From Spartobacteria bacterium (lineage in GTDB: Bacteria; Verrucomicrobiota; Verrucomicrobiia; Chthoniobacterales; UBA10450), in the NCBI GenBank assembly GCA_003167555.1, contig PMSN01000006.1, positions 1 to 64,000 on the forward strand: 64,000 bases of DNA. The letters are read 5' to 3'. Position numbers and translations under genes: made by a program. The first letter of the stretch is position 1; every line of letters begins with the position of its first letter. Under the pieces are notes generated by a model, which worked only from the letters and a program-made list of their open reading frames with translations, did not search any database and was not told the origin of the DNA. Of the stretch, positions 1-64,000 are shown piece by piece.

Positions 1-1
1 C

Positions 2-463
2 TATGCTTCCCAGGAAGAAGCGCTCAAGTATTGTCACGGAGACCAGACCTGTTGGTGCTGCATCAACGGAGAGCTCGTCCAGACCACCGAGGCGGATTGC
101 CGGGAGAGGGGTGGTAAATGCTACGGTTCTAGAGAAGAAGCGCTCAAGTATTGTCACGGAGTAGGGCCCACTCCGCCGAATCAGACGCCCACTCCGTGGA
201 GGACTCCTCCGCCCAACGCGACACCCACGCCTTGGAGGACCCCTCTGCCGACTCCGCCTCCGCCGAGACGTACGCCGCCACCATTGAATAGACGGATACC
301 CGACCAGACGCCGACGCCGTTCCGCCGCGTGTCGCCTACACCAACGAAATCCAGCACCATCAACCGCCGGCTCCAGACTCCGACCCCAGTTCTAAGGCGA
401 ACTCTACCCCAGATCAAAAAGCAGCCGGCGCGTCCGACTCCGACGCCCGTCATCATTCGTTAG
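2..463 (+). CDS. Cys-rich, Pro/Thr-rich repeat protein, C-terminal part (5' truncated by window)
   Basis: The reading frame is open from base 2 to a TAG at 461-463 and has no start inside the window. The visible 153 residues begin with a Cys-rich module (CWCC, then single Cys in DCRERGGKC). It is bracketed by two copies of the peptide EEALKYCHG, encoded by near-identical DNA at about 14-41 and 134-161. About 90 residues of low-complexity Pro/Thr/Arg sequence follow, with repeated TPTP and TPWRTP motifs. A long Pro-Thr tail is usual in cell-surface or secreted spacers. The family is not recognised, and the real N-terminus lies outside the window. Confidence 0.6.
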   Translation, partial: YASQEEALKYCHGDQTCWCCINGELVQTTEADCRERGGKCYGSREEALKYCHGVGPTPPNQTPTPWRTPPPNATPTPWRTPLPTPPPPRRTPPPLNRRIPDQTPTPFRRVSPTPTKSSTINRRLQTPTPVLRRTLPQIKKQPARPTPTPVIIR

Positions 464-754
464 GTTAAAGCTCCTTGAGGTAGGTGTTACGCAAGCCAAT
501 GGCGGCTTGCGTCACGCACTGCCGTCCTGGACTAAAGCGTGATATAGGCTCGGCGCGCGCGATCGATACTGCCACACCCGCAAAGAATCGCAGGAAACCG
601 AAATGCGAGCATCACCTTTACCGTCGATGTGCCGAGCGGGTGGACTCTCACCCACCCGAGATGGTCAAAGTGGACGGGCCTAAAGACAGTAAGTGGCTCG
701 GTCTGGAAGCGGCAAACGCCTCGACTTAAGCGGTTGCCATATCAGAATAGGCGT
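464..754. other. Intergenic stretch without a convincing gene
   Basis: This is about 290 bases between the truncated repeat protein and the next secreted protein. A short plus-strand frame (484-729) exists but shows no recognisable motif, no good Shine-Dalgarno sequence and atypical composition, so it is not called. Confidence 0.4.
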
Positions 755-1405
755 ATGAAGACATTACTCCTCGCCGCGCTCGGCCACTCACGCATGACGC
801 ACCTAACCCGCACTGCTTTGCTGGCTCTCCTTCTCGTCGTCGCCAGCGCCGCTTATGGCGGCGTTCCGTCGGTGAACGTGATCGTTTCCGATGCCAGCGG
901 CAAAGTCGCCTTCAAAGGCGCGACCAATGCGGACGCGACCTTCGCGACCGCAAACCTGGCGCCCGGCAATTACGTGGTTCAGTTCCAGTCAAGGAGTGAA
1001 GCCTTAAAAGGCAATCAATACTTGCTCGTCGTTTCCGCCGGCAAAAAGAAGGTGATCGCTGATGCCGTTCCGGGAGAGAAATTTCACGGCGGCGGCGTGG
1101 CCATGAGGGTCAATGTCGAAACCGGTTTGAAGATCACCGGGCAAGTGGCGACCGACCAGGTCCTGGCCTTCACGGAAATGAGGAAGGTCAAGATGATCGG
1201 CGGCAAGCGGTATGTCTGGGTAAAAGCCCGGACGGGGAGCAATCTCGCTGATCACTGGGAAGAGGAGAGTGTGGCCGCGGCGCGGAACGTAACAAGCCTG
1301 AGCATGGAAAAATTCCGGCAGATCCAGGATCACTCATTCGAAGGCAGCATGCTGGACCGCTACCCGGGTCAGGCGAACGTCGTAGTTCATGGTGAAGGTT
1401 ATTAA
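755..1405 (+). CDS. Secreted protein with carboxypeptidase-regulatory-like beta-sandwich
   Basis: This is a hypothetical exported protein of about 216 residues. An N-terminal hydrophobic segment (LTRTALLALLLVVASAAYG) forms a signal peptide. The first 70 mature residues (VNVIVSDASGKVAFKG...FATANLAPGNYVVQF) look like the CarboxypepD_reg/SpaA-type beta-sandwich, in which a 'TDANGxFxxxNLxPGxY' motif is typical. The C-terminal half has no recognised domain. ATG 755 was chosen; ATG 794 in the same frame gives a cleaner signal peptide and may be the true start. The role is unknown, perhaps a surface or envelope component. Confidence 0.65.
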   Translation: MKTLLLAALGHSRMTHLTRTALLALLLVVASAAYGGVPSVNVIVSDASGKVAFKGATNADATFATANLAPGNYVVQFQSRSEALKGNQYLLVVSAGKKKVIADAVPGEKFHGGGVAMRVNVETGLKITGQVATDQVLAFTEMRKVKMIGGKRYVWVKARTGSNLADHWEEESVAAARNVTSLSMEKFRQIQDHSFEGSMLDRYPGQANVVVHGEGY

Positions 1406-1856
1406 CGATTTGGTGTTCGAGTAGGCGCGTAGGCCGGTGACACGTCCCAGGGGTTCTTTCCCCAAAGTGAAAATCACAGGCGATGAGCGTGGTTCGCGCG
1501 CGCCAGCACGATCACGTGATTGCTTGAAGACAAGCTATGCGCAAATTCGGAGACCTGTGTGAAAACTGCGCCGGCGGTTGGCGGTGTCTAAACGCTGGCT
1601 CGGAGGCAAAGCCCCGGGGATCACCGCAGCGGTGGGCTGAACGGCTCTCGCGCTCTCGCGCGGAAGGTGGCTGATCCGGATTTGGCTGTTCGCCGGGCGG
1701 GTAGGCTGAACTCCCTTTGCGCCGACTGGCGCCGAGAGCTTTTTGTCCCGCGCGGATGGCGGCGGGAACGCCGGCAAAAAAAATTAAAAAAAAGCTTGCA
1801 CGTGAACTGGTGTTGTAGTCAACTACATCACCATATGAGGTTCAGTGGAATACAGG
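1406..1856. other. 450-base intergenic region upstream of the GntR operon
   Basis: No gene is supported here. The stretch contains several GC-rich hairpins (for example around 1715-1740), then an A-rich run near 1775-1795, then the operator-like palindrome listed separately. It is probably a terminator plus regulatory region. Confidence 0.4.
1811..1830. promoter_or_regulatory. 20-bp palindrome, candidate GntR (YtrA-type) operator
   Basis: The arms TGTTGTAGT and ACTACATCA flank a central CA and are complementary except for one pair. The site sits 27 bases before the regulator ATG and just downstream of a -35-like TTGCAC (1796-1801). Autoregulation through such a palindrome is usual for YtrA-subfamily GntR regulators of ABC transporters. 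Assignment to this regulator is inference from position. Confidence 0.5.
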
Positions 1857-2249
1857 ATGCATAGCGAATGGCACGACAGTCAGCCGATTTATCGCCAGCT
1901 TCGCCACCGTGTCGTCGCCATGATTCTCGACGGCGTGCTCAACGAAGGCGACCCGCTGCCGTCGGTGCGCAATGTCGCGGCCGAATATCGGGTCAATCCG
2001 CTTACGGTTCTCAAGGCCTATCAACAATTGGTCGCCCAGGAGTTGGTCGAGACAAAGCGAGGTCTCGGCATGTTCGTCAAAGCCGGCGCACGCAATTCGT
2101 TGCTGAAAGGCGAACGCCAGAAGTTTCTGGACGAACAATGGCCCAGGGTCGCCGCGACCATTCAGCGACTAGGCCTGACACCGAAGGAACTAATGAGAGC
2201 TGCCGCAAAGCACCGGTCGCCCTCGAAGAATCCAAAGGAGGAGAGTTAA
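1857..2249 (+). CDS. GntR family transcriptional regulator, YtrA subfamily
   Basis: This 130-residue DNA-binding repressor has an N-terminal winged helix: QPIYRQLRHRVVAMILDGVLNEGDPLPSVRNVAAEYRVNPLTVLKAYQQL is split over residues 8-58 and matches the GntR wHTH. A short C-terminal helical tail follows instead of a large effector domain, which defines the YtrA group. A GTG four codons upstream (1845) is an alternative start. The gene is directly followed, after 4 bases, by an ABC ATPase and then a permease. This is the standard context for YtrA regulators that repress their own ABC operon in response to envelope-active compounds; the inducer here is unknown. Confidence 0.85.
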   Translation: MHSEWHDSQPIYRQLRHRVVAMILDGVLNEGDPLPSVRNVAAEYRVNPLTVLKAYQQLVAQELVETKRGLGMFVKAGARNSLLKGERQKFLDEQWPRVAATIQRLGLTPKELMRAAAKHRSPSKNPKEES

Positions 2250-2253
2250 AGCC

Positions 2254-3159
2254 ATGGCCTGCATAGAAGCACGCGGTCTTCGGAAGGCTTTCGGCCCAAC
2301 CATCGCGCTGGACGGCGTCGATTTGCGGGTCGAAGAGGGCCGCATCCTCGGACTCATCGGCCCCAACGGCGCCGGCAAGACGACCGCGCTCGACGCGGTT
2401 CTCGGCCTCACCTCGTATGAGGGAGAACTGAAGGTGCTCGGGCGAAATCCCTGGACCGAGCGCGATCAGCTCATGCGCGATGTCTGCTTCATTGCCGATG
2501 TCGCCGTGCTGCCGCGCTGGATGCGGGTTTCGCAGATGCTCGACTATGTCGCCGGGGTGCATCCGCGATTCGATCGCGCGAAGGCGGAAGGTTTTCTCGC
2601 GAAGACGGAAATCAAGCGCACGAGCAAGATCAGACAATTGTCGAAGGGGATGGTCGCCCAACTCCATCTCGCGCTGGTCATGGCGATTGACGCGAAATTG
2701 CTGGTGCTGGATGAGCCAACCCTTGGCCTCGACATCCTGTATCGCAAGCAGTTCTACGATTCACTGCTGAACGACTACTTCGATGGCAGTCGCACCATCG
2801 TGGTGACGACGCATCAGGTGGAAGAGATCCAGGACGTCCTCACCGATCTCATGTTCATCGACCGCGGTCGCATCGTGCTCGAATGCAGCATGGAAGAATT
2901 CGAGTCGCGCTATGCGGAAGTGATGGTGAATCCCGAGCATGTGGATGCAGCACGGGCGCTGAAGCCGATCTACGAGCGCCAGGTATTCGGTCGCAGCATC
3001 CTGTTATTCGACAATGTCGACCGCCAGCAACTCGCCGCCATCGGCGATGTTCGCACGCCCAGCATCGCCGACTTGTTCGTTGCCATGATGGGCGCAGAAG
3101 GAGAACAGAGGACAGAGGGCAAGGGACAGAGCGAGGGGACACAAGGAGCGGCGACATGA
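2254..3159 (+). CDS. ABC transporter ATP-binding protein
   Basis: This is a 301-residue nucleotide-binding subunit. The Walker A motif GPNGAGKTT lies near residues 36-44, Walker B LLVLDEP near 148-154, and the switch histidine is in TTHQVEE. The signature loop reads LSKGM rather than LSGGQ, a deviation common in YtrB/EcsA-like exporters. A strong Shine-Dalgarno AAAGGAGGAG precedes the ATG. The stop overlaps the permease start (ATGA at 3156-3159), so the two are translationally coupled. The last 25 residues (EGEQRTEGKGQSEG) are low-complexity and encoded by purine-rich repetitive DNA, so this tail may be a late extension. Confidence 0.9.
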   Translation: MACIEARGLRKAFGPTIALDGVDLRVEEGRILGLIGPNGAGKTTALDAVLGLTSYEGELKVLGRNPWTERDQLMRDVCFIADVAVLPRWMRVSQMLDYVAGVHPRFDRAKAEGFLAKTEIKRTSKIRQLSKGMVAQLHLALVMAIDAKLLVLDEPTLGLDILYRKQFYDSLLNDYFDGSRTIVVTTHQVEEIQDVLTDLMFIDRGRIVLECSMEEFESRYAEVMVNPEHVDAARALKPIYERQVFGRSILLFDNVDRQQLAAIGDVRTPSIADLFVAMMGAEGEQRTEGKGQSEGTQGAAT

Positions 3160-4100
3160 ATACTCCATCGAATGCCAGGTCTGAAATACCTAACGAGTCC
3201 AAGCCAGCCGCGCCCGCGGCCACTTCGCCAACCCGGCCATTCTACTGGTCGGTGCGGCGCGAGCTATGGGAGAACCGTTCGATTTATATGGCGCCGCTGA
3301 TCGCCGCTGGGGTCGTGCTGTTCGGCTTCGCGATCAGCGCGATCGGCATGCCGGACCGGAGGCGCGCCACGTTGTTGCTCGATCCGGTGCAGCAGCGAGC
3401 CCGGATCGAGATTCCGTACGACGTCGTGGCGATGATGCTCATGCTGACCGCGTTTCTAGTTGGGGTGTTCTATTGTCTCGACGCACTGCACGGAGAACGT
3501 CGCGATCGCAGCATCCTGTTCTGGAAGTCGCTGCCTGTTTCGGATCTCACCACCGTGCTCGCGAAGGCAATCATTCCGCTGGTGGTTCTGCCGCTGCTCA
3601 CCTTTGCGATCATCGAGGCCACGCACTTCACCACTATGCTGATAAGCACCGCAGTTCTGCTGCCGAGCGGTCTGGGTAGCACGACGTGGACAATATTGCC
3701 GTTCTTTCAGATGTCGGTGATCCTAATCTACGGTCTGGTGACGATGGCGCTCTGGCAGGCGCCACTCTTCGGATGGCTGCTGCTGGTGTCGGGCTGGGCG
3801 CGCCGCGCGACCTTTCTTTGGGCCGTGTTACCGTGGCTCGCGGTCTGCGCGGTCGAGAAGATCGCGTTCAACACTTCGTATTTTGCCTTCATGCTAGGCC
3901 ACCGCGTGACGGGCAGCTTTGAGGAGGCGTTCGTCGTCGTTAAGTATCCGCACGGTGCCGTTGTCTCTATGGTCGATCGGCTCACCCAACTCGATCCGGT
4001 CAAATTCCTGAGCAGCCCAGGTCTGTGGATCGGGCTGGCATTTGCCGCGGCATTTCTCACCGCCGCGGTCCGGCTCCGCCGTTATCGGGGATCGCTCTGA
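3156..4100 (+). CDS. ABC transporter permease
   Basis: This is a 314-residue integral membrane protein. After a hydrophilic, Pro/Ala-rich N-terminus of about 40 residues come roughly six hydrophobic helices, starting at IYMAPLIAAGVVLFGFAISAIG. The motif CLDALHGERRDRSILFWKSLPVSD between helices 2 and 3 is typical of ABC-2 type permeases (the 'ER..gt..lLLs.Pvs' loop). It partners the ATPase with which it overlaps. The substrate is unknown. The GntR-ATPase-permease order suggests an inducible exporter or envelope-stress transporter. Confidence 0.85.
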   Translation: MNTPSNARSEIPNESKPAAPAATSPTRPFYWSVRRELWENRSIYMAPLIAAGVVLFGFAISAIGMPDRRRATLLLDPVQQRARIEIPYDVVAMMLMLTAFLVGVFYCLDALHGERRDRSILFWKSLPVSDLTTVLAKAIIPLVVLPLLTFAIIEATHFTTMLISTAVLLPSGLGSTTWTILPFFQMSVILIYGLVTMALWQAPLFGWLLLVSGWARRATFLWAVLPWLAVCAVEKIAFNTSYFAFMLGHRVTGSFEEAFVVVKYPHGAVVSMVDRLTQLDPVKFLSSPGLWIGLAFAAAFLTAAVRLRRYRGSL

Positions 4101-4132
4101 TTCACCTGCACGCTTAACTCAATCAATCACAT

Positions 4133-4139
4133 AAGGAGG
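4133..4139 (+). promoter_or_regulatory. Strong ribosome binding site of the secreted protein gene
   Basis: AAGGAGG lies 13 bases before ATG 4153. It is an almost perfect anti-Shine-Dalgarno match and supports that start. Confidence 0.7.
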
Positions 4140-4152
4140 AACTTCTAAGAGT

Positions 4153-4899
4153 ATGAACACAGCTGGATCGACCAACGTCATCAAACAGACACTAACGATC
4201 ATCGCGGTGCTGTGTCTCGGATCCGCTTCTACCGTTCTCGCACAGCAGAACAAGGACGAGCTTAAGCAGCGCATTCTGGCACAGGCGCAAAGTGTCAGCC
4301 CGGATGACTATGCCTTTACGCGGACAATCCGAAGCGAGCAGACCTCTGGCGGGAACACTGAGCAGCACCTTAACATCGAAAAATTTGACCCGACGAAACT
4401 CACTGAAGCACGGTGGACGCTCGTTTCTGTCGATGGTGCACCGCCTTCTACGGATGCCTTGAACACTTTCCGGACGGACTCCGCGAAACGCCGCGTTCCC
4501 GGCTACGCGCGGCTCGCCGTTTATTTCGGAACGCCTGCGACAGCTTCGACAGACTCGCGTGGTCGGACAGTGTTTCATTTTACCGCTTTGCCGAAAGACA
4601 CCGTGAAGGTGATGGACAGTGATGTATCGCAGAACGCCACCGCGGACGCGACTGTGAGCGAGGCAAATGGAGTGCCGTTTGTGGAGCAGGTGCGCATTAC
4701 TCTTAGGCCGATGCGGCTGAAGCTTCTCTTTAAGATGGAGCGATACGAATCCACCTCGCGTTACCGCATGGGACCTGAAGGGAAACCTCTCCCAATGGAG
4801 CAGACCTCCGACATGTTCGGATCAGGGCTGGGCAAGGAAGGACGAGGTCACTCTGTCGTCACCTATAGTGACTACCGGGCTGTTGGCAACCAACGATAG
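4153..4899 (+). CDS. Hypothetical secreted protein
   Basis: This 248-residue protein has a long signal peptide (TNVIKQTLTIIAVLCLGSASTVLAQQ; probable cleavage after VLA). The mature part is rich in Thr/Ser and charged residues, predicted beta-rich, and has no Cys pair or catalytic motif that I recognise. It lies in the same direction between the ABC permease and an ADOP permease, with short gaps, so it is probably co-transcribed. A periplasmic accessory role for one of these transporters is a guess from position only. Confidence 0.7.
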   Translation: MNTAGSTNVIKQTLTIIAVLCLGSASTVLAQQNKDELKQRILAQAQSVSPDDYAFTRTIRSEQTSGGNTEQHLNIEKFDPTKLTEARWTLVSVDGAPPSTDALNTFRTDSAKRRVPGYARLAVYFGTPATASTDSRGRTVFHFTALPKDTVKVMDSDVSQNATADATVSEANGVPFVEQVRITLRPMRLKLLFKMERYESTSRYRMGPEGKPLPMEQTSDMFGSGLGKEGRGHSVVTYSDYRAVGNQR

Positions 4900-4951
4900 C
4901 TTACCAAACACCGAGTGCCTAACGAGTAAAACAGACAGCTACTAATCTCTT

Positions 4952-7375
4952 ATGTTATTATCCAGTCTTCGCTTCGCCGGTCGTTCGCTCGCGCGCAGCC
5001 CCGGGTTCACCCTCCTCGCCATCATCACGCTTGGGCTCGGCATCGGCGCCAACACCGCCATGTTCAGCGCCGTCAATGCGATCCTGCTCAAGCCGCTGCC
5101 TTATCCCGACAGCGCGCAGTTGGATCGCATCGACCGTGCGACGCCACAAAATCCGCAAGGTCGCGTTTCGCCGGCTGACTTCCTCGATCTGCGGCGGGAG
5201 GCCAGCCGCTATGGTGAGATCGGCGCTTATGCGCTCGGCGACACGAGCCTCTCGGAACCCGGCCAACCGGCCGAAATGGTCCAGGCCCTTCGCACCACCT
5301 CCAATTTCTTTTCCACGCTCCGAGTCCAACCGCAGCTCGGCCGCGACTTCCTGCCCCGGGAGGATCTCCCTGGGAACGATCGCGTTGTTCTCATCAGTCA
5401 ACGTTGCTGGCAGCAGCGCTTTGGGGGCAGAACTGACGTCATCGGCCGCACCATCCGCGTCGATGGCGAGCCGCACGAGATCGTGGGCGTGCTGCCCGCG
5501 TCGTTAAACGACTGGCGGCACCTCGGCGCGATCGATTTCTTCCGGCCGCTTGCTCTCGACCAACAGAAATCCGCCGACCGCCGCAGCACCATTCTCCGGC
5601 TAATTGGTCGTCGCTCCGATAAACTCTCGGGCGCTGAGGCCGCAGGCTTTATCGCCAACTTCGGCGCGCGCCTCGCGACCGACTTTCCCGAGGTAAACGC
5701 CGGCAGCACCTGGCGCACCGTCCCGCTCAACAGCACCGTAATGTCGAAGAATGGTCCCGGTGTAATGGCGATGCTTATTGGCCTCTCCGGTTTCGTCTTG
5801 CTCATCGGCTGCTCGAATCTGGCAAACCTTCTCCTCGCCCGGACGATGGCCCGCGCCCGCGAGTTCGCGGTGCGTTCGGCCCTCGGCGCCTCGCGCATCC
5901 AGTTACTCCGCCCGTTGATTGCCGAGTCGCTCTTGCTGGCTTTCGCCGGCGGGCTCTGCGCCATTCTCGTCGCGCAGTGGTTCGCCGAGTGGCTCGCTGT
6001 TCGATCCACTGGAGAAAATGGCGAAAGCGTCGTGCTCGCGCTCGACTGGCGTGTGCTCGGCTGGGCCCTCGCTGCTTCGCTCGTCACAGCTGTCGCCTTC
6101 GGTCTCGCGCCGGCGCTCTTCGCGATGCGGCTCAACGTAAACGACACGCTCAAGAGCGGCGCGCGCGGCATGACTGGAGGCCGCGGTCATCAACGCTTTC
6201 GCCACGGACTCATCATCGGTCAGTTTGCTCTCGCCATGGTGTTGCTCGCGGGCGCCGCGCTCTACATCCGCGGTCTCGATGAGTTGAGTAACACTCGCGA
6301 CGGCTGGCAATCCGCGCACCTCGTTACTGGAACCGTTGTGCTTCCCGCGGCCAGCTACGGCGACGCCGACAAGATCGCCAGCTTCCATCGCCTCACGCTG
6401 GAACGGTTACAGTCCGTGCCCGGCGTCACTTCCGTCAGCATCTCGTCCTTCACGCCCTTCTTCAATTGGGCTGACGTCCGCAAGTATCTGGTCGAAGGTC
6501 GCGAGCTACCTCAACCCGGCCACGAACCGGCCGCGATCGTTAACAGCATCAGTCCACTTTATTTCGACACCTACCAGACACGTGTGCTCGCCGGCCGCGC
6601 CTTTAACGAACGCGATACTCTGACCTCCTCGAAGGTTTTCATCATCAGTCAGGCCATGGCTACGGGACTGTTTGGGAACGATAACCCGATCGGTCGCCGC
6701 GTCGCTCAAACTGGGATCGGCAATCTGCAATGGGGCGAAATTGTCGGCGTCGCGGCCGACATAAAAACGGTCATGCCGGACCCGGGACCAGTAACCTTCC
6801 AACTCTACCAGCCGATGGCTCAGGACCCGCGGCCCTACAACGAGATCGCCCTGCGCACGACCGGCGTCGCGCCTTCTACCCTCGTCCCTGCCATCCGCAA
6901 CGTCATGACAGAACTCGACCCGGACTTGCCGGTGCGCCAGCTCCAGGCTGCCGACGTGACGATTGATCGCGCCAACTACCAAAGCGCCGTCCTGCGCGAC
7001 ATGCTTACCTCGTTTGCGGTGCTCGGGCTCGCCCTTGCCTCGTTAGGTATCTACGGTGTCATCGCCCGTACGATGGCGCAACGTGCCGGCGAATTTGCGA
7101 TTCGCTTCGCGTTAGGTGCGTGCATCCGGGACATCACCCGCATTGTCCTGATTTCCGGTGTGAAACTCGCGCTCGTCGGATCAGTCCTGGGTCTGCTCGG
7201 TGCACTCGCCATTTCCCGATTCCTTGCTTCCAGTAACCCCGGCATGCATTTCAACAGTCCTCCCATCTTGATCGGCACGACGCTCCTGCTCATCACCGTT
7301 GCCCTGGTTGCCTGCTGGCTTCCCGCCCGCCGCGCTGCCCGCATCAATCCCATCGAGGCTCTCCGCGCGGAGTAA
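4952..7375 (+). CDS. MacB-like FtsX-domain permease, ADOP family
   Basis: The length of 807 residues matches 'acidobacterial duplicated orphan permeases'. The N-terminus RSLARSPGFTLLAIITLGLGIGANTAMFSAVNAILLKPLPYP is diagnostic of the family. It consists of TM1, a MacB periplasmic core (about residues 50-235), an FtsX three-helix domain (about 265-400), then a second TM plus core (about 420-660) and a second FtsX domain (about 680-800) ending in PARRAARINPIEALRAE. No ATPase is fused. Such proteins are thought to work with a separate MacB/LolD-type ATPase; whether the upstream ATPase serves this role is unknown. Confidence 0.9.
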   Translation: MLLSSLRFAGRSLARSPGFTLLAIITLGLGIGANTAMFSAVNAILLKPLPYPDSAQLDRIDRATPQNPQGRVSPADFLDLRREASRYGEIGAYALGDTSLSEPGQPAEMVQALRTTSNFFSTLRVQPQLGRDFLPREDLPGNDRVVLISQRCWQQRFGGRTDVIGRTIRVDGEPHEIVGVLPASLNDWRHLGAIDFFRPLALDQQKSADRRSTILRLIGRRSDKLSGAEAAGFIANFGARLATDFPEVNAGSTWRTVPLNSTVMSKNGPGVMAMLIGLSGFVLLIGCSNLANLLLARTMARAREFAVRSALGASRIQLLRPLIAESLLLAFAGGLCAILVAQWFAEWLAVRSTGENGESVVLALDWRVLGWALAASLVTAVAFGLAPALFAMRLNVNDTLKSGARGMTGGRGHQRFRHGLIIGQFALAMVLLAGAALYIRGLDELSNTRDGWQSAHLVTGTVVLPAASYGDADKIASFHRLTLERLQSVPGVTSVSISSFTPFFNWADVRKYLVEGRELPQPGHEPAAIVNSISPLYFDTYQTRVLAGRAFNERDTLTSSKVFIISQAMATGLFGNDNPIGRRVAQTGIGNLQWGEIVGVAADIKTVMPDPGPVTFQLYQPMAQDPRPYNEIALRTTGVAPSTLVPAIRNVMTELDPDLPVRQLQAADVTIDRANYQSAVLRDMLTSFAVLGLALASLGIYGVIARTMAQRAGEFAIRFALGACIRDITRIVLISGVKLALVGSVLGLLGALAISRFLASSNPGMHFNSPPILIGTTLLLITVALVACWLPARRAARINPIEALRAE

Positions 7376-7411
7376 AGTAAGCACACGCAAATCTAACAAG
7401 GAGAATATCAA

Positions 7412-7864
7412 ATGAAACACAGCGTTATGTTAACCATCGCGTCTCTGCTCTCAATCCTCTTCTTTACGTTTCACCTGGCGGACGACATCGTCCGCGGGTT
7501 TGAGCCGGGAACGGCCACAAACCTCAGTGCTGTACCCATCTTTGTCGTTTGGCTGTACGGAACGCTGGTGCTCTTTGAACGGCGATCGGGGTACATTATC
7601 ACTCTCCTCGGAGGGCTCTTTGCGTTGATCGTCCCCCTCGCCCACGTGAGGGGGAAGGGTTTTGGCGTCGCCAGCAGCCTCGGCCACTCCAGCGGACACT
7701 TCTTTTTCGTCTGGACGCTGATCGCGATCGGCGTGACCGGGCTTTTTTCGGTCATTCTCTCGGCGCGCGGACTGTGGAGCCTGCCATGGCGCCGGCCCCG
7801 GTCAGCCCCGAGCTCGCGCGTGCCTTTCGCCTCGTCGGTCGATCAGTCTGGGCCGTTAGCTTAG
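7412..7864 (+). CDS. Small integral membrane protein
   Basis: This 150-residue hypothetical protein has about four hydrophobic helices (near residues 4-25, 40-55, 62-80 and 95-118) and a charged, Pro/Ser-rich tail. The helix starts include FHLADDIVRGFEPG, LFERRSGYIITLLGG and HSSGHFFFVWTLIAIG. A good Shine-Dalgarno (AAGGAG) precedes the ATG. It is followed after 4 bases by the rhomboid-like gene, so the two are likely co-translated. The function is not recognisable. Confidence 0.65.
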   Translation: MKHSVMLTIASLLSILFFTFHLADDIVRGFEPGTATNLSAVPIFVVWLYGTLVLFERRSGYIITLLGGLFALIVPLAHVRGKGFGVASSLGHSSGHFFFVWTLIAIGVTGLFSVILSARGLWSLPWRRPRSAPSSRVPFASSVDQSGPLA

Positions 7865-7868
7865 AAAA

Positions 7869-8531
7869 GTGTTCGAGAAAATCGAAATCATTCGCAGGCT
7901 GCTGGGCACTCTCGTGGTGGCCATCGGTTCCTTGGGTTGCGCGCTTCAGTTGTATCGGTTCTCTCGCGGCAAGACGAGGCCGGTGCCTGTCATCACCCTG
8001 GTTATTATCGGATCGACCGCTTTGGTTACCGGTCTGCAATTCGTTTTTCCTGAAGTTCTCACCGCGCTTCGACGCAATCGAGAGGCATTACTGGCGGGAG
8101 AGTGGTGGCGAATGGTGACGCCGCTCTTTGTGCATGCCTACGGCTGGTGGCATGCTTGCGTCAATGGCGTTGCGGCGATCATATTTTGCCCGCTGGCGGA
8201 AAGACTTTATGGGAAAAAGTTGTGGGCCCTCTATTTTATTCCCGGAGTGGTTGGCCAGATTTTCGGTTACTTGTGGAGCCCGAACACGGCCGGGTCATCG
8301 TTGGGCATCGCCGGAGTGATGGGAGGGTTGTTCGCCTTCGTCGTTTTGCATTGTCGAGAGCTTTCGGGGTCGGCGCCGCTATTTGCCATGTGTGGTATTG
8401 CAGGTGCCGTCGCTTTGTGTTTCTGGCGCGACATTCATGGTCCGCCAACCGTTCTCGGAATTCTGCTGGCGGGCCTAATGATAAAGTTGGAGGGGCGTGA
8501 ACGAACAACGATGGAAGGAGCAGGCTATTGA
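7869..8531 (+). CDS. Rhomboid-fold membrane protein, catalytic serine missing (pseudoprotease)
   Basis: This is a 220-residue rhomboid-family protein with a GTG start four bases after the previous stop. Rhomboid hallmarks are visible: EWWRMVTPLFVHAYGWWHACVNGVAAI (the 'WR..t..F.H....H...N' helix 2 motif) and SSLGIAGVMGGLFAF in helix 4. In active proteases the latter reads GASG with the nucleophilic Ser; here residue 148 is Ala (GIAG). A helix-6 histidine (DIHGPP) remains. Compare the second rhomboid at 18267-18872, which keeps GASGG. It is therefore probably an inactive, iRhom/derlin-like member that binds membrane proteins without cleaving them. Confidence 0.75.
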   Translation: MFEKIEIIRRLLGTLVVAIGSLGCALQLYRFSRGKTRPVPVITLVIIGSTALVTGLQFVFPEVLTALRRNREALLAGEWWRMVTPLFVHAYGWWHACVNGVAAIIFCPLAERLYGKKLWALYFIPGVVGQIFGYLWSPNTAGSSLGIAGVMGGLFAFVVLHCRELSGSAPLFAMCGIAGAVALCFWRDIHGPPTVLGILLAGLMIKLEGRERTTMEGAGY

Positions 8532-8551
8532 ATACCGGACAGAGATAAAAG

Positions 8552-10033
8552 ATGAATAATCGCTCTTCAATTCCGCCCCCTGCGAACAACGTTGGCGATA
8601 TGTCCGCTGAAGAATTTCGGCAGTACGGCCATCAATTGATTGATTGGATTGCGGACTTGTTTGCAAATATTGGCGATTTCCCTGTTTTCCCAGACGTTCA
8701 ACCAGGCGACATCCTCAGCAAATTGCCAAAGGCGCCGCCTGTCAAAGGTGAACCTATGGGTGAAATTCTGGCTGACGTTGACCGCGTGATCATGCCAGGA
8801 ATGACGCACTGGAATCATCCGCGCTTCTTCGCTTACTTCACTTCATCGGGCAGCGCGCCTGGAGTTCTGGGCGAATTGCTCAGCGCGGCTTTCAATGTCA
8901 ACGGCATGCTCTGGCAATCCTGTCCATCCGCGACAGAACTGGAGCAGGCCACGCTTGGTTGGCTTAGGCAGATGCTCGAATTGCCATCAGAATATTTTGG
9001 GATCATTTACGATGGTGGATCAAACAGTACGTTTCATGCAATCGCAGCGGCGCGCGAGCAGTTTGCTGAATTGGAGATTCGTGAACGCGGGCTAGCAGGA
9101 CGCAGCGATGTGCCGAAGCTTCGCCTTTACACTTCCGACCAGGGCCATTCGTCAATCGACAAAGCTGCAATCGCGCTAGGACTGGGATTGGACAGCGTGC
9201 GTCGAGTAGCGGTTAACGATCAATATCAAATGAATCCGCAAGCTCTTGAAGAAGCAATTGCGGAAGATCGCAGCGTCGGCGTTTTGCCATTCTGCGTGGT
9301 TGCCACCGTCGGCTCGACCTCCTGTACGAGCATTGATCCGGTCGCCGCGATTGCCGACATTTCCGAACGCGAATGTTTGTGGCTGCACGTTGATGCGGCG
9401 CACGGCGGCGCGGCCGCAGTTGTGCCCGAAATGCGTTACGTGCTCGACGGTTGTGAGCGCGCCGATTCGATCGTCGTCAATCCACACAAATGGCTCTTTG
9501 TGCCTCTGGATTTGAGTGTGCTGTATACGCGGAAGCCCGAAGTGTTGCGGCGCGCCTTCAGTTTGGTGCCAGAGTATTTGCGAACGATCCCCGGGGTTGA
9601 GGCCGTGAATTATATGGATTACGGCATTCCGCTTGGTCGCCGTTTCAGAGCACTGAAGCTATGGTTCGTCCTTCGTTACTTCGGGGTGGAGGGCATTACA
9701 GCCAGGATTCGTGAACACCTTAGGCTGGCGCGGCAGTTTGCAAAATGGGTTGATGACCATCCAGAGTTTGAACGTCTAGCGCCGGTGCCTTTGAGCACAG
9801 TCTGCTTTCGCGCTCATTGGCCGGGAATGGATGACGATGACTTGTTGAACCATTTCAATGAACGGCTTATGCAGGCTATCAATCACACTGGCGAGGCTTT
9901 CTTGTCGCACACGAAGATATCGGGGCGTTTTACACTCAGGCTCGTCGTGAGCCATCTGTGGACAAGTGAAGCGCACGTTGCTCGCGTTTGGGCAGTCATA
10001 CAGAGGCATTTTCAATTGTTAAGAGATGGGTGA
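8552..10033 (+). CDS. Pyridoxal-phosphate-dependent group II decarboxylase (aromatic amino acid type)
   Basis: This 493-residue cytosolic enzyme would decarboxylate an aromatic or related L-amino acid to an amine. The PLP lysine is in NPHKWLF (Lys313). The cofactor aspartate/alanine pair is in LHVDAAHGG. The substrate-side motifs THWNHPRFFAYF and the HSS block (DQGHSSIDKAA) match the AADC/tyrosine-decarboxylase family. Length and domain order are complete. It stands between the rhomboid-like gene and the DUF4386 array, 34 bases before the first member, so co-transcription with that array is possible. The exact substrate (Tyr, Phe, Trp or DOPA) cannot be read from sequence. Confidence 0.88.
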   Translation: MNNRSSIPPPANNVGDMSAEEFRQYGHQLIDWIADLFANIGDFPVFPDVQPGDILSKLPKAPPVKGEPMGEILADVDRVIMPGMTHWNHPRFFAYFTSSGSAPGVLGELLSAAFNVNGMLWQSCPSATELEQATLGWLRQMLELPSEYFGIIYDGGSNSTFHAIAAAREQFAELEIRERGLAGRSDVPKLRLYTSDQGHSSIDKAAIALGLGLDSVRRVAVNDQYQMNPQALEEAIAEDRSVGVLPFCVVATVGSTSCTSIDPVAAIADISERECLWLHVDAAHGGAAAVVPEMRYVLDGCERADSIVVNPHKWLFVPLDLSVLYTRKPEVLRRAFSLVPEYLRTIPGVEAVNYMDYGIPLGRRFRALKLWFVLRYFGVEGITARIREHLRLARQFAKWVDDHPEFERLAPVPLSTVCFRAHWPGMDDDDLLNHFNERLMQAINHTGEAFLSHTKISGRFTLRLVVSHLWTSEAHVARVWAVIQRHFQLLRDG

Positions 10034-10067
10034 CGCAATTCAATCATTCACCTAAGGAGTAACTAAC

Positions 10068-10796
10068 ATGAGCACAGTTGTAATGACGAAACGGATTGCA
10101 GAAGCGTCGCCGCGTTTCAAGGCCAGGATGGCTGGCGTCTCCTATTTGCTCGGAAGCCTGACGTCAGTTTTTGGCCAAATGGTCGTTCTCGGCATGCTCG
10201 TTGTGCCCGCCAGCGCAACCGCGACAGCGGCCAACATCCTCTCGCACGAGTCTCTATTTCGGCTAGGGTTCGTGGCTTCCATCATGACTGTGCCGTTCCA
10301 TCTCATTTGGGCGGTTCTCTTCTATGGTCTCTTTAAGCCGGTCAATAGGAGCGTCTCGTTACTCGCTGGGTTTGTCATGCTCCTGGGATGCGCGATGTGG
10401 GCCCTTAGTAGTCTTTTTCACCTCGCCCCCTTGCTCGTCCTGCAAGGCAAGAGCTCCTTGGGCGCATTTGCGCCTGAACAGTTGCAGGCTCTGGCGCTCA
10501 TGCTGGTCAAATTGAATGCGCAGGCCTACGACATCGGCCTGGTGTTCTTCGGATTCTGGTGTGTCCTGATCGGCTACCTCATTTTCAGGTCAACCTTCCT
10601 GCCTCGAATTATTGGTGTGCTGGAGGTGCTTGCCGGATTGGGTTACCTGACTCTTCTGTGGCGGCCGCTCGCACACTCTCTGTATCCCTACAACCTCGCC
10701 CTCGCCGGCCCCGGGGAAATATCACTGATGCTGTGGCTCCTCGTGAAGGGTGTGAACGATCAACGATGGAAGGAGCAAGCCTCGTTAAGTATATGA
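10068..10796 (+). CDS. DUF4386 membrane protein (array member 1)
   Basis: This is a 242-residue membrane protein with about six helices. The family signature is the first helix after RFKARMAGVSYLLGS, followed by VPASATATAANILSHESLFRLGF, the conserved loop before helix 2. AAGGAG at 10053-10058 is a good ribosome binding site. The stop overlaps the next start (ATGA at 10793-10796), coupling it to MDR-A. DUF4386 has no proven function. It is the first of five paralogs within 6 kb. Confidence 0.85.
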   Translation: MSTVVMTKRIAEASPRFKARMAGVSYLLGSLTSVFGQMVVLGMLVVPASATATAANILSHESLFRLGFVASIMTVPFHLIWAVLFYGLFKPVNRSVSLLAGFVMLLGCAMWALSSLFHLAPLLVLQGKSSLGAFAPEQLQALALMLVKLNAQAYDIGLVFFGFWCVLIGYLIFRSTFLPRIIGVLEVLAGLGYLTLLWRPLAHSLYPYNLALAGPGEISLMLWLLVKGVNDQRWKEQASLSI

Positions 10797-11908
10797 AAAT
10801 AAAACGAATACTAAAGTGGAGTGCGCGTGCGATTTTGGTCGCGCTAATATTGACCTTCCTGTGGGGGTTTATCGCCTACTGGAGGTCGACGAACGACTGT
10901 GATCGCAAGACCGGCGCTCCGGCAAATCCTGTGAAAGCCATCGTTCATTGTGAGTATGGGGGACCCGAAGTTCTTACCCTGGCGGACGTTGAAAAGCCGG
11001 TTCCGAATGACAATCAACTCCTAGTCAAAGTTCGGGCGGCCTCCCTGAATCCACTCGACCTCACTATCCGAGGTCCGTGGCTGATCCGCCCGATCTTAGG
11101 AATGCGCAAACCAAAAGACACTCGGCTAGGCGTCGACTATGCGGGGACTGTTGAAGCAGTCGGCAAAAATGTAACCCAGTTCAAACCTGGCGACGAGGTG
11201 TTCGGCGGCACAAACGGGGCCTTGGCCGAATATCTGTGCGTCCGGCCCGATCGCGCAGTCACGCTCAAACCCGCGAACATGACGTTTGAGCAAGCGGCTG
11301 CTGTTCCCGTAGCGGCTATCACCGCTCTGCAAGGTCTTCGCGACAAAGGAAAGATTAAGCCTGGCCAGAAAGTCCTGATCAATGGCGCCTCGGGAGGCGT
11401 TGGGACTTTCGCGGTCCAGATAGCGAAATCCTTCGGGACGGAAGTGACCGGCGTGTGTAGCACGCGAAATCTCGACATGGTTCGATCAATCGGCGCAGAT
11501 CACGTGATCGACTACACGAAAGAGGATTTCACCAAGACCGATCAACGATACGATCTGATCTTTGACCTTGTCGGGAACCATTCGTTTTCCGAGCGTCGGC
11601 GGATTCTGAATCCAAATGGCATCTGTGTCATGGCCGGGGCTGGAGGAGCAGGGTGGCACGACGGTATCGTCACGGCCCTGGTTGGTGAACTTAACGCTTA
11701 TGTGGGGTCTTGGTTCGTGAGCCAGAGGTTCCTCGCGTATATTTCCAGTTTTAACAAACCGGACATGGCTATCCTCGGTGACCTCATGCGGGATGGAAAG
11801 ATGACCCCAGTTATCGACAAGACCTATAAATTGAGCGACGTCCAGGCTGCTCTCACGTATCTGGAAACGGGACACGCTCGAGGAAAAGTAGTGATAACTG
11901 TGGACTAA
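10793..11908 (+). CDS. Membrane-anchored MDR-family NAD(P)-dependent oxidoreductase (MDR-A)
   Basis: This 371-residue protein has an N-terminal transmembrane anchor (residues about 10-30, ARAILVALILTFLWGFIAYW) and a short linker. From about residue 44 there is a quinone-oxidoreductase-like medium-chain dehydrogenase: the GroES-like part contains LGVDYAGTVEAVGKNV, and the Rossmann motif is NGASGGVGTFAVQIAK. The zinc-binding residues of classical alcohol dehydrogenases are absent, so it is expected to reduce carbonyl, enone or quinone substrates with NADPH. The anchor would place the catalytic domain at the membrane. It is a near-duplicate of MDR-B. Confidence 0.85.
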   Translation: MKIKRILKWSARAILVALILTFLWGFIAYWRSTNDCDRKTGAPANPVKAIVHCEYGGPEVLTLADVEKPVPNDNQLLVKVRAASLNPLDLTIRGPWLIRPILGMRKPKDTRLGVDYAGTVEAVGKNVTQFKPGDEVFGGTNGALAEYLCVRPDRAVTLKPANMTFEQAAAVPVAAITALQGLRDKGKIKPGQKVLINGASGGVGTFAVQIAKSFGTEVTGVCSTRNLDMVRSIGADHVIDYTKEDFTKTDQRYDLIFDLVGNHSFSERRRILNPNGICVMAGAGGAGWHDGIVTALVGELNAYVGSWFVSQRFLAYISSFNKPDMAILGDLMRDGKMTPVIDKTYKLSDVQAALTYLETGHARGKVVITVD

Positions 11909-11941
11909 CACCAAAGCCAACTACATGGGCGGAGAGAAAAT

Positions 11942-12658
11942 ATGAACTCGATTAAGAAACAAGCACGAATCGCGGGATTCTGGTACCTACTGCTCGGAAT
12001 CTCCGCCTCTATTGGCCTTACGATCCCCAGCGAAATCATGGTGCCTGGGGACGCAACCGCGACGGCCGATCACGTTCGAGCTTCCGAGACCCTTCTCCGT
12101 ATGGGCATCGGGAGCGAACTATTCTATCAGATCATTGCCATTTTCTTAGTTCTGGCTCTTTATCGCTTGTTCAAAGCGGTCAGCGAAAAACAGGCGGTCC
12201 TGATGGTGATTTTGGGCGCTCTGGTCTCGGCTCCGATCGTATTTGTCAATGTCCTCAACGAGATCGCCGCGCTGATCCTTGTCGGTAGTGCCAACTTCCT
12301 ATCGGTATTCGATAGACATCAGCTGGATGCCTTAGCCTACCTGTTCCTCCGTTTGCACAGCCAGGGAATTGTCGTTGCCGCAATCTTCTGGGGGCTTTGG
12401 CTATTTCCGTTCGGCATTCTTATTATTCGATCGGGCTTCATTCCGCGCTTCCTGGGTTACTTGCTGTTCATGGCGGGTTCCGGCTATCTGGCCAGTTCCT
12501 TCACCGCCCTCGTTCTGCCATCGTACCGGCCTCTGGTTGACCAGTTCGCGACGCGCCTGACGATGGCGGAACTGCCGATAATCTTTTGGCTCTTGATCTG
12601 GGGTGCGAAGGATCAATCGCGAAAAGAGCAACCGACGGATGCGGTCGCGCCCGCATAG
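11942..12658 (+). CDS. DUF4386 membrane protein (array member 2)
   Basis: This 238-residue protein begins MNSIKKQARIAGFWYLLLG, a start shared with members 4 and 5. The loop VPGDATATADHVRASETLLRMGIG is followed by about five more helices and ends in a short basic tail. It lies between MDR-A and MDR-B on the same strand with gaps of 33 and 24 bases, so the pair DUF4386-MDR is repeated twice in tandem. Confidence 0.85.
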   Translation: MNSIKKQARIAGFWYLLLGISASIGLTIPSEIMVPGDATATADHVRASETLLRMGIGSELFYQIIAIFLVLALYRLFKAVSEKQAVLMVILGALVSAPIVFVNVLNEIAALILVGSANFLSVFDRHQLDALAYLFLRLHSQGIVVAAIFWGLWLFPFGILIIRSGFIPRFLGYLLFMAGSGYLASSFTALVLPSYRPLVDQFATRLTMAELPIIFWLLIWGAKDQSRKEQPTDAVAPA

Positions 12659-12682
12659 CTGATCTTATGGTTCGTTACACCT

Positions 12683-13798
12683 ATGAAAATAAAACGAATA
12701 CTAAAGTGGAGTACACGCGCGATTTTGGTCGCGTTAGTATTGACGTTCCTGGTGGGGTTCATCGCTTACTGGAAATCGACTAATGACTGTGATCGCAACA
12801 CCGGTGCTCCGGCAAATCCTATGAAAGCTATCGTTCATTGCGAGTATGGGGGACCCGAAGTTCTTAAGCTGGTAGATGTTGAGAAGCCGACTCCGACAGA
12901 CAACCAGGTCCTGGTCAGAGTTCGCGCGGCCTCCCTGAATCCGCTGGACCTCACCATTCGCGGCCCGTGGCTCGTGCGCCCGATCTTGGGAATGCGTAAA
13001 CCAAAAGACACCCGGCTGGGTGTTGACTATGCGGGGACAGTCGAAGCAGTCGGCAAGAACGTAACTCAATTCAAACTCGGCGATGAGGTGTTCGGTGGGA
13101 CACGCGGGGCCTTGGCCGAATATGTGTGCGTTTTGCCCGATCGCGCACTCACGCTCAAACCCGCGAACATGACGTTTGAGCAAGCGGCGGCTGTTCCCGT
13201 GGCGGCTATCACCGCTTTGCAAGGTCTTCGCGATAAGGGAAAGATTAAGCCTGGCCAGAAGGTCCTGATCAATGGCGCCTCGGGAGGCGTGGGCACCTTT
13301 GCGGTGCAGATCGCGAAATCCTTCGGGACCGAAGTGACCGGCGTATGTAGCACGCGAAATCTCGACCTGGTCCGGTCAATCGGTGCAGATCGCGTGATCG
13401 ATTACACGAAGGAAGATTTCACCAAGACTGATCAACGCTATGATCTGATCTTTGACCTTGTCGGGAACCATTCGCGCTCAGAACGTCAGTGGATCTTGAA
13501 TCCAAATGGCATCTGTGTTCTGGCCGGGATCGGAGGATCAGGACAACACCCGGAAACGTGGGGGCGTTTGGTTGGGAATCTAAAAGTCGCTCTGTTGTCG
13601 CGGTTCATTGACCAGAAGTTCGTCATGTTGATGGCGAAACTGAACAACGAGGATTTGACCATCCTAAGCGACCTCATGCGCGCCGGAAAGGTGACACCGG
13701 TCATCGACAGGACCTACCCGTTGCGCGAGGTCCCTGACTCCATCCGCTATCTGGAAACTGGCCACGCTCGTGGCAAAGTAGTAATCACAGTCGAATGA
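12683..13798 (+). CDS. Membrane-anchored MDR-family NAD(P)-dependent oxidoreductase (MDR-B)
   Basis: It has 371 residues, the same length and architecture as MDR-A, and its first 30 nucleotides are identical to MDR-A. The Rossmann stretch is also almost unchanged. The main divergence is at about residues 285-345 (GIGGSGQHPETWGRLVGNLKVALLSRF), the substrate/lid region, which suggests different substrates after a recent duplication. The stop overlaps the next DUF4386 start (ATGA at 13795-13798), as for the first pair. Confidence 0.85.
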   Translation: MKIKRILKWSTRAILVALVLTFLVGFIAYWKSTNDCDRNTGAPANPMKAIVHCEYGGPEVLKLVDVEKPTPTDNQVLVRVRAASLNPLDLTIRGPWLVRPILGMRKPKDTRLGVDYAGTVEAVGKNVTQFKLGDEVFGGTRGALAEYVCVLPDRALTLKPANMTFEQAAAVPVAAITALQGLRDKGKIKPGQKVLINGASGGVGTFAVQIAKSFGTEVTGVCSTRNLDLVRSIGADRVIDYTKEDFTKTDQRYDLIFDLVGNHSRSERQWILNPNGICVLAGIGGSGQHPETWGRLVGNLKVALLSRFIDQKFVMLMAKLNNEDLTILSDLMRAGKVTPVIDRTYPLREVPDSIRYLETGHARGKVVITVE

Positions 13799-14574
13799 CA
13801 CTGCACACAGTAGAGCCGGCCCAACAGACAGCCGCCAAAGTCGCGGGGGTTAGTTCCATAATCGCAATGGCGATCGTCGTGTTCGCTAACTATGGGCTAT
13901 TAAACCCTCTTATTGTCCCGGGCAATACTGCGGAAACCGCTCGGAACATCGTGGCGCACGAACGCGCGCTGCGCATTGCCGTCACCTGCTTTCTCATTTA
14001 CAGCGCAAGCGTTGTTGTTCTTCTCGCCGCGCTCTACGTGATTCTTAAACCGGTAAATCGGGGCCTCGCCCTGGTTGCGGCACTCTTCCGCCTGGTCTTC
14101 GCCTTGTTGTGGCTTCTTACGGCGCTCAATCTGCTGGGTGCGCTGCGGCTCCTGGGCAGCGCGAGTTACTTGCAAGTCTTCGAGCCAGAGCGATTGCAGG
14201 CCCTGTCCAGGCTCGGCCTCGCCTCGAATTTCGACGATTATTACGTCGGCCTGCCGTTCTTCGCATTGGCCTCCACGGTTTGCAGCTACCTGTGGTTGAA
14301 GTCGAAATACATCCCAAAGGGATTGGCCGCGTTCGGCGTGATCTCATCTGCGTGGTGCGTGTTGTGCGCTTTCGTTTTCCTCATTTTTCCCGGCTTCGGC
14401 AAGCCGGTCGATCCGTACTGGTTCGATTCGCCGATGGCCATATTCGAACTAGTCCTGAGCGTCTGGCTTCTGTTTAAGGGATTAAAGCCGGGCTCGTCCT
14501 GTAGGGCGTCTGTGTCAGACGCCGGATCAGATAGCTCGCCGTCTCACAGAGACGGCCTACAATTCCCGGATTGA
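13795..14574 (+). CDS. DUF4386 membrane protein (array member 3), tail encoded by a dispersed repeat
   Basis: This 259-residue membrane protein has its signature loop as VPGNTAETARNIVAHERALRIAV. It is the most divergent member and lacks the MNS-KKQ start. The last 25 or so codons (SCRASVSDAGSDSSPSHRDGLQFPD) are read out of a palindromic intergenic repeat at 14501-14560 that recurs at 18932-18991. The native C-terminus was therefore probably lost or extended by repeat insertion. Confidence 0.8.
   Translation: MTLHTVEPAQQTAAKVAGVSSIIAMAIVVFANYGLLNPLIVPGNTAETARNIVAHERALRIAVTCFLIYSASVVVLLAALYVILKPVNRGLALVAALFRLVFALLWLLTALNLLGALRLLGSASYLQVFEPERLQALSRLGLASNFDDYYVGLPFFALASTVCSYLWLKSKYIPKGLAAFGVISSAWCVLCAFVFLIFPGFGKPVDPYWFDSPMAIFELVLSVWLLFKGLKPGSSCRASVSDAGSDSSPSHRDGLQFPD
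14501..14560. repeat. Palindromic dispersed repeat, type C copy 1 (GTAGGGCG...CCTAC)
   Basis: The element starts GTAGGGCGTCTGTGTCAGAC and ends GACGGCCTAC. Its arms pair imperfectly around GCCGTCTC/GAGACGGC. A related copy is at 18932-18991. Here it lies inside the 3' end of a coding region. Confidence 0.65.
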
Positions 14575-14585
14575 GAACAGACGAT

Positions 14586-15296
14586 ATGAACTCACTGAAG
14601 AAACAAGCACGCTTCGCGGCAATGCTCTATTTCTTAAACGCCCTCCCTGCCCCGTTCGCGCTCCTGTATGTCCCCAGCGTGCTCATGGTTCGAGGAGACG
14701 CAACGGCTACGGCTCACAATGTCCGCGATTCCGAGGCTCTTCTTCGGCTTGGCATGGCCGGCGAACTGTTTTCTTCGACGGTCTGCATTTTTGCCGTCCT
14801 GGCTTTTTACCGCCTGTTCAAGGCGGTGAGTGGGAAACATGCGATGGCCATGGCGATCCTGCTTCTGATCTCGGTCCCTATCTCGTATCTCAACGTGCTC
14901 AACGATCTCGCCGCGCTCACCTGCGCCCGCGGCCCTGAGTTCCTTGCCGTCTTCGATCAACCTCAGCGAGACGCCTTCGTCTTGTTCTTCCTCCGCTTAC
15001 ACAACCAGGGATTTATCCTCGCCCAAATCTTCTGGGGACTTTGGCTGTTTCCCTTCGGCATCCTGATCATGCGCTCCGGTTTTATCCCTCGCTTCCTGGG
15101 CATCAGCGTGATCGTGGCCGGTTGCGGCTACGTGATCAGTTCGTGTGCCACCCTGTTTCTCCCCGGATATGCCGCCACCATTAGTCAGTTCGCGATGATT
15201 CTCGAAATGGGCGAATTGCCGCTCGTCTGGATGTTGATCTGGGGTGCAAAGGAACCTCCGGCGAATCACCCACGCCTCCATCCGGCCCCAGCCTGA
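14586..15296 (+). CDS. DUF4386 membrane protein (array member 4)
   Basis: It has 236 residues from ATG 14586 (MNSLKKQARFAAMLYFLNA). A TTG at 14571 would add five residues but lacks family support. The loop VRGDATATAHNVRDSEALLRLGMAG and about six helices are present. It is most similar to member 2 over its whole length, for example FWGLWLFPFGILIMRSGFIPRFLG. It follows member 3 within 11 bases. Confidence 0.85.
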   Translation: MNSLKKQARFAAMLYFLNALPAPFALLYVPSVLMVRGDATATAHNVRDSEALLRLGMAGELFSSTVCIFAVLAFYRLFKAVSGKHAMAMAILLLISVPISYLNVLNDLAALTCARGPEFLAVFDQPQRDAFVLFFLRLHNQGFILAQIFWGLWLFPFGILIMRSGFIPRFLGISVIVAGCGYVISSCATLFLPGYAATISQFAMILEMGELPLVWMLIWGAKEPPANHPRLHPAPA

Positions 15297-15331
15297 TAAC
15301 TTCTTCCCGACTCGCGACGCAAAGGACAGAC

Positions 15332-16039
15332 ATGAACTCAATCAAGAAACAAGGAAGACTTGCAGGTTTACTGTGGTTTTTGTGCGCGCTGACAGGAGGA
15401 TTTGGCCTGATCTACATTCGGTCCAACGTCCTCGTGCCGGGAGATGCAGCGGCGACGGCCGCTCATATCGTGGCTTCTGAGTTCTTGTTCCGTGCGGCGA
15501 TCGTAGGTAATCTTCTCTCGCAGGTCTTCCTGTTCTTCTTCGGATTGACCCTCTTCCATTTGTTTAAGGAGGTTGATAGGAAGCTGGCGATGGTCGTTTT
15601 AGGCTCGGTCATGCTGACCGTCGGCATAGCGGTCGTTAATAATCTGAATTCGTTTGGAGCCCTGGTCGTGTTGAGCCAGGCTGATTACTTGAAAGTGTTC
15701 AGTCCTGAGCAACTCCATGCCGTGGCCATGTTTTTTCTCAGGATGGGCAACAGTTTTGGACAAGGACTCCTGGAGATATTCTGGACACCGTACTTCTTTG
15801 CCTTCGGGTTACTTGTTATCAAGTCCAGGTTCCTTCCGAAGATCCTGGGCATTCTCTTGCTGATCATGAGTATCGGCTACGCGGCCAATATCCTGACGAA
15901 AGTTCTCGTCCCCCAGTTTTACCCAGCGTTCTTCACCGAGCTGGCGATGTCGCTCGGCGCTCTCGGTGGAATTCCGACGATGCTTTGGCTCCTGATCATG
16001 GGGGCGAAAGATCAACCATTGGTCGACCGAGCCTCGTGA
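15332..16039 (+). CDS. DUF4386 membrane protein (array member 5)
   Basis: This 235-residue protein begins MNSIKKQGRLAGLLWFLCA. The family loop is VPGDAAATAAHIVASEFLFRAAIVG, and helices continue to a terminal helix ending in MLWLLIMGAKDQ. The C-terminal 'LLIxGAKDQ' motif is common to members 2, 4 and 5. It is the last DUF4386 in the array, 27 bases before a smaller four-helix protein. Confidence 0.85.
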   Translation: MNSIKKQGRLAGLLWFLCALTGGFGLIYIRSNVLVPGDAAATAAHIVASEFLFRAAIVGNLLSQVFLFFFGLTLFHLFKEVDRKLAMVVLGSVMLTVGIAVVNNLNSFGALVVLSQADYLKVFSPEQLHAVAMFFLRMGNSFGQGLLEIFWTPYFFAFGLLVIKSRFLPKILGILLLIMSIGYAANILTKVLVPQFYPAFFTELAMSLGALGGIPTMLWLLIMGAKDQPLVDRAS

Positions 16040-16066
16040 TCGCGATATGCTTACCGCCTAACGATT

Positions 16067-16579
16067 ATGGAACCGGGTGAAGCACTCAGCACCGCGTCGC
16101 AACTGGCCATGGCGCTGGCGGGATTTGCTGGCGTGGTCGTCGCCTTCCGCAGCGGCGCGTTGCATGAATGGGCGCCGACCGACAAGTTGCGGCTCCGGCT
16201 TTTGTTGAGCAATTCAGTGGTGCCACTGCTTGCCTGCCTCATCGCCATGTTGCTCCTAAGTGTGAAACCGCCTCCGCCATGGATCTGGCGCGCGTGCAGC
16301 GGTCTCTCGCTCGCTCTGATGGTGCCGTTCGGCCTGTCGACGATGAAAGGCGTGCGTGCGATCCAGTCTGGCGGATTGAGCATAGTCGGCACATCGCGGT
16401 TGCTCTTGCATGGGCTCGGGATTCTTGCGCTAGTCGCAACGCTTCTCCAAGTTTACAACGTTGTGGCTCTCAATGCGTTTTGGGCGTTCTTCGCCACGAT
16501 CGTCGTACAGCTTGTAGCCGGCATCCTCCAGTTCGTTCGACTCATTCTTCTGCCGTTACGCCAAACGAGTGATCGTTAG
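16067..16579 (+). CDS. Hypothetical four-helix membrane protein
   Basis: This 170-residue protein starts MEPGEALSTASQLAMALAGFAGVVVAFRSG. Four hydrophobic helices are predicted (about 10-28, 45-65, 78-98 and 108-155 as a pair). No known domain is recognised. It stands between DUF4386 member 5 and MDR-C, 18 bases before the latter, and is probably transcribed with the array. Confidence 0.65.
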   Translation: MEPGEALSTASQLAMALAGFAGVVVAFRSGALHEWAPTDKLRLRLLLSNSVVPLLACLIAMLLLSVKPPPPWIWRACSGLSLALMVPFGLSTMKGVRAIQSGGLSIVGTSRLLLHGLGILALVATLLQVYNVVALNAFWAFFATIVVQLVAGILQFVRLILLPLRQTSDR

Positions 16580-16597
16580 ATCATCAATCCCCGTTTT

Positions 16598-18103
16598 ATG
16601 AAAACACACCTACAACTCCTCATCACTACATTCTTCACGGCTGCGCTTTTGTTTGCAGGCGCAGCGCTGGCCCAAACACCGAGTCCGAGCGGCGGCCCAC
16701 GGATGAAAGCCATTGTTTATCACAACTTTGGTTCACCCGATGTCCTTCAGCTTGAAGAGATCGAAAAGCCTGTTCCCAATGACAATCAAGTCCTGGTAAA
16801 AGTTCAGGCGGTTTCAGTTAATCCCTTCGACTGGCATTTCATGGAAGGCGTGCCCTACATCGCTCGGCTCCTGGCGTTCGGGCCCCTCAAACCAACGTCA
16901 CCACGGCTGGGCGCTGACTTTGCCGGAACGGTCGAAGCGGTCGGCAAGAACATCACCCAGTTCAAGCCAGGCGATGAAGTATTCGGCGGGAAAATCGGGG
17001 CCTACGCCGAGTATGTGGTTATCGCGGAGAAATTCCTGGCCACGAAGCCGGCCAATATCACGTTCGAGCAGGCGGGGTCTGTCCAAATTGCCGGGCTTAC
17101 CGCATTGCAGGGCCTTCGCGACAAGGGAAAGATTCAGCCCGGCCAGAAGGTTTTGATCAACGGCGCGTCGGGAGGCGTGGGCACGTTCGCGGTGCAAATC
17201 GCCAAGTCACTCGGCGCGCATGTGACGGGCGTGTGCAGTGGGAGGAACGTGGAATTGGTCCGCTCGCTCGGCGCCGATCAGGTCATTGATTACACCAAGG
17301 AAGATTTCACCAAGAGTGGGCAACGTTACGATGTGATTATCGACAACGTTGGGAACCACTCGCTCTCAGAATACAGGCGCGTTTTGAATCCCAACGGGAA
17401 ATACGTCTTGATCGGAGGCGGAGGAGTAAACGACAACCGCTGGACTGGTCCGATCGGTGTGGTCATCAAGACGTTGCTGTTGAAACCGTTCATCAGCCAG
17501 GAGATGAAGATGATGCTGGCGGACGTGAACAAAGAAGACCTGACTTTCCTGGCCGATCTCATGCAGTCGGGAAAAGTGACGCCGGTTATCGACAAGACTT
17601 ACCCGCTTAGTGAAATTCGTGAGGCTATCCGGTATGTGGAAACCGGGCGCGCTCGCGGCAAAGTCGCCGTTACCTTGAAAGATGCGAGCCAGACCTCCCT
17701 GGCCGGTGGCAATTCCGCAACGGCTTCTGGAAGCACGATCGGACCCGTTCTCGTTGTTTTTGTGCTTATCGGCGTCCCTCTTGCCGTGCTCATTTTGCCA
17801 GTTGTCGTCGCGTTCATTCTGAATGGTCGTTTTCGGCAGCGCAATCCAGACAAGCGGGGCTACAGATGGGGTTACTACTTTAGCGTCATGTCGTTCGTCG
17901 CCGGCCTTGTTCTTGGCGTCTTCCTAGAATGCGGCGCCATGGCCGTGATCGTCTGCGGTGTCGTTTACGCAGTCCTCGCCTGGTTCTTCGCCAAGCGTCA
18001 CCGCTGGGCTTGGGTCGCGCTCACGATTCTCAGCTTCAATCCGATAGCGTGGATCATCAATCTTATCTACCTATGGAGGCGTTGGGCGGAGGCCGCGACG
18101 TAA
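16598..18103 (+). CDS. MDR-family oxidoreductase with N-terminal signal sequence and C-terminal membrane domain (MDR-C)
   Basis: This 501-residue protein is the third MDR of the array. The N-terminus (LLITTFFTAALLFAGAALAQTPSP) looks like a cleavable signal peptide rather than the plain anchor of MDR-A/B. The MDR core (about residues 36-362) keeps the NGASGGVGTFAVQIAK Rossmann motif and the 'VIDYTKEDFTK' segment shared with the paralogs. A Thr/Ser linker then leads to about 120 residues with four hydrophobic helices. A putatively exported NAD(P)H enzyme is odd, because the periplasm lacks NADPH. Either the signal is an uncleaved anchor or the cofactor is different. Confidence 0.8.
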   Translation: MKTHLQLLITTFFTAALLFAGAALAQTPSPSGGPRMKAIVYHNFGSPDVLQLEEIEKPVPNDNQVLVKVQAVSVNPFDWHFMEGVPYIARLLAFGPLKPTSPRLGADFAGTVEAVGKNITQFKPGDEVFGGKIGAYAEYVVIAEKFLATKPANITFEQAGSVQIAGLTALQGLRDKGKIQPGQKVLINGASGGVGTFAVQIAKSLGAHVTGVCSGRNVELVRSLGADQVIDYTKEDFTKSGQRYDVIIDNVGNHSLSEYRRVLNPNGKYVLIGGGGVNDNRWTGPIGVVIKTLLLKPFISQEMKMMLADVNKEDLTFLADLMQSGKVTPVIDKTYPLSEIREAIRYVETGRARGKVAVTLKDASQTSLAGGNSATASGSTIGPVLVVFVLIGVPLAVLILPVVVAFILNGRFRQRNPDKRGYRWGYYFSVMSFVAGLVLGVFLECGAMAVIVCGVVYAVLAWFFAKRHRWAWVALTILSFNPIAWIINLIYLWRRWAEAAT

Positions 18104-18266
18104 AGGATGAAAGATGAAAGATGAAATGAGAGCCGCACTTGCCCTCGCCAAGCGTGGCTGATCTTTGATTCACTCATGCCATTCGTTCACCCTTCGGGCT
18201 TTCCGTCTATGTCACAGCTTGCCAGTCCATTCCATTCTCGTTAGGCGTCGGTCATACTCAAGTTCA

Positions 18267-18872
18267 ATGCGCACTTATCTTGGATCGGCAGGCATCTTCT
18301 GCGTTATGAGCGCTGCGTTCCTCCTCGAGCTTGCGACCAATGCGGTCGGAAATGATGCAGGGCTCCTTGACCTCGGTGCTCTCCCCGACAGCGGTCAGAT
18401 TCATCACGAATATTGGCGTCTGCTCACGGCCGGGTTCTTGCATTACGATCTTACACATATCGTGCTCAATACCCTCCTGTTGCTCTTGGTTGGACCCGTT
18501 GTAGAGCGCCGCGTCGGAACCGCGTGGCTCCTCGCCATTTTTCTGGGCGGATCGGTGGCGAGCTGCGCGGGGATTCTCGCGAAACATCTTCTCTGGCCTT
18601 CGCAGGGCGTCTCGCTCGGCGCGTCGGGCGGACTATTTGCCCTTCTGGGGACCGGGCTCGTGTTGGTCTTCACGCTTCCCTCACAAAGTCGCTTGGTTCG
18701 AATCCGGCTCATGGTCCCGCTCGTCGTGGGATTAGTCTACTCAGTGTTACCGCGCGTTGCTATGATTGGGCACATCGTCGGCTTGGTTGTCGGGACCGCA
18801 ATTGCGCTCGCGCTCCCTTTGGATGCGGTCTCGCCAATGGTCCCCGGTGCTCATGACTTGAGTTCCAGATGA
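18267..18872 (+). CDS. Rhomboid family intramembrane serine protease
   Basis: This 201-residue protein starts at ATG 18267; an upstream in-frame extension to 18165 has no membrane or family support. Helix 2 has EYWRLLTAGFLHYDLTHIVLNTLLL (WR, H, H...N). Helix 4 has GVSLGASGGLFALLG with nucleophile Ser120, and helix 6 has IGHIVGLVVG with His169, so the catalytic dyad is intact. It would cleave transmembrane substrates within the membrane. It is of the compact six-helix type. Confidence 0.85.
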   Translation: MRTYLGSAGIFCVMSAAFLLELATNAVGNDAGLLDLGALPDSGQIHHEYWRLLTAGFLHYDLTHIVLNTLLLLLVGPVVERRVGTAWLLAIFLGGSVASCAGILAKHLLWPSQGVSLGASGGLFALLGTGLVLVFTLPSQSRLVRIRLMVPLVVGLVYSVLPRVAMIGHIVGLVVGTAIALALPLDAVSPMVPGAHDLSSR

Positions 18873-18931
18873 GTGGCGTTCTTTCATCTCTGCGCAATCG
18901 CGTCGTTGATGTGCGCGCCGATAAAGCTTTT

Positions 18932-18991
18932 GGAGGGCGTCTGTGTCACCCACTGAATTTGATTAGCCCGCCGTCTCACCGGGACGGCTTA
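18932..18991. repeat. Palindromic dispersed repeat, type C copy 2
   Basis: The core GGAGGGCGTCTGTGTCA ... CCGTCTCACCGGGACGG ... TTACAAT matches the copy at 14501-14560, including the short flank (AATT..GGATTGA). It ends 14 bases before the carrier gene start at 19006 and so forms its 5' leader. Confidence 0.6.
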
Positions 18992-19005
18992 CAATTTTTG
19001 GATTG

Positions 19006-20322
19006 ATGAAAAAATTGCTGAGACAATCGTTCCACAAGCTTGTCGACGTAAAGCCGGACGAAATCCGCGCGATGTGGCTTGGATTCGCTTTCCATTTTCT
19101 CATCCTGACCGGTTACTACATCCTCCGGCCGATTCGCGACAGCATCGCCGCCGGCAATCGCTTGGAAACGTTGCCCTGGATGTTCGGCGCCACCCTCGTC
19201 GCGATGTTGATCGCGAATGTTCTTTTCGCCGCCATCGTCGCGCGCATGTCGCGGCGAAAATTCATTCCGCTGGCCTACGCATTTTTCATTTTCAATCTCG
19301 CGCTTTTCTTCGTCCTGATGCGGACCGGTTCGCCGGAGCAGCAAGTCTGGATTGGACGGGCGCTCTACGTCTGGGTCAGCGTCTTCAATTTGTTCAACAC
19401 CGCGATTTTCTGGGCGTTCATGACGGATCTGTTCACGGTCGAACAGGGAAAACGACTCTATGGCTTCATCGCCGTAGGCGGATCGCTCGGAGGGATTCTG
19501 GGGCCATTCATCACGGCGCGCTATGTCCGCGATGTCGGGCCGGCGAATCTGCTGGCGATTTCCGCTGTCATGTTCGCGATCGCCGGAGCGCTGGTTCGAC
19601 TCTTTCCGAACAATTTCACGGAGCGAAACAAACCGGATCGGGGCGGCGAAGAACCGATCGGTGGATCGATTTGGTCAGGCGTCACCCATATCGTTCGATC
19701 ACCTTACCTTCTCGGGCTCGCCGCCTCGATGCTTCTTTACACGAGCACCTCGACCTGGGCCTACTTTCAACAATCCGACCTGACGCGCTCCGCATTAGCC
19801 GACAGCGGCGCGCGCACCGTTTTTCTGGCGCACCTGGACATTTGGGTTAACTCCATCACCGTCGTCATTCAGATTTTCCTTACCGGACGATTGCTCAAGT
19901 GGTTCGGGGTCGGATTTACGCTCGTCGCGCTGCCTATCATCAGCATGATTGGTTTCGCCGCCATGGGCGTGGCCACGAGCCTGGCCTTGCTCGCTGTCTT
20001 TCAAGTCGCGCGCCGGGTGGCCGCCTACGCGCTGATGCGGCCTTCGCGCGAGATCTTGTTCACGGTCTTGCGCCGCGAAGACAAGTACAAGGTCAAAAGC
20101 GTTACCGATACTCTCGGTTACCGGGCCGGCGACCAACTGGGCGCGTGGTCCTACGGCGGTCTGCACACGCTGGGCCTGGACCTCTCCAGCATCAGCTTTG
20201 TCGCCGTTCCTGTGATAGCTGGATGGTGCGCCCTCTGTCTCTGGTTGGGCCGCCGCCAGGTCGCGCTTGCTGGCGCACCCGCGAAACAAGATGCGCCGGC
20301 CCCTGACGCGCAGCGCTCCTAG
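19006..20322 (+). CDS. MFS-like / nucleotide-carrier-like membrane transporter
   Basis: This 438-residue protein has about twelve hydrophobic helices. The N-terminal KPDEIRAMWLGFAFHFLILTGYYILRPIRDSIA is typical of Verrucomicrobial and proteobacterial MFS proteins distantly related to the TlcA/Npt ADP/ATP carriers. Between the halves is the conserved LFTVEQGKRLYGFIAVGGSLGGILGP. The soluble loop LFTVLRREDKYKVKSVTDTLGYRAGDQLGAW before the last helices is also diagnostic. The substrate is unknown. Broken copies of this gene occur at 27162-27287 and 28780-29994. Confidence 0.8.
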   Translation: MKKLLRQSFHKLVDVKPDEIRAMWLGFAFHFLILTGYYILRPIRDSIAAGNRLETLPWMFGATLVAMLIANVLFAAIVARMSRRKFIPLAYAFFIFNLALFFVLMRTGSPEQQVWIGRALYVWVSVFNLFNTAIFWAFMTDLFTVEQGKRLYGFIAVGGSLGGILGPFITARYVRDVGPANLLAISAVMFAIAGALVRLFPNNFTERNKPDRGGEEPIGGSIWSGVTHIVRSPYLLGLAASMLLYTSTSTWAYFQQSDLTRSALADSGARTVFLAHLDIWVNSITVVIQIFLTGRLLKWFGVGFTLVALPIISMIGFAAMGVATSLALLAVFQVARRVAAYALMRPSREILFTVLRREDKYKVKSVTDTLGYRAGDQLGAWSYGGLHTLGLDLSSISFVAVPVIAGWCALCLWLGRRQVALAGAPAKQDAPAPDAQRS

Positions 20323-20360
20323 CGCTCCTAGCGCGAGTAGCGAGAGGAAAAATCTTGTTT

Positions 20361-20420
20361 GTAGGGCGACCGCTCCGGTTGCCGGGGCTAAATGGCGGCA
20401 GGCGACGCGCCTGCCCTACA
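20361..20420. repeat. Palindromic dispersed repeat, type B copy 1
   Basis: The element starts GTAGGGCGACCGCTCCGGTT and ends CGCGCCTGCCCTACA; the ends are reverse complements (GTAGGGC/GCCCTAC). A near-identical copy is at 29609-29670. The upstream flank GCGAGAGGAA.AATCTT is also shared, so more than the palindrome was copied. Confidence 0.7.
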
Positions 20421-20460
20421 ATTCTTCCGCCGCCGCAATAATGCGGGAGAGCCGCAATTC

Positions 20461-20643
20461 TTAATCTTTCTCTTCCTGAAGCATGGACTTCAGCTGGTCC
20501 CGCAGCTCCGGGGAATTTTCGTGGCCGTGCGCGGACACGGCATGCTGGACCGCCGCCTCGAGCACTTCCTCTTCTGTGCCAGAAATTTTCAATGTGCAGT
20601 TCTTCTCGCTCGGATAATTTCGGCAGTCGATCGATTTTCTCAT
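20461..20643 (-). CDS. DUF1059 domain protein
   Basis: This is a 60-residue protein. The sequence MRKSIDCRNYPSEKNCTLKI, followed by SGTEEEVLEAAVQHAVSAHGH, matches the small DUF1059 family: Cys at positions 7 and 16 and the 'A..HA...HG' motif. Its function is unknown. It is probably cytosolic and monocistronic, transcribed away from korA and convergent with the carrier gene. Confidence 0.75.
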   Translation of the reverse strand: MRKSIDCRNYPSEKNCTLKISGTEEEVLEAAVQHAVSAHGHENSPELRDQLKSMLQEEKD

Positions 20644-20789
20644 GATGCGAATCTATGCCGACCTCCTCTGCAAATAAAGATCATTGAGGGGTCCGACCTC
20701 CGACCTCTGTCTCCTGCCCTTGGGAGAATTTAACGGCGCTTGAGCTTGCTTAACTCGGTCCGCCCGGCAAATTGTGCCGTCAACAGAAG

Positions 20790-22601
20790 ATGGCCCAACT
20801 TACCAAAATAGATTTCGCGGTCGGCATTGGCGGCGAGAACGGCCAGGGCATCGCCTCCACGGGGGATATTCTCGCTCGCATCTTCGCGCGCCGCGGGCTC
20901 TATCTCAATGCCTATAACGCCTACCAGTCGATCATCCGGGGCGGACATACCTTCCTCACCATTCGGGCGAGCGATGCGCCCGTGCGCAACATGGGTGACA
21001 AGATCGACGTCTTCATCCCGCTCAATCAGGACACGATGGACCGCCACCTGCATTTGTTGAAGTCCGGCGCGTGCGCCATCTACGACAACGAGAAAATCAC
21101 GCCGGGACATGCGGCCGACGGAGTGCAGCTTTGCCCGATGCCAATGAAGGAATTGACTCAGGGCAACAAGCTGGCGATCAACACGGCCGCGCTCGGCGCC
21201 ACCCTTCAGTTGCTCGGCATTGAATCGGAGCCGCTCGAATCGGTCGTTACGCGACAGTTCAAGAAGAAAGGCGATGCAGTCGTGGCCCAGAATATTACGA
21301 TCGCGCGGGCCGGCTACGATTATGCGGCGCAGAACTTCAAGCCGTTTCCGTGGAAGACACCGGTGGGACCGAAGCCGCTGGGCGTTATCACCGGCAACCA
21401 GGCCACCGCGATGGGCGGCGCGGCGGCGGGCGTGAAATTTTACGCGGCTTATCCGATGAGCCCGGCCACCGGCGTGCTGATGTGGATGGCAGCCCACGCG
21501 CGCCAACTCGGCATCATGGTGCGGCAAGTCGAGGACGAGATCGGCGTGATGAACATGGTCATCGGCGCGGCCCACACCGGTTGCCGCGCGATGTGCGCGA
21601 CCAGCGGCGGCGGCTTTGCCTTGATGTCGGAAGCCATTGGCATGGCAGGTATGATCGAAACGCCGGTCGTCTGCATCGATGTCCAGCGCGCCGGACCGGC
21701 CACGGGTGTGCCGACCAAGACCGAGCAAGGCGACCTCTGGCAGGTGCTCGGCGCCGGCCAGGGCGATTATCCCCGTCTGGTCGTGGCTCCGTCGAGTCAG
21801 CTCGATTTATTCCGGACGATCCCGGAGCTGTTCAACCTCTGCGACAAATACCAGTGCCCGGGCCTGGTCCTCGCCGACCTGCTCATCTCCGAAGGGACTA
21901 CGAGCGTTGATCCGGACGAGCTGGACTTCAACGTGAAGATCGATCGTGGCGAATTGATTCTGCCTAACGGCAACACAGAGGGCGCGAACCCCGCCAGTGG
22001 TTACAACGACAAGGCCTACCTGCGTTTCAAGAATACCGAGAGCGGCATCTCCCCGCGCGCGGTGCCCGGCGTTCCCGGTCACATCTTCACCGCCGCCACG
22101 GACGAGCATGACGAAGACGGCACGATCATCAGCGATGAATTCACCAACCCGCACAAGCGCCGGATGATGGTCGAGAAACGCGGCCGCAAAATGCAGGCTG
22201 CGATCAACGACGTCGCCCCGCCAAAACTTTTCGGTCCCGAGCACGCTGCCGTCACCCTGGTCGGCTGGGGTTCGACCGAGGGCGTGATTCGCGAAGCCGT
22301 CGAGAAACTCGCCGGCGAAGAAGGCATCGTGGCCAACCAGCTTCAGATCAGGTGGATCGTTCCATTCCACGCCGCTGAGATCAGCCGGATCCTTTGGCAG
22401 AAGAATGTCATTGTGGTTGAGAACACTTACAGCGGCCAGTTCGCCCGATATCTTCGGAGCGAGACCGGCTTCGACGCGCAAGGTCACATCCGCAAGTACG
22501 ACGGCGAACCATTCATGCCCCATCACATTGTCGAAGCCGTGAAGGATCAATTAGCCGGAAAGACTCGCCTCTCCGTGCCGGTGCATGAGGTGTTGGCATG
22601 A
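20790..22601 (+). CDS. korA: 2-oxoacid:ferredoxin oxidoreductase, fused gamma-alpha subunit
   Basis: This 603-residue subunit belongs to a CoA-dependent 2-oxoacid (most likely 2-oxoglutarate) ferredoxin oxidoreductase. The N-terminal gamma domain (about 5-185) has GGENGQGIASTGDILARIFA and RGGHTFLTIR. A linker follows, then the alpha pyrimidine-binding domain from about 200 (GNQATAMGGAAAGVKFYAAYPMSPATGVL) and the C-terminal domain (VTLVGWGSTEGVIREAVEKL). ATG 20790 was taken instead of an upstream TTG, which has no support. It is followed by the beta subunit 48 bases downstream. The enzyme links the TCA cycle to ferredoxin. Confidence 0.9.
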   Translation: MAQLTKIDFAVGIGGENGQGIASTGDILARIFARRGLYLNAYNAYQSIIRGGHTFLTIRASDAPVRNMGDKIDVFIPLNQDTMDRHLHLLKSGACAIYDNEKITPGHAADGVQLCPMPMKELTQGNKLAINTAALGATLQLLGIESEPLESVVTRQFKKKGDAVVAQNITIARAGYDYAAQNFKPFPWKTPVGPKPLGVITGNQATAMGGAAAGVKFYAAYPMSPATGVLMWMAAHARQLGIMVRQVEDEIGVMNMVIGAAHTGCRAMCATSGGGFALMSEAIGMAGMIETPVVCIDVQRAGPATGVPTKTEQGDLWQVLGAGQGDYPRLVVAPSSQLDLFRTIPELFNLCDKYQCPGLVLADLLISEGTTSVDPDELDFNVKIDRGELILPNGNTEGANPASGYNDKAYLRFKNTESGISPRAVPGVPGHIFTAATDEHDEDGTIISDEFTNPHKRRMMVEKRGRKMQAAINDVAPPKLFGPEHAAVTLVGWGSTEGVIREAVEKLAGEEGIVANQLQIRWIVPFHAAEISRILWQKNVIVVENTYSGQFARYLRSETGFDAQGHIRKYDGEPFMPHHIVEAVKDQLAGKTRLSVPVHEVLA

Positions 22602-22649
22602 GCATCCAACTTCTGACCTCCGACTTCCGATCTCCGACCTCCGACTAAT
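22602..22649. repeat. Polypyrimidine CCGACCTC-type short repeat
   Basis: TCTGACCTCCGACTTCCGAT and CTCCGACCTCCGACT form tandem 7-8-base units in the gap between korA and korB. The same phrase appears at about 20693-20710, 27149-27162 and 29878-29925. Confidence 0.5.
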
Positions 22650-23573
22650 ATGAGCGCAACAGTTGAACCTGTAGTTACTCCAACCACTGAGCCTGGTCAG
22701 TTAACCAAGGACACCTACCGGGGTCGGATCCATCCCGATTGGTGTCCCGGCTGCGGCGATTTCTCCGTGCTCGCCGCGCTCCAGACCGCGATGTTCGAGC
22801 TGGGCCTCCAGCCGCATCAAGTCTGCGTCGTCAGCGGCATCGGCTGCTCCTCGAACCTGCCGGGCTACGTCAACACCTACGGCATGCACACGCTCCACGG
22901 CCGTTCCCTTGCCGTCGCCACCGGCGTCAAGCTCGGCAACCACGAATTGAAAGTCATCTGCACCGGGGGCGATGGCGATGGTTTCGGCATAGGCGGCAAC
23001 CATTTCGTCCACACCATGCGCCGCAACGTCGACCTGACCTACATCGTCATGGACAACCAGATTTACGGCCTGACGACCGGCCAATGCTCACCCACCAGCG
23101 TCAAGGGCATGAAGACCAAGAGCACGCCGCACGGCAGCGTCGAGAACCCGATCAACCCGATCCCGATGGCCATTGTTTGTGGCGCGACCTACGTGGCCCG
23201 CGCTTACAGCGGCAAACAGAAACACATGGTCGAAATGTTTAAGGGCGCCATTCAGCACAAGGGCTTCGCGCTAGTGGACGTGTTCAGCCCCTGCGTCACC
23301 TACAACAAGGACAACACCTACCAGTGGTTCAACCCGCGCATAAAAATCCTGGAGGAACAGGGCCACGACCCGACCGATTTGCACAAAGCGATCGACCGCG
23401 GCTACCAATGGGGCGAAGAAATTCCCATCGGCCTCTTCTGGCGCCGCACCGATTTAGAGACCCTGGAAGAACAAGAGCCCGTCCTCCACACCGGCGAAGG
23501 CCCGCTCGCCTTCCGCAGCAACCTCGGCATCCCTTCCGAGCAGGCGAAAGCGTTGATCAACGAGTTGCTATGA
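22650..23573 (+). CDS. korB: 2-oxoacid:ferredoxin oxidoreductase beta subunit
   Basis: This 307-residue TPP-binding subunit has the Cys pair of the WCPGCGD motif near residues 32-35, SGIGCSSNLPGY, and the TPP/Mg motif CTGGDGDGFGIGGNHF...MDNQIYGLTTGQ. It pairs with the alpha subunit upstream. The last 80 or so codons are repeated at 24767-25017 with mostly synonymous differences. The Fic/HTH module lies between this stop and that repeat, so this 3' end may be the replaced or the original one. Confidence 0.92.
   Translation: MSATVEPVVTPTTEPGQLTKDTYRGRIHPDWCPGCGDFSVLAALQTAMFELGLQPHQVCVVSGIGCSSNLPGYVNTYGMHTLHGRSLAVATGVKLGNHELKVICTGGDGDGFGIGGNHFVHTMRRNVDLTYIVMDNQIYGLTTGQCSPTSVKGMKTKSTPHGSVENPINPIPMAIVCGATYVARAYSGKQKHMVEMFKGAIQHKGFALVDVFSPCVTYNKDNTYQWFNPRIKILEEQGHDPTDLHKAIDRGYQWGEEIPIGLFWRRTDLETLEEQEPVLHTGEGPLAFRSNLGIPSEQAKALINELL
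23325..23573 (+). repeat. korB 3'-end direct repeat, copy 1 (in the intact gene)
   Basis: This 249-base segment is repeated in direct orientation at 24767-25017, flanking the mobile mystery module. The differences are mainly third-codon changes (for example CAA/CAG, ATC/ATT, TTG/CTG), with one Glu/Asp substitution near the C-terminus. Confidence 0.85.
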
Positions 23574-23635
23574 TTTAGGCAACTCCGTCTTTTACCCAGT
23601 TGCGGGAACGTTAGCCGTCTCCCCACCTGCCTCGA

Positions 23636-24235
23636 CTATTCTCGGCCGAACTTCAATAACGGGCCGTAGTCACCGTCGTCCGCGCTTTTCAAAGCGGCCA
23701 AGTAATGCGCCCGTGCGTCTTTTTGTGAAACGAGGTTTGCTCCACCCCAAGTGAAGATAGGTTTGCCTAGGGTGCGCGCGAAAACATCGGTTGCCAGCCG
23801 GGCATGGCGCCCGTTGCCGTTTGGAAAGAGATGAATTGTCACCAGTCGATGATGAAAGCGCATAGCTGCTTCGTCTGGTTCGAAGGTATTATTTTCTCGC
23901 CAATACCGCACATCATCGAGCAACTGCCGTAGCTCCGTTCGGATTTTGTAAAAGGAAACTCCCATATTTTTGTCCGTAGTCCTAGTCTTTCCCGCCCAGC
24001 GCCAAGTGTGATCGAACATCCGGCGATGCAGTTCAAAGAGGTAATCTTCTGTTAGGGGATCCGTGCGTTTTAGCACCCTATCTGATAGAGCCCAGTTCGC
24101 GGCGCTTAGAATGTTTTCCTCTTCCCATTCGTTTAGCTCGCCTTGCGTCTTCAGTTGCGGGATTAACGCCTCTGCTTCCGCTGCGTCAATTGGAGTTTGT
24201 CCTGGCGGGTATTCAAAAATCATCAGTCCTGCCAA
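23636..24235 (-). CDS. Fic-domain protein, mobile mystery protein B
   Basis: This 199-residue protein would be a Fic AMP-transferase-like enzyme. The Fic core is HLFPNGNGRHARL (catalytic His, Phe and the anion-loop NGNGR), with Leu in place of the usual Pro after His. The flap region and the N-terminal block LTEDYLFELHRRMFDHTWRWAGKTRTTDKNMGV are also family-typical. Such proteins occur next to mobile mystery protein A on mobile elements, as here, where the two genes overlap by 13 bases. The module is probably toxin/regulator-like; the target is unknown. Confidence 0.85.
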   Translation of the reverse strand: MAGLMIFEYPPGQTPIDAAEAEALIPQLKTQGELNEWEEENILSAANWALSDRVLKRTDPLTEDYLFELHRRMFDHTWRWAGKTRTTDKNMGVSFYKIRTELRQLLDDVRYWRENNTFEPDEAAMRFHHRLVTIHLFPNGNGRHARLATDVFARTLGKPIFTWGGANLVSQKDARAHYLAALKSADDGDYGPLLKFGRE

Positions 24236-24681
24236 AGGGAGGGCTTAGGTGAATCTGCCAGCTGTTCTGCTATTTCATTTATCCGATTCTCCGACGTATG
24301 GGTCCCCTGGCTTTCAAGCAACATCGTGTGCGCCACAGGTGCCATTGTTTTACGTGCGCGCTTTTTGGCTTGTTGCTTAATCATCGCATCCAGCGATCCA
24401 CTTTTTGGAACTAACGCGTAGACAAGTTCGCAGTCGATTGCGTTGGCCGCCTTTCGCAGCGTTTTGAGTGTGATTGCTTCTGCGGCTTCGCTCTTTTCAA
24501 GGCTCTCGAAAGCCTGGGTGGTAAAACGAAGCTTGCGGGCTGGGTAACGGGCGGGCATCCCAAGGGCCAACCGTATTGAGCGAAGCCAACCTCCACCAGG
24601 CGGTACAGGGTGGGTGCCTTTGAAGGGCTCAAGTGCGTCAGTCAATCTACGCAGTAAAATTTTCCTAAATGCAGGTTTCAT
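24223..24681 (-). CDS. HTH-type regulator, mobile mystery protein A
   Basis: This 152-residue protein starts at MKPAFRKILLRRLTDAL (ATG 24681); upstream codons to 24714 lie in the promoter region. An Xre-like HTH is suggested by GGGWLRSIRLALGMPARYPARKLRFTTQAFESLEKSEAAEAITLKTLRKAANAIDCELVYALVP: DNA-binding repressor fold followed by the 'xxxL.K.A.A.g..l.Y.LVP' motif typical of the family. It precedes the Fic gene, so an autoregulated antitoxin-like role is plausible. That role is inference. Confidence 0.85.
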   Translation of the reverse strand: MKPAFRKILLRRLTDALEPFKGTHPVPPGGGWLRSIRLALGMPARYPARKLRFTTQAFESLEKSEAAEAITLKTLRKAANAIDCELVYALVPKSGSLDAMIKQQAKKRARKTMAPVAHTMLLESQGTHTSENRINEIAEQLADSPKPSLWQD

Positions 24682-24684
24682 AGT

Positions 24685-24747
24685 TATATCTTGGTTTGTC
24701 GAGTGAGTTACCAATGTATATCTTGGTAAAATAAGTCAATAACCAAG
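24685..24747. promoter_or_regulatory. Direct repeats TATATCTTGGT, candidate operator of the Fic/HTH module
   Basis: TATATCTTGGT occurs at 24685-24695 and 24717-24727, 32 bases apart (about three helical turns). An inverted AACCAAG lies at 24741-24747. They surround the mobile mystery A start, where an HTH autoregulator would bind. Binding is inferred from position only. Confidence 0.45.
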
Positions 24748-24766
24748 TGATACGCTGGAATGACAA

Positions 24767-25017
24767 TGTTTCAACCCGCGTGTATAAATCCTCGAGGAAC
24801 AAGGCCACACGACCCAACCGATTTGCACAAAGCGATCGACCGCGGCTACCAGTGGGGCGAAGAAATCCCCATTGGCCTCTTCTGGCGCCGCACCGATTTA
24901 GAGACGCTGGAAGAACAAGAGCCCGTCCTCCACACCGGCGAAGGTCCGCTCGCTTTTCGCAGCAACCTCGGCATCCCGTCAGATCAGGCAAAGGCGCTGA
25001 TTAACGAGTTGCTATAG
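24767..25017 (+). pseudogene. Second copy of the korB 3' end
   Basis: The segment reads as korB C-terminus from FNPR to the stop (DPTDLHKAIDRGYQWGEEIP ... AKALINELL) but has no start region or TPP domain. One extra base near 24809 breaks the frame upstream. Differences from the intact gene are nearly all silent, which indicates an allele from a related strain rather than decay of a local duplicate. It marks the far edge of the inserted Fic/HTH module. Confidence 0.8.
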
Positions 25018-25111
25018 GGTTGGTTGCAACTCCGCGACTGGGCGGAAAACCATATCGGATAGTTGAAGCACCAAACGGCAAATGTTTAGATGCGACCTCA
25101 TTTTCCTTCCC

Positions 25112-25139
25112 TTGACAAATTCGTCGGCCCAAGTTTATT
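25112..25139 (+). promoter_or_regulatory. Sigma-70-like promoter directly before a terminator
   Basis: A perfect -35 TTGACA (25112-25117) and a -10-like TTTATT (25134-25139) are separated by 16 bases. The expected start is only about 10 bases before the long hairpin at 25144-25194, so the transcript would be about 45 nucleotides. Confidence 0.45.
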
Positions 25140-25143
25140 CATC

Positions 25144-25194
25144 TCACGAAATGAAGCGAACTGACCCAAAAGGGTCAGTTCGCTTTTTTCGTGA
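25144..25194. terminator. Strong intrinsic, probably bidirectional terminator
   Basis: GCGAACTGACCC (25156-25167), loop AAAA and GGGTCAGTTCGC (25172-25183) form a perfect 12-bp stem followed by six T. The outer arms TCACGAAA and TTTCGTGA extend the pairing on both sides, giving T-runs for both strands. Confidence 0.85.
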
Positions 25195-25203
25195 AACCCA
25201 CAA

Positions 25204-25404
25204 ATGCAAGAATTAAAATGGCGCCTTGAGCGCATGAATTGGAAGCACGAGAAACTCATGATAGAAATGGAATCCGTCGACAGAACTGCGTCCGTTGAAA
25301 TTGTGCATCGAGTAGACGGCGCAATTCTTCACTTCGAGACGAGGCGTCGCATCGGACTTTATCAGATCGGTGCAAAAAGGAAATGGAAATGGGGTCGTGT
25401 CTAA
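25204..25404 (+). CDS. Small hypothetical protein
   Basis: This frame encodes 66 residues, MQELKWRLERMNWKHEKLMIEM followed by a short beta-like stretch and a basic KRKWKWGRV end. No homologous family is recognised. It starts 10 bases after the strong terminator, with no clear ribosome binding site, so it may not be expressed. Its 3' end reads into the sequence GGGGTCGTGTCT, a phrase that recurs (as GGGGTCGCGTCT) near 25938. Confidence 0.3.
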   Translation: MQELKWRLERMNWKHEKLMIEMESVDRTASVEIVHRVDGAILHFETRRRIGLYQIGAKRKWKWGRV

Positions 25405-25494
25405 ACATTCAACATTTGTACCGGAGGGCGCTCTCAGTTGTGAAGGAGAAAAAGATGGTTCGCGATACTACTCGATTTCCTTCAATGTACTACT

Positions 25495-25821
25495 CTAGCC
25501 ACCTTGATCGAGAGCTTCTGCAGTGCCCAGATTATCTCGTTCTCCGCTCAGTTCGCCCTTCGGGGCGGGCGCTCCAGAGCGCTGCTCGCCGGGACGCGGC
25601 TCGGCCTTCGTAAGTTTCTGGCCCCGGCGTGAGAAGCCGGTTTTCCCGACGGTGACGCAGGTGCAACCGGTGCCTTCCGCACAACCCTGGCAGCAGTAGG
25701 TTTCGCCCTCGTGGGTATATCCTTCTCCCGGCCACTCGTTCTTCTTCATCCTGCAACCGGGACATGCCGGCGCCGGAATCGATTTCCGCAAACGAGCGCT
25801 TCGCTTCTTTTCCGTTTTCAT
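25495..25821 (-). CDS. Metallothionein-like Cys-rich protein
   Basis: In this 108-residue protein the N-terminal half carries CPGCRMKKNEWPGEGYTHEG, then ETYCCQGCAEGTGCTC: eight Cys in 34 residues. The CxxC...YCCxxCAxGTGCxC spacing resembles small bacterial metallothionein or zinc-ribbon proteins that bind Zn/Cd/Cu. The C-terminal 45 residues are low-complexity and charged and may be non-native extension. The ATG at 25821 follows basic codons (MKTEKKRSARLRK). The gene is isolated, with no metal transporter beside it. Confidence 0.6.
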   Translation of the reverse strand: MKTEKKRSARLRKSIPAPACPGCRMKKNEWPGEGYTHEGETYCCQGCAEGTGCTCVTVGKTGFSRRGQKLTKAEPRPGEQRSGAPAPKGELSGERDNLGTAEALDQGG

Positions 25822-26087
25822 AGGGACTCGGAGTTGGTGAGCCGACTCTCAACGATAGTATCGGTTTTGCCTATGATCGCGGCCGTCAGTCTCGATGATA
25901 CGCAGCGATTTCGGGCAAATCAGACAGAGCAATGGGGGTGGGGTCGCGTCTGAGCTCGGCGTGAAGGAGAGTTACCAGCACGCGCCGAAACGGGTGAATC
26001 AGGGAAGCGGTGAGGCTGATGTCGGTTCTTTGCCAAATAACATCACGCTTTGATCACCGCGGTTGTCGCGAAGTTCTCCTCCACTCG

Positions 26088-27023
26088 TTATGGCGTTGCG
26101 TCCACTCGCTTCAATCCCGGCATCGTGAAGGAGATCGTTTTGAGTTCCGCGGCGAGCGTCTTGGCCTGCTCGGCAGTGAGTTCGACCAGCGGCGGCCGCA
26201 CTTTCGCCCACGCCGGATCGTTCGCGTAGATCGCGATCCCTTGCTTCAGCGCGCTTATCATTGGGTATTTTTTGCCGAACGAGTCGCGTGTGATATTTAA
26301 CTTTGCCTGCTGGTCGTCGGCATCTGCATTCTTCCATTCCGCGTAGAGCTTGTGAATGGCGGCCGGGTTAACGTTGGCGGTCGCGGAAATAGTGCCGGCG
26401 CCGCCATTGCGCATGTTGGCGAGGAGGAACGATTCGCTGCCGACAAACACGTCAAAACCGGACTGGGCGAACGCGTCGAGGAAAATCCTGGTGTTGTTCC
26501 AATCGCCCGAGCTGTCTTTCATCCCGGCGATTAAGTTGGGATAGGACTTAAGCAGGCGCTCGACCAGGCCCGCGGTAATGCCCACTATCGCCACCGGCGG
26601 GATATGGTACAGATAAATTCTCAGCCGTGGATCGCCGACGCGCTGCACGACCTCGCTGAAATATCGGTAGAGACCTTCTTCGCTGACACCTTTGTAATAG
26701 AAAGGCGGCAGCATTAAGACACCCGCGCAACCATGCTTTACCGCCTGCGAGGTGAGCTTGACGGTTTCCGTGATCGAGCAGCAACCGGTGCCCGGCATCA
26801 GGCGCGACGTGTCGACTCCGGTCGCAACCAGCGCATCGAGCAGGGTCGAGCGCTCTTCGGCTGCCAGCGAGTTCGCCTCGCTGGTGGTGCCGAACACGGC
26901 GAGCCCGCAGTTCTGCGAAAGCAGCCATTGGCAATGGGCGATGAAACGTTCTTTATCAGGCGAGAAATCGGCTCCGAACGGAGTGACAACAGGCGCCAGG
27001 ACGCCGCGGATTCGTTGGGTCAT
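26088..27023 (-). CDS. Dihydrodipicolinate synthase / N-acetylneuraminate lyase family aldolase
   Basis: This 311-residue TIM-barrel enzyme has, at the N-terminus, GVLAPVVTPFGADFSPD; FGTTSEANSLAAEER is the GTTGE-type motif. The Schiff-base lysine is in LIAGMKDSSGDW. The catalytic tyrosine is in IYLYHIPP, where DapA would have Y-N-P; His instead of Asn points away from true DapA. It is probably a sugar-acid or keto-acid aldolase or dehydratase. It stands alone, with no lysine-pathway neighbours. A downstream terminator is not obvious. Confidence 0.8.
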   Translation of the reverse strand: MTQRIRGVLAPVVTPFGADFSPDKERFIAHCQWLLSQNCGLAVFGTTSEANSLAAEERSTLLDALVATGVDTSRLMPGTGCCSITETVKLTSQAVKHGCAGVLMLPPFYYKGVSEEGLYRYFSEVVQRVGDPRLRIYLYHIPPVAIVGITAGLVERLLKSYPNLIAGMKDSSGDWNNTRIFLDAFAQSGFDVFVGSESFLLANMRNGGAGTISATANVNPAAIHKLYAEWKNADADDQQAKLNITRDSFGKKYPMISALKQGIAIYANDPAWAKVRPPLVELTAEQAKTLAAELKTISFTMPGLKRVDATP

Positions 27024-27161
27024 GATTTTCTCAAGCGATGGATGCGGGGGAACCTCCTGCTATTCACCATCCTCAATCCTCCACCCTCGCAGGTCTTATA
27101 GTGCGCTTCTCAGGTTTCATTGGGAAGCGTTCAGTTCAGATCGATCCATCCGACCTCCGAT

Positions 27162-27287
27162 CTTGTCGCCGCGCCGCTGGCAGCCGGGTGGTGTGTGCTC
27201 TGTCTGTGGCTCGGACAGCGGCAGATCGCACTAGCTGGCACGCGCGCGAAACAAGACACGACGAGCCGTGACGCGCAGCGCTCCTAG
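27162..27287 (+). pseudogene. 3'-terminal fragment of an MFS-carrier gene copy
   Basis: The frame reads LVAAPLAAGWCVLCLWLGQRQIALAG...AKQDTTSRDAQRS and ends in TAG. It matches the last 42 residues of the carrier at 19006-20322 (VAVPVIAGWCALCLWLGRRQVALAG...DAQRS), and the DNA downstream (CGCTCCTAGCGCGAG) also matches. The upstream part of the gene is absent. Confidence 0.75.
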
Positions 27288-27431
27288 CGCGAGCAACCGC
27301 CCCGCACTCCTGCATCAATCGGAATGGCGCTTCTCAAACTGGGATCGCTGCTAGGCATGCCTCGGCGACAATTGCGCCGATCCTAGGATCGACCCCTCTT
27401 GACTCCGGCTTCTTGATACAACAGAAACAGT

Positions 27432-28643
27432 TCAATCCTGGCACAAAGTCATAATGAAGCACTGTTCCGACTGGAACTGATGACAAACCTTGAAGCAAAT
27501 CCCTCTAAATACTAGTCGGTAATTCTTCCCGATCGCTCCGCGCGTGTATATGACTAATTCTCTCGATACACAGCTAGGTTGGTTGTGGCCCTTGCATGGT
27601 GGGACATCGCCAAAACAGATGGGGCCAGAAGGAATCACCTCTACCGAAGGCGTCCCGTCCGGCAGGTTAGGGACCGGGTTCCCGGCCAAATCAGTCACCA
27701 GAATCTGACCGATAGAAAGGTCGCTGAAAGTAACATTGGAGTAGCAGTTACACACCGTAATGCATGCCACTTCGACATCATCCGTCTCGATGCAATCACA
27801 AGCACTGTCGCCCCACGTGACAGAGATACAGGGATGAATATCTGGGAATTCGACTGCGACACAATCACAGTGGCAATCGCAGGGATTCTCGTCCGGATTA
27901 ACTGGCACGGCATTCTGCGCAAGGAATCCCGTGTCACCGTTAGGAGATTTGACCTGAACGATGATTTCGTTCTCGCAACGCTGCCAGTTGTTGTCGAGTG
28001 CGATATGGACGGGATTGCCTGCAAATCCGCTGGTTGCCACGTTTGCGGCCACGCCTGGAAATTGAGGAAGCACTGACGCGCCGTTGGGTTGTGTGCTCTG
28101 GGCCACACCGTTTACATAGATTTCCCAAACTCTATTATCCGCATAGAAATCCATCGTTAAAACAAACGTGGCCGGATTCACGGACGAACCCAGATTGAAT
28201 CTGTAGCGAAAGTAGAGATCGTCGCCTGTATGGGCACTATTCGAAATCCAGTTTGCGTTGGCAAAGGGACTTATTTTCCAGGCACTGTTGAAGTATACGG
28301 TGGCAGGAGTCCACGAAGAAGCGTTGCTTGGATTCCCAACCTCCCAATGCAAGTCAGTGCCACTGGTTAGAGAGCCACCGCTCCCATTATAGGCGGTATT
28401 AAGCAAAGGTGCATCGGACGCCGCGACAATGACTGGATATATGTCGTCAGTCTCACAACCGCTGCACCTACATGACAGCAAATTGACCTTCTTCGAGCAT
28501 TTGCGACTCAGAATTGCGTTCTGCGCATTAGCCACATCTGCGCAGGTTGGTCTTCTTGGAGTCGGAAGTGGAGGGTCACTTTCTCGGCCGGTGGGATCGA
28601 CTTCGAGGTTGCTTGGTGTGTTCTTCACAGGTTGCTTTTTCAT
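27432..28643 (-). CDS. Large cysteine-rich protein of unknown function
   Basis: This 403-residue protein has about 23 Cys. A Pro-rich N-terminus (residues 1-35) leads to a first Cys cluster (CSKKVNLLSCRCSGC). A central region (about 75-250) resembles a carbohydrate-binding-like beta-sandwich (YFRYRFNLGSSVNPATFVLTMDFYADNRVWEIYVNG). A dense cluster NPCDCHCDCVAVEFPDIHPCISV...SACDCIETDDVEVACITVCNCYSNV follows, and then a C-terminal beta domain. There is no signal peptide. The base composition is visibly lower in GC than its neighbours. It sits between remnants of an MFS gene, which suggests horizontal acquisition. No function is assigned. Confidence 0.7.
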   Translation of the reverse strand: MKKQPVKNTPSNLEVDPTGRESDPPLPTPRRPTCADVANAQNAILSRKCSKKVNLLSCRCSGCETDDIYPVIVAASDAPLLNTAYNGSGGSLTSGTDLHWEVGNPSNASSWTPATVYFNSAWKISPFANANWISNSAHTGDDLYFRYRFNLGSSVNPATFVLTMDFYADNRVWEIYVNGVAQSTQPNGASVLPQFPGVAANVATSGFAGNPVHIALDNNWQRCENEIIVQVKSPNGDTGFLAQNAVPVNPDENPCDCHCDCVAVEFPDIHPCISVTWGDSACDCIETDDVEVACITVCNCYSNVTFSDLSIGQILVTDLAGNPVPNLPDGTPSVEVIPSGPICFGDVPPCKGHNQPSCVSRELVIYTRGAIGKNYRLVFRGICFKVCHQFQSEQCFIMTLCQD

Positions 28644-28779
28644 GGGGTGGGGTTTTCACGGGGGCGTTCTCTGCCCTTAGTTTAGGTTCCGTCTGTTGCT
28701 GCAAATTGCTTTCCCGGTCGGCGAAAACTGGTAATGCTGCCGTAAAGGGCAAATTCCGGGGGCGCTCGATGGGGGAGAA

Positions 28780-29218
28780 ACATCATAAACTGCTTGTTTG
28801 GCCAATACCGCGCAGGTCCGTTCCGCTTTGTCAAGCACTTCGTCCTGCAAACGCTTTTTGGAACTTGTGCTCACCATCGTGCTGCAGATTTTCCTCACCG
28901 GGCGAATTCTGAAATGGCTCGGCGTGGGCCTCACTCTGGCGATGCTGCCGGCGATCAGTCTCGTCGGTTTTGTCGCGATCGGTCTCATGCCGGGGCTGGG
29001 GTTGCTCGCATTTTTCCAGGTGCTGCGCCGCGCGATGAATTACGCGCTCTCCGCGGCCTGCGCGGTGAAGTGCTCTTCACCGCGCTGCGGCGCGAAGACA
29101 AATACAAAGCGAAGAGCTTAATGGACACGTTTGTCTATCGCGCCGGCGACCAGATTGGCGCCTGGTCCTATCCGCTCCTGACGTGGTTCGGTCTCGGCCT
29201 CACCGCGATTTCGTCGCC
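28780..29218 (+). pseudogene. Internal fragment of an MFS-carrier gene copy, frameshifted
   Basis: About 28798-29060 reads TAQVRSALSS...LVLTIVLQIFLTGRILKWLGVGLTLAMLPAISLVGFVAIG, matching the carrier from its eighth helix onward. Then the frame shifts, and 29060-29215 reads GEVLFTALRREDKYKAKSLMDTFVYRAGDQIGAWSYPLLTWFGLGLTAIS. The match stops at about 29215, where the antitoxin gene on the other strand ends. There is no start codon region. Confidence 0.8.
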
Positions 29219-29430
29219 GCCTGACGCACGCGTTCTTTCCAATCTGTTTCCAGCGGCTCAAACGGTCCTGCCAGGCGATCTACCAGAACGCGCTCCAATT
29301 CGCTCACCGCGCAGTCCGATTCAATGAGCGCCAGCAGGTACTCTTCCTTCGAATGCGCCCCAACGGCCGTCATTCGTTCCCGCAGCGCGGCATCGAGCGG
29401 ATCAGGCAGAGCAATCGTGACAGTGGACAT
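29200..29430 (-). CDS. Ribbon-helix-helix antitoxin-like protein (orphan)
   Basis: This 76-residue protein begins MSTVTIALPDPLDAALRERM, which is a typical RHH beta-strand and first helix; AHSKEEYLLALIESD follows. The C-terminal half (ERVLVDRLAGPFEPLETDWKERVRQ) would neutralise a partner, as in ParD/RelB-like antitoxins. No ParE/RelE-type toxin gene is found on either side. Downstream is the broken carrier fragment, so the toxin was probably lost when the region was rearranged. Confidence 0.6.
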   Translation of the reverse strand: MSTVTIALPDPLDAALRERMTAVGAHSKEEYLLALIESDCAVSELERVLVDRLAGPFEPLETDWKERVRQAATKSR

Positions 29431-29501
29431 ATGGAAATCATGCTCTTCTTGTTTTGCCTTGGCAAGCGATGGATCGATCTCGCCGAGGCCCGCACTGCTC
29501 C

Positions 29502-29540
29502 GTATTCATGCCGGGGCTGGGCCTGCTTGCCTTTTTTTAG
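29502..29540 (+). pseudogene. Short MFS-carrier remnant
   Basis: The DNA TTCATGCCGGGGCTGGGCCT followed by GCTTGCCTTTTTT repeats the segment at about 28983-29016 of the larger fragment (MPGLGLLAFFQ). It is evidence of a second partial copy or an internal duplication in the same remnant. Confidence 0.5.
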
Positions 29541-29608
29541 ATGGCCGAGCGCCTCGGCCGCCGCCGACAGGCCGCGCTCGCAAAGCAGCGAGAGGAACAA
29601 TCTTCGTT

Positions 29609-29670
29609 GTAGGGCGACCGCTCCCGGTTGCCGCGGGTCGAGCGCCGGCAGGCGACGCGCCTACCCTACA
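29609..29670. repeat. Palindromic dispersed repeat, type B copy 2
   Basis: It is almost the same as the element at 20361-20420: GTAGGGCGACCGCTCCCGGT ... GGCAGGCGACGCGCCTACCC. It also shares the AGCGAGAGGAACAATCTT flank, so flank and palindrome were duplicated with the carrier gene. Confidence 0.7.
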
Positions 29671-29702
29671 ATCTCGAATCGCGCGGCTTTTTGCGGAAAT
29701 TG

Positions 29703-29828
29703 GGATCGTTCCTGCGCGCGTTGGACTCCTTCCAGCGTGCGCTGGGAGCGTTTCAACGCGGGCTGGGGGGACTTCAGCGCGCGCAGGAATCTTCCCAACG
29801 CGCGCGGGAAACGTTCCAAAATGTGCTG
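29703..29828. repeat. Six tandem copies of a 21-bp unit
   Basis: The units start at 29703, 29724, 29745, 29766, 29787 and 29808. Each has the pattern GGAnCnTTCCAnCGCGCGCTG, with substitutions but no indels. In one plus frame they encode a heptad-like peptide repeat (SFQRALG), although the surrounding frame has no convincing start. The repeat lies between carrier-gene remnants. Confidence 0.75.
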
Positions 29829-29928
29829 AAAGAGGGGCGGCCTCGGCGCTTGCCTCGGCTTTTGCGCTTTTGGCTGCCGACCTCTGATCTCCGTCCTCTG
29901 GCTTCTGGTCTCTGGCCTCTGGCCTGCG

Positions 29929-29994
29929 CTCAGTCTCTGGCTCGGCCGGCGCCAGATCGCCCTGGCTGAGCAACGAAAATCGGACGCGCCGTAG
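29929..29994 (+). pseudogene. Second 3'-terminal fragment of an MFS-carrier gene copy
   Basis: The frame reads LSLWLGRRQIALAEQRKSDAP then TAG, matching the carrier C-terminus (LCLWLGRRQVALAGAPAKQDAP). It is separated from the rest of the remnant by the tandem repeat, the type B palindrome and a polypyrimidine run. Confidence 0.65.
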
Positions 29995-30097
29995 AAGCCG
30001 CGCCAATGGTCTAATACTCCTGCTCTGATCGTAATCACTCGGGCGTCAGTTCGGCAGAGCTTGAATGCGCTCCATCCTTGACTACGCGGCGTGGACA

Positions 30098-30769
30098 TCA
30101 GCGACGCGCGTCGACGAGCCCACTCAAGATCATCTGCATAGTGACCTGCATGATCTCCTCGAGGCGTCTTTTGCTGAATCGTTTCGGGTCTGCGATCGCA
30201 AGCGACGTGATTCCATGTCCAACAGCCCAAAGCACAGTACTCGTCGTTTCCGGGTCACCGCGTTTCAAGCGGCCGGTCTGGATCGCCTCTGTAACGATCT
30301 GCTGCATCACTTCGAATGAGGCGATCATTGGCGCTTGTTGCGCGCTACGCTTTTCGAAGAGGAAGTCGAAGCGTTGCATAAACATCAGTTGGTAGTAAAT
30401 CGGGTTCTTGAGCCCAAACATGACGTAGGCCGCACAGACCGATTTCAACCGAGACAGTGGGTCGCCGCTGACCTTCGAAGCCTTCCCCAGCGCTTGGTTG
30501 AACTTCACAAACCCTTCGTAAACGATTGCGAACAGCAGATCATCCTTGTTCTCGTAGTGACGATAAATCGTCGTCGCAGAATACCCGATCTTCTCCGCGA
30601 TCTGCCGCATTGAAATGCCTTCATATCCGTGCTTCAGGAACAGCGCGCCGGCTGCTTGCAATATGTTTCGGCTCAGCTCCTCCTTCGCTTTCTCGCGACG
30701 AGCTCTGCTGACGTGTCGGATGCGCTCGGCGGTTGACTGGCGCACGGGCGCACGGCGTTTCTGCGGCAT
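30098..30769 (-). CDS. TetR family transcriptional regulator
   Basis: In this 223-residue protein the N-terminal HTH is at about residues 35-80: ILQAAGALFLKHGYEGISMRQIAEKIGYSATTIYRHYENKDDLLFAI is a textbook TetR motif. A ligand-binding helical C-domain follows (FGLKNPIYYQLMFMQRFDFLFEKRS...). A long basic N-terminal extension (RRAPVRQSTAERIRHVSRARREKAKEE) precedes the HTH. It is divergently transcribed from the ABA4-like gene, with a GTAAC...GTTAC palindrome between. It probably represses that operon; the effector is unknown. Confidence 0.88.
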   Translation of the reverse strand: MPQKRRAPVRQSTAERIRHVSRARREKAKEELSRNILQAAGALFLKHGYEGISMRQIAEKIGYSATTIYRHYENKDDLLFAIVYEGFVKFNQALGKASKVSGDPLSRLKSVCAAYVMFGLKNPIYYQLMFMQRFDFLFEKRSAQQAPMIASFEVMQQIVTEAIQTGRLKRGDPETTSTVLWAVGHGITSLAIADPKRFSKRRLEEIMQVTMQMILSGLVDARR

Positions 30770-30819
30770 ATGCCCATGAGCTTAGCCAAATACCGCGGGA
30801 CACGAAAACAGTTTTTCGC

Positions 30820-30854
30820 TTGACAACTTGCGGTGTGATTGGTAACGGTGTTAC
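30820..30854 (+). promoter_or_regulatory. Promoter with TetR-type operator palindrome
   Basis: TTGACA (30820-30825) is a perfect -35 box. The palindrome GTAAC-GGT-GTTAC (30842-30854) overlaps the expected -10 region, 17 bases further, and ends two bases before the ATG at 30857. Such a position would block RNA polymerase. GTAAC..GTTAC half-sites are common for TetR regulators. Confidence 0.55.
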
Positions 30855-30856
30855 GT

Positions 30857-31345
30857 ATGAGAACAGTGTTAATACAAAATCATTGGCAAGCGATATTCTC
30901 GATCGGCAGCCTTACTGTTCTGCCGTTCTGGTTGCTGCTCATTCTCCTTCCAAAAGCGGATCTCACTCGGCGCGTCATGAAATCAGCGGCGGTAATCCTC
31001 GGGCCGACGCTGCTCTACGCGTTTGCGGTGCTGCCGCATCTGTCTGAAATCCTTCCGCCTCTGCTCAAGCCTCAGCTCGCGAAGATTGCGCTTCTGCTGG
31101 GATCTCCCTCCGGAGCAACTGCGGCCTGGCTTCACTTCCTCGCCTTCGACCTATTTCTTGGTCGCTGGATTTACCTCGATAGTCGTGAGAGAGACATTAG
31201 CCCGTTGCTCGTTTCGCCAATTCTTGTTTTGACGCTCCTACTCGGCCCTGTTGGCTTTTTGGCTTACATCGCAATCGCCCGGTTCTGGCGGCCAGGCTCC
31301 ACTACCCCCGCCGTCGTCGCTTCGGCGGCTGACAGCGGCAGCTAA
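30857..31345 (+). CDS. ABA4-like membrane protein (DUF4281)
   Basis: This 162-residue membrane protein with about four helices matches the DUF4281 family (plant ABA DEFICIENT 4-like). The key block is ATAAWLHFLAFDLFLGRWIYLDSRERDISPLLVSPILVLTLLLGPVGFLAY. In plants the family acts in neoxanthin formation; its bacterial function is unknown. The start at ATG 30857 is preferred over TTG 30839, which lies in the operator. It is followed after 21 bases by another membrane protein. The operon appears to be controlled by the divergent TetR protein. Confidence 0.8.
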   Translation: MRTVLIQNHWQAIFSIGSLTVLPFWLLLILLPKADLTRRVMKSAAVILGPTLLYAFAVLPHLSEILPPLLKPQLAKIALLLGSPSGATAAWLHFLAFDLFLGRWIYLDSRERDISPLLVSPILVLTLLLGPVGFLAYIAIARFWRPGSTTPAVVASAADSGS

Positions 31346-31366
31346 CCGTCAGGGCTTTCTTTTAGC

Positions 31367-32182
31367 ATGGCGTTCCAGTTCATAGGTTCAACCATCGCAG
31401 AGTTCCGACGCCGCAACACGATCCTTTTCTACGCGGCGGTCGCGCATCTGCTGCTGCTGGTCTGCATCATCGCCGTTCTGCCCTTCGATCCGCGCACAGT
31501 TTCCGGCATCAGTGTTTGGATAAAGCCGGCGAAATTCGCGTCGACCGGCGCGATATATCTCCTGACGATCGGTTGGCTCCTCGACTACCTGTCGCTCCCG
31601 CGCCCGCGTAAGATTCGCATCAACTGGGTCATAGCGATTTCGATGGTAGTCGAAAACGTGCTGATTTCTGGTCAGGCAGCGCGTGGTGTCCGGTCGCATT
31701 TTAACCTCAGCTCATATTTCAACGCCGGCGTGTTCGCCCTCATGGGAGTGATGATCACGTTGAACGCGATCGCCGGGGCTTGGATCACCATCCAATTTTG
31801 GAAAACGCGTCCCGTGATCGCGGAGCCTTACTTGTGGGGGATACGTTTCGGTCTGCTCATCTTCCTCCTTGCGTCCCTTCAGGGATTCACGATGTCCGCT
31901 CATCTCGGTCACAGTATCGGAGTGCGCGATGGCGGGCCCGGGCTGCCCTTCCTAAACTGGAGTGTGAAGGGCGGTGATTTGCGAGTTGCGCACTTTATCG
32001 GGCTGCACGCGCTGCAAGTGCTGCCTTTAGCCGGCTACTGGTTGTCTCGTCTCAACGATCAAGCACGCGATCGCCGCCGCGTGTACTGCATTTGGGCTTT
32101 GGGGATAGCTTACGGCGGCTTCACTCTGCTACTTTTTGTCCGAGCCTTGACGGGCCATCCGTTTATCGCACCCTCGTTGTGA
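31367..32182 (+). CDS. Hypothetical multi-helix membrane protein
   Basis: This 271-residue protein has about seven hydrophobic segments. Conserved-looking polar motifs lie in membrane loops: GISVWIKPAKFASTGAIY, NVLISGQAARGVRSHFN and TMSAHLGHSIGVRDGGPGLPFLNWSVKGGDLRVAHFIGLHALQVLP. The His/Arg/Asp residues in these loops suggest ligand or heme contacts, but I cannot name the family. It lies in the TetR-controlled operon behind the ABA4-like gene and is followed after 4 bases by a PAP2-like gene. Confidence 0.7.
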   Translation: MAFQFIGSTIAEFRRRNTILFYAAVAHLLLLVCIIAVLPFDPRTVSGISVWIKPAKFASTGAIYLLTIGWLLDYLSLPRPRKIRINWVIAISMVVENVLISGQAARGVRSHFNLSSYFNAGVFALMGVMITLNAIAGAWITIQFWKTRPVIAEPYLWGIRFGLLIFLLASLQGFTMSAHLGHSIGVRDGGPGLPFLNWSVKGGDLRVAHFIGLHALQVLPLAGYWLSRLNDQARDRRRVYCIWALGIAYGGFTLLLFVRALTGHPFIAPSL

Positions 32183-32186
32183 CGAG

Positions 32187-32789
32187 ATGAGGTTGTGTGG
32201 CAAGACCGCTCGTGTCGTCGCCGCAGCGAGGTGCCCTTCGCTTTTTGGTCACCCATTCGTGCTGTTGCCGGCGACCTTGACGCTGGCGTTGCTCAGACGC
32301 GTGCCTCCAGCACGCCTGATACTGATCGTCGCGACATTCTTGCTAGCCATCGTCCTACCGCTGGTGGTTTTGATCTGGCGCAATGTCGCGCGCGGAAAGT
32401 GGAGTGATACGGATGTTTCAGATAAAGCTCAGCGCCCGCAGCTATACCTAGCCTCTATTGCTGTCCTGGTGTGTAGCATCGCAGTATTCTGGATACTGAG
32501 GCTTCCACGGCCGGTAATTGTCGGTTCCGTGATTAGCCTGTTGCTCCTTGTCGTTACCAAAGGCATAACCGCGCGGTCGAAGCTTTCGATGCACAGCATG
32601 TTCGCCGCGTTCTGTAGCCTTATCCTGCTGGCGGTAAATGCCGGCTTCTCTTTCGCCTTTGTCGTCGTGCTTATCGCTGTCGGCTGGTCGCGTATAACAC
32701 TGCGAAGACATACAATCGGACAGGTTGCGCTCGGCGCATTCGCTGGCGCAGTCGCCGGTGCCACATTTTTGCTGCTGACCAAGCATTAG
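32187..32789 (+). CDS. PAP2-like membrane protein, degenerate
   Basis: This 200-residue protein has five or six helices. The later part shows a weak type-2 phosphatidic acid phosphatase pattern: KLSMHSMFAAFC (in place of PSGH) and GWSRITLRRHTIGQVALG (SR-x5-H, with Gln where the final Asp should be). Loss of the catalytic Asp and of the SGH motif means phosphatase activity is doubtful. It is the last gene of the TetR-controlled operon. Confidence 0.55.
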   Translation: MRLCGKTARVVAAARCPSLFGHPFVLLPATLTLALLRRVPPARLILIVATFLLAIVLPLVVLIWRNVARGKWSDTDVSDKAQRPQLYLASIAVLVCSIAVFWILRLPRPVIVGSVISLLLLVVTKGITARSKLSMHSMFAAFCSLILLAVNAGFSFAFVVVLIAVGWSRITLRRHTIGQVALGAFAGAVAGATFLLLTKH

Positions 32790-33025
32790 AAGCCGTCGCT
32801 TCCTCTAGCGACCGGCGCGAGAAGCGTTGTTCACGGTGAAATCGAACGGCGTCAGACCACAATAATTGCCGAAAATAGAAGCGGGCGGTTCCTTGCCTCA
32901 GTTGAGCGGCGCAGCATTCGCGACTGCCGCCTTCGCAACCAGCACCATGCGGAATCGCGCGTTGCCTTGCATCATACGAGCGTACCCGGGGGCAGCGTCA
33001 CCTTCGAAGTCATCGGCGGAAGATG
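32790..33025. other. Gap before the truncated IS3 transposase
   Basis: No gene is supported. It may contain unrecognisable remains of the missing 5' half of the transposon; no inverted repeat matching the presumed right end is visible. Confidence 0.3.
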
Positions 33026-33617
33026 GCGCGCGCGTTCATCGAAACGGCGCTCTAAATACCGACCCAGAACGACCGACAGTCACCACGGCGGACCAATCGC
33101 GCCCAACCGCTTGCAAAACCTCACCGTCCGACGACCTGATCAAGTCTGGGTCACCGATGCCACCTGCATCCTCACCGGCCAAGGCTGGTTCTACCTCGTC
33201 GCCGTCCTGGACGTCTGCACCCGGCGGGTGATCGGCTGGGCCATGCACCAAATCCTTGATGCCCGTCTCGTGATCGCCGCCCTGCGCATGGCACTTGGTC
33301 AACGTCGTCCCAGAGGAACTCTTATCGTCCACTCCGATCGAGGCGCCCAGTTTGCCAGCACGGCTTACCGCCAGGTCCTCGCCCATCACGGTCTCGTCGC
33401 TTCCATGAGCCGCAAAGGCAATTGCTACGATAACGCCTTCATCGAATCCTTCTGGAGCAGCCTCAAATACGAAGTGGTCTATCACCAACGCTTCGCCACC
33501 TTCGCCGAGGCGCGCTCTGCCATCTTCAACTACATCGAAACTTTTTATAACCGTACCAGACTGCACTCCAGTCTTGATTATCGCAGCCCCATCATCTTTG
33601 AATCAGCACTGAACTAA
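33026..33617 (+). pseudogene. IS3-family transposase (orfB), 5' truncated
   Basis: The integrase core is intact: DQVWVTDATCI (first Asp), HSDRGAQFAS (second Asp) and NAFIESFWSSLKYE (Glu). It ends YIETFYNRTRLHSSLDYRSP, the usual IS3 C-terminus. Homology starts at about RARSSKRRSKYRPRTTDS. The N-terminal HTH_21 part, orfA and the left inverted repeat are not found upstream, so the element is decayed and non-autonomous. The sequence after the stop (TGTCCGAACAATCGGGGCAA, 33637-33656) may be the right end. Confidence 0.8.
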
Positions 33618-33741
33618 ATAGTCCCTGACTCACTGTCCGAACAATCGGGGCAAGCCCAACTTGACCCTACCTTATTGGAATCTCGGTCGGATTCACCACT
33701 ACCTTCGAGAGAAAAACAATGAAGAGTTGTGGTGCTATGAG

Positions 33742-34002
33742 ATGGCGGTCGCTTCCGTATCGCCAGCCAACTGCCGCTTTCCGGCTGATTGCCTTCAGAA
33801 GGCGAGAGCACATTTTTTCGCGTTCACTGAAGCGGCTGTCTTAGGAAAAAGAAAACACGAGCGCTGGCATCGGCGGAGAATGCAGGAATTGGCACCCCTC
33901 GTGGATTGGGAAAGCCCAGATGAAATCGTCAAATTTCTCTCAGCATTTTCATCTGCGACGATGATGGAAAAAAACGCTGACAAAATGGATCGTGATGCAT
34001 AA
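33742..34002 (+). CDS. Small hypothetical protein
   Basis: This frame encodes 86 residues from ATG 33742 (MAVASVSPANCRFPADCLQKAR...); a TTG at 33661 would add 27 residues but lies in possible IS-end sequence. The protein is Arg/Lys-rich (KRKHERWHRRRMQELAPL) and acidic at the end. No domain is recognised. It is followed 9 bases after the stop by another small gene, so both may form a cargo pair next to the broken IS3. Confidence 0.4.
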   Translation: MAVASVSPANCRFPADCLQKARAHFFAFTEAAVLGKRKHERWHRRRMQELAPLVDWESPDEIVKFLSAFSSATMMEKNADKMDRDA

Positions 34003-34011
34003 GAGGCGGTA

Positions 34012-34239
34012 ATGAAACTAATTGAACGGAATGAAAATAATGGCAGCGCACGCACGATCGGGATTCTTGAACGCGTCGACTCGCCAGAAGAATTCAACCT
34101 TATCGTCGACGACGTTTATGTTAGGGGTCTGGGCATTAAACATTTCGTTGTTGATGCCGAGGGCAAGGAACGTGAAGTACAGATACTGACAGATTGCCCG
34201 GCCGAGAAGCCCTATATAGCGATTGCTCGAAAGGATTGA
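34012..34239 (+). CDS. Small hypothetical protein
   Basis: This is a 75-residue frame, MKLIERNENNGSARTIGILE followed by RVDSPEEFNLIVDDVYVRGLGIKHFVVDAEGKEREVQILTDCPAEKPYIAIARKD. A compact alpha/beta pattern is visible, but no family is recognised. It starts 9 bases after the previous stop and shares its orientation. Confidence 0.4.
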   Translation: MKLIERNENNGSARTIGILERVDSPEEFNLIVDDVYVRGLGIKHFVVDAEGKEREVQILTDCPAEKPYIAIARKD

Positions 34240-34430
34240 GGCCGGAGGCGGCGCAATTAAACAACGCCTCGACGGAATCGAGTTCGGTGGGTTTTGCAGA
34301 GGGCTGGTTCCATTCCCGCCCGTTTCGCGTTGGCGATTTTTGGCCGATCCAATGCGGTACTGCTTCCGGAACTCGCATCGAATCGAATCACCTGGGAGAA
34401 ATGTGAGAAGTTGGTAATAGTGTGGGTGCA

Positions 34431-34682
34431 ATGGAGTATCGCTTTCACGACACTGCACACGTGGAAAAGCGTGCTCGCGAGCGTGGATTTTCGGTTGAGC
34501 AGGCGGTGCTCACAGTCAACGATCCTGCGTCAATTCTCAAAACACCACCGCGCAAGGGAAACCATGGCGGATTCATTTGGTTGTTCTTCCGCCTGTTTGA
34601 AAGTAGAATTCTGGTTGTCGCCGCCGAAGTGAAAAACAATGAGTGCTGGATCATCACCGGATATTGGGAAGAGCAGCGTTAA
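34431..34682 (+). CDS. DUF4258 family protein (RelE/BrnT-like toxin candidate)
   Basis: The 83-residue protein begins MEYRFHDTAHVEKRARERGF, matching the DUF4258 'HA..R..eRgi' motif. Core strands ESRILVVAAEVKNNECWIITGYWEE are like those of BrnT/RelE folds. ATG 34431 is preferred to GTG 34422. The next gene (DUF2283) overlaps its 3' end by 44 bases. DUF4258-DUF2283 pairs are frequent in bacterial genomes and resemble toxin-antitoxin units, though this is not proven. Confidence 0.7.
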   Translation: MEYRFHDTAHVEKRARERGFSVEQAVLTVNDPASILKTPPRKGNHGGFIWLFFRLFESRILVVAAEVKNNECWIITGYWEEQR

Positions 34683-34971
34683 GGGATTCGTCATCCCAAT
34701 CAGCGAGCCGCCGATCGTCGAAATCGATACGGAAGCTACCGCGGCTTACATCAGACTCCGCGATTCGGCGGTGGCGCACACTGAACCGTTCGGATCGCAG
34801 AAGGGTTTCGTCATGCTCGACTTTGACGCGGAGGGGAACGTCGTTGGTATCGAAGTGGTGGGGCGACAAGAGTTCAGTATCCGCGAACTTATCAAGCAAG
34901 TGCCGGTCGAAGCGAGCGAGGCCGTTCTGAATCAAACCCGTTACGTGGCAGCCGATCTCCAAGCCGCTTGA
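34639..34971 (+). CDS. DUF2283 family protein
   Basis: This 110-residue protein contains the family core VEIDTEATAAYIRLRDSAVAHTEPFGSQKGFVMLDFDAEGNVVGIEVVG: the 'D.ead.lYI.l' strand, then 'lD.d.dG.vvGIEi'. The first 25 codons overlap the DUF4258 gene in another frame. The stop overlaps a TTG start of a 60-residue gene (34968). The arrangement implies tight co-translation. Confidence 0.7.
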   Translation: MSAGSSPDIGKSSVKGFVIPISEPPIVEIDTEATAAYIRLRDSAVAHTEPFGSQKGFVMLDFDAEGNVVGIEVVGRQEFSIRELIKQVPVEASEAVLNQTRYVAADLQAA

Positions 34972-35150
34972 CTAAGGCCGCGCTCAAGAGCTTTACCACC
35001 AGGATCGCCCGCAGGCGCCGCGAGCTCACGCGTTTGCAGGATGATATCGAGAACCTGCTGGATTATCTTGCTGTGCTCGAGGCGCGCGCGAAGTCCGCAG
35101 GTGGAAAACGGTATTCGACCGCAGAGGTAAAACGCGCACTGGGGATCTGA
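34968..35150 (+). CDS. Small helical protein, third member of the DUF4258-DUF2283 unit
   Basis: This 60-residue helical, basic protein (RIARRRRELTRLQDDIENLLDYLAVLEARAKSAGGKRYSTAEVKRALGI) has a TTG start that overlaps the DUF2283 stop. The helix followed by 'YS..EVK..LG' resembles the short RHH/helical partners often seen next to DUF2283. An antitoxin-like or DNA-binding role is only inferred. Confidence 0.5.
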   Translation: MTKAALKSFTTRIARRRRELTRLQDDIENLLDYLAVLEARAKSAGGKRYSTAEVKRALGI

Positions 35151-35284
35151 GCAAGATCCCCAGCGAACCAGAAACAACCAAAGCTCTATTGCAATGGAGC
35201 GAGCGCGATTCCCCGTTTCGCGTTGTTGACTTTGGTTTGATCCAATAGGGTGCTCTTTCCCAGCGCCGCCGGCGGACTGAAAAA

Positions 35285-36538
35285 TTGAAAACGCTCGCTC
35301 TTCTTCACGCTTCGCAACTCGTCACGCTTGCGGGGCCGAGTCGGCCACGAATCGGACCGGGGCTCGGTGATCTTTCGATCATCGCGGACGGCGGAATGCT
35401 GGTGCGGGATGGGGCGATCGTGGCTACGGGGCGCTCGGACGAAATCGAAGGGCAACTGCCGGGCGACGCCGAAGTCGTCGATGCGACTGGGCGCGTGGTG
35501 TTGCCGGGATTTGTGGACGCGCACACGCATCCGGTCTTTGGCGGGAATCGCGTGGATGAATTCGAAATGCGGGCGCGGGGCGCGACTTACGAAGAAATCG
35601 CGGCGGGCGGCGGCGGGATTCGCTCGACTGTCCGTAAGACGCGCGCCGCGACGGAGGACGAGCTGCTCGCGCAGGCGAGGAAGCACGCCGGGTGGTTTCT
35701 GCGTTGCGGCACGACAACGGTGGAAGCGAAATCAGGCTACGGACTTTCGGTCGATGAAGAGATCAAGATTTTGCGCGTGATTCAGCGGCTGAACAAAGAA
35801 TCCGCGATCGAATTTGTGCCGACGTTTCTCGGCGCCCACGCCATTCCAGACGAGTTTCGCAGCGCGCCCGAGCAATATGTCGCGCTCGTCATCCACAAGA
35901 TGTTGCCGTGCGTAGCCGAGGAGCAACTGGCCGAAAGCTGCGACATTTTCTGCGAGCGGGGCTACTTCGATCTCGCGGATTCGGAAAAAATTCTGAGAGC
36001 GGCGCAGGAGCACGGTCTGCGACTTCGAATGCATGTCGATCAGCTCACGAATTCGGGCGGAGCGTTCCTGGCGGCGCGGCTACACGCGGCGACGGCTGAT
36101 CACCTGGAGCAAGCCAATGCGGCCGAGATCGCCGCGCTGAGCGAGGCGGGCGTTCAGCCGGTGCTGTTGCCGGGATCCGTCTACTCGTTAGGCCTGACGC
36201 GCTATCCGCGCGCTCGTGAGATGATCGAGGCCGGCCTCGCGGTGGTGCTCGCAACGGATTTCAATCCCGGTTCCTCGCCGACGCCGTCGATGCCGATGAT
36301 CCTTTCACTCGCGACCACGCAGATGAAAATGACGCCCGCGGAAAGCGTGACGGCGGCGACGATCAATGCGGCCTACAGCTTGAATCGCGGCGATAAGATC
36401 GGCTCGCTCGAAGCCGGCAAGCTGGCGAACTTCGCGCTCTACGATTGCGAAGATTATCGCGAGCTCGCGTACTATTTCGGAATGCTGCAGACGCATTCGG
36501 TTTACGTAAGGGGCGAGCGGGTTTCCTTCTCCTGGTAG
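35285..36538 (+). CDS. hutI: Imidazolonepropionase
   Basis: This 417-residue cytosolic amidohydrolase opens the imidazolone ring in histidine degradation. Metal ligands are in VDAHTHP (His80, His82). The [13 protein letters not shown] block, [17 protein letters not shown] and [17 protein letters not shown] are diagnostic of HutI. The start is a TTG at 35285, so expression may be modest. No hutH/U/F genes are in the window. The stop codon lies inside a palindromic repeat (36534-36596). Confidence 0.92.
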
Positions 36539-36596
36539 GGCGACGCTCTGCGGAGCCGTGAGATTATTCGTCGGCTCGACAGAGTCTCGCCCTACC
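36534..36596. repeat. Palindromic dispersed repeat, type A copy 1
   Basis: The element runs from GGTAGGGCGACGCTCTGCGG to AGAGTCTCGCCCTACC. The same element occurs inverted at 49533-49600. The first bases contain the hutI stop codon. It may end hutI transcription before tig. Confidence 0.75.
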
Positions 36597-36638
36597 AATT
36601 TGCGGACAGCGACATGCGCCCGTAACGTCGCTGCGCCA

Positions 36639-37979
36639 ATGAAAGTGGAAGTGGAAAATCAACCGCAGGGGCTTGCTACGTTGCGGATAGAATTGCCGCC
36701 GGAAGACGTGCGGAAAGAATGGGACGCCATCGCGAATAACTATTCGCGCTATGCCCGCATTCCGGGCTACCGGGCGGGGAAGGCGCCGCGCCAGGTCATC
36801 GAGAAAAAGTTTCGCAAAGAGATCCAGGACGAGCTGACCAAGGCGCTGGTCTCGAAAAGCTATCACCAGGCGATCGCGGAGAAGCAACTGCGGGTCGTTT
36901 CGCTGAGCGATCTCGGCGACGTGGAATTTGGTGACGACCGGTCGATGCGTTTTCGCGCCACGGTCGTGACGGCGCCGGAGTTCGAGCTTCCTGAATACAA
37001 AAACATTCCGGTGCAACTGCCGGGGACCGAGGTGAGCGAGGCGGAGGTCGATACTGCCGTCGAGCGCCTACGCGATCAGGCGGCGGATTTTATCGACGTG
37101 AGCGATCGTGCGCTGGCGCTGGGTGATTTTGCCGTGATCGATTTCACCGGCGCGATCGACGGTGTGCCGATCAGCGAAATCGTGCCGGAGGCGAGCCAGA
37201 ATTTGCACGGCGGGAAAAAATTCTGGCTGCATCTGGCCGCGGAAAATTTCCTGCCGGAGTTTTGTGCGCAGATCGTGGGAATGAAACCGGGCGAGACTCG
37301 GAGCGTGCAGGTCCCATTTCCCGCAGAGTTTCCGGTGCCGGAGATCGCAGGGAAAAAGGCGGACTACGCGGTAACGCTGAATGAAGTCAAAGAGAAGGTT
37401 TTGCCCGCACTGGATGAAGCGCTGGCGGCAAAGCTGATGCCTGGTAAGACCCTGGCCGATTTGCGACACACCATCGAGCACAATCTGGAGCACGAGAAGG
37501 AGCATGAAATCGAGCGGGCCAAGGAACAGCAGATCGTGAAGTTCCTGCACGAGCGCATCAGCTTCGATCTGCCGCCGAGCCTGTTGAAGAATGAAACCCG
37601 CCGGGCCCTGAATGAGCTGGTGCACCGGAATCGGGAACGCGGTGTGCCCGACGAAATGCTCAAGGGCAAGGAGAAGGAACTGATCGAAGGCGCGGGCTCG
37701 CTCGCCGCGCACCGTCTGAAGACAAACTTCATTCTTCACCGTATCGCCGAGCGCGAGAAGTTCGAAGTGACGCGCGAGGAACTGGACAACCTCATCCGGG
37801 AACAGGCGGCGCACTACAATGTTTCGGTCGAGAAAATGCGAAAGGAATATGAGGAAAACGACCGGATCAACGGCCTCGCGGAAGAGCTCTTACTGGGTAA
37901 AACTCTTGATTTCCTGAAGGCGAATGTTAGCATGGAAACAACTCCAGAACCGGCGCCGGCCAGCAATTCGCCGGAATAA
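36639..37979 (+). CDS. tig: Trigger factor
   Basis: This 446-residue ribosome-bound chaperone has the ribosome-docking motif GYRAGKAP (residues 43-50; usual GFRxGKxP) in the N-domain. The FKBP-type PPIase domain (about 155-250; [13 protein letters not shown]) is followed by a helical chaperone domain with [31 protein letters not shown]. The start at ATG 36639 gives the canonical N-terminus MKVEVENQP; an upstream in-frame ATG lies in the repeat. It is followed by clpP and clpX, the classical quality-control order. Confidence 0.95.
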
Positions 37980-37983
37980 AATC

Positions 37984-38679
37984 ATGACCGCAGCCAACAA
38001 AAATTTCTCGCAATCCGTCCTCATCCCGATGGTGGTCGAACAGACCGGCCGCGGCGAGCGGAGCTACGATATCTATTCCCGGTTACTCAAGGACCGGATC
38101 ATTTTCATCGGCACATCAATCGACGATCACATCGCGAACCTGGTCATCGCCCAGTTGCTCTTTTTGCAAATGGAAGACGGCAAGAAAGACATCAGCATCT
38201 ACATCAATTCGCCGGGCGGCGTGGTCACAGCGGGGCTGGCGATCTACGACACGATGCAGTTCCTGACCTGCGACGTGAACACGTATTGCCTCGGGATGGC
38301 GGCGAGCATGGGTGCGGTCCTGCTTTGCGCGGGGACGAAAGGAAAGCGGTTCGCGCTCCCGAATTCCGACATCATGATCCACCAGGTCTCGGGCGGCGCG
38401 CAGGGGCAGGCGAGCGACGTCGAGCGCCAGGTCGAATACATGTTCAAGCTCAAGAAGCGCTTGATCAGAATTATTTCCCAGCACACGGGTAAACCTGAGG
38501 ATCAGGTCCGGTTGGATTCGGATCGGGATTACTATATGTCCGCCGCCGAAGCGAAGGTCTACGGCCTGGTGGACGAGGTGATCAAATCGCGCAAGGAAGC
38601 GAAGCTGCTCGACGGGGCGGTGCCGGAGCGTTCGACGGCGATCGCTGAAGCCGCGTTGCCGCACAAGGTTGAGGAATAA
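37984..38679 (+). CDS. clpP: ATP-dependent Clp protease proteolytic subunit
   Basis: This 231-residue serine protease forms a tetradecameric chamber with ClpX/ClpA. The catalytic residues are Ser108 (GMAASMGA) and His133 ([18 protein letters not shown]). A short N-terminal peptide ([10 protein letters not shown]) is probably removed. The ATG is four bases after the tig stop. The 30-residue C-terminal tail after [11 protein letters not shown] is longer than in E. coli. Confidence 0.95.
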
Positions 38680-38702
38680 AAGCTGCTTTTTAAGGCGGTA
38701 AC

Positions 38703-39983
38703 ATGGCCCGCGCCTCCAACCTCACAATGTGTTCCTTCTGTGGCAAAAGCCACGCAGAGGTGCGCAAACTCATCGCCGGCCCCGGCGTCTACATCTGCGA
38801 CAGTTGCATCAACGTCTGCAAGAGCATCCTCGACAAGGAACTGAACGAAGACGCGCGCCGGCAATCGTCCACCATCCGCGTTCCTAAACCGGCGGATATC
38901 CGCCACTCCCTCGACCAATATGTGATCGGGCAGGACATCGCCAAGAAGACGCTCTCGGTCGCGGTCCATAATCATTTCAAACGGGTCCTGCAAAGCGCGG
39001 CGCCGGCCGACACGTCCGCCGCGTTTCAGCCCGATCCGTTCGCGGATGTCGAAATCGAGAAGAGCAATATCCTGCTTATCGGGCCGACTGGCTCCGGCAA
39101 AACATTGCTCGCGAAAACGCTGGCCAAAATCCTCGACGTGCCGTTTTGCATCGCGGATGCGACGACGCTGACAGAAGCGGGCTATGTGGGAGAAGATGTC
39201 GAGAACATCATCCTGCGCTTGCTCCAGAACGCGGATTACGACGTCAAGCGCGCCGAGATCGGGATCGTTTACATCGACGAGATCGACAAGATCGGGCGCA
39301 AGACCGACAACGTCAGCATCACGCGCGACGTTTCCGGCGAAGGCGTGCAACAGGCGCTCCTGAAAATTCTCGAAGGCAGCACCTGCAACGTGCCGCCGCA
39401 AGGCGGACGCAAGCACCCGCACCAGGAATACATCCAGGTGAATACCGAGAAGATTCTTTTCATCTGCGGCGGTGCCTTTGTCGGGCTCGACAAGATCGTG
39501 CAGAAGCGGATCGGTCAGCGGACGATGGGCTTCAATAGTCCGACCTTGGAAGTCGAAGCGGCGCTGGCGAGGGAAGCGGTGCGGCATGTGGAACCGGAAG
39601 ACTTGCTCAGCTTCGGCATGATCCCGGAATTCATCGGGCGGCTCCCTGTTATCAGCGCGCTCGATGCGCTGACCGAGGAAGAGATGGTCCAGATTCTGAC
39701 GGACACCAAGAACGCGATGATCAAGCAGTATACCAAGCTGTTCTCGATGGAAGGCGTTCGGTTGAGCGTGACGAAGGACGCGCTGAAAGCGCTCGCGGCT
39801 CAAGCGGTGACGAAAGGGACTGGCGCGCGCGCGTTGCGGTCGATGCTCGAGCGGATCATGCTCGAGATCATGTATGAAGTGCCGAGCCGCGAGGACATCG
39901 CCGAGGTCACGATCAATCGCGCTGTGGTCGAAGGGAAGAAGCCGCCGCTCATTCGCAAGAAGCAGGATAAAGACGCGGCCTAA
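38703..39983 (+). CDS. clpX: ATP-dependent Clp protease ATP-binding subunit
   Basis: This 426-residue AAA+ unfoldase feeds ClpP. The N-terminal C4 zinc finger uses Cys10, 13, 32 and 35 (CSFC...CDSC). Walker A is GPTGSGKT at residues 127-134, followed by the GYVGED pore loop, Walker [10 protein letters not shown] and the sensor-2 motif [12 protein letters not shown]. It is transcribed with clpP after a 23-base gap. Confidence 0.95.
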
Positions 39984-40112
39984 GGGGCGAGAAGAAAACG
40001 CCGAACGCCGAATCTCGAATTGCAGAGTTCGCGTTTGGTTGAGCTCATTCTTTTAGTGGCCCTCTGACTTCAGCATTGGACGTTGGGCGTTGGGCGTTCG
40101 ACGTTTTCTTCA

Positions 40113-41345
40113 ATGCGCATAGTCGTCATCAACACGGGCAGCGAGCTCTTGCTCGGCGATGTGCTCAACACGCATCTCTCCTTCATCGCGCGCGAGATCT
40201 TTCCGCTCGGCTTGCGCATCGATCGTCAGGTAACCGTCCCCGACGGCCTCGCGATTCGTGACGCAATCGCCGAGTCGTTAGGCCAGGCCGAAATCATCTT
40301 CATCACGGGCGGTCTCGGCCCGACGACAGACGACATCACGCGCGAGGTCACGGCCGAGCTTCTGGGATTAAAGTTGCAACACGACCCGGCGATCATGGCG
40401 GCAATCAGCACGCGAGCCGCACGCCGAGGATTCAGACTCACAGACCGCGTCGCGCGCCAGGCCGACGTGCCGGAAGGCGCGACGGTGCTGCCGAACGAAC
40501 ATGGCAGCGCGCCCGGTTTGTATCTCGCGCACAATCCAGCTTCGACGCCGAAGTTGCCGCATCTGTTTCTTCTTCCGGGCCCGCCCCGCGAGCTGCACCC
40601 GATGTTCCAAACTTTCGTGCTGCCCATTCTCCGCGCGATCGTTCCCCGCGAAGGAGCGATCCGGCGACGGACTTATCGCATCGCGGGAACGGGGGAATCC
40701 CTCGTCGAGGAAGCTGTGGGCGAGCGTCTGCTGGAGATTCCCGGGCTGGAACTCGGCTATTGCGCCCGGGCCGGAGAAATGGATCTGCGAATCATCGGCG
40801 ACAACTCTGCGCTCGAGCGCGCGGATGCGATCATCAACGCGGCGCTGGGCCCGGCCGTTTTCTCGAGTGACGGCAGGAACCTCGAAGAAGTCGTGGTGAA
40901 ACTTTTGGCCGAACGGAAGCAGACCCTCGCCATCGCAGAGTCCTGCACCGGCGGTTATCTCGCCCATCGAGTCACAAACGTGCCCGGCGCTTCCGCGGTT
41001 TTCCTCGCCGGCTTCGTTACTTATTCCAATGACGCGAAGACGGAAATGTTGGAGGTCGATCCACGGATCATCGCGGAACAGGGAGCAGTGAGCGAGGAGG
41101 TCGCGCGCGCGATGGCGGAAGGCGCGCGCGAAAAGACGAACGCGACTTTCGCGTTGGCGACGACGGGCATTGCGGGACCTGGCGGCGGCACCGAAGAAAA
41201 ACCGGTAGGGACAGTTTTTATCGCGCTCGCTGCTGAGGGGCAGCCGACGAAAATCGAGCGCCGTTTTTTTCCCGATGATCGGCCGACCTTCAAAGAGCTG
41301 GCCACGCAGACCGCCTTGGAAATGCTGCGCAGATCATTAATCTAA
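40113..41345 (+). CDS. cinA: CinA-like protein (MoCF-binding domain plus nicotinamide-nucleotide amidase)
   Basis: This 410-residue protein starts at ATG 40113 (MRIVVINTGSELLLGD). The N-terminal MoCF/COG1058 domain (about 1-170) contains FITGGLGPTTDDITREV. The C-terminal PncC-type amidase domain (about 262-410) contains AESCTGGYLAHRVTNVPGASAVFLAGFVTYSNDAK and ATTGIAGPGGGTEEKPVGTVFIA. It hydrolyses nicotinamide mononucleotide in pyridine-nucleotide recycling. The preceding 40055-40110 contains a GTTGGGC-type short repeat. Confidence 0.92.
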   Translation: MRIVVINTGSELLLGDVLNTHLSFIAREIFPLGLRIDRQVTVPDGLAIRDAIAESLGQAEIIFITGGLGPTTDDITREVTAELLGLKLQHDPAIMAAISTRAARRGFRLTDRVARQADVPEGATVLPNEHGSAPGLYLAHNPASTPKLPHLFLLPGPPRELHPMFQTFVLPILRAIVPREGAIRRRTYRIAGTGESLVEEAVGERLLEIPGLELGYCARAGEMDLRIIGDNSALERADAIINAALGPAVFSSDGRNLEEVVVKLLAERKQTLAIAESCTGGYLAHRVTNVPGASAVFLAGFVTYSNDAKTEMLEVDPRIIAEQGAVSEEVARAMAEGAREKTNATFALATTGIAGPGGGTEEKPVGTVFIALAAEGQPTKIERRFFPDDRPTFKELATQTALEMLRRSLI

Positions 41346-41367
41346 CCGTCATCCTGCGTGCCCTGCC

Positions 41368-43983
41368 TTAGCGATTCAGGTCGTAAATTTCCACCAGCGC
41401 GATGCCTTTGGCGCCGTTTTTCCCATATAAGACAACAGTGTAATTCCCCGGTGAGACCTTTACGCCCGTCGCGGCATCTGCGTCGTAGCGTGGTTGGAGT
41501 TCCCTCGGCATCGTGGCGCCATTCTCCGGTGGCGTTAAAAAGTCGTCGTTACCGGCAAGGACGGCGCCGTTTTCGTCCCGCAGCTCCAGCACCGGGTCGG
41601 GGAGAGAATCTGGCACACCGTTCTCCTCCAAGCTGAAGCCGCCGATCGCACGAACGACGAGTTCTGCGTTTGCCTTACCGTTGCCACCGGCAATCATGCC
41701 GCCGATGAGCACATGATTGGCATCGACGAAGCCGCGGGTGCTGATGTTGGCCAGCTTCGACTGCGCGTCTTTGCTCAGATCGTACAGTTCGACGAGTGCA
41801 ACACCCGTGGTGTCGTTCGCGCCGCGAACGACCGCGGTGTAAGCGCTGGGCATTAACGTCGCTGCGATCGCTGACTCACGCGGGTCTCCCGGCGCCAAAC
41901 CGGCGCCGCTGATCTCCGCGCTTTGTGAGTCCTGCCAGTTATTATTAGTCGCGATAACCGCTCCGCTTGAGTCATGCAGTTCCAGCGTGGGATCTTGCAG
42001 CACTCCACTTACCCCGGCACGGGTGAGCGAAGGACCGATCGCGCGGAGAACCACCTTCTTTGCATCGTGACCATAGATGATAAATCCTCCGATTAACACG
42101 TTGTCTCCCGTCAGGACCTGTCCGCGCGTGGAGATGTTGAGCAGTTGTGCCGCGGCGGCGGTTCGCTGGTAATCGGTCAGCACCATTTGGAACTGGCTCG
42201 TGAAGCTCAGCAAAAACGATCCCGCACCGTCGGTGGTCGTGATGCGCGCGCCGGCCGCGGCGTTGCTGAATGCGCCTGCGAACTGGCCGGCGGTCGCAAC
42301 ATAAAAATTCGTCAGGCTGGCCGGCGGAAACACACTCGGGAATTCCACCTCGAGCTTGCCGCCCAGCGCGAGGGTTCCGGAGAGGTTCATCCCGGCATTC
42401 ACGACATCCGGTAAGTCGGCGACGTAATGCCACGTGGAGCCGTTCAACAGCTGGGCGTTGCCGTTTATACCCAACTGCCTCGGCTTCAAGACGCCGCTGC
42501 CAACGGTCAGGTTTCCTGTAATTGTCGGGGTGGCGCCTGGAAATGGAGCAGGAGGGCGAACCGAAGGCGGTATCGCGCTGCTGGTTAGCTCGCCCCCCGA
42601 CAGATCGATGTCGCCGGTAAACTTCGTGGCATGGAGAGCTGTGCTCCCGGCGCTCTGCCGATAAACATGTCCTGCCGGCACCGTGAATGAAGTAAACCCG
42701 AGCGTCATCGCACCCGCGTTAGTAAAATCCGATGCCGACGTGAACGGAAGATTCAACTCGAGTACGCCGGCCGGCTGGTTATCAATTAAATTGCGGAGCG
42801 CGTTATTCCCATTCTCGTCAGTAATGGCACCACTCGATGTCCCGCTCATTGTGTTAATGCCCACGATAAGCGAGGCATTGTTGTGCACGATATCGGCCCC
42901 CGTGAAGCTGAAACGAGTCACCTTGCCCGAAGAACCGGTCACTCGATAGGTGCCACCGGTCAGCGTCCTCGACGCAGGATCATAATTCGTTAGGCTGCCA
43001 GCGATCGCGATCGAACTGTCGGTAATTTCCAGCACGCCATCGTTTGTGAAACCTCCGCCGATTGTCACGTCCCGGTTGACCACACTAAATCGGCCCGTGG
43101 CGAGGTTGTGTGAAAAATTACGGAGCGCGTCCCGGTCCGCCTCGTCGACGATTGCCGTGGAACCGGCGAGCGAAATCGTTGTGCCATTGTTGACAATGTC
43201 CGCGCCGGAAAACTGTAGCGTGGCGGTGCCGGATACTCCGCTTAACTGATAGTTGCCATTTTGCAGCGTGCGCGAAGCGTAATCGAAATTAGTCAGCAAT
43301 CCGGTGATGCGAAAGACTCCGGGAATAGTGCTCTGCGTTTGGACTGACAAAATGCCGTCCATCGTGAGATTGCCTGCCGTCACAAATTGGCGCCCCGTCA
43401 TGGTCAAGGAGGAATCCGCCTCGATCCGGTCCAGATTGCGTAATCCATCGAGGCCATTCTCATCGACGATCCGGCTCGCTGAACCCAACGTGATGGACGT
43501 GCCACTGAGCCTGGTTATGTCTGCCCCGTTGAATTGCAACGTCGCCGCACCGGAGAGAAAATAACCACCTGTCAGCACTCCATTCGCAAAGGTGCTGAGG
43601 GATCCGAGCGCGAAAGTGATCGACCCATTCGACGCAAGAAGGTTCACCACACCGGTAATGTTGCTGCCGGGGGTTCGATCGATCGTCGTGGCGCCAGTTA
43701 CAGTCAATGAAGGGGAGAGCGAGGAGAGCGCCCAGTCGCCAATGGTCAGATTCGAGATCGTCGCGTCCCCGTTATCGAAAAAAAACTGCTTCAACGCGGT
43801 TACGTTATATTTTTTGGTTGCCGTGTTATTGGGCACCTCCGGGGGCGACCAGTTTGCGGGATTGCTATACAAAGAGTTCCCGCCCAGAAATGTGGAGTTC
43901 ACCACCGTTTCGGCGGCGGCTACTTGGAGCAGCACGAGCGCGGCAATTGCTGGGATCGCGAAATTTCTGGAGAGTTTTCTCAT
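41368..43983 (-). CDS. Secreted autotransporter-like repeat protein with two C-terminal Verrucomicrobial modules
   Basis: This 871-residue exported protein has the signal peptide MRKLSRNFAIPAIAALVLLQVAAAE. Residues about 25-600 hold beta-helix-like repeats in which 'GADIxxNGTxIxLxGSxxIVDEADRDALRNF' recurs at least four times. Two roughly 110-residue modules follow: LLNISTRGQVLTGDNVLIGGFIIYG...RAIGPSLTRAG and KLANISTRGFVDANHVLIGGMIAG...RAIG. Both end in 'VALVELYDL'. These modules are frequent at the C-termini of secreted proteins in Chthoniobacterales; their function is unknown. A surface-structural or sorting role is plausible. Confidence 0.8.
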   Translation of the reverse strand: MRKLSRNFAIPAIAALVLLQVAAAETVVNSTFLGGNSLYSNPANWSPPEVPNNTATKKYNVTALKQFFFDNGDATISNLTIGDWALSSLSPSLTVTGATTIDRTPGSNITGVVNLLASNGSITFALGSLSTFANGVLTGGYFLSGAATLQFNGADITRLSGTSITLGSASRIVDENGLDGLRNLDRIEADSSLTMTGRQFVTAGNLTMDGILSVQTQSTIPGVFRITGLLTNFDYASRTLQNGNYQLSGVSGTATLQFSGADIVNNGTTISLAGSTAIVDEADRDALRNFSHNLATGRFSVVNRDVTIGGGFTNDGVLEITDSSIAIAGSLTNYDPASRTLTGGTYRVTGSSGKVTRFSFTGADIVHNNASLIVGINTMSGTSSGAITDENGNNALRNLIDNQPAGVLELNLPFTSASDFTNAGAMTLGFTSFTVPAGHVYRQSAGSTALHATKFTGDIDLSGGELTSSAIPPSVRPPAPFPGATPTITGNLTVGSGVLKPRQLGINGNAQLLNGSTWHYVADLPDVVNAGMNLSGTLALGGKLEVEFPSVFPPASLTNFYVATAGQFAGAFSNAAAGARITTTDGAGSFLLSFTSQFQMVLTDYQRTAAAAQLLNISTRGQVLTGDNVLIGGFIIYGHDAKKVVLRAIGPSLTRAGVSGVLQDPTLELHDSSGAVIATNNNWQDSQSAEISGAGLAPGDPRESAIAATLMPSAYTAVVRGANDTTGVALVELYDLSKDAQSKLANISTRGFVDANHVLIGGMIAGGNGKANAELVVRAIGGFSLEENGVPDSLPDPVLELRDENGAVLAGNDDFLTPPENGATMPRELQPRYDADAATGVKVSPGNYTVVLYGKNGAKGIALVEIYDLNR

Positions 43984-44100
43984 TCTGGGAATGGTGAGGC
44001 GCGAAATATCGCATATCGATATTACGTTGCAATCGTAAATCAATGATGCTCCCTGACAGGCGACGTGCATCAGACACTGACGCCTCGGCGTTAGCGATCG

Positions 44101-44790
44101 CTACGGATCCACGCGCACCGGCGTGCCGACTTTTACATGCGAATAGAATTGCGCGGCGCCTTGTTCCGGCATTCGAATGCATCCATGCGATGCCGGATAG
44201 CCCGGCAGAATTCCGACGTGCATCCCGACGCCTTCACCCGTCAAACGCATGAACCATTTCATCGATGCGCCGACGAAATGCGTGCCGCTCGGCGCAGCAT
44301 CAATGTGGGCGCTGACGCCGCCGCGCACCGTTCGGCCCTGGGAATCCTTGTAGTCGCCGTAGAGACTGGAGTGATGGTCCTTGTCTTTTTCGAGCACGGT
44401 GAAACTTCCGTTCGGCGTGGTGTGACCGCGTTTGCCAGAGGAGATAGGGCTGTCGATCGCGATCTCGTCTCCCGTCATGAGGTACGCGCGCTGTTTGGTG
44501 AGCGAAACAATGACGTGCGCGTTATCTGGCGTGACCTTTTGCAGGACCGCGGCGTTCGTGCTGATGGGCAGCTGCTTGCTGATCAGGTCGCTGGCTTTGC
44601 GCATCGGTTGAGGTGCACTCGGTGACGCGCTCGGCGAAGGCTTGGGACGATTCTGTTGCGTCTGATTGGTCTTGGCGGGCAGGGACGGCGCTGGCCGCGG
44701 AGTGGGCCGCCGCACCTGCCCATGGGCCACATCGAAACCAAAAAGAAGAAGGGCGATTGCCAGGCTCGCGCGAAGAAAAAGAGTGCTCAC
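44101..44790 (-). CDS. L,D-transpeptidase (YkuD family)
   Basis: This 229-residue protein has a signal peptide (LFLRASLAIALLLFGFDVAHGQ), a Pro/Ser/Gln-rich linker (residues 25-65) and a YkuD catalytic domain. The active-site motif is HVGILPGYPASHGCIRMP with Cys as nucleophile. It forms 3-3 cross-links in peptidoglycan or attaches proteins to it, in the periplasm. It is followed upstream, 6 bases from the stop of the lysozyme-like gene, in the same direction, which suggests a two-gene wall-metabolism operon. Confidence 0.88.
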   Translation of the reverse strand: MSTLFLRASLAIALLLFGFDVAHGQVRRPTPRPAPSLPAKTNQTQQNRPKPSPSASPSAPQPMRKASDLISKQLPISTNAAVLQKVTPDNAHVIVSLTKQRAYLMTGDEIAIDSPISSGKRGHTTPNGSFTVLEKDKDHHSSLYGDYKDSQGRTVRGGVSAHIDAAPSGTHFVGASMKWFMRLTGEGVGMHVGILPGYPASHGCIRMPEQGAAQFYSHVKVGTPVRVDP

Positions 44791-44796
44791 GGTAAT

Positions 44797-45633
44797 CTAA
44801 CTTCCCACATAAGTGTCGATGCGTTTGAGCCAACCGGGAAGCCAGCGCGCTTCATGCCGCTCGGGCGGCGAATTACGGACACGGTTCTTCAAAACAGTTC
44901 TGGCGGACTCCGCGAAGCTTTTGACGGCTTCACGTCCGCTGGATTCTTGGGTCATTCCTTGGAGCACCTGTAACAAACCCCAACCCTGTCCTGCGTAACG
45001 CTCCGTGGCAAGAACACCTTCGCCTTTGAAGTTCACATAATCGACCAGCGCGTAGCATCCCATCGGCGAGCCGGCCACGCGCTCGAAGCGTTGCTGGACC
45101 TGCGCGCCGTTTGTCGCTCCGCTTTCCGCCAGCATTTTCGGCAGCGCCTGCTGCAAACGTTGCACCAGAAATTCCGCCTGGAGATTCACGGTGTCCGCGA
45201 GGAATTGCCGCAATTCTTTCATCCGGGGTGTCTGGCTCGCTTGATTGAATTCGGCGCGCGTCTTCCACGGACATCCATCTCTTGGGAGCAAGACCTCAGG
45301 AAGCTTCGCGCTGTGCCCCGCCGCGAAATCGACGAATTTCGGAAAGCTTTCCTCGAACGGCCCGCGCTCTTCTTTCGGGTACCAAATGAAGTGTCCGATG
45401 CCGAGCGAGGCAAAATTTTCGCCGGCATTCCACGAAGTCAGACCCTCGATGGTGCCGCCGCACTCGTTTTGCCAGATCCGTTTTCCAATGCGGCGAGTGT
45501 CGGCTTGGGAGAGGCTGATCGCGGCCGTCGCGAAGGAGCACGAAACGAAAAGGGCGGCCGCTGCGAGGGCCGTCGTCCTTCGCTGGCGGGAGAGGGCGCG
45601 GCGGCTTGACGAAGGGAATTTATTCAATAGCAT
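44797..45633 (-). CDS. Secreted lysozyme-like protein of unknown specificity
   Basis: This 278-residue protein from ATG 45633 gives a clean signal peptide (RRTTALAAAALFVSCSFATAA); longer starts add an unlikely basic leader. The N-terminal mature part reads ADTRRIGKRIWQNECGGTIEGLTSWNAGENFASLGIGHFIWYP. A Glu followed by a 'G.tsWN.GE.faSlGiGHfiWyp' block recalls the lysozyme/GH24-type active site (Glu, then the GyGH turn). The family is conserved but not biochemically known to me. Its pairing with an L,D-transpeptidase supports peptidoglycan as substrate. Confidence 0.7.
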   Translation of the reverse strand: MLLNKFPSSSRRALSRQRRTTALAAAALFVSCSFATAAISLSQADTRRIGKRIWQNECGGTIEGLTSWNAGENFASLGIGHFIWYPKEERGPFEESFPKFVDFAAGHSAKLPEVLLPRDGCPWKTRAEFNQASQTPRMKELRQFLADTVNLQAEFLVQRLQQALPKMLAESGATNGAQVQQRFERVAGSPMGCYALVDYVNFKGEGVLATERYAGQGWGLLQVLQGMTQESSGREAVKSFAESARTVLKNRVRNSPPERHEARWLPGWLKRIDTYVGS

Positions 45634-45691
45634 GCCAGTTCTCGCGGCGCTCAGACTCGAAATTCCCGCCGCGCGTGCACTCATCCTTCTT

Positions 45692-46468
45692 ATGAATCGT
45701 TCCATTATTTGCCTCGCCGCCGTTTTTGTCGCCTCGCTTGGTTTCGCGCAGGACAAACCAGCGCTCAAAGACGTAAAAGACAAGCAAAGTTACAGTATTG
45801 GCCACGATATCGGGACGACTTTCAAGAAGCAAAATATCGATCTCAATCTGGATGCGCTCATGCTCGGATTGAAAGACGCGGTGGCCGGAAAAGAGGCGAT
45901 GACCAAGGAAGAGCGGGACAAAACCCTCGAGGCCTTCTCGAAAGAAATGATGGAAAAGCAAGTCGCTGCCAACAAAGAGGCAGCGGCGAAAAATCTGGCC
46001 GACGGTGAAAAATTCCTGGCCGAAAACAAGAAGAAGGACGGAGTAAAAACCACCGCGAGCGGATTGCAGTACAAAGTTTTGAAAGAAGGCAGCGGGGCGT
46101 CGCCGAAGGAAAGCGACAGCGTCGTGACGAATTACAAGGGGACGTTGATCGATGGAACGGAGTTCGATAGTTCCGCGAAGCACGGCGGCCCGGCGACGTT
46201 TCCAGTCAACAGTGTGATCAAGGGCTGGGTCGAGGCGCTGCAGCTGATGAAGCCCGGCGGCAAGTTTCAGATCTTCGTCCCGGCGAATCTCGCTTATGGA
46301 GAACAGGCGCGTTCCGCGGAGATCGGGCCAAACTCGACGCTGCTCTTCGAGCTGGAACTGGTGAGCATCAAATCGCCGGATGCGAAAGGCGAGGCCATTC
46401 CCACGCCGCCGATGCCGAAGACAAACGCGCCGCCCGCGACACCAACGCCCAAACCGCAGGCGAAGTAG
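45692..46468 (+). CDS. FKBP-type peptidyl-prolyl isomerase, Mip-like
   Basis: This 258-residue protein has a signal peptide (IICLAAVFVASLGFAQ). The N-terminal dimerisation domain (about 20-120; DKQSYSIGHDIGTTFKKQNIDLNLDALMLGLKDAVAG) and the FKBP domain (about 135-228; GLQYKVLKEGSGASPKESDSVVTNYKGTLIDGTEFDSS...PNSTLLFELELV) have the order of Mip/FkpA. It assists folding in the periplasm. A Pro/Thr-rich tail follows. Transcription is divergent from the lysozyme-like gene across 58 bases. Confidence 0.92.
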   Translation: MNRSIICLAAVFVASLGFAQDKPALKDVKDKQSYSIGHDIGTTFKKQNIDLNLDALMLGLKDAVAGKEAMTKEERDKTLEAFSKEMMEKQVAANKEAAAKNLADGEKFLAENKKKDGVKTTASGLQYKVLKEGSGASPKESDSVVTNYKGTLIDGTEFDSSAKHGGPATFPVNSVIKGWVEALQLMKPGGKFQIFVPANLAYGEQARSAEIGPNSTLLFELELVSIKSPDAKGEAIPTPPMPKTNAPPATPTPKPQAK

Positions 46469-46488
46469 AAGCTGCGCTTGCTGATAGG

Positions 46489-46851
46489 TCAGCGTTTTTG
46501 TTCCGCCGTCTCCCAGGCCAGGCGCGGCGCATCGCCCCACAAATCCTCAAGGCTGTAGAACTCTCGCTTTTCGCGATGGAAAACGTGGACGATGACCTGC
46601 ATGTAATCGAGCACGATCCATTGGCTCGCCGGAAATCCATCCACCGAGACCGCGCGGATTTTATGCTCGGTCTTTAGGCGATCCTCGATTTCACCCGCGA
46701 TCGCTTTCAAGTGCGGTTCCGAGGTTCCCGAGCAGATCACAAAAAAATCGGTGAAGGTCGAGATGCCCTGGAGATCGAGGACCACGATTTCCTCCGCCTT
46801 TTTGTCCGCCGCCAGGTCGGCGCAAGTTTTGGCTAAATTTTCGGCGGTTAT
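46489..46851 (-). CDS. rsfS: Ribosomal silencing factor RsfS, no canonical start codon
   Basis: RsfS binds uL14 on the large subunit and blocks 70S assembly under starvation. The conserved body is VVLDLQGISTFTDFFVICSGTSEPHLKAIAGEIED...VVDYMQVIVHVFHRE-type (here LDYMQVIVHVFHREKREFYSLEDLWGDA). The family N-terminus (ENLAKTCADLAADKKAEEIV) is encoded upstream of the first canonical start (GTG 46785). In that frame there is no ATG, GTG or TTG. The candidate is ATA at 46851, overlapping the nadD stop as ATAA. A -1 slip on the A5 run at the end of nadD, or an assembly error, are alternatives. Confidence 0.75.
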   Translation of the reverse strand: MTAENLAKTCADLAADKKAEEIVVLDLQGISTFTDFFVICSGTSEPHLKAIAGEIEDRLKTEHKIRAVSVDGFPASQWIVLDYMQVIVHVFHREKREFYSLEDLWGDAPRLAWETAEQKR

Positions 46852-47423
46852 TTTTCTGGCTCCCTGTAAAGCTGGCGCGCGCGAATGATCTTCTCGACCG
46901 CCGGCGGTACGAGATAACGAATGGAACGCCCCGTGGCAACTCTGTTTCTGATGTCGGTGGCGGAAATGTCCAGATGCCGCCGGATCACAGGATACGGTTG
47001 TTCAGCTTGCCGCCCGGTGCGATCGAGCACGATGAATTGAACCAGCTTCGCCAGCTCTCCGAAACGATGCCAGGTATTCAAGCGCTCGACGTTGTCTTCG
47101 CCGATCAAATAAAAAAACTCCGCGGCGGGTTCGCGTTTTCGCAATGCCTCCACGGTGTCGATCGCGTAGGAAGGTGAGGGGCGCTCCAACTCCATGGCGT
47201 CGAATCCAAAACGCGGTTCCCCTTCGATCGCTGCGCGAACCATCTCTAAACGAACGGCCGACGCCGCGGACTCGAAGTCTGGTTTGTGCGGAGAAGCGGC
47301 CGCTGGGACGAAAATCACAAGTTCCAGCCCCAACTCTTCGAGCGCCTCGCGCGCCAGGATTAAGTGCCCGTGATGGATCGGATCGAAGGTGCCGCCGAAG
47401 ATGCCGATCTTTTTCAATGTCAT
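46848..47423 (-). CDS. nadD: Nicotinate-nucleotide adenylyltransferase
   Basis: This 191-residue enzyme forms deamido-NAD from nicotinate mononucleotide and ATP. Motifs are GIFGGTFDPIHHGHL (HxGH nucleotide-binding, residues 7-21), VPAAASPHK and the ISATDIRNR block near the end. It is followed by rsfS with a 4-base overlap, the usual nadD-rsfS order. Its ATG lies within the edge of a dispersed repeat (47419-47509), so leader and promoter may come from that element. Confidence 0.93.
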   Translation of the reverse strand: MTLKKIGIFGGTFDPIHHGHLILAREALEELGLELVIFVPAAASPHKPDFESAASAVRLEMVRAAIEGEPRFGFDAMELERPSPSYAIDTVEALRKREPAAEFFYLIGEDNVERLNTWHRFGELAKLVQFIVLDRTGRQAEQPYPVIRRHLDISATDIRNRVATGRSIRYLVPPAVEKIIRARQLYREPEK

Positions 47424-47509
47424 TCTGAGCGAAGCGAAGCGGAGTCGAAGAACCCCGAGTATTCGTCGAGCGACGGGCAGCGGGATCCCTCGACGGTGCT
47501 CGGGATGAC
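47419..47509. repeat. Dispersed repeat beginning GTCATTCTGAGCGAAGCGAA
   Basis: The ends GTCATTCTGAGC and GCTCGGGATGAC are imperfect inverted repeats around a GC-rich centre with GGGATCCCTCGACGG. The phrase 'CATTCTGAGCGAAG' is a well-known dispersed intergenic repeat in several phyla. It fills the gap between divergent nadD and nagZ and overlaps the nadD start. Confidence 0.6.
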
Positions 47510-47570
47510 GATCGTGGGAAAGCGCATAAAATGTTGTTTCGCAGCTTGACGCGAAAAGTAAAGTGGCTCC

Positions 47571-48695
47571 ATGGAGAGCGATTCACTGGGTCAACTGATC
47601 CTTACCGGCGTGCCCGGCTACGAGTTGGATTCGAAGACGGCCGCGTTATTTCGCCGCGTGCAGCCGGGCGGCTTCATTCTTTTTGGGCGCAACATCAAGA
47701 GCGCGCCACAACTGCGGAAGTTGATCGACGATCTGCGCGACTTGAGCGACACCGAGCCCATCATCACGATCGACCAGGAAGGCGGTCGGGTTTCGCGGCT
47801 ACGGTTGATCGGGAACGAGCCGCCGAATGCGCAGCAGTTACGCGACCGGAACGATGTTGCCCTCGTTAGGCGGCATGGAGAAATCACGGGTCAACTTCTG
47901 CGCATCTTTGGCTTCAACCTCGATTTGTGTCCCGTCCTGGACATTTCCTTCGATGACGAGGCGGATAATTCACTGCGCGGGCGTTGCTATGGCACGAACG
48001 TCGAACAGGTCGTTAGGCTGGCCGGCGCGTTTAATGACGCGCTTCGTGAACAGGGAATCCTGAGCTGCGGCAAACATTTCCCCGGTTACTCCGCCGCGAC
48101 TATCGATGCGCATCACGATCTGCCGAGGATCGACCGCTCGCGCGTGCAACTGGACGCCGAGGAGCTGGCGGTCTTCCGTCATTTCGCCGGTAGGGACGGC
48201 GCGCTGCGCCGTCCGCCCGTCGACAGCATGATGATCTGTCACGGCTGGTACCCGAGTTTCAATCCGAAGAAAACGCCCGCCTCGCTCTCCCGCGAGATCG
48301 TCACCGATTTATTGCGCGAAGAATTCGGCTTCGAGGGCCTGATCATGACGGACGACCTCGACATGGGCGCGATCCTGAATGAATACGGTCTCGAGGAAAC
48401 GATCCGGCTCGCCATCGGCGCGGGCAACGATTGGGCGATGATCTGCCACCGGATCGATTCGGTCGAACAAGCGCATCGCACACTCGCGACGCTGCCGCCG
48501 GCGGAAATTCAGCGCACACTCAAGAATGTCGCTCGGACAAAGAAGACATTGGCGCCGCCGCACGCTTTCTCCGAGTCAATTTTTCAAAAGATCGACGCGA
48601 GCATTTGGGACCTTCGTGTCGCGGTCCTGGGTGAAGAAGAAGCCGCCAAACGCAGCCCCGAGGATGGCAAACGTTCACCGGTCGAGATGTATTAG
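47571..48695 (+). CDS. nagZ: Beta-N-acetylhexosaminidase, GH3 (NagZ-like)
   Basis: This 374-residue GH3 enzyme would remove N-acetylglucosamine from peptidoglycan turnover products. Typical motifs are TIDQEGGRVSRL, CGKHFPGYSAATIDAHHDLP (the His-Asp acid/base loop, with Tyr for the usual His after KHFPG) and the nucleophile Asp in MTDDLDMGA. There is no signal peptide, so it is cytosolic as in muropeptide recycling. Between RHFAG and VDSMM a short extra segment RDGALRRPP is encoded by a perfect palindrome (48194-48214). The C-terminal 30 residues are charged and variable. Confidence 0.85.
   Translation: MESDSLGQLILTGVPGYELDSKTAALFRRVQPGGFILFGRNIKSAPQLRKLIDDLRDLSDTEPIITIDQEGGRVSRLRLIGNEPPNAQQLRDRNDVALVRRHGEITGQLLRIFGFNLDLCPVLDISFDDEADNSLRGRCYGTNVEQVVRLAGAFNDALREQGILSCGKHFPGYSAATIDAHHDLPRIDRSRVQLDAEELAVFRHFAGRDGALRRPPVDSMMICHGWYPSFNPKKTPASLSREIVTDLLREEFGFEGLIMTDDLDMGAILNEYGLEETIRLAIGAGNDWAMICHRIDSVEQAHRTLATLPPAEIQRTLKNVARTKKTLAPPHAFSESIFQKIDASIWDLRVAVLGEEEAAKRSPEDGKRSPVEMY
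48194..48214. repeat. Palindrome inserted in the nagZ reading frame
   Basis: GGACGGCGC and GCGCCGTCC are perfect 9-base arms around a 3-base loop, preceded by GGTAG. The unit is in frame and encodes about 9 residues in a surface loop position between two conserved motifs of the GH3 fold. Confidence 0.65.
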
Positions 48696-48702
48696 GAAGG
48701 CG

Positions 48703-48755
48703 GGGTGGTTTCAAAACCGCCCACGCTTTTCGCGACGGCGATTTGGAAATCGCCG
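48703..48755. terminator. Two adjacent hairpins after nagZ
   Basis: GGGTGGTTT/AAACCGCCC (48703-48722) and CGGCGATTT/AAATCGCCG (48736-48755) are near-perfect stems with minimal loops, separated by CACGCTTTTCGCGA. They probably terminate nagZ or act as a boundary element before the zinc-ribbon gene. Confidence 0.55.
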
Positions 48756-48819
48756 CTCCTTGAGTGCTGAAGCGCTTCCCGCGATTGACGGCCCTGCGCT
48801 CCGCCCATAACATGCGCGC

Positions 48820-49521
48820 GTGCAAGCGGAACTGGAGCTGTTGCTCGTCCTTCAAGATCGGCAACAAAAAATCAAACAAATCCAGACCGAGATAAAAAGC
48901 CTGCCGCAGCAGCGCCAGAATCTCGAGGCGCAACTGGCGGCGAGCGCCGCGGCTCTCGCGGCCTTGAAACATAAAGGGCAGCACCTCGAGATGGACCGGA
49001 AGAAACTCGAGCTCGATGCCGGCACCCGCCAGGAAAGCATTACTCGTTTGAAGACCCAGCAGTACGAGACGCGGAAGAACGACGAGTTTCGCGCGATGGG
49101 GAACGAGATCGAGCGTTACGAAAAAGAAATTCGCGCGATTGAAGATCAGGAACTCGAGCTGATGGATCAGGCCGACAAGCTAAAGGTCGAGATCGGCGCG
49201 GAGGACAAGAAAGCCTCCGGCGCGCGTGAATCGATCGCCCGGCAAATGACCGATCTCGAGGAGAAAGCGAAGACGCTCGAAACGCGCCTGACGGAGTTGA
49301 CGGCCGAGCGCACGGAAGCCGCCGGAAAGATTGACGAAGATTTGCTCGGACGATTCGAGCGGCTCTTCGCGAGCAAAGGCGATGCCGCGATCGTTTCGCT
49401 AGAACATGAGGTTTGCACCGGCTGCCACATGAAAGTCACGCCGCAGACGGCGCACCGGGTGAAGAACGGCAAAGAGATCGTGAGCTGCGAGCAGTGCGGC
49501 CGGATTCTCTACGCGGCGTAG
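48820..49521 (+). CDS. C4-type zinc-ribbon coiled-coil protein (DUF164 family)
   Basis: This 233-residue protein starts at GTG 48820. Residues about 10-175 form a long antiparallel coiled coil (LELLLVLQDRQQKIKQIQTEIKSL...LEEKAKTLETRLTELTAERTEA). The C-terminus holds a zinc ribbon VCTGCHMKVTPQTAHRVKNGKEIVSCEQCGRILY with two CxxC pairs. It belongs to the COG1579 family, which binds nucleic acid or acts in regulation and is of uncertain role. It is convergent with ychF, with a palindromic repeat between. Confidence 0.88.
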   Translation: MQAELELLLVLQDRQQKIKQIQTEIKSLPQQRQNLEAQLAASAAALAALKHKGQHLEMDRKKLELDAGTRQESITRLKTQQYETRKNDEFRAMGNEIERYEKEIRAIEDQELELMDQADKLKVEIGAEDKKASGARESIARQMTDLEEKAKTLETRLTELTAERTEAAGKIDEDLLGRFERLFASKGDAAIVSLEHEVCTGCHMKVTPQTAHRVKNGKEIVSCEQCGRILYAA

Positions 49522-49532
49522 TAGCTGAAATT

Positions 49533-49600
49533 GGTAGGGCGAGACTCTGTCGAGCCGAGAAATTCCATCACAGGACGGCTCCGCAGAGCGTCGCCCTACC
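49533..49600. repeat. Palindromic dispersed repeat, type A copy 2 (inverted)
   Basis: GGTAGGGCGAGACTCTGTCG ... CCGCAGAGCGTCGCCCTACC is the reverse complement of the element at 36534-36596, with a different centre. It lies exactly between the convergent stops of the zinc-ribbon gene and ychF, so it may terminate both. Confidence 0.75.
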
Positions 49601-49607
49601 AAGAAAA

Positions 49608-50732
49608 TCAGACGTTGAAGCGGAATTCCACCACGTCGCCGTCCCGCACGACGTAATCTTTTCCTTCGATCCGGAGCTTGCCGGATTCGCGTGCTTTCGC
49701 GAACGAACCTAGCGCCACGAGATCGTCGAAATGCACCGTCTCCGCGGCGATGAAGCCGCGTTCGAAATCGGAATGGATCACGCCCGCGGCCGCCGGCGCT
49801 TTGTCGCCGGCGTGGATCGTCCAGGCGCGCGTCTCTTTCTCGCCCGTCGTCAGATAAGTGCGCAGGCCGAGGAGGTGATAGACCGCGCGAATGAGCGCAC
49901 TCACGCCGCTGCCTTCCACGCCGAGGTCACGCAGATATTCCTGCGCTTCGACTTCGCTCAAGTCCACCAGCTCGCTTTCGATTTGCGCACTGATGACTAC
50001 CGCCTCCGTGGCAAAATGGTTGCGCGCGTATTCCTGGACGGCGCGCACGTGTTGCAAAGCGACGTTCCCTTCCACCGCGCCGGAAATCGCGGCGAGATCG
50101 CTCTCGGCCACATTGCAAGCGAAGAGCGTCGGCTTCGAGCTGAGGAGAAAAAATTCACGCGCGATCAGTTTCTCTTCCGGCGTCAGCTCGAGCGTGATTG
50201 CGGGTTTCCCGGCGTCGAGATGCGGAAGGAGTTTGTCCATGATGGCGACTTCCGCCTTCGCGCTTTTCGATCCGGCGCGCACTTCTTTTTGCAAACGGTC
50301 GTGCCGCTTCTGGAGCGAAGCGAGATCGGCCAGGACCAGTTCGGTGTTGATAACCTCGATGTCGCGAATCGGATCGATCGTTCCGCTGACGTGATGGATG
50401 TCGGCGTTTTCGAAACAGCGCACGACCTGCACGATCGCGTGGACCTCGCGAATGTGGCTAAGGAACTGGTTGCCGAGACCTTCGCCAGCGCTCGCGCCTT
50501 TCACGAGGCCCGCGATGTCCACGAACTCGATCGCGGCCGGGATGATTTTTTGCGAATGCGAAAGTTTCGCGAGCACGTCGAGCCGCGCGTCCGGCACGGT
50601 GACGACGCCGAGGTTCGGGTCGATCGTGCAAAAGGGATAGTTCGCGGCCTGAGCTTTGCGAGTGCGCGTGACGGCGTTGAAGAGCGTGGATTTGCCGACA
50701 TTTGGCAGACCGACAATTCCAGCGCTCAACAT
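49608..50732 (-). CDS. ychF: Ribosome-associated GTPase/ATPase YchF
   Basis: This 374-residue OBG-family P-loop NTPase has its G1 motif GLPNVGKST at residues 8-16. G3 is in [23 protein letters not shown]. The ATP-preferring specificity loop (where NKxD would be) reads [10 protein letters not shown]. The TGS domain at the C-terminus contains [17 protein letters not shown] and [18 protein letters not shown]. The start [15 protein letters not shown] (ATG 50732) is canonical; 14 further in-frame codons upstream are not family-like. The length of 374 is slightly above the usual 363. Confidence 0.93.
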
Positions 50733-50891
50733 AGGCGCGGACGGTAATGCGAGATGCCACGCGTCGCAATGCAAGCGACCGTTTCGATTGAGAGAAGATT
50801 AAGAGGAAGCGGAAGAGGAAAATAAAACCAAAGTCGAAGTTGCGGCATCAAGCTCTTCCTCTTCCTCTGACTCTCTCGCAGGACAACAAAA

Positions 50892-50965
50892 TCGGGACGA
50901 CAGGATTTGAACCTGCGACTTCCTGGACCCCATCCAGGCGTTCTACCAAGCTGAACTACGTCCCG
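50892..50965 (-). tRNA. tRNA-Pro (anticodon GGG)
   Basis: This 74-nucleotide cloverleaf lies on the minus strand. The acceptor arms CGGGACG/CGTCCCG pair perfectly, with discriminator A. The anticodon stem CCTGG/CCAGG encloses loop ATGGGGT, giving anticodon GGG. The T arm is GCAGGTTCAAATCCTGT. CCA is not encoded. Confidence 0.95.
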
Positions 50966-51153
50966 ACGTTGCCACGAACTATTGACTAACCACGAAAGAA
51001 AAGCCAGAGCTCAGGGATCGAGTCCGTCCGCTGGCGGACTGTGCTACGGCCCGATGACGCGGCCACTATTCACCGCCAGACTTCCGATTGCCAAACAAGT
51101 TTTCGCGCCGGCCCGCTTGTTTTTTCACCGGGAATGGCAGTTGGTGCTGGCGT

Positions 51154-52116
51154 ATGAAATATCGGCGGCTCGGTAAATCCGGTTTGCAGGTGAGCGAACT
51201 TTCCTTCGGCGCCTGGGTCACCTTCGCGCAACAGATCGGCGAGAAAACGGCGGAGAAGTTAATGACGATCGCGTACGACGGCGGCGTCAATTTTTTCGAT
51301 AACGCAGAAGCCTACGCGAACGGCAAGGCCGAGGTCATGATGGGCAAGATTTTGAAACGAAGAAGGTGGGGGAGAGACACGTTTCTTGTTTCGAGCAAAG
51401 TTTTCTGGGGCGGCGATCTGCCGAACCAGGAAGGGCTCAGCCGCAAACATGTCATCGAAGCCTGTCACGCGGCGTTGCGACGGCTCCGCGTGGATTATCT
51501 CGACCTTTATTTTTGTCACCGGCCCGATCCGAACACACCGATCGAAGAAACGGTGCGCGCGATGAGCGATCTCATCGGGCAAGGCAAAGTGCTGTACTGG
51601 GGAACATCGGAATGGAGCGTGGCGGAGATCACCGAGGCGCACCGGATCGCGCGCGAGCTGCGGCTCGTGCCGCCGACGATGGAGCAGCCGCAATACAACA
51701 TGTTTCACCGCGAGCGCGTCGAAAAAGAATTCGCCCCGCTCTACGATACGGTCGGTCTCGGCACCACGATTTGGTCGCCGCTGGCTTCGGGACTTTTGAC
51801 CGGCAAGTACAACGACGGCGATCCCGGGGGCACGCGGATTTCCCTAAAGAATTACGAATGGCTGCGAGAGCAGTTTGAAACGAACGAAGCGCGCAAACGA
51901 CTGACAAAAGTGAAAAGACTGGCGGCGGTAGCGAACGATCTCGGAACCACGTTGCCGCGGCTCGCGCTCGCCTGGTGCTTGAAGAATCCGCGCGTCAGCA
52001 GCGTGATCACCGGCGCTTCCAAACCGGCGCAGGTAAAGGAAAACATGAAGGCCGGCGAGTTGGTCGATAAGCTCGACGACCAAGTGATGAAAGAGATCGA
52101 AACGATTTTGCGGTAG
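51154..52116 (+). CDS. Aldo/keto reductase, Kv-beta-like
   Basis: This 320-residue NADPH-dependent reductase starts at ATG 51154 ([24 protein letters not shown]). The catalytic tetrad is Asp in [11 protein letters not shown], Tyr in the same block, Lys in [10 protein letters not shown] and His in [12 protein letters not shown]. The C-terminal nucleotide-binding region [18 protein letters not shown] fits the Kv-channel beta/YghZ-type subfamily. The substrate is unknown. The stop is overlapped by a palindromic element shared with the convergent deacetylase gene. Confidence 0.9.
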
Positions 52117-52204
52117 GTGGATCGCGCGCTCCGCCGCGCGATGTTAAATAGGAGCGGCGAAGCCGCGTAGAATTATCATCGCGCGACGGAGCGCTCGATC
52201 CACC
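52116..52204. repeat. Palindromic element between convergent genes (type D)
   Basis: The arms 52116-52143 and 52177-52204 are 28-base inverted repeats with a few mismatches (GGTGGATCGCGCGCTCCGCC vs GATCCACC at the far end). An inner hairpin GAGCGGC-GAA-GCCGC sits in the loop. The left arm touches the aldo/keto reductase stop and the right arm contains the last codons and stop of the deacetylase gene. Confidence 0.8.
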
Positions 52205-53048
52205 GAGTTAGAAACGCGTCGACCAGCTCTGGTAACTCATTGCTGTAACCGCCTTCGAGAATCGCGCCCGCGGGAATGTTCGTTTCGCGAAGCCATTTTC
52301 CGAACGCAGCGAAATCTTCAACCTCGAGGGTCATCTGGGTGATCGGATCGCCAGCATACGCATCAAAGCCGGCGGAGACGAGCAGCAGGTCCGGCTTGAA
52401 CGCGACCAACTCGTCGAGCCCGCGTCGCACTTCGCCGACGTGCTTCGCTCGCGGCGTGAGCGGCGCGACCGGAAAGTTGTGAATGTTGCTGAACGACCTC
52501 GTCCCCGTGCCGGGATAACCCGGGAACTGATGGATCGACGCGAAGGCGATCCGTGGATTGTTCGCCACGATGTCTTCCGTGCCGTTGCCGTGATGCGCGT
52601 CGAAATCCCAGATGCCGACGCGCTCCGCGCCGTTCGCGAGCGCGTCGAGCGCCGCCACGGCGACGTTGCTGAAATAACAAAAGCCCATGGCGCGATCGCG
52701 CGTCGCGTGGTGGCCCGGCGGCCGCATGAGACTGAACGCGCGATTCCCCTTCACCGCTTCGCGCGCAACATCGATAGCCGCGCCGGCTGCTCGCGCCGCA
52801 TGTTCATAAATGCCCGGATGCGCCGCCGTGTCGGCATCGAAGTCCTGCGTCGCCGCCCTGATGCGATCCAGTTGATGACGCGAATGTGCGCGCAGGAGCA
52901 TCTCTTCCGTCGCCGCCGTTGGTGTTCGCCATTCCCAATCCCCGTGCCGGCTTCGCAAAAGCGGAACCGTCCCGCGAATTCGTGCTGGCCGCTCCGGATG
53001 TCCGGCCTGCGAGTACTCCACGCACCGGGGATCGTAAAAAATAATCAT
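52176..53048 (-). CDS. Histone-deacetylase-family (acetoin utilisation/APAH-like) amidohydrolase
   Basis: This 290-residue zinc hydrolase has the His-His pair in RPPGHHATRDRAMGFCYFSNVA. Zinc ligands are in GIWDFDAHHGNGTEDI (Asp, His) and LVSAGFDAYAGDP (Asp). The N-terminal HPERPARI motif is typical of class II HDAC-like bacterial proteins, which remove acetyl groups from acetyl-lysine or acetylpolyamines. The last residues (RWIERSVAR) are encoded by the palindromic element. It is transcribed away from the OYE gene's 3' side in the same direction, 28 bases after it. Confidence 0.9.
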   Translation of the reverse strand: MIIFYDPRCVEYSQAGHPERPARIRGTVPLLRSRHGDWEWRTPTAATEEMLLRAHSRHQLDRIRAATQDFDADTAAHPGIYEHAARAAGAAIDVAREAVKGNRAFSLMRPPGHHATRDRAMGFCYFSNVAVAALDALANGAERVGIWDFDAHHGNGTEDIVANNPRIAFASIHQFPGYPGTGTRSFSNIHNFPVAPLTPRAKHVGEVRRGLDELVAFKPDLLLVSAGFDAYAGDPITQMTLEVEDFAAFGKWLRETNIPAGAILEGGYSNELPELVDAFLTRWIERSVAR

Positions 53049-53076
53049 GAATTAAAATATTTGGCGCTGATCCCGT

Positions 53077-54255
<1,179 letters not shown>

Positions 54256-55059
54256 CTAATCGTCGTCGTCGTCCGGCGTGGCGGACGGCGTTTCCCTCGC
54301 TGGTGAATTGGGAGAGACCGTTGGTTTGGGAGACGTTGTTGCGGTGGGAGAGCTCGCCGGCACAACAGTGAGACTTGGAGTGCTCGTCCAAAAATCTGGG
54401 AACCACCGACCCGAAGGGTGGAGAAATTCTCCTGCCACGAGGTTACTGATGTTCGATGTCCTACTAGCGAGACTCTGTTCCAGGCCGAGGGCGGTGTAGG
54501 TAGCGCCCGCTATGGGGTAGCTCCAGAGATGTTTCCCCTCAGGGAGCTTTGCTGTCGGAGCCTGGCCCACGGGCCTCGGATCATATCGCTCGCCCACGAC
54601 CGGTTTCACTTCTTTCCCATCCAAATAACTCGTTAGGTTCGCCATGGTCACGGGAGCCGCTTTTTTGGCGTTTGTCTGGGCGACCCATTGTCCCTTGGCC
54701 CTATCGATGGCGCGCAAATTCTCCAACATGTGGATCTCCTGCCTTTGCTCCTCCTTCATGTCCGAAAAGCCGTAGACGGCGAGCGAAACAAACTGCGCGC
54801 AGAAAGACAACGGCACGATCAGGATCGCGGCAACGATAAGTGAGATTCCTTGGGCCGTTCCGCCGCGCGCCCGAACGAAGACGCCCATGATGATCAGCGC
54901 AACCGCCACCGGCCAGGGGAGGAGCCAGATTCCGAACCCCAGAAAGGAAGTGAAAGATATGGCCAGGGTAACTCCCAGCAATATCCAGCTCACCATGGAC
55001 AACCTTTTGTAGCCGCGCGCCGCCGCCGGATGCTTAACGACATTTTCTGGCATCGCCAT
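54256..55059 (-). CDS. DUF4190-like membrane protein with C-terminal acidic tail
   Basis: This 267-residue protein has helices at the N-terminus (SMVSWILLGVTLAISFTSFLGFGIWLLPWPVAVALIIMGVFVRARGG and GISLIVAAILIVPLSFCAQFVSL) that look like DUF4190-type double/triple TM domains. A helical soluble part, MLENLRAIDRAKGQWVAQTNAKK, resembles the pilin-like 'LR.I..Ak.qwA' repeat used in prepilin-type proteins of Verrucomicrobia. A Ser/Thr/Pro tail ends in five Asp. ATG 55059 was chosen over a TTG at 55089. The function is unknown. Confidence 0.65.
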   Translation of the reverse strand: MAMPENVVKHPAAARGYKRLSMVSWILLGVTLAISFTSFLGFGIWLLPWPVAVALIIMGVFVRARGGTAQGISLIVAAILIVPLSFCAQFVSLAVYGFSDMKEEQRQEIHMLENLRAIDRAKGQWVAQTNAKKAAPVTMANLTSYLDGKEVKPVVGERYDPRPVGQAPTAKLPEGKHLWSYPIAGATYTALGLEQSLASRTSNISNLVAGEFLHPSGRWFPDFWTSTPSLTVVPASSPTATTSPKPTVSPNSPARETPSATPDDDDD

Positions 55060-55143
55060 CCTTCTGAATGAAACGCCGGGGAAGATCAATCACGCGTTCG
55101 CCTTCTCGCTTGTCTTTTGGAAACTGGGCGACAACTTCCTGCC

Positions 55144-56373
55144 ATGAAGTTCCTTCGTTCCGTCGTTGTCAGTGCGGTTGCTCTTTCTTTCGCCTCGATC
55201 GGCCGCGCGGCTGAGGTCGAGTGGAAGGCGGAAGCGAACATGGACCACCAGCTTTTCCCTTCGCTCATCATCGCGACCGCTTCCGTGCGCCCGATCGAAG
55301 AGGAGGACGCCGAAGCGAAAGAACCCGATCCTTACTTGCTCGGCGAACGTTTCGGTCTTGTCGGCATTTCGATCACGGCGAAAGCCGCCAACACGAAAGT
55401 GAAAGTGACCTTGAAAGAGAACGAGCTGATGGCGGCCGCCACTTGGGAAGGCGAACTGGCCGAGGCCGGCCACGCTTACTTCATCGCGCCGAAAGTGACC
55501 TACAAGTTCGACAAGCTCCGGGCCGTGACCCAGCAGGTGCCGATGAACATCTCCTTCACCGTCGCGGTAGACGGCGAGGAGGCGGGCGAGAAATCGGAGA
55601 CCTTGCAGGTGCGCTCGATCAACGACTGCCCCTTCGGCGTCAGCAACCAGGAAGAAACCCTCAACGACGAAAACTTCATCGCCGGCTCGGCCGAGATCGG
55701 CTGGATGTTCGCCGCCTACGTGAACGAGAATCATCCGCTCATCGACAAAATTTTGCAGGAAGCGCTCGGCACGAAGATCGTGAATTCGTTCCTCGGCTAT
55801 CAAACCGACAAGCCGGCCGATGTCATGCAGCAGGTCTTCGCCGTCTGGTCCGCGCTCCAGAAACGCGGGATTCAATACAGCAACACCACCACCACGCCGG
55901 GCGGCTCGGAGGTGGTGAACAGTCAGTATGTCCGGTTCGTCGATCAATCGCTCAAGAACACGCAGGCGAATTGCGTCGATGGCAGCGTCCTCTTCGCCTC
56001 CATCCTGCGCAAAATCTCGATCAACCCGTTTCTAGTCACCATTCCCGGCCACATGTATGTCGGCTTTTATCTCAAGCCCGATAAGTCTGTCTTCGTCGGC
56101 CTCGAGACCACAGCCATCGGCATCGCCGACGCGAAGGACGAAGAGAAGAGCGGCGAACCTCCCGTGCTCACCGCCTTAAGGAAGAACCTCGATGGAAAGG
56201 TGCGCGACGGCCGGGATTGGAAGACGTTCGCGAAAGCGATCCAGCTCGCGAGCGACGATCTGGACAAGAACAAAGAGCGCTTCGAATCGACCGATCCGAA
56301 CTATCAGCTCATCGACCTCGACGAAGCCCGCAGCAAAGGCATCATGCCGCTGCCGTATACCGCGGGGCCGTAG
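55144..56373 (+). CDS. Secreted transglutaminase-like protein
   Basis: This 409-residue protein has a signal peptide (FLRSVVVSAVALSFASIGRAAE). An N-terminal beta domain (about 20-165) is followed by a region from FAAYVNENHPLIDKILQEAL to the end. The motif NTQANCVDGSVLFASILRKISINPFLVTIPGHMYVGFYL holds a Cys and a His spaced as in transglutaminase/papain-like folds (the Cys in NCVDGS, then H in GHMYVGFY). An enzymatic activity on surface proteins is possible. The IS1595 element is inserted 36 bases downstream of the stop. Confidence 0.7.
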   Translation: MKFLRSVVVSAVALSFASIGRAAEVEWKAEANMDHQLFPSLIIATASVRPIEEEDAEAKEPDPYLLGERFGLVGISITAKAANTKVKVTLKENELMAAATWEGELAEAGHAYFIAPKVTYKFDKLRAVTQQVPMNISFTVAVDGEEAGEKSETLQVRSINDCPFGVSNQEETLNDENFIAGSAEIGWMFAAYVNENHPLIDKILQEALGTKIVNSFLGYQTDKPADVMQQVFAVWSALQKRGIQYSNTTTTPGGSEVVNSQYVRFVDQSLKNTQANCVDGSVLFASILRKISINPFLVTIPGHMYVGFYLKPDKSVFVGLETTAIGIADAKDEEKSGEPPVLTALRKNLDGKVRDGRDWKTFAKAIQLASDDLDKNKERFESTDPNYQLIDLDEARSKGIMPLPYTAGP

Positions 56374-56401
56374 TTGCGCTTACCAGTGAGAAGTTGACTC
56401 C

Positions 56402-56409
56402 CTACACAG
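56402..56409. repeat. 8-bp target-site duplication, left
   Basis: CTACACAG stands directly before the left terminal inverted repeat and is repeated at 59272-59279 directly after the right one. Eight bases is the usual duplication for the IS1595 family. Confidence 0.9.
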
Positions 56410-56476
56410 GGTAACAATATACTTGACAGACCGTGCGCGCGGGGCATTTTGTGGCCTCCGCCGTGACAGCAGAAGC

Positions 56477-56638
56477 TTAGGCTTCGGTCGGTTCTTCTTC
56501 GCTGGCCTTGACCGCTGGGCTTGGCGTTTTCGCAACGCGCCTTACCAGCGTTTCAAAGCGCCTTGCAGCGCCCCGGCCCTCGCTGGCGTCCTTAGCCAAG
56601 CGCTCAAGCGTTTCTTCGCGTGTTTCAGTTTTCTTCAT
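56477..56638 (-). CDS. Passenger 3 of the IS1595 element, 53-residue protein
   Basis: The ATG at 56638 is three bases after the stop of passenger 2. The product is MKKTETREETLERLAKDASE, then GRGAARRFETLVRRVAKTPSPAVKASEEEPTEA. A charged helix plus the RLL/VRRVAKTP motif is reminiscent of small proteins carried by other mobile elements. It is the last gene before the left inverted repeat. It is too short for a confident function. Confidence 0.55.
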   Translation of the reverse strand: MKKTETREETLERLAKDASEGRGAARRFETLVRRVAKTPSPAVKASEEEPTEA

Positions 56639-56641
56639 GGA

Positions 56642-57412
56642 CTAAGGGCATTTGTCATCATCGGTATCGTTATATGTTTTGTAGGTGTTGTAATACCCAC
56701 CGAAGCTCGTTCTGTGACAGAAGGTAGTCCAGTGTTCGCATCCGAAAATGTCCGAATAGATTATCCTTCCGAAAACGAACAAACGAGCAACGTCGTCTTG
56801 AAAATCTTTGATGGCGCTCTTGTCAAACTTATCAGCTTCGATTGTTTGAGTCATTTCCCAAACGCCCCCAGGTGCAATCAGTGCTCTATGAATCACCTGA
56901 TCCCGGTCCGACTTTTCATCGGCGTCAAAATCTGGATCACCGCGAGATGTTTCACGAGCGAGAACCACTGTATGAAAAATAGCGTGTTTGGCGGGAGTCT
57001 TTCCAGCGTTCTTGAAGATTACATGAATCGTGAGAGGCTCGCCCTTTTTCGGGATTACTGGATCGCTGTGTATGCTATCCAGGGTGAGCCACGCCCTTTG
57101 ATCGATCCGCGCGGAATCCCTAGCCAGCAATACAGAATCTCTAGTAGCTTTTGTAGCCGCTTTCATCTCGACGAGTTGGCCATTCATGGCCTGCCACTGC
57201 TGATAGGCAAAAAAACTGTAAATCGCGACAGCCGCGAAAACGAGAACATCAACCGTCAGGGTTATCCACCGAAACACTTGACTGGATATGTATGCCTTGC
57301 GGCGGGTCTTCTTTTCGATCTTTTGGGATTCCTGATTCTCTTTGGAATTATCAACGTCCCCCGGTTTCTCGGGGTTAGCGCGCTGCTCATCTCGGTTGTG
57401 CTGATTTGGCAA
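56642..57412 (-). CDS. Passenger 2 of the IS1595 element, single-pass membrane protein
   Basis: This 256-residue protein starts at a TTG (57412). The hydrophilic N-terminus (about 1-45, rich in Glu/Asn/Lys) is followed by one transmembrane helix (ITLTVDVLVFAAVAIYSFFAYQQW) and a C-terminal beta-rich domain with the motif ARIDQRAWLTLDSIHSDPVIPKKGEPLTIHVIFKNAGKTPAKHA, a common immunoglobulin-like periplasmic or surface-facing domain in many uncharacterised membrane proteins. It probably faces the periplasm. The role within the element is unknown. Confidence 0.65.
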   Translation of the reverse strand: MPNQHNRDEQRANPEKPGDVDNSKENQESQKIEKKTRRKAYISSQVFRWITLTVDVLVFAAVAIYSFFAYQQWQAMNGQLVEMKAATKATRDSVLLARDSARIDQRAWLTLDSIHSDPVIPKKGEPLTIHVIFKNAGKTPAKHAIFHTVVLARETSRGDPDFDADEKSDRDQVIHRALIAPGGVWEMTQTIEADKFDKSAIKDFQDDVARLFVFGRIIYSDIFGCEHWTTFCHRTSFGGYYNTYKTYNDTDDDKCP

Positions 57413-57447
57413 GGTATGAGTCTATGTTTCCTGCGTTAATCCTAAGC

Positions 57448-57470
57448 CGTTTGCCACGTTTCTGTCGGGT
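57448..57470. repeat. 23-bp direct repeat of the transposase 3' end, copy 1
   Basis: It is identical to 58292-58314, with core TTTGCCACGTTTCTGTCGGG. In the minus frame it encodes PTETWQT of the transposase and also contains the GTG used as start by passenger 1. It marks both edges of passenger 1, as if that gene was captured next to the transposase end. Confidence 0.75.
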
Positions 57471-57476
57471 GTTGTG

Positions 57477-58301
57477 TCATTTCTTTGGGTCACTCCGAAC
57501 ATATTCTAGGGTGGCGTCGCGCAGGGTAATTGCCGTCGTTCTTGCATCGTCAATAATTCCACGAACTCGGAAAACGTCCGTTTGCTCCATCAGAGGAAAT
57601 CTTTCGTTTCCTGCCAGCGGCAGATCTACAACGACAAATCCCATTGCTTGCTTCGCGTCGTGTAACCAAACCTGCATCAACTTCCCGCTAGAATCACGAT
57701 TCGCGGAATCGAAGTTCAGAGTCCAGTCAACGGGCAATCCTTTAAAGGCATTCCTAACCTCGTCGTATTTACCGCTTTCCGCAGAACCAAGGGCATCAGC
57801 AAGTTTTTGCCACGCGCCTCTGAAGTTGAGCGAAGCCACACGGTGCTCGGGCGTCATTGAAGGAAGCGGGGTAGCTAGTGTCTGCGCAGGTGACGCAATC
57901 GGGGTTGGAGTTATGATTGCGGGCGGAGATACAGTCTTTGATTCGCTCAACACCGGCAACGGAGATGTGTCTAAATTAACAGGAGGTTTGGCCTGTAGAT
58001 CACGTTCGGCAATGGTGGCGTGCCACCAAACAAAGATGGCCGCGAATGCAAGCGCTACGCCAACGTACGTTGCCCAGAGAGCATGAAACTTGTGATGAGA
58101 GACGGAAATTCCACAAAGGATTCCAGCCAGCGCAAAGGCGACACCGCTAAGTATCCAAAGCGGAGTCATCCAGCGCCGTATATCCTTTCTCCTAATGACT
58201 TGTGGCTGGGGCTCGGGATCATGTTCTATGTGGGATTTATCCTTGGGGTGCTTTGCATGGCGATACTTGCGTTTCACCGATGAGCTTAGATCGTTTGCCA
58301 C
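57477..58301 (-). CDS. Passenger 1 of the IS1595 element, two-helix membrane protein
   Basis: This 274-residue protein has a GTG start that lies inside the transposase 3' end (16-base overlap). The basic N-terminus leads to two TM helices (about 45-62 and 72-92), then a Pro/Thr linker. The C-terminal soluble domain (about 155-270; VDWTLNFDSANRDSSGKLMQVWL...GNERFPLMEQTDVFRVRGIIDDART) is OB-fold-like in pattern. A 23-base direct repeat of the transposase 3' end lies on both sides of the gene. Confidence 0.65.
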   Translation of the reverse strand: MANDLSSSVKRKYRHAKHPKDKSHIEHDPEPQPQVIRRKDIRRWMTPLWILSGVAFALAGILCGISVSHHKFHALWATYVGVALAFAAIFVWWHATIAERDLQAKPPVNLDTSPLPVLSESKTVSPPAIITPTPIASPAQTLATPLPSMTPEHRVASLNFRGAWQKLADALGSAESGKYDEVRNAFKGLPVDWTLNFDSANRDSSGKLMQVWLHDAKQAMGFVVVDLPLAGNERFPLMEQTDVFRVRGIIDDARTTAITLRDATLEYVRSDPKK

Positions 58302-59224
58302 GTTTCTGTCGGGTAGGGACCATCACCGCCCTCCGCAGCAATGAGCTTCGCGTATTTCAAGCTCTTGCCGACTACGCCGCTGAGCGCCTTAATGAATCGG
58401 CCTTGGTCATTGTCCTTGCGCTCGTTAAACCGAAACGCTTGTTCGTCGAGATACCGGAACAAATGAAAAGGCTCGACGTTTACATACGTCCCTTTCAGGG
58501 CGCGTTTCAGAAGGCTCCAAAAGTTTTCAAGTCCGTTCGTATGCACATGCCCTTTCGCGTAGCACTCCGCGTGGTCAATAACCTTGTGCGTGTAGTCATC
58601 GAGCAAGCCGGTGTAAGACTGCAGCGCATCGGTAAAGACTTCCGAGCCATTCAGTACGTACTCGCGGACGTTACCCTGCAATTCGGCCTTCCGCATGTTG
58701 CCTACTACATTCAATTTCACGCGAGACGCCTTCTCGTTCGTGGTTCGTTCAAGCAAGCCCTGAACAGCTGTCATGGAGGCATAGCCGGTGCCCTTGGCTC
58801 CGATGAACGTCTCGTCTGCCTCAACGCGCCCGCTCATTTTATCTATCGACCCTTGCTGCATCGCAAGCCGGATGCGTTGCAACATGAACCACGCGGTTTT
58901 CTGAGTTACGCCAAGCGCGCGGTGAAGCTCATACGAGCTAATGCCGTTTTTGCAGTTCGACGTGAGCCACATTGCCGGGAGCCACTTATCAAGACCAATC
59001 GGGGAATCTTCGAAGATCGTTCCCACCTTGGCGGAAAACTTTTGCTTCGGATGCGGCGTGCGGCATTTCCAAACCTTCGCGTTTTCAAGGAACGTCACCT
59101 TGTCCGAACCGCAGCGCGGGCACGTGACGCCCTTCGGCCAGCGAATGCCGACAAAGAACTGCAATGCGTTCTCTGGATTGCTGAAATATTGAACCGCTTC
59201 CAACAGGGTTTCCGGTGCTTGCAT
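58286..59224 (-). CDS. IS1595-family transposase (ISXO2-like DDE domain)
   Basis: This 312-residue protein has an N-terminal zinc ribbon, VTCPRCGSDKVTFLENAKVWKCRTPHPKQKFSAKVGT. The helical HTH region is WLTSNCKNGISSYELHRALGVTQKTAWFMLQRIRLA. The ISXO2-like DDE core begins GRVEADETFIGAKG (first Asp), continues through EVFTDALQSYTGL (second Asp) and ends in NGLENFWSLLKRALKGTYVNVEPFHLFRYLDEQAFRFNER (Asn/Glu). The length is normal. Its 3' end is duplicated at 57448-57470. Confidence 0.92.
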   Translation of the reverse strand: MQAPETLLEAVQYFSNPENALQFFVGIRWPKGVTCPRCGSDKVTFLENAKVWKCRTPHPKQKFSAKVGTIFEDSPIGLDKWLPAMWLTSNCKNGISSYELHRALGVTQKTAWFMLQRIRLAMQQGSIDKMSGRVEADETFIGAKGTGYASMTAVQGLLERTTNEKASRVKLNVVGNMRKAELQGNVREYVLNGSEVFTDALQSYTGLLDDYTHKVIDHAECYAKGHVHTNGLENFWSLLKRALKGTYVNVEPFHLFRYLDEQAFRFNERKDNDQGRFIKALSGVVGKSLKYAKLIAAEGGDGPYPTETWQTI

Positions 59225-59271
59225 ACGAGGAGAATATACCCATGAACCGGTCTGTCAAGTATATTATTACC

Positions 59272-59279
59272 CTACACAG
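59272..59279. repeat. 8-bp target-site duplication, right
   Basis: This CTACACAG copy lies between the right inverted repeat and the GGGTTAGAT core of the cassette that starts at 59282. Confidence 0.9.
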
Positions 59280-59282
59280 GGG

Positions 59283-59660
59283 TTAGATGGTTGGCGCGCA
59301 TTCGTCGAGAGATGTTCCCCAGCCATCGAACAGTGCAGCGTGCTCCGCTGCAACGCGGACAAAACGCTCAACCTGCTCTTCGCTTGTGAAGTGCGATACG
59401 CTCGACGTGAGAGCGCCCTGAATCGTCCAAGGATGGCTACCAGCGTCGTCTGCCTGAGAAATGGAAATATTGCAGATGCCGTGAGACTGTAATACGGCGG
59501 ACAAAGCGATCGCAGCATCTTCGGAGGCAGTGTGGAAGAAACAATCAATCGTTCGCTCACGCTCAAGGCTCGCACCGTGGGTGGAGATATTTTCCACGAG
59601 CTTAACATTGCGCGCATGGTGCGCGGCGATGTCTTCCGAGATAACGCGAGGCTTCACCAT
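59283..59660 (-). CDS. Integron cassette gene 1: RraB-like protein (RNase E inhibitor family)
   Basis: This 125-residue protein matches the ribonuclease E inhibitor RraB/DUF1260 family. The core is RERTIDCFFHTASEDAAIALSAVLQSHG, and the end AEHAALFDGWGTSLDE contains the typical 'a..h.G.yDGWGt' motif. It starts at ATG inside GTTAGATGGTG, directly at a cassette junction, and its stop TAA lies within the next core site ATCTAAC. Such anchoring is characteristic of integron cassettes. It may modulate RNA decay, but no native partner can be assigned. Confidence 0.8.
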   Translation of the reverse strand: MVKPRVISEDIAAHHARNVKLVENISTHGASLERERTIDCFFHTASEDAAIALSAVLQSHGICNISISQADDAGSHPWTIQGALTSSVSHFTSEEQVERFVRVAAEHAALFDGWGTSLDECAPTI

Positions 59661-59685
59661 CTAACGCTCGATGGAGGGGTTAGAT
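59659..59685 (-). other. Minimal attC-like junction (27 bp)
   Basis: On the minus strand the site reads ATCTAAC-(13 bases)-GTTAGAT, with both core sites intact (RYYYAAC and GTTRRRY), but the folded central arms of a normal attC are missing. The 13-base centre (CCCTCCATCGAGC) matches part of the arm sequence of the two long attC sites. It is probably an internally deleted attC. Confidence 0.65.
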
Positions 59686-60276
59686 GTCGCTTTCACGTAG
59701 GGTGATGCGGTAGCGCAGAGCCGGTGTACTTCCGTACGCCGCTGGCCGAATGAACTGTTCGACGAGGACTCCGCCGTTGCGCTCGACCACGCGGCGCGAT
59801 GCGATGTTGTCCGGGTCTGTGGTGATCTCGACATATTCGAGCTCTTCGGCTCGAACCCCCTGGAGCAGCTGACGTAACGCCTCGGTAGCGTAGCCGAGAC
59901 CCTGCTTCCAAGGTACGACTGCATAACCGATGTGACCAAGCACATGGGGCGGCAGCGCACTGGTTCCCACTTGCCACCGAAAGCCGATGGAGCCGCAAAG
60001 CTCGCCGTCCCATAGCCAGCGGCGATAGCTCGGGAGGCGGGGCACTTGCGAACCGTCCGGGAGCGTGAGGACTTCGCCATTCGGCGTGCGAGCGACGAGC
60101 CCCGAAAGGAACCCTTCGGGATTGGCGGCGATAGCCTCCAGCTGTTCTCGAGCCGCCTCCGCTCCGCGCATGTGGTCTGGCGACCAACCTCGCTCCAACG
60201 CCGAGACGTAGCTGGACAGGTATTCCATCGAAGGCCACACAAGCCTGACGCCACTGGGTTCGAGGATTGGCGGCAT
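59680..60276 (-). CDS. Integron cassette gene 2: GNAT family N-acetyltransferase
   Basis: This 198-residue acetyltransferase starts at ATG 60276, which is part of the core site GTTAGATG. The acetyl-CoA loop is in PWKQGLGYATEALRQLL (QGLGYA). The YAVVPWKQGLGYATEAL and ITTDPDNIASRRVVERNGGV blocks match the RimJ/RimL-like GNAT group ('n..S.rv.ek.G'). The substrate may be an aminoglycoside, an antibiotic, a peptide or protein N-terminus. The gene ends at the 27-bp junction. Confidence 0.85.
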   Translation of the reverse strand: MPPILEPSGVRLVWPSMEYLSSYVSALERGWSPDHMRGAEAAREQLEAIAANPEGFLSGLVARTPNGEVLTLPDGSQVPRLPSYRRWLWDGELCGSIGFRWQVGTSALPPHVLGHIGYAVVPWKQGLGYATEALRQLLQGVRAEELEYVEITTDPDNIASRRVVERNGGVLVEQFIRPAAYGSTPALRYRITLRESDI

Positions 60277-60397
60277 CTAACGAGAATAAGATGAGCGACC
60301 GCTGGCGAGAGCGAGCTTTTTCGCAGGTTTAGATGTCGAAGTCATCTCAAAATGGATATCACAACGGCGAGCGGTTCGCTCCATCGCATGGTTAGGC
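60275..60397 (-). other. attC recombination site, 123 bp
   Basis: On the minus strand it begins GCCTAAC (R'', plus GTTAGGC at 60391-60397) and ends GTTAGAT (plus ATCTAAC at 60275-60281). Inside, the arms pair imperfectly: GATGAGCGACCGCTGGCGAG near one end and GGCGAGCGGTTCGCTCCATC near the other. The length is in the range of Vibrio VCR attC sites. The following cassette gene starts within the core. Confidence 0.85.
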
Positions 60398-60437
60398 TTT
60401 TGTGTTTTCACTGTGCGCGAGAAGCGAGATCGGAGCT

Positions 60438-60869
60438 TTACGACATCCAATCTTTTATGTTGTCGAGCTTTAGGGTTGCTTTGCGGCGACCTATCAGGCC
60501 GTTAATCCGCTGCACCACGGTAGCCGGTGGTAGACGGAGGCGGCGAGCATCATCGATAAACCAATCAACGAGACAAGATTTTGGGAGCAGCGTCAGTCTC
60601 TGTTCGAGCGAGGCGAGGTCGAGTCCAGCTGTGCGACGCGCGTCGAACGTCTCGAGAAAGGCATTTCGGCCACCACCAAGTTCGCGATCCCGTACGAGTG
60701 CGAAGCGAAAAGACCCGTCAACAATCGCCCAGGAGAATAGTACATACATCGGCCTTAGATCGTGCGTTACGGGAAGATCGGCCCACGAACGATCGTCCGT
60801 CGACGCAGCGCAGCCGGCGGTAAGCACGACTAAGACGGTCAACATCGCGATGGTGGACGTGCGAATCAT
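60438..60869 (-). CDS. Integron cassette gene 3: hypothetical lipoprotein
   Basis: This 143-residue protein has a lipoprotein signal ending in the lipobox LTAGC (Cys20). The mature part is DRSWADLPVTHDLRPMYVLFSWAIVDGSFRFALVRDRE and a helical C-terminus. No family is recognised. The start ATG at 60869 lies three bases after the GTTAGGC core (GTTAGGCTCATG), the position expected for a cassette gene. It is membrane-attached and has no obvious function. Confidence 0.7.
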   Translation of the reverse strand: MIRTSTIAMLTVLVVLTAGCAASTDDRSWADLPVTHDLRPMYVLFSWAIVDGSFRFALVRDRELGGGRNAFLETFDARRTAGLDLASLEQRLTLLPKSCLVDWFIDDARRLRLPPATVVQRINGLIGRRKATLKLDNIKDWMS

Positions 60870-60871
60870 GA

Positions 60872-60995
60872 GCCTAACGAGAACAAGATGAGCGACGACG
60901 GGCGAGAGAGCGCGTGGCGCGCAAGAAAAGGGAAGTAGCTACCATGAGCTTAAATCGGAAGGCTGCCCGTCGTTCGCTCCATCGCATGGTTAGAT
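60872..60995 (-). other. attC recombination site, 124 bp
   Basis: On the minus strand it begins ATCTAAC (plus GTTAGAT, 60989-60995) and ends GTTAGGC (plus GCCTAAC, 60872-60878). The arms GATGAGCGACGACGGGCGAG and GCCCGTCGTTCGCTCCATCG pair. It shares its outer 30 bases on each side with the 123-bp site, as is typical for a homogeneous chromosomal integron. Confidence 0.85.
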
Positions 60996-60999
60996 CGTT

Positions 61000-61464
61000 T
61001 CATCGCAGCGTCTTCGTGGCGTCTCGAATGAGCTTCTGCTGAATCTGGTCGAGCGCAATCGGGAGGTGCTGAAGCGTGTCGCGCGGCTTGTGCAGCGTGA
61101 TGGTAGCTTCGATGACACGCAGCGTGTCTAACGCGAGCATGATCGCGAACTCGTGATCTCTGCCTCGGGGCTGGATATGGAATACGATGTACGGTGGAAG
61201 AAGATCCCGGTCGTGATACCACGAACTGGATATCTCGAGCTTGTGCGGCTCCTCGAAAAAGGTGCCGAGTATCCCTACAAAGGTGATCCCGTGACGGCCA
61301 ATGCGGAGTCGAAGCGCCTTCGCGTCGAATTCTGCAGGCGCGTACTTGCTCGGCAGCCCGACGATGTGAGTGCCTTCGAGCTCGATCCGCGTATCCACAT
61401 GCGCTGACGCAGCCGTGTGGGACAAGATGAGTAGGGCGAAGCAGCTGAGAAGGCGTGCGCTCAC
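61000..61464 (-). CDS. Integron cassette gene 4: hypothetical secreted protein
   Basis: This 154-residue protein has a signal peptide (LLSCFALLILSHTAASAHV). The mature part is beta-rich: RIELEGTHIVGLPSKYAPAEFDAKALRLRIGRHGITFVGILGTFFEEP. Its GTG start comes just after the core site GTTAGAT (61466-61472). It is followed by the 124-bp attC. No function is known. Confidence 0.7.
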   Translation of the reverse strand: MSARLLSCFALLILSHTAASAHVDTRIELEGTHIVGLPSKYAPAEFDAKALRLRIGRHGITFVGILGTFFEEPHKLEISSSWYHDRDLLPPYIVFHIQPRGRDHEFAIMLALDTLRVIEATITLHKPRDTLQHLPIALDQIQQKLIRDATKTLR

Positions 61465-61465
61465 G

Positions 61466-61475
61466 ATCTAACGAG
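61466..61475 (-). other. Half attC (upstream end of the cassette array)
   Basis: The core GTTAGAT is preceded by TCTAATTCTC, as in the right parts of the other attC sites. No matching left core (plus GTTRRRY) is found within 300 bases upstream, and no integrase or attI is recognised. The array therefore ends here as a cluster of attC lacking integrase. Confidence 0.6.
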
Positions 61476-61562
61476 AATTAGACGAAAGTTCGTAATTAAA
61501 GGCGAACATTTTTTCGCCTATTTCGGGCATTCCCGCGAGCTCGCCGGGCCGTACATAAAATG

Positions 61563-61591
61563 AACGGCGGCTCCCCCAGAGAGCCGCCGTT
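61563..61591. terminator. Hairpin downstream of the FN3 fragment
   Basis: AACGGCGGCTC and GAGCCGCCGTT form a perfect 11-bp stem with a 7-base loop (CCCCAGA). A T-run is lacking. It probably ended the truncated fibronectin-III gene that lies upstream on the minus strand. Confidence 0.5.
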
Positions 61592-61634
61592 GCCCCGCGT
61601 TGCCGTCGGCGGCATGACAACCGCCGGGGCAAAT

Positions 61635-61815
61635 TCACGTCACCATGATCGAGGCGGGGTCGCTCCAGCCGCCCGTCTCTCCTTTGGTGCCGATCTTGCG
61701 TACGCGCACCCAGAGCGTCGCGCCGGGCGTCAACCCGCTCAGGTCGGCGCGGCCGCCGGTGAAGGAACCTTTGTAGCTCCAGTTCGCAAACGGCGGAGAA
61801 CTACGTGAGGCAATC
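61635..61815 (-). pseudogene. C-terminal fragment of a fibronectin type III protein
   Basis: The minus-strand frame reads NWSYKGSFTGGRADLSGLTPGATLWVRVRKIGTKGETGGWSDPASIMVT and stops at 61635. It is the last strands of an FN3 domain, but the upstream part of the gene is missing. A GTTAGGC core site at 61817-61823 stands exactly where the homology breaks, so integron recombination may have truncated the gene. Confidence 0.65.
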
Positions 61816-61865
61816 AGTTAGGCTAGTGCGCTGAATCTGAATAGATAGCGGGCGACCGCATTTTC

Positions 61866-62010
61866 TGGGGAGAGCGCGCGCCTCGCGTGCTGGTTGCGGC
61901 GCCCTCGCCGCAACGAACTTCGTCAGTTGGTAGGAGTGTCCGGCTCGGGAAGCGAAAAAGTCCGCGATGACGAGGGCGTCATCGCCAGCACGCGTGGCGC
62001 GCGCTCCCCA
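61866..62010. repeat. Long nested palindrome (145 bp)
   Basis: The outer arms 61866-61892 and 61985-62010 are near-complementary (TGGGGAGAGCGCGCGCC with GGCGCGCGCTCCCCA). Inside are two more hairpins, TTGCGGCG/CGCCGCAA and CGATGACG/CGTCATCG. The element fills the gap beside the small zinc-ribbon gene. Confidence 0.65.
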
Positions 62011-62025
62011 GACCTTCCGCATCGA

Positions 62026-62211
62026 CTAGAGATCTTGCCGCTGGGAGCATTTCCAGCAGGTCAACCATTTCCAATTGGAATCGGCGTAGTTCATCGCGCC
62101 GCACACGCCGCATACATACATCAGCCGCCTGGCGCGGCCGGCGACTTCAGGCACGTCGTTTTCCAGGCCGGCGCCGCCTGCTGGTGTCTTACCCTCGTTC
62201 TGCTCGCCCAT
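62026..62211 (-). CDS. Small zinc-ribbon protein
   Basis: This 61-residue protein has MYVCGVCGAMNYADSNWKWLTCWKCSQRQ near its end, giving two CxxC knuckles 18 residues apart. The N-terminal half is acidic and disordered. It is a close relative of the next gene upstream (62227-62433), with which it is in tandem, 15 bases apart. Its function is unknown. Confidence 0.65.
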   Translation of the reverse strand: MGEQNEGKTPAGGAGLENDVPEVAGRARRLMYVCGVCGAMNYADSNWKWLTCWKCSQRQDL

Positions 62212-62226
62212 GGTCGTTGGTGGGCG

Positions 62227-62433
62227 TCAGATAATCCCGCTCATCGCGCCGCACTTCCAACAGGTGAATGAGTTTTGATCTTCGGGAACGGAGCATTCGG
62301 CGCCGCAATTGTAGCAGGTGTAAATGATGGTCCGTTTTCGCCCCGCCACTTCCGTTTGCTGCTCGGCGGGGGGCACGCTCAGTCTCGGTTTGCCTTCGCC
62401 TTCCCATTTGGTCGTCGTTTTCTCGGTTGCCAT
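62227..62433 (-). CDS. Small zinc-ribbon protein, paralog
   Basis: This 68-residue protein starts at ATG 62433 (MATEKTTTKWEGEGKPRLSV); a longer frame to 62484 exists. The C-terminal half is TIIYTCYNCGAECSVPEDQNSFTCWKCGAMSGII, with two CxxC pairs. The 'TCWKC' knuckle is shared with the neighbour, so the two arose by tandem duplication. Both are divergent from hppD. Confidence 0.65.
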   Translation of the reverse strand: MATEKTTTKWEGEGKPRLSVPPAEQQTEVAGRKRTIIYTCYNCGAECSVPEDQNSFTCWKCGAMSGII

Positions 62434-62484
62434 ATTCGAATTCTCTTCTGTTTTTTCAGTGAGCCAGCGTGTTTCGGAAAACAC

Positions 62485-62717
62485 TGGACGTTGGTTTATT
62501 GCAAGTTCGACGAGTAAGATGCCACATCTTGCGTTCGGGAGACGAGCAGGATTTTTGCAAATTCGTTCTCTGATGATTCCGCGCGATGCTTGCAGTGGGC
62601 CGCGGTCGATTTATATTCGACCCACGGCGCGGCGCCGTTTCGACGATTGAACGGGAGATCGTTTGAAAGCCGGTCGCGGTGGGTTAACGTTGCTGCGTTC
62701 GAGAAAGCCAAATTCCT
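62485..62717. other. Divergent promoter region of hppD and the zinc-ribbon pair
   Basis: This is about 230 bases without a gene. I see no clear operator palindrome. The presumed promoters for both directions must lie here. Confidence 0.35.
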
Positions 62718-63851
62718 ATGGAAACAACCATCGCCGCTCCCAAACCCAGCTCGTCCGCTGAAACCGATTTCCTGCCGCTTCAGGGAACGGATTACGTGGA
62801 GTTTTACGTCGGCAATGCGAAACAGGCCGCGCATTTCTACAAGACCGCGTTCGGTTTCCAAAGTCTCGCGTATTCCGGGCCGGAGACCGGCATGAAAGAG
62901 AAAGCGAGTTACGTCATTCGCCAGAACAAATTGACCTTCGTTCTCACGACGCCGCTGCGGTCAAACAATCCGATTACGGAGCACATCCATAAACATGGCG
63001 ATGGCGTGAAGGTGCTGGCCTTGAAGGTGGAAGACGCCACCTCGGCTTGGGAAGAGACCACCAAGCGCGGCGGCAAGAGTTATCTCGAGCCGACGACTCT
63101 TACGGATGACGACGGCGAGGTAGTCATGAGCGGCATCCATACTTATGGCGATACCGTTCACCTATTTATCGAGCGCGGTAACTATCGCGGCGACTTTATG
63201 CCGGGCTTCCGCAAATGGGAATCTTTCTACAACCCGCCTGAGACCGGCCTTCTCTACGTGGACCATTGCGTGGGAAATGTCGGCTGGAACCAGATGAATC
63301 CCTGGGTGAAATTTTACGAGGAGGTAATGGGGTTCCGCAATATTCTTACCTTCGACGACAAGGACATCTCGACGGAATACTCGGCCTTGATGAGCAAGGT
63401 CATGAGCAACGGAAATGGTTTCGTGAAGTTTCCCATCAACGAGCCGGCCGAAGGCAAGAAGAAGTCGCAGGTGGAAGAGTATCTGGAGTTCTACAACGGC
63501 GAAGGCGTCCAGCACGTGGCGGTGGCAACGAACGATATCGTCAAGACGGTGACCGACCTGCAAAAGCGCGGCGTGGAATTCCTGAACATACCAGCGAGCT
63601 ATTACGCCACGGTGCTCGATCGAGTAGGCCATATCGACGAAGACCTCGAACCATTGCAGCGGTTGGGCATCCTGGTCGACCGGGATGAAGAGGGCTATTT
63701 GCTCCAAATCTTTTCCAAACCGGTGGAAGACCGGCCGACTCTCTTTTTCGAAATCATTCAGCGCAAGGGCGCGAAGAGTTTCGGCAAAGGTAATTTCAAA
63801 GCGCTTTTTGAAGCATTGGAGAAGGAGCAGGACGCTCGAGGCAATTTGTAA
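62718..63851 (+). CDS. hppD: 4-hydroxyphenylpyruvate dioxygenase
   Basis: This 377-residue Fe(II) enzyme converts 4-hydroxyphenylpyruvate to homogentisate in tyrosine degradation. It has two glyoxalase/vicinal-oxygen-chelate domains. Iron ligands are His in LYVDHCVGN, His in GVQHVAVATND and Glu in TLFFEIIQRKGAKSFGKGNF. ATG 62718 follows a short leader. It is followed 12 bases later by hmgA, the next pathway enzyme. Confidence 0.95.
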   Translation: METTIAAPKPSSSAETDFLPLQGTDYVEFYVGNAKQAAHFYKTAFGFQSLAYSGPETGMKEKASYVIRQNKLTFVLTTPLRSNNPITEHIHKHGDGVKVLALKVEDATSAWEETTKRGGKSYLEPTTLTDDDGEVVMSGIHTYGDTVHLFIERGNYRGDFMPGFRKWESFYNPPETGLLYVDHCVGNVGWNQMNPWVKFYEEVMGFRNILTFDDKDISTEYSALMSKVMSNGNGFVKFPINEPAEGKKKSQVEEYLEFYNGEGVQHVAVATNDIVKTVTDLQKRGVEFLNIPASYYATVLDRVGHIDEDLEPLQRLGILVDRDEEGYLLQIFSKPVEDRPTLFFEIIQRKGAKSFGKGNFKALFEALEKEQDARGNL

Positions 63852-63863
63852 GGGAGAATAGAC

Positions 63864-64000
63864 ATGCCGTATTATCAGAAGCTCGGTGAGATTCCGAAAA
63901 AGCATCATATCTGGTTTCATCGCAATGGGAGCGGGCCCTCCTACAAGAATGAGGGAATCGCTTACGAGCACGTCATTACGACGGAAGGCTTCAACGAAGC
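63864..64000 (+). CDS. hmgA: Homogentisate 1,2-dioxygenase, N-terminal part (cut by window end)
   Basis: The first 45 residues are visible: MPYYQKLGEIPKKHHIWFHR followed by NGSGPSYKNEGIAYEHVITTEGFNEA. This is the N-terminus of the bacterial HmgA family ('G..P.KrH...r'). It opens the homogentisate ring to maleylacetoacetate, following hppD. A GGGAG ribosome site lies before the ATG. Confidence 0.88.
   Translation, partial: MPYYQKLGEIPKKHHIWFHRNGSGPSYKNEGIAYEHVITTEGFNE

Follow-up and report, generated by a model that had tools for sequence, protein, structure and literature searches.

Genes for DUF4386 membrane proteins and for MDR reductases are genetically coupled across several bacterial phyla, and in one genome the two are fused in frame. 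The best reading of this coupling, together with the fold models, is that DUF4386 would serve, within the membrane, as partner to an MDR that reduces lipophilic enones or quinones with NADPH. We give an even chance to the view that the two proteins form a two-component membrane reductase module, and we infer the role of DUF4386 for the MDR as well as the physical contact, the substrate class, and the direction of such a module. The coupling, which an initial annotation had inferred from the window (the whole 64,000-nucleotide stretch analyzed here, from a Spartobacteria bacterium), is real and wider than the window alone could show. It provides the first concrete lead to a partner of DUF4386, as the same two families are adjacent in unrelated phyla and once fused. 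With a statistically firm partner enzyme, a fusion, and a confident fold model, this family of several phyla becomes part of a testable two-protein system.

Organization of the Array

In the window, a single run of nine genes on the + strand (10068–18103, in the order D1-A-D2-B-D3-D4-D5-4TM-C) is made of five DUF4386 genes (D1–D5), three MDR reductases (A, B, and C), and one hydrophobic protein:

10068..10796, +, DUF4386-1 (D1), 242-aa six-helix membrane protein; PF14329, 155 bits; AlphaFold2 pLDDT 93.9
10793..11908, +, MDR-A, 371 aa, 4-nt ATGA overlap with D1; PF08240, PF00107, and PF13602 above cut-off
11942..12658, +, DUF4386-2 (D2), 238 aa; PF14329, 148 bits; 56.6% identical to D4
12683..13798, +, MDR-B, 371 aa, A-like over residues 1–280; MDR domains above cut-off
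13795..14574, +, DUF4386-3 (D3), 259 aa, 4-nt ATGA overlap with MDR-B; PF14329, 140 bits
14586..15296, +, DUF4386-4 (D4), 236 aa from ATG; PF14329, 136 bits
15332..16039, +, DUF4386-5 (D5), 235 aa; PF14329, 120 bits
16067..16579, +, 170-aa hydrophobic protein, the "4TM" of the initial annotation; no Pfam match
16598..18103, +, MDR-C, 501 aa; PF13602, 114 bits; hydropathy

The gene order, the single strand, and the two ATGA overlaps first described for this locus matched exactly on re-check. In array order, the junctions measure −4, 33, 24, −4, 11, 35, 27, and 18 nt; the 4-nt overlaps lie at D1/A (10793) and B/D3 (13795), and the remaining gaps span 11–35 nt. Because all junctions fall between −4 and +35 nt on a single strand, the run from D1 to MDR-C may be read as one operon. 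D4 has an alternative upstream start, a TTG at 14571, which would make it overlap D3.

All five DUF4386 proteins are clear full-length members of the family, with PF14329 scores of 120–155 bits, where the Pfam cut-off is 27.6, and profile coverage from position 1 or 2 to 210. A PF14329 search of the whole 4.2 Mb genome found five DUF4386 genes, every one inside the array, and the genome's top three PF13602 matches are MDR-A, MDR-B, and MDR-C, which argues that the array is beyond chance. The 170-aa hydrophobic protein had no Pfam hit at E values up to 0.5 and has a relative at just one further locus (L025, 82%). The window belongs to a Verrucomicrobia genome of the Chthoniobacterales type, and the loci nearest to it come from Spartobacteria and Candidatus Udaeobacter MAGs.

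Rhomboid-family proteins are encoded on both sides of the array (7869–8531 and 18165–18872). A MacB/FtsX-type permease lies at 4952–7375; in L014, L016, L021, L022, and L044, relatives of this permease precede the DUF4386-MDR array. The MFS-like protein at 19003–20322 carries a TLC ATP/ADP-transporter match (32.1 bits vs. a 21-bit Pfam cut-off), which is unusual in a presumably free-living soil bacterium.

Linkage of DUF4386 and MDR Genes in Other Genomes

Searching outward from the MDR, DUF4386 was found within a few kb at most verrucomicrobial loci, and also near the MDR in Litorilinea and Anaerolineaceae (Chloroflexota), one Ignavibacteriales genome, and two Neobacillus, a count that is biased because these loci were selected by similarity to the MDR. 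When loci were instead picked by the DUF4386 Pfam family alone (121 chloroflexotan, 199 bacillotan, and 149 actinobacterial genomes), an MDR lay within about 1.5 kb of DUF4386 at 3 of 29 chloroflexotan, 1 of 8 bacillotan, and 11 of 29 actinobacterial loci. Thirty actinobacterial genomes, chosen by DUF4386 alone, were then searched for PF13602: at least 19 of 55 DUF4386 clusters had an MDR within 2 kb, where 0.51 would be expected from MDR density. Linkage in Actinomycetota is thus about 37 times the density expectation, as calculated from these at least 19 linked clusters, and 18 of the 19 linked MDRs counted lie on the same strand as DUF4386; the corresponding Poisson value (1e-23) is too small because some of the 30 genomes are related. 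No family recurred to a comparable extent among 127 other DUF4386 neighbors, the commonest being GerE, with 5. The initial annotation had proposed this count of adjacency across genomes and had held that finding the two families unlinked elsewhere would speak against its idea; they are linked in Actinomycetota, as well as in Chloroflexota and Bacillota, and joined in one fusion. We conclude that the genetic coupling of DUF4386 and MDR is general across phyla.

Outside Verrucomicrobia, DUF4386 precedes the MDR in 15 cases and follows it in 9, some of these loci being overlapping stretches of one place. In Chloroflexota, the two genes overlap by 4 nt at both L062 and L118, and in Actinomycetota they do so by 1 nt at L163. 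In L062 (Litorilinea), a second, partial DUF4386 (11306–11566) follows the MDR, so that the order DUF4386-MDR-DUF4386 occurs in Chloroflexota as well. The pair is not obligate, since about two-thirds of actinobacterial and nine-tenths of chloroflexotan DUF4386 loci have no adjoining MDR, and some anchored MDRs (L013, L018, and all those of Proteobacteria) have no DUF4386 within the examined flanks; the neighbors of the proteobacterial ones share no common family.

At L014:11146–13395, DUF4386 continues in frame into an MDR-C ortholog, giving a 750-aa protein with no intervening stop (L001 is identical there). The carrier is one Verrucomicrobia genome of the same genus as the window genome, and because the fusion is known from this single genome it might stem from an accident of assembly or a frameshift, though the reading frame runs cleanly across the two parts. 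Topologically, the fusion makes sense, as the predicted C-in orientation of DUF4386 puts its C-terminus on the membrane side where the MDR signal segment would begin. In a mixed alignment of the fusion with separate rows, the DUF4386 rows were misaligned, with 12–20% identity to the fusion.

Fold and Conservation of DUF4386

The AlphaFold2 model of D1 (pLDDT 93.9, pTM 0.89) is built of six long helices, the first two of which are separated by a short one, and the loop charges predict an N-in/C-in orientation. Among 119 sequences from several phyla, the top-conserved positions include G23, S175, P179, E217, W223, and G228, and the best-conserved ones are mostly turned toward the cytoplasmic face. 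In the verrucomicrobial members, Y86 and, close to the outer face, T53, N56, and R65 are conserved in addition, though this subset also consists of closer kin.

The absence of a known function, as first annotated, agrees with the open-access full-text literature (5.4 million papers), in which we found no function, solved structure, or paper for DUF4386. A PDB sequence search gave no relative, Foldseek comparison of the model with solved structures gave nothing that reached E 0.001, and a second fold comparison returned helical-bundle scores only, with no confident solved match. VIA matches to b561, Dcytb, and STEAP extended over most of the model, with Z values of 6.8–7.5 that are inside helical-bundle noise according to the comparison tool's own note. 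The conserved heme-ligand histidines that mark the cytochrome b561/STEAP group are missing, as no column of the 119 sequences exceeds 40% His.

MDR Reductases and Their Nearest Relatives

Scores above cut-off for ADH_N and ADH_zinc_N_2, along with a Rossmann nucleotide motif, place MDR-A, B, and C in the MDR superfamily. In every anchored MDR, the GxxGGVG motif is complete, as GASGGVG or GATGGVG, with full conservation of the NADPH motif and of the active-site residues. For all three window MDRs, the top NCBIfam match is TIGR02824 (PIG3-type NAD(P)H quinone oxidoreductases), but the scores of 175–179 bits are under the cut-off of 296.8, which excludes them from this subfamily. The MDR-A model (pLDDT 90.8) has its best structural matches in a Coxiella quinone oxidoreductase (3tqh), ceQORH (5a3j), and RTN4IP1 (2vn8), and the sequence relatives of MDR-A agree with these matches.

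The chloroplast envelope protein ceQORH, which shares with the window MDR its fold and about 30% identity (E 4e-32), has no activity toward quinones; its substrates are long-chain gamma-ketols, which it reduces at the envelope membrane (PMC5343027). Membrane association, NADPH dependence, and a lipophilic long-chain substrate are features that the window MDRs may have in common with it, whereas ceQORH is peripheral, has no transmembrane anchor, and has no described DUF4386 partner. RTN4IP1/OPA10, which serves coenzyme Q synthesis as an NADPH oxidoreductase (PMC10830421), has the MDR fold, 32–33% identity, and the NADPH motif, and may resemble the window MDRs in its quinone-linked biology as well; it differs by its location in the mitochondrial matrix and by its partner, which is COQ3 in coenzyme Q synthesis and not DUF4386. 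By proximity in both fold and sequence, the MDRs of the array would fit near ceQORH/RTN4IP1-like reductases of lipophilic enones or quinones.

Membrane Side of the Anchored MDRs

MDR-A has an N-terminal anchor (residues ~11–31), a linker with Cys36, and an MDR domain that starts at residue 47 and contains Cys53. MDR-C, which lacks this cysteine pair, has a Sec-type signal peptide (ALA|QTP), the MDR domain, and, past a Ser/Gly/Ala-rich linker, C-terminal membrane segments (~386–490, from hydropathy) whose hydrophobic stretches surround a basic loop. The anchored MDRs fall into a single clade (99% support) of Chthoniobacterales and of proteobacterial members without DUF4386 nearby, which also takes in four unanchored and weakly placed chloroflexotan MDRs. 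Those linked to DUF4386 in Chloroflexota, Bacillota, and Actinomycetota are unanchored and look cytosolic, so the anchor is dispensable for the association; the initial description of the partners as anchored dehydrogenases applies in the Verrucomicrobia/Proteobacteria clade only.

Lys and Arg are in excess before the anchor helix as compared with after it in 67 of 70 N-termini (means 4.4 vs. 1.0), the pattern of an N-in/C-out anchor, which would put the MDR domain outside the membrane. A Tat signal was rejected, as none of the 70 N-termini matches a strict or loose motif. One Cys follows the anchor helix (STNDC; SAC in Proteobacteria) and a second lies within the domain's first strand (HCEYG; YRCYG): of 67 anchored MDRs, 58 have both, 9 have neither, and none has one alone, L001 having been scored by eye as lacking the linker Cys, since its Cys sits inside the signal helix. 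On the tree, four changes are seen for either trait, and a sister-pair sign test of the correlation had 3 independent pairs (p 0.25), too few for significance. The Cys-bearing linker has a pLDDT of 62 in the MDR-A model. These outward-pointing charges and cysteines were absent from the initial annotation.

Together, the charge bias, the cysteine pair, and the Sec-type signal peptide and C-terminal membrane segments of MDR-C suggest that the anchored domain probably lies on the outer face of the membrane. Such a location is at odds with the conserved Cys149 and Cys222, which in the periplasm would remain unpaired thiols, and it poses a puzzle, in that an exported MDR would be without NADPH, yet the NADPH site is intact. 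If the anchored MDRs do face the periplasm, they would constitute an exported lineage within a classical family of NADPH-dependent enzymes, no periplasmic MDR having been found in the literature searched, and the source of reductant would become the question. NADP enzymes of the glucose-fructose oxidoreductase type are exported via Tat with bound NADP; they are comparable as dinucleotide-dependent enzymes outside the cytoplasm and differ from the anchored MDRs by their use of Tat.

Proposed Role of DUF4386 and Alternative Explanations

In the membrane, the six-helix DUF4386 would most likely bind or hand over a lipid-soluble carbonyl, either a quinone or an enone/enal from oxidized lipids, which the MDR would reduce with NADPH. 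In Chthoniobacterales, the MDRs of the tandem array would have gained a membrane anchor, their domain being, judging from the charge pattern and the co-varying cysteine pair, on the outer face and probably disulfide-closed. Gene coupling across phyla, the clean fusion, the 4-nt and 1-nt overlaps, relatives with lipophilic substrates, an intact GxxGGVG, the N-in/C-in orientation of DUF4386, and the chimeric MDR-B discussed below all argue for a two-component module. Against it stand the non-obligate pairing, with DUF4386 found without MDR and anchored MDRs without DUF4386, and the unanchored MDRs of other phyla, which fit badly with one fixed contact side. What had been proposed at first, a membrane partner for anchored dehydrogenases, is thus supported in its functional link (about 37-fold linkage and the fusion), with a lipophilic chemistry that would fit the nearest solved relatives, but not in the generality of the anchor; export by DUF4386, the other suggestion made at first, may play a part.

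The frequent yet non-obligate linkage, its variable order (15 vs. 9), and a six-helix protein with conserved E217, S175, P179, and R180 would also suit a transporter, importing or exporting the MDR's substrate or product within one detoxification or catabolic pathway and forming no complex with it. We regard this as unlikely, because the fusion and the 4-nt overlaps suggest closer contact; the fold comparisons also brought up no conspicuous resemblance to a known transporter, which is weak evidence in the same direction. Mere gene neighborhood, arising from horizontal transfer islands or tandem duplication with no shared function, might explain why array copy number varies and why decayed DUF4386 fragments occur in L033, L038, G010, and G030; it was already disfavored and is very improbable given that linkage recurs in several phyla, on the same strand, with short spacing, and far above density. 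Least probable of all is a b561/STEAP-type electron carrier feeding an exported MDR: the fold matches that evoke it are within helical-bundle noise and no conserved heme-ligand His accompanies them.

A further alternative concerns the membrane side alone and is compatible with the pairing of DUF4386 and MDR in a module. The anchored MDRs might face the cytoplasm, where NADPH is normally available, the cysteine pair being a redox switch or incidental. The fully kept NADPH motif and active-site residues, the cytosolic appearance of DUF4386-linked MDRs in other phyla, and the retained free cysteines make this a serious though doubtful possibility, as it leaves aside the positive-inside bias (67 of 70), the signal peptide and C-terminal segments of MDR-C, and the presence or absence of the two cysteines in concert. 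Quite improbable is the more elaborate idea of extracytoplasmic, disulfide-stapled, NADPH-dependent MDRs to which DUF4386 would supply cofactor or electrons across the membrane, a system that would be without described counterpart.

Evolution of the Array

MDR-A and MDR-B share the same first 30 nt and are 81.9% identical. Identity reaches 92% over residues 46–280, and nucleotide identity drops to 53–55% over residues 281–320. Because the lid of MDR-B (281–325) comes closest to a different paralog clade (L017, L025, L039, and L021), and because MDR-A is as close to its orthologs in other genomes as to MDR-B, MDR-B looks like a gene-conversion chimera carrying the lid of another paralog, which would explain the common 5' end together with the diverged lid. 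The initial view of the two genes as recent duplicates had captured both features and was too simple as to the origin of the lid.

Pairwise identities of 23–57% among D1–D5 argue against a recent duplication of DUF4386-MDR pairs as units, and the D1-A pair is retained in other genomes (L014 and L021). In Chthoniobacterales, arrays consist of 1–5 DUF4386 and 1–4 MDR genes in tandem, and the MDR paralogs keep a common core and differ in their substrate lid, as if the array covered several substrates. Judging from the chimeric lid of MDR-B, tandem arrays may diversify their substrate range through gene conversion. It seems that DUF4386 copies degenerate and the MDRs are retained; broken DUF4386 remnants are found beside MDRs at L033:7196–7450, L038:8156–8728, G010:C110, and G030:C237.

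Follow-up and report, generated by a model that had tools for sequence, protein, structure and literature searches.

The stretch of DNA analysed here, which we call the window, is the first 64 kb (G000:C20:1-64000) of the 176-kb contig C20 in the soil Spartobacteria genome under study. This genome, G000, is a draft assembly of 4.2 Mb, in 29 contigs, with 98% completeness. Towards the right end of the window are four small genes, on the minus strand, organised as an integron cassette array. Each belongs to a cassette, two of the cassettes have complete attC sites, and the array is headed by a short attI-like sequence. An insertion sequence lies at the distal end. All features are listed in Table 1. 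Note that both flanks of the array are long. Hence, an intI gene hidden past the contig end need not be considered at this locus.

Table 1. Features of the cassette array and its distal boundary, in window coordinates
Feature	Position	Strand	Evidence or remark
attI-like site (type B), 55-57 bp	61464..61520	minus	ends at core GTTAGAT of cassette 1
Cassette 1 gene, predicted secreted protein, 154 aa	61000..61464	minus	GTG start adjoining core site
Cassette 1 attC, 124 bp	60872..60995	minus	R2 96.5 bits, E 2.2e-28; R1 116.2 bits
Cassette 2 gene, predicted lipoprotein, 143 aa	60438..60869	minus	lipobox LTAGC by eye
Cassette 2 attC, 123 bp	60275..60397	minus	R2 105.8 bits, E 2.2e-31; R1 119.5 bits
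Cassette 3 gene, GNAT acetyltransferase	59680..60276	minus	ATG overlaps GTTAGATG; stop TAA within R''
Cassette 3 attC remnant, 27 bp (R'' and R', without stem)	59659..59685	minus	14.5 bits, E 0.002, local unfiltered search
Cassette 4 gene, RraB-like protein	59283..59660	minus	stop TAA within R''
R'' core ATCTAAC 3' of cassette 4; remainder of attC lost	59282..59288	minus	sequence
IS1595-family element, transposase 58286-59224 and two passenger ORFs	56410..59271	minus	NF033547 168 bits

A sequence-only reading of the window had already placed four cassette genes here. The open reading frames are real, occur where it put them, and have starts or stops within core sites. Thus, the GNAT gene begins in GTTAG-ATG, the cassette 1 gene begins in GTTAGATCGTG, and both the GNAT and RraB genes end in ATC-TAA-C. 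Pfam searches bear out the proposed identities of the latter two products (PF13302, E 1e-12, for GNAT; PF06877, E 3.5e-11, for RraB). For the other two, labelled a secreted protein and a lipoprotein, the frames stand, but neither product matched anything in Pfam and the lipobox was recognised by eye. No counterpart of the cassette 1 gene was found among 60 other genomes of the family. Relatives of the GNAT gene, with 62-64% identity, adjoin attC sites in G446, G454, and G007. A further GNAT-like copy (G004:C276:3516-4097) has 81% DNA identity to the cassette gene and no attC within 1.5 kb. The similarity of this chromosomal copy extends from the start codon to a few codons short of the stop, as though these were the points where gene and cassette were joined. 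We dropped the idea that the GNAT cassette derives from a chromosomal gene, because movement from gene to cassette and from cassette to gene cannot be told apart.

The 121-bp core of one site, used as a query, gave 19 matches in the genome, on many contigs. Eleven full sites were aligned, over 125 columns, and used to build covariance model R1. Since this alignment includes the window sites, we based a second model (R2) on 14 sites that all come from another species (G002), with the window left out to avoid circularity. Across the whole window, R2 found two attC sites, at 105.8 and 96.5 bits, and nothing else above 10 bits. These are the two places where the earlier reading had staked its claim on attC models scoring. 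Its coordinates and lengths were exact, and its description of the sites as homogeneous, at about 123 bp, is supported. By comparison with these, the other two sites have decayed. The attC of cassette 3, at the GNAT-RraB junction, has shrunk to a 27-bp remnant, ATCTAACCCCTCCATCGAGCGTTAGAT, found only when filters were removed, and the attC of cassette 4 has been lost.

The R''/R' and L''/L' inverted repeats of the complete sites fall in one stem. In the 11-site alignment, 95.7% of cells pair when this stem is imposed. With column 16 rather than column 17 left unpaired, the value rose to 97.2%, and 10 pairs showed compensatory change. No shuffled alignment paired as well (0 of 500), and slid structures reached 19-47%. 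The extrahelical bases are on the L'' arm, with columns 16 and 22 unpaired, and pair 17-106 covaries between GC and CG. Folding of single sites gave weak z-scores (-0.3 to -2.1). Instead, covariation over sites is decisive for the attC assignment. Rfam, at gathering thresholds, found only a tRNA in the window, so it offers no ready attC family.

The sequence-only reading had also suggested looking for the same attC class elsewhere. R1 has 28 matches at E<=1 in its own genome. Of 58 relatives, 48 have R1 matches, and no sampled genome of the family lacks one. In a sample of the phylum (387 genomes), 31 match R1 at E<=1e-6, with the strong matches in or near the family. The class is family-wide. 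Large arrays also occur; in the same genus, G002:C54:139-46418 is a large sedentary array of about 46 kb, with dozens of attC sites that all lie on one strand.

The window array begins with a conserved 55-bp sequence, missed in the earlier reading, that we regard as attI-like. Two profiles point to this. The first, built from seven intI-adjacent attI regions of this and related genomes, with the window left out, matched the minus strand at 61526-61467, with 22.5 bits and E 1.4e-4; the match stops at the core of the first cassette. The second, built from 20 sites, all from other species, matched 61464-61520 (67.6 bits, E 3.1e-20). Noise for this profile is about 9 bits or less, save for the reverse of the same palindrome. 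Judged by sequence, an attI thus appears to head the array. A stem-deleted attC at the proximal end, 61466-61501, had been another candidate; the attI profile ruled it out.

Near-identical copies of the attI-like site occur within the genome, at C12:397370, C12:35593, and C3:320299, in addition to that on C20 in the window, which is 95% identical to a C12 site. When 58 relatives were searched with the window site, about 50 places matched at E<=1e-6, in 22 of the genomes. Conservation is confined to the site; identity is 86% (24 sites) versus 58% for the 55 bp on either side. At 12 of 17 measured loci in other species the site heads an attC array, in the same orientation, with 306-901 bp before the first attC. 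One of the other five loci reaches a contig end after 1 kb. In only four places (G005:C24, G008:C197, G009:C103, and G016:C55) is the site within about 100 bp, on the 3' side, of an IntI match running in the same direction. In G005, it starts at the IntI stop codon. At G008:C337 the site is preceded by a decayed IntI C-terminus, which we read as an intermediate of intI loss. Many copies are present in G004, G006, and G007, none of which has an IntI above the cut-off. Counts of such orphan sites may include platforms with intI past a contig end. In open-licence literature we found nothing relevant on multiple or orphan attI sites; absence there proves little.

Might the 55-bp sequence be something other than attI? 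It is palindromic, with visible inverted repeats, and so could be a leader or terminator element. Alternatively, it could form the end of a mobile 'attI-type cassette' and move together with arrays, and attI-type cassettes do exist in mobile integrons (PMC12901181). At G004:C40, two attI-like sites (717-769 and 1173-1226 of the extracted locus) follow one another in tandem, separated by enough DNA for a gene. This is as expected if a cassette had attI as its 3' site. Even so, its end coincides exactly with the first cassette core, several genomes have the sequence after intI, and it is recognised by a profile of attI sites adjoining divergent intI genes. We consider both versions of this explanation unlikely.

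The locus had been described as an array without an integrase. This holds locally; no intI adjoins the attI-like site, contig C20 has no TIGR02249 match above the cut-off, and a search of positions 60000-64000 for an IntI remnant, beside the attI-like site, found none. The description does not extend to the genome, which has two intact IntI proteins with attI sites and arrays of their own. Their open frames, on C18 and C14, encode 359 and 368 amino acids (TIGR02249 scores of 471 and 465 bits, cut-off 265). The C18 protein matches V. cholerae IntI along its length (PDB 2a3v; E 8.5e-95). In both integrons the gene order is the usual divergent one, with an attI and a first cassette whose terminal attC belongs to the family class, and both are near a contig end. 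A broken IntI is present on C4. The nearest named IntI, at 77%, is from Candidatus Udaeobacter. This places the genome in Chthoniobacterales and agrees with its earlier description as Verrucomicrobiota-like.

Logically, an IntI encoded elsewhere could have placed cassettes at a chromosomal site (attG), off target and with no attI involved. In favour of this, two IntIs are encoded in the genome and cassettes occur in many places. Furthermore, insertion at genomic attG sites is established, according to the citations of Loot et al. 2024 in PMC12901181 and PMC12444791. Such an event would not, however, bring a 55-bp site that is common to intI-adjacent sites and to other array heads with unrelated flanks, and this is what heads the window array. 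We therefore think off-target insertion very unlikely here, and favour an orphaned platform over random cassette insertion because an attI-like site heads the array.

The element at the distal end of the window array has an IS1595-type transposase, terminal inverted repeats, and an 8-bp target duplication, CTACACAG, at 56402-56409 and 59272-59279, as befits the IS1595 family. A relative, in G007:C21 (around 380-560 of the extracted locus), interrupts an attC within its L'' arm. An IS30-family element (NF033563, 85 bits) occurs at contig ends of the genome. Many arrays end contigs, partly at this element. One end of it, end A, is seen at C3, C4, C12, C14, C18, C20, and C23, always after RCCTA. 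The other, end B, is seen at C1, C8, C11, C22, and C25, and at five sites it is 2 nt ahead of an attC RYYYAAC motif; the end-B copy on C21 does not adjoin an attC. These junctions suggest that the R'' core of attC is the insertion target of the element. IS1111-attC is an attC-targeting group of insertion sequences.

Just upstream of the attI-like site, positions 61638-61803 (minus strand) encode a truncated, immunoglobulin-like, C-terminal fragment, with a weak Pfam match (E 0.016). This truncated gene, and a hairpin, approach the site to about 100 bp. Part of the window platform may thus have been replaced. Further out, on the side with the HPPD-like gene, alignment with each of the seven genus relatives starts no further left than 62661, and the transglutaminase-like gene of the left flank is at another location in these relatives. 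Hence, the region has been rearranged and an empty site cannot be read. In the neighbouring species G001, the corresponding position next to the HPPD-like gene holds an array with a different attI-like head. The platform may therefore be an old one.

We conclude that the locus is probably an orphaned integron platform, with an attI, four cassettes, two intact attC sites, and no intI nearby, that would once have had an intI and may still be served in trans. The array would once have been part of an integron with intI transcribed toward attI, as in Treponema, and intI would then have been lost. Loss at this locus is deduced from relatives, since no IntI remnant is beside the window attI. Cassette arrays lacking an integrase (CALINs) can arise by off-target insertion, loss of intI, or rearrangement, according to a review that also notes earlier reports of integrons in Verrucomicrobiota (PMC8618304). 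Of these origins, loss of intI is favoured here because an attI is present. The IntIs of C18 and C14 could still act in trans on both intact attC sites, and perhaps also on the attI, as the shared site classes suggest. The reaction would be the usual one between single-stranded attC and attI. Erosion of their attC sites would fix the GNAT and RraB genes in place.

The same anatomy would be expected of an old, inactive array fragment, with a fossil attI and no service in trans. With two of four attC sites eroded, the array may indeed be dead. The IS1595-family element at the distal end, and the many orphan sites of several relatives that have no IntI above the cut-off, are also consistent with this. 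Against it, the attI is 95% identical to another genomic copy, and two attC sites retain full pairing, beyond what is expected of neutral decay. We regard a plain, degraded fragment as a serious contender, though somewhat short of an even chance. Note that it differs from the orphaned platform in present activity alone. Hence, our confidence in the one overlaps with our confidence in the other.

The usual picture of an integron has a single integrase, a single attI, and a single array. Here, integrases are fewer than attI copies. We tentatively propose that these Verrucomicrobiota have a distributed integron, with many conserved attI platforms that are scattered over the chromosome, lack an integrase, and would be served in trans by one or two IntIs, using attC sites with an unusual extrahelical C. 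Such an arrangement would split the entry point for cassettes from the enzyme, and spread capture over the chromosome. We think this wider proposal somewhat less likely than not, and hold it with less confidence than the orphaned platform itself.

How does the locus compare with known systems? The sequence-only reading had called it a CALIN-type remnant. In the IntegronFinder definition a CALIN has two or more attC sites and no intI nearby, and the window array has both properties. That definition involves no attI, whereas the array keeps an attI-like head that is conserved at many loci of the family. Hence, the CALIN label is accurate as far as it goes, but an orphaned platform, rather than loose cassettes, is the better description. 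In Treponema-type integrons, intI is transcribed toward attI (PMC3607928). Relatives such as G005 likewise have intI transcribed toward the attI found here, in the same sense as the cassettes. The window differs in having no intI, and the C18 and C14 integrons of its genome differ in being of the ordinary divergent type. The two integrases are full IntI proteins, like that of V. cholerae (2a3v), encoded away from the window's contig.

The attC sites had been likened to the VCRs of Vibrio cholerae. Similarity is apparent in length (about 123-126 bp), in the long imperfect stem, and in the extrahelical bases of the L'' arm. We also read the published sequences of VCR and aadA7 as having the first extrahelical base equally far from R''. 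The resemblance is one of length and stem layout, the features compared; the identity of the extrahelical base and the L'-R' spacer depart from the canonical form. The first extrahelical base, at position 16 counted from R'', is a top-strand G in 13/13 sites of this genome, 64/72 sites of the genus, and 37/41 sites from other genera of the family, counts that are approximate because the attC finder has a fixed layout and a score cut-off. On the bottom, recombining, strand this base is therefore C, where canonical attC sites have G. Sites near IntI genes of other phyla, located by the same finder and so equally approximate, have a top-strand C (bottom-strand G) in 23 of 27 cases. Spacers, subject to the same caveat, are 8-9 nt in the family and mostly 5-6 nt in other phyla. 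According to Bouvier et al., hundreds of attC sites have 'almost exclusively a G' as the first extrahelical base, and changing it to C cuts recombination just 2.7-fold (PMC2727003). Since the cost of the change is so small, the family attC, a natural class that departs from the G rule, should still recombine. Hence, where VCRs have a nearly invariant G, the family supplies a natural attC class with C, at the position that decides which strand recombines.
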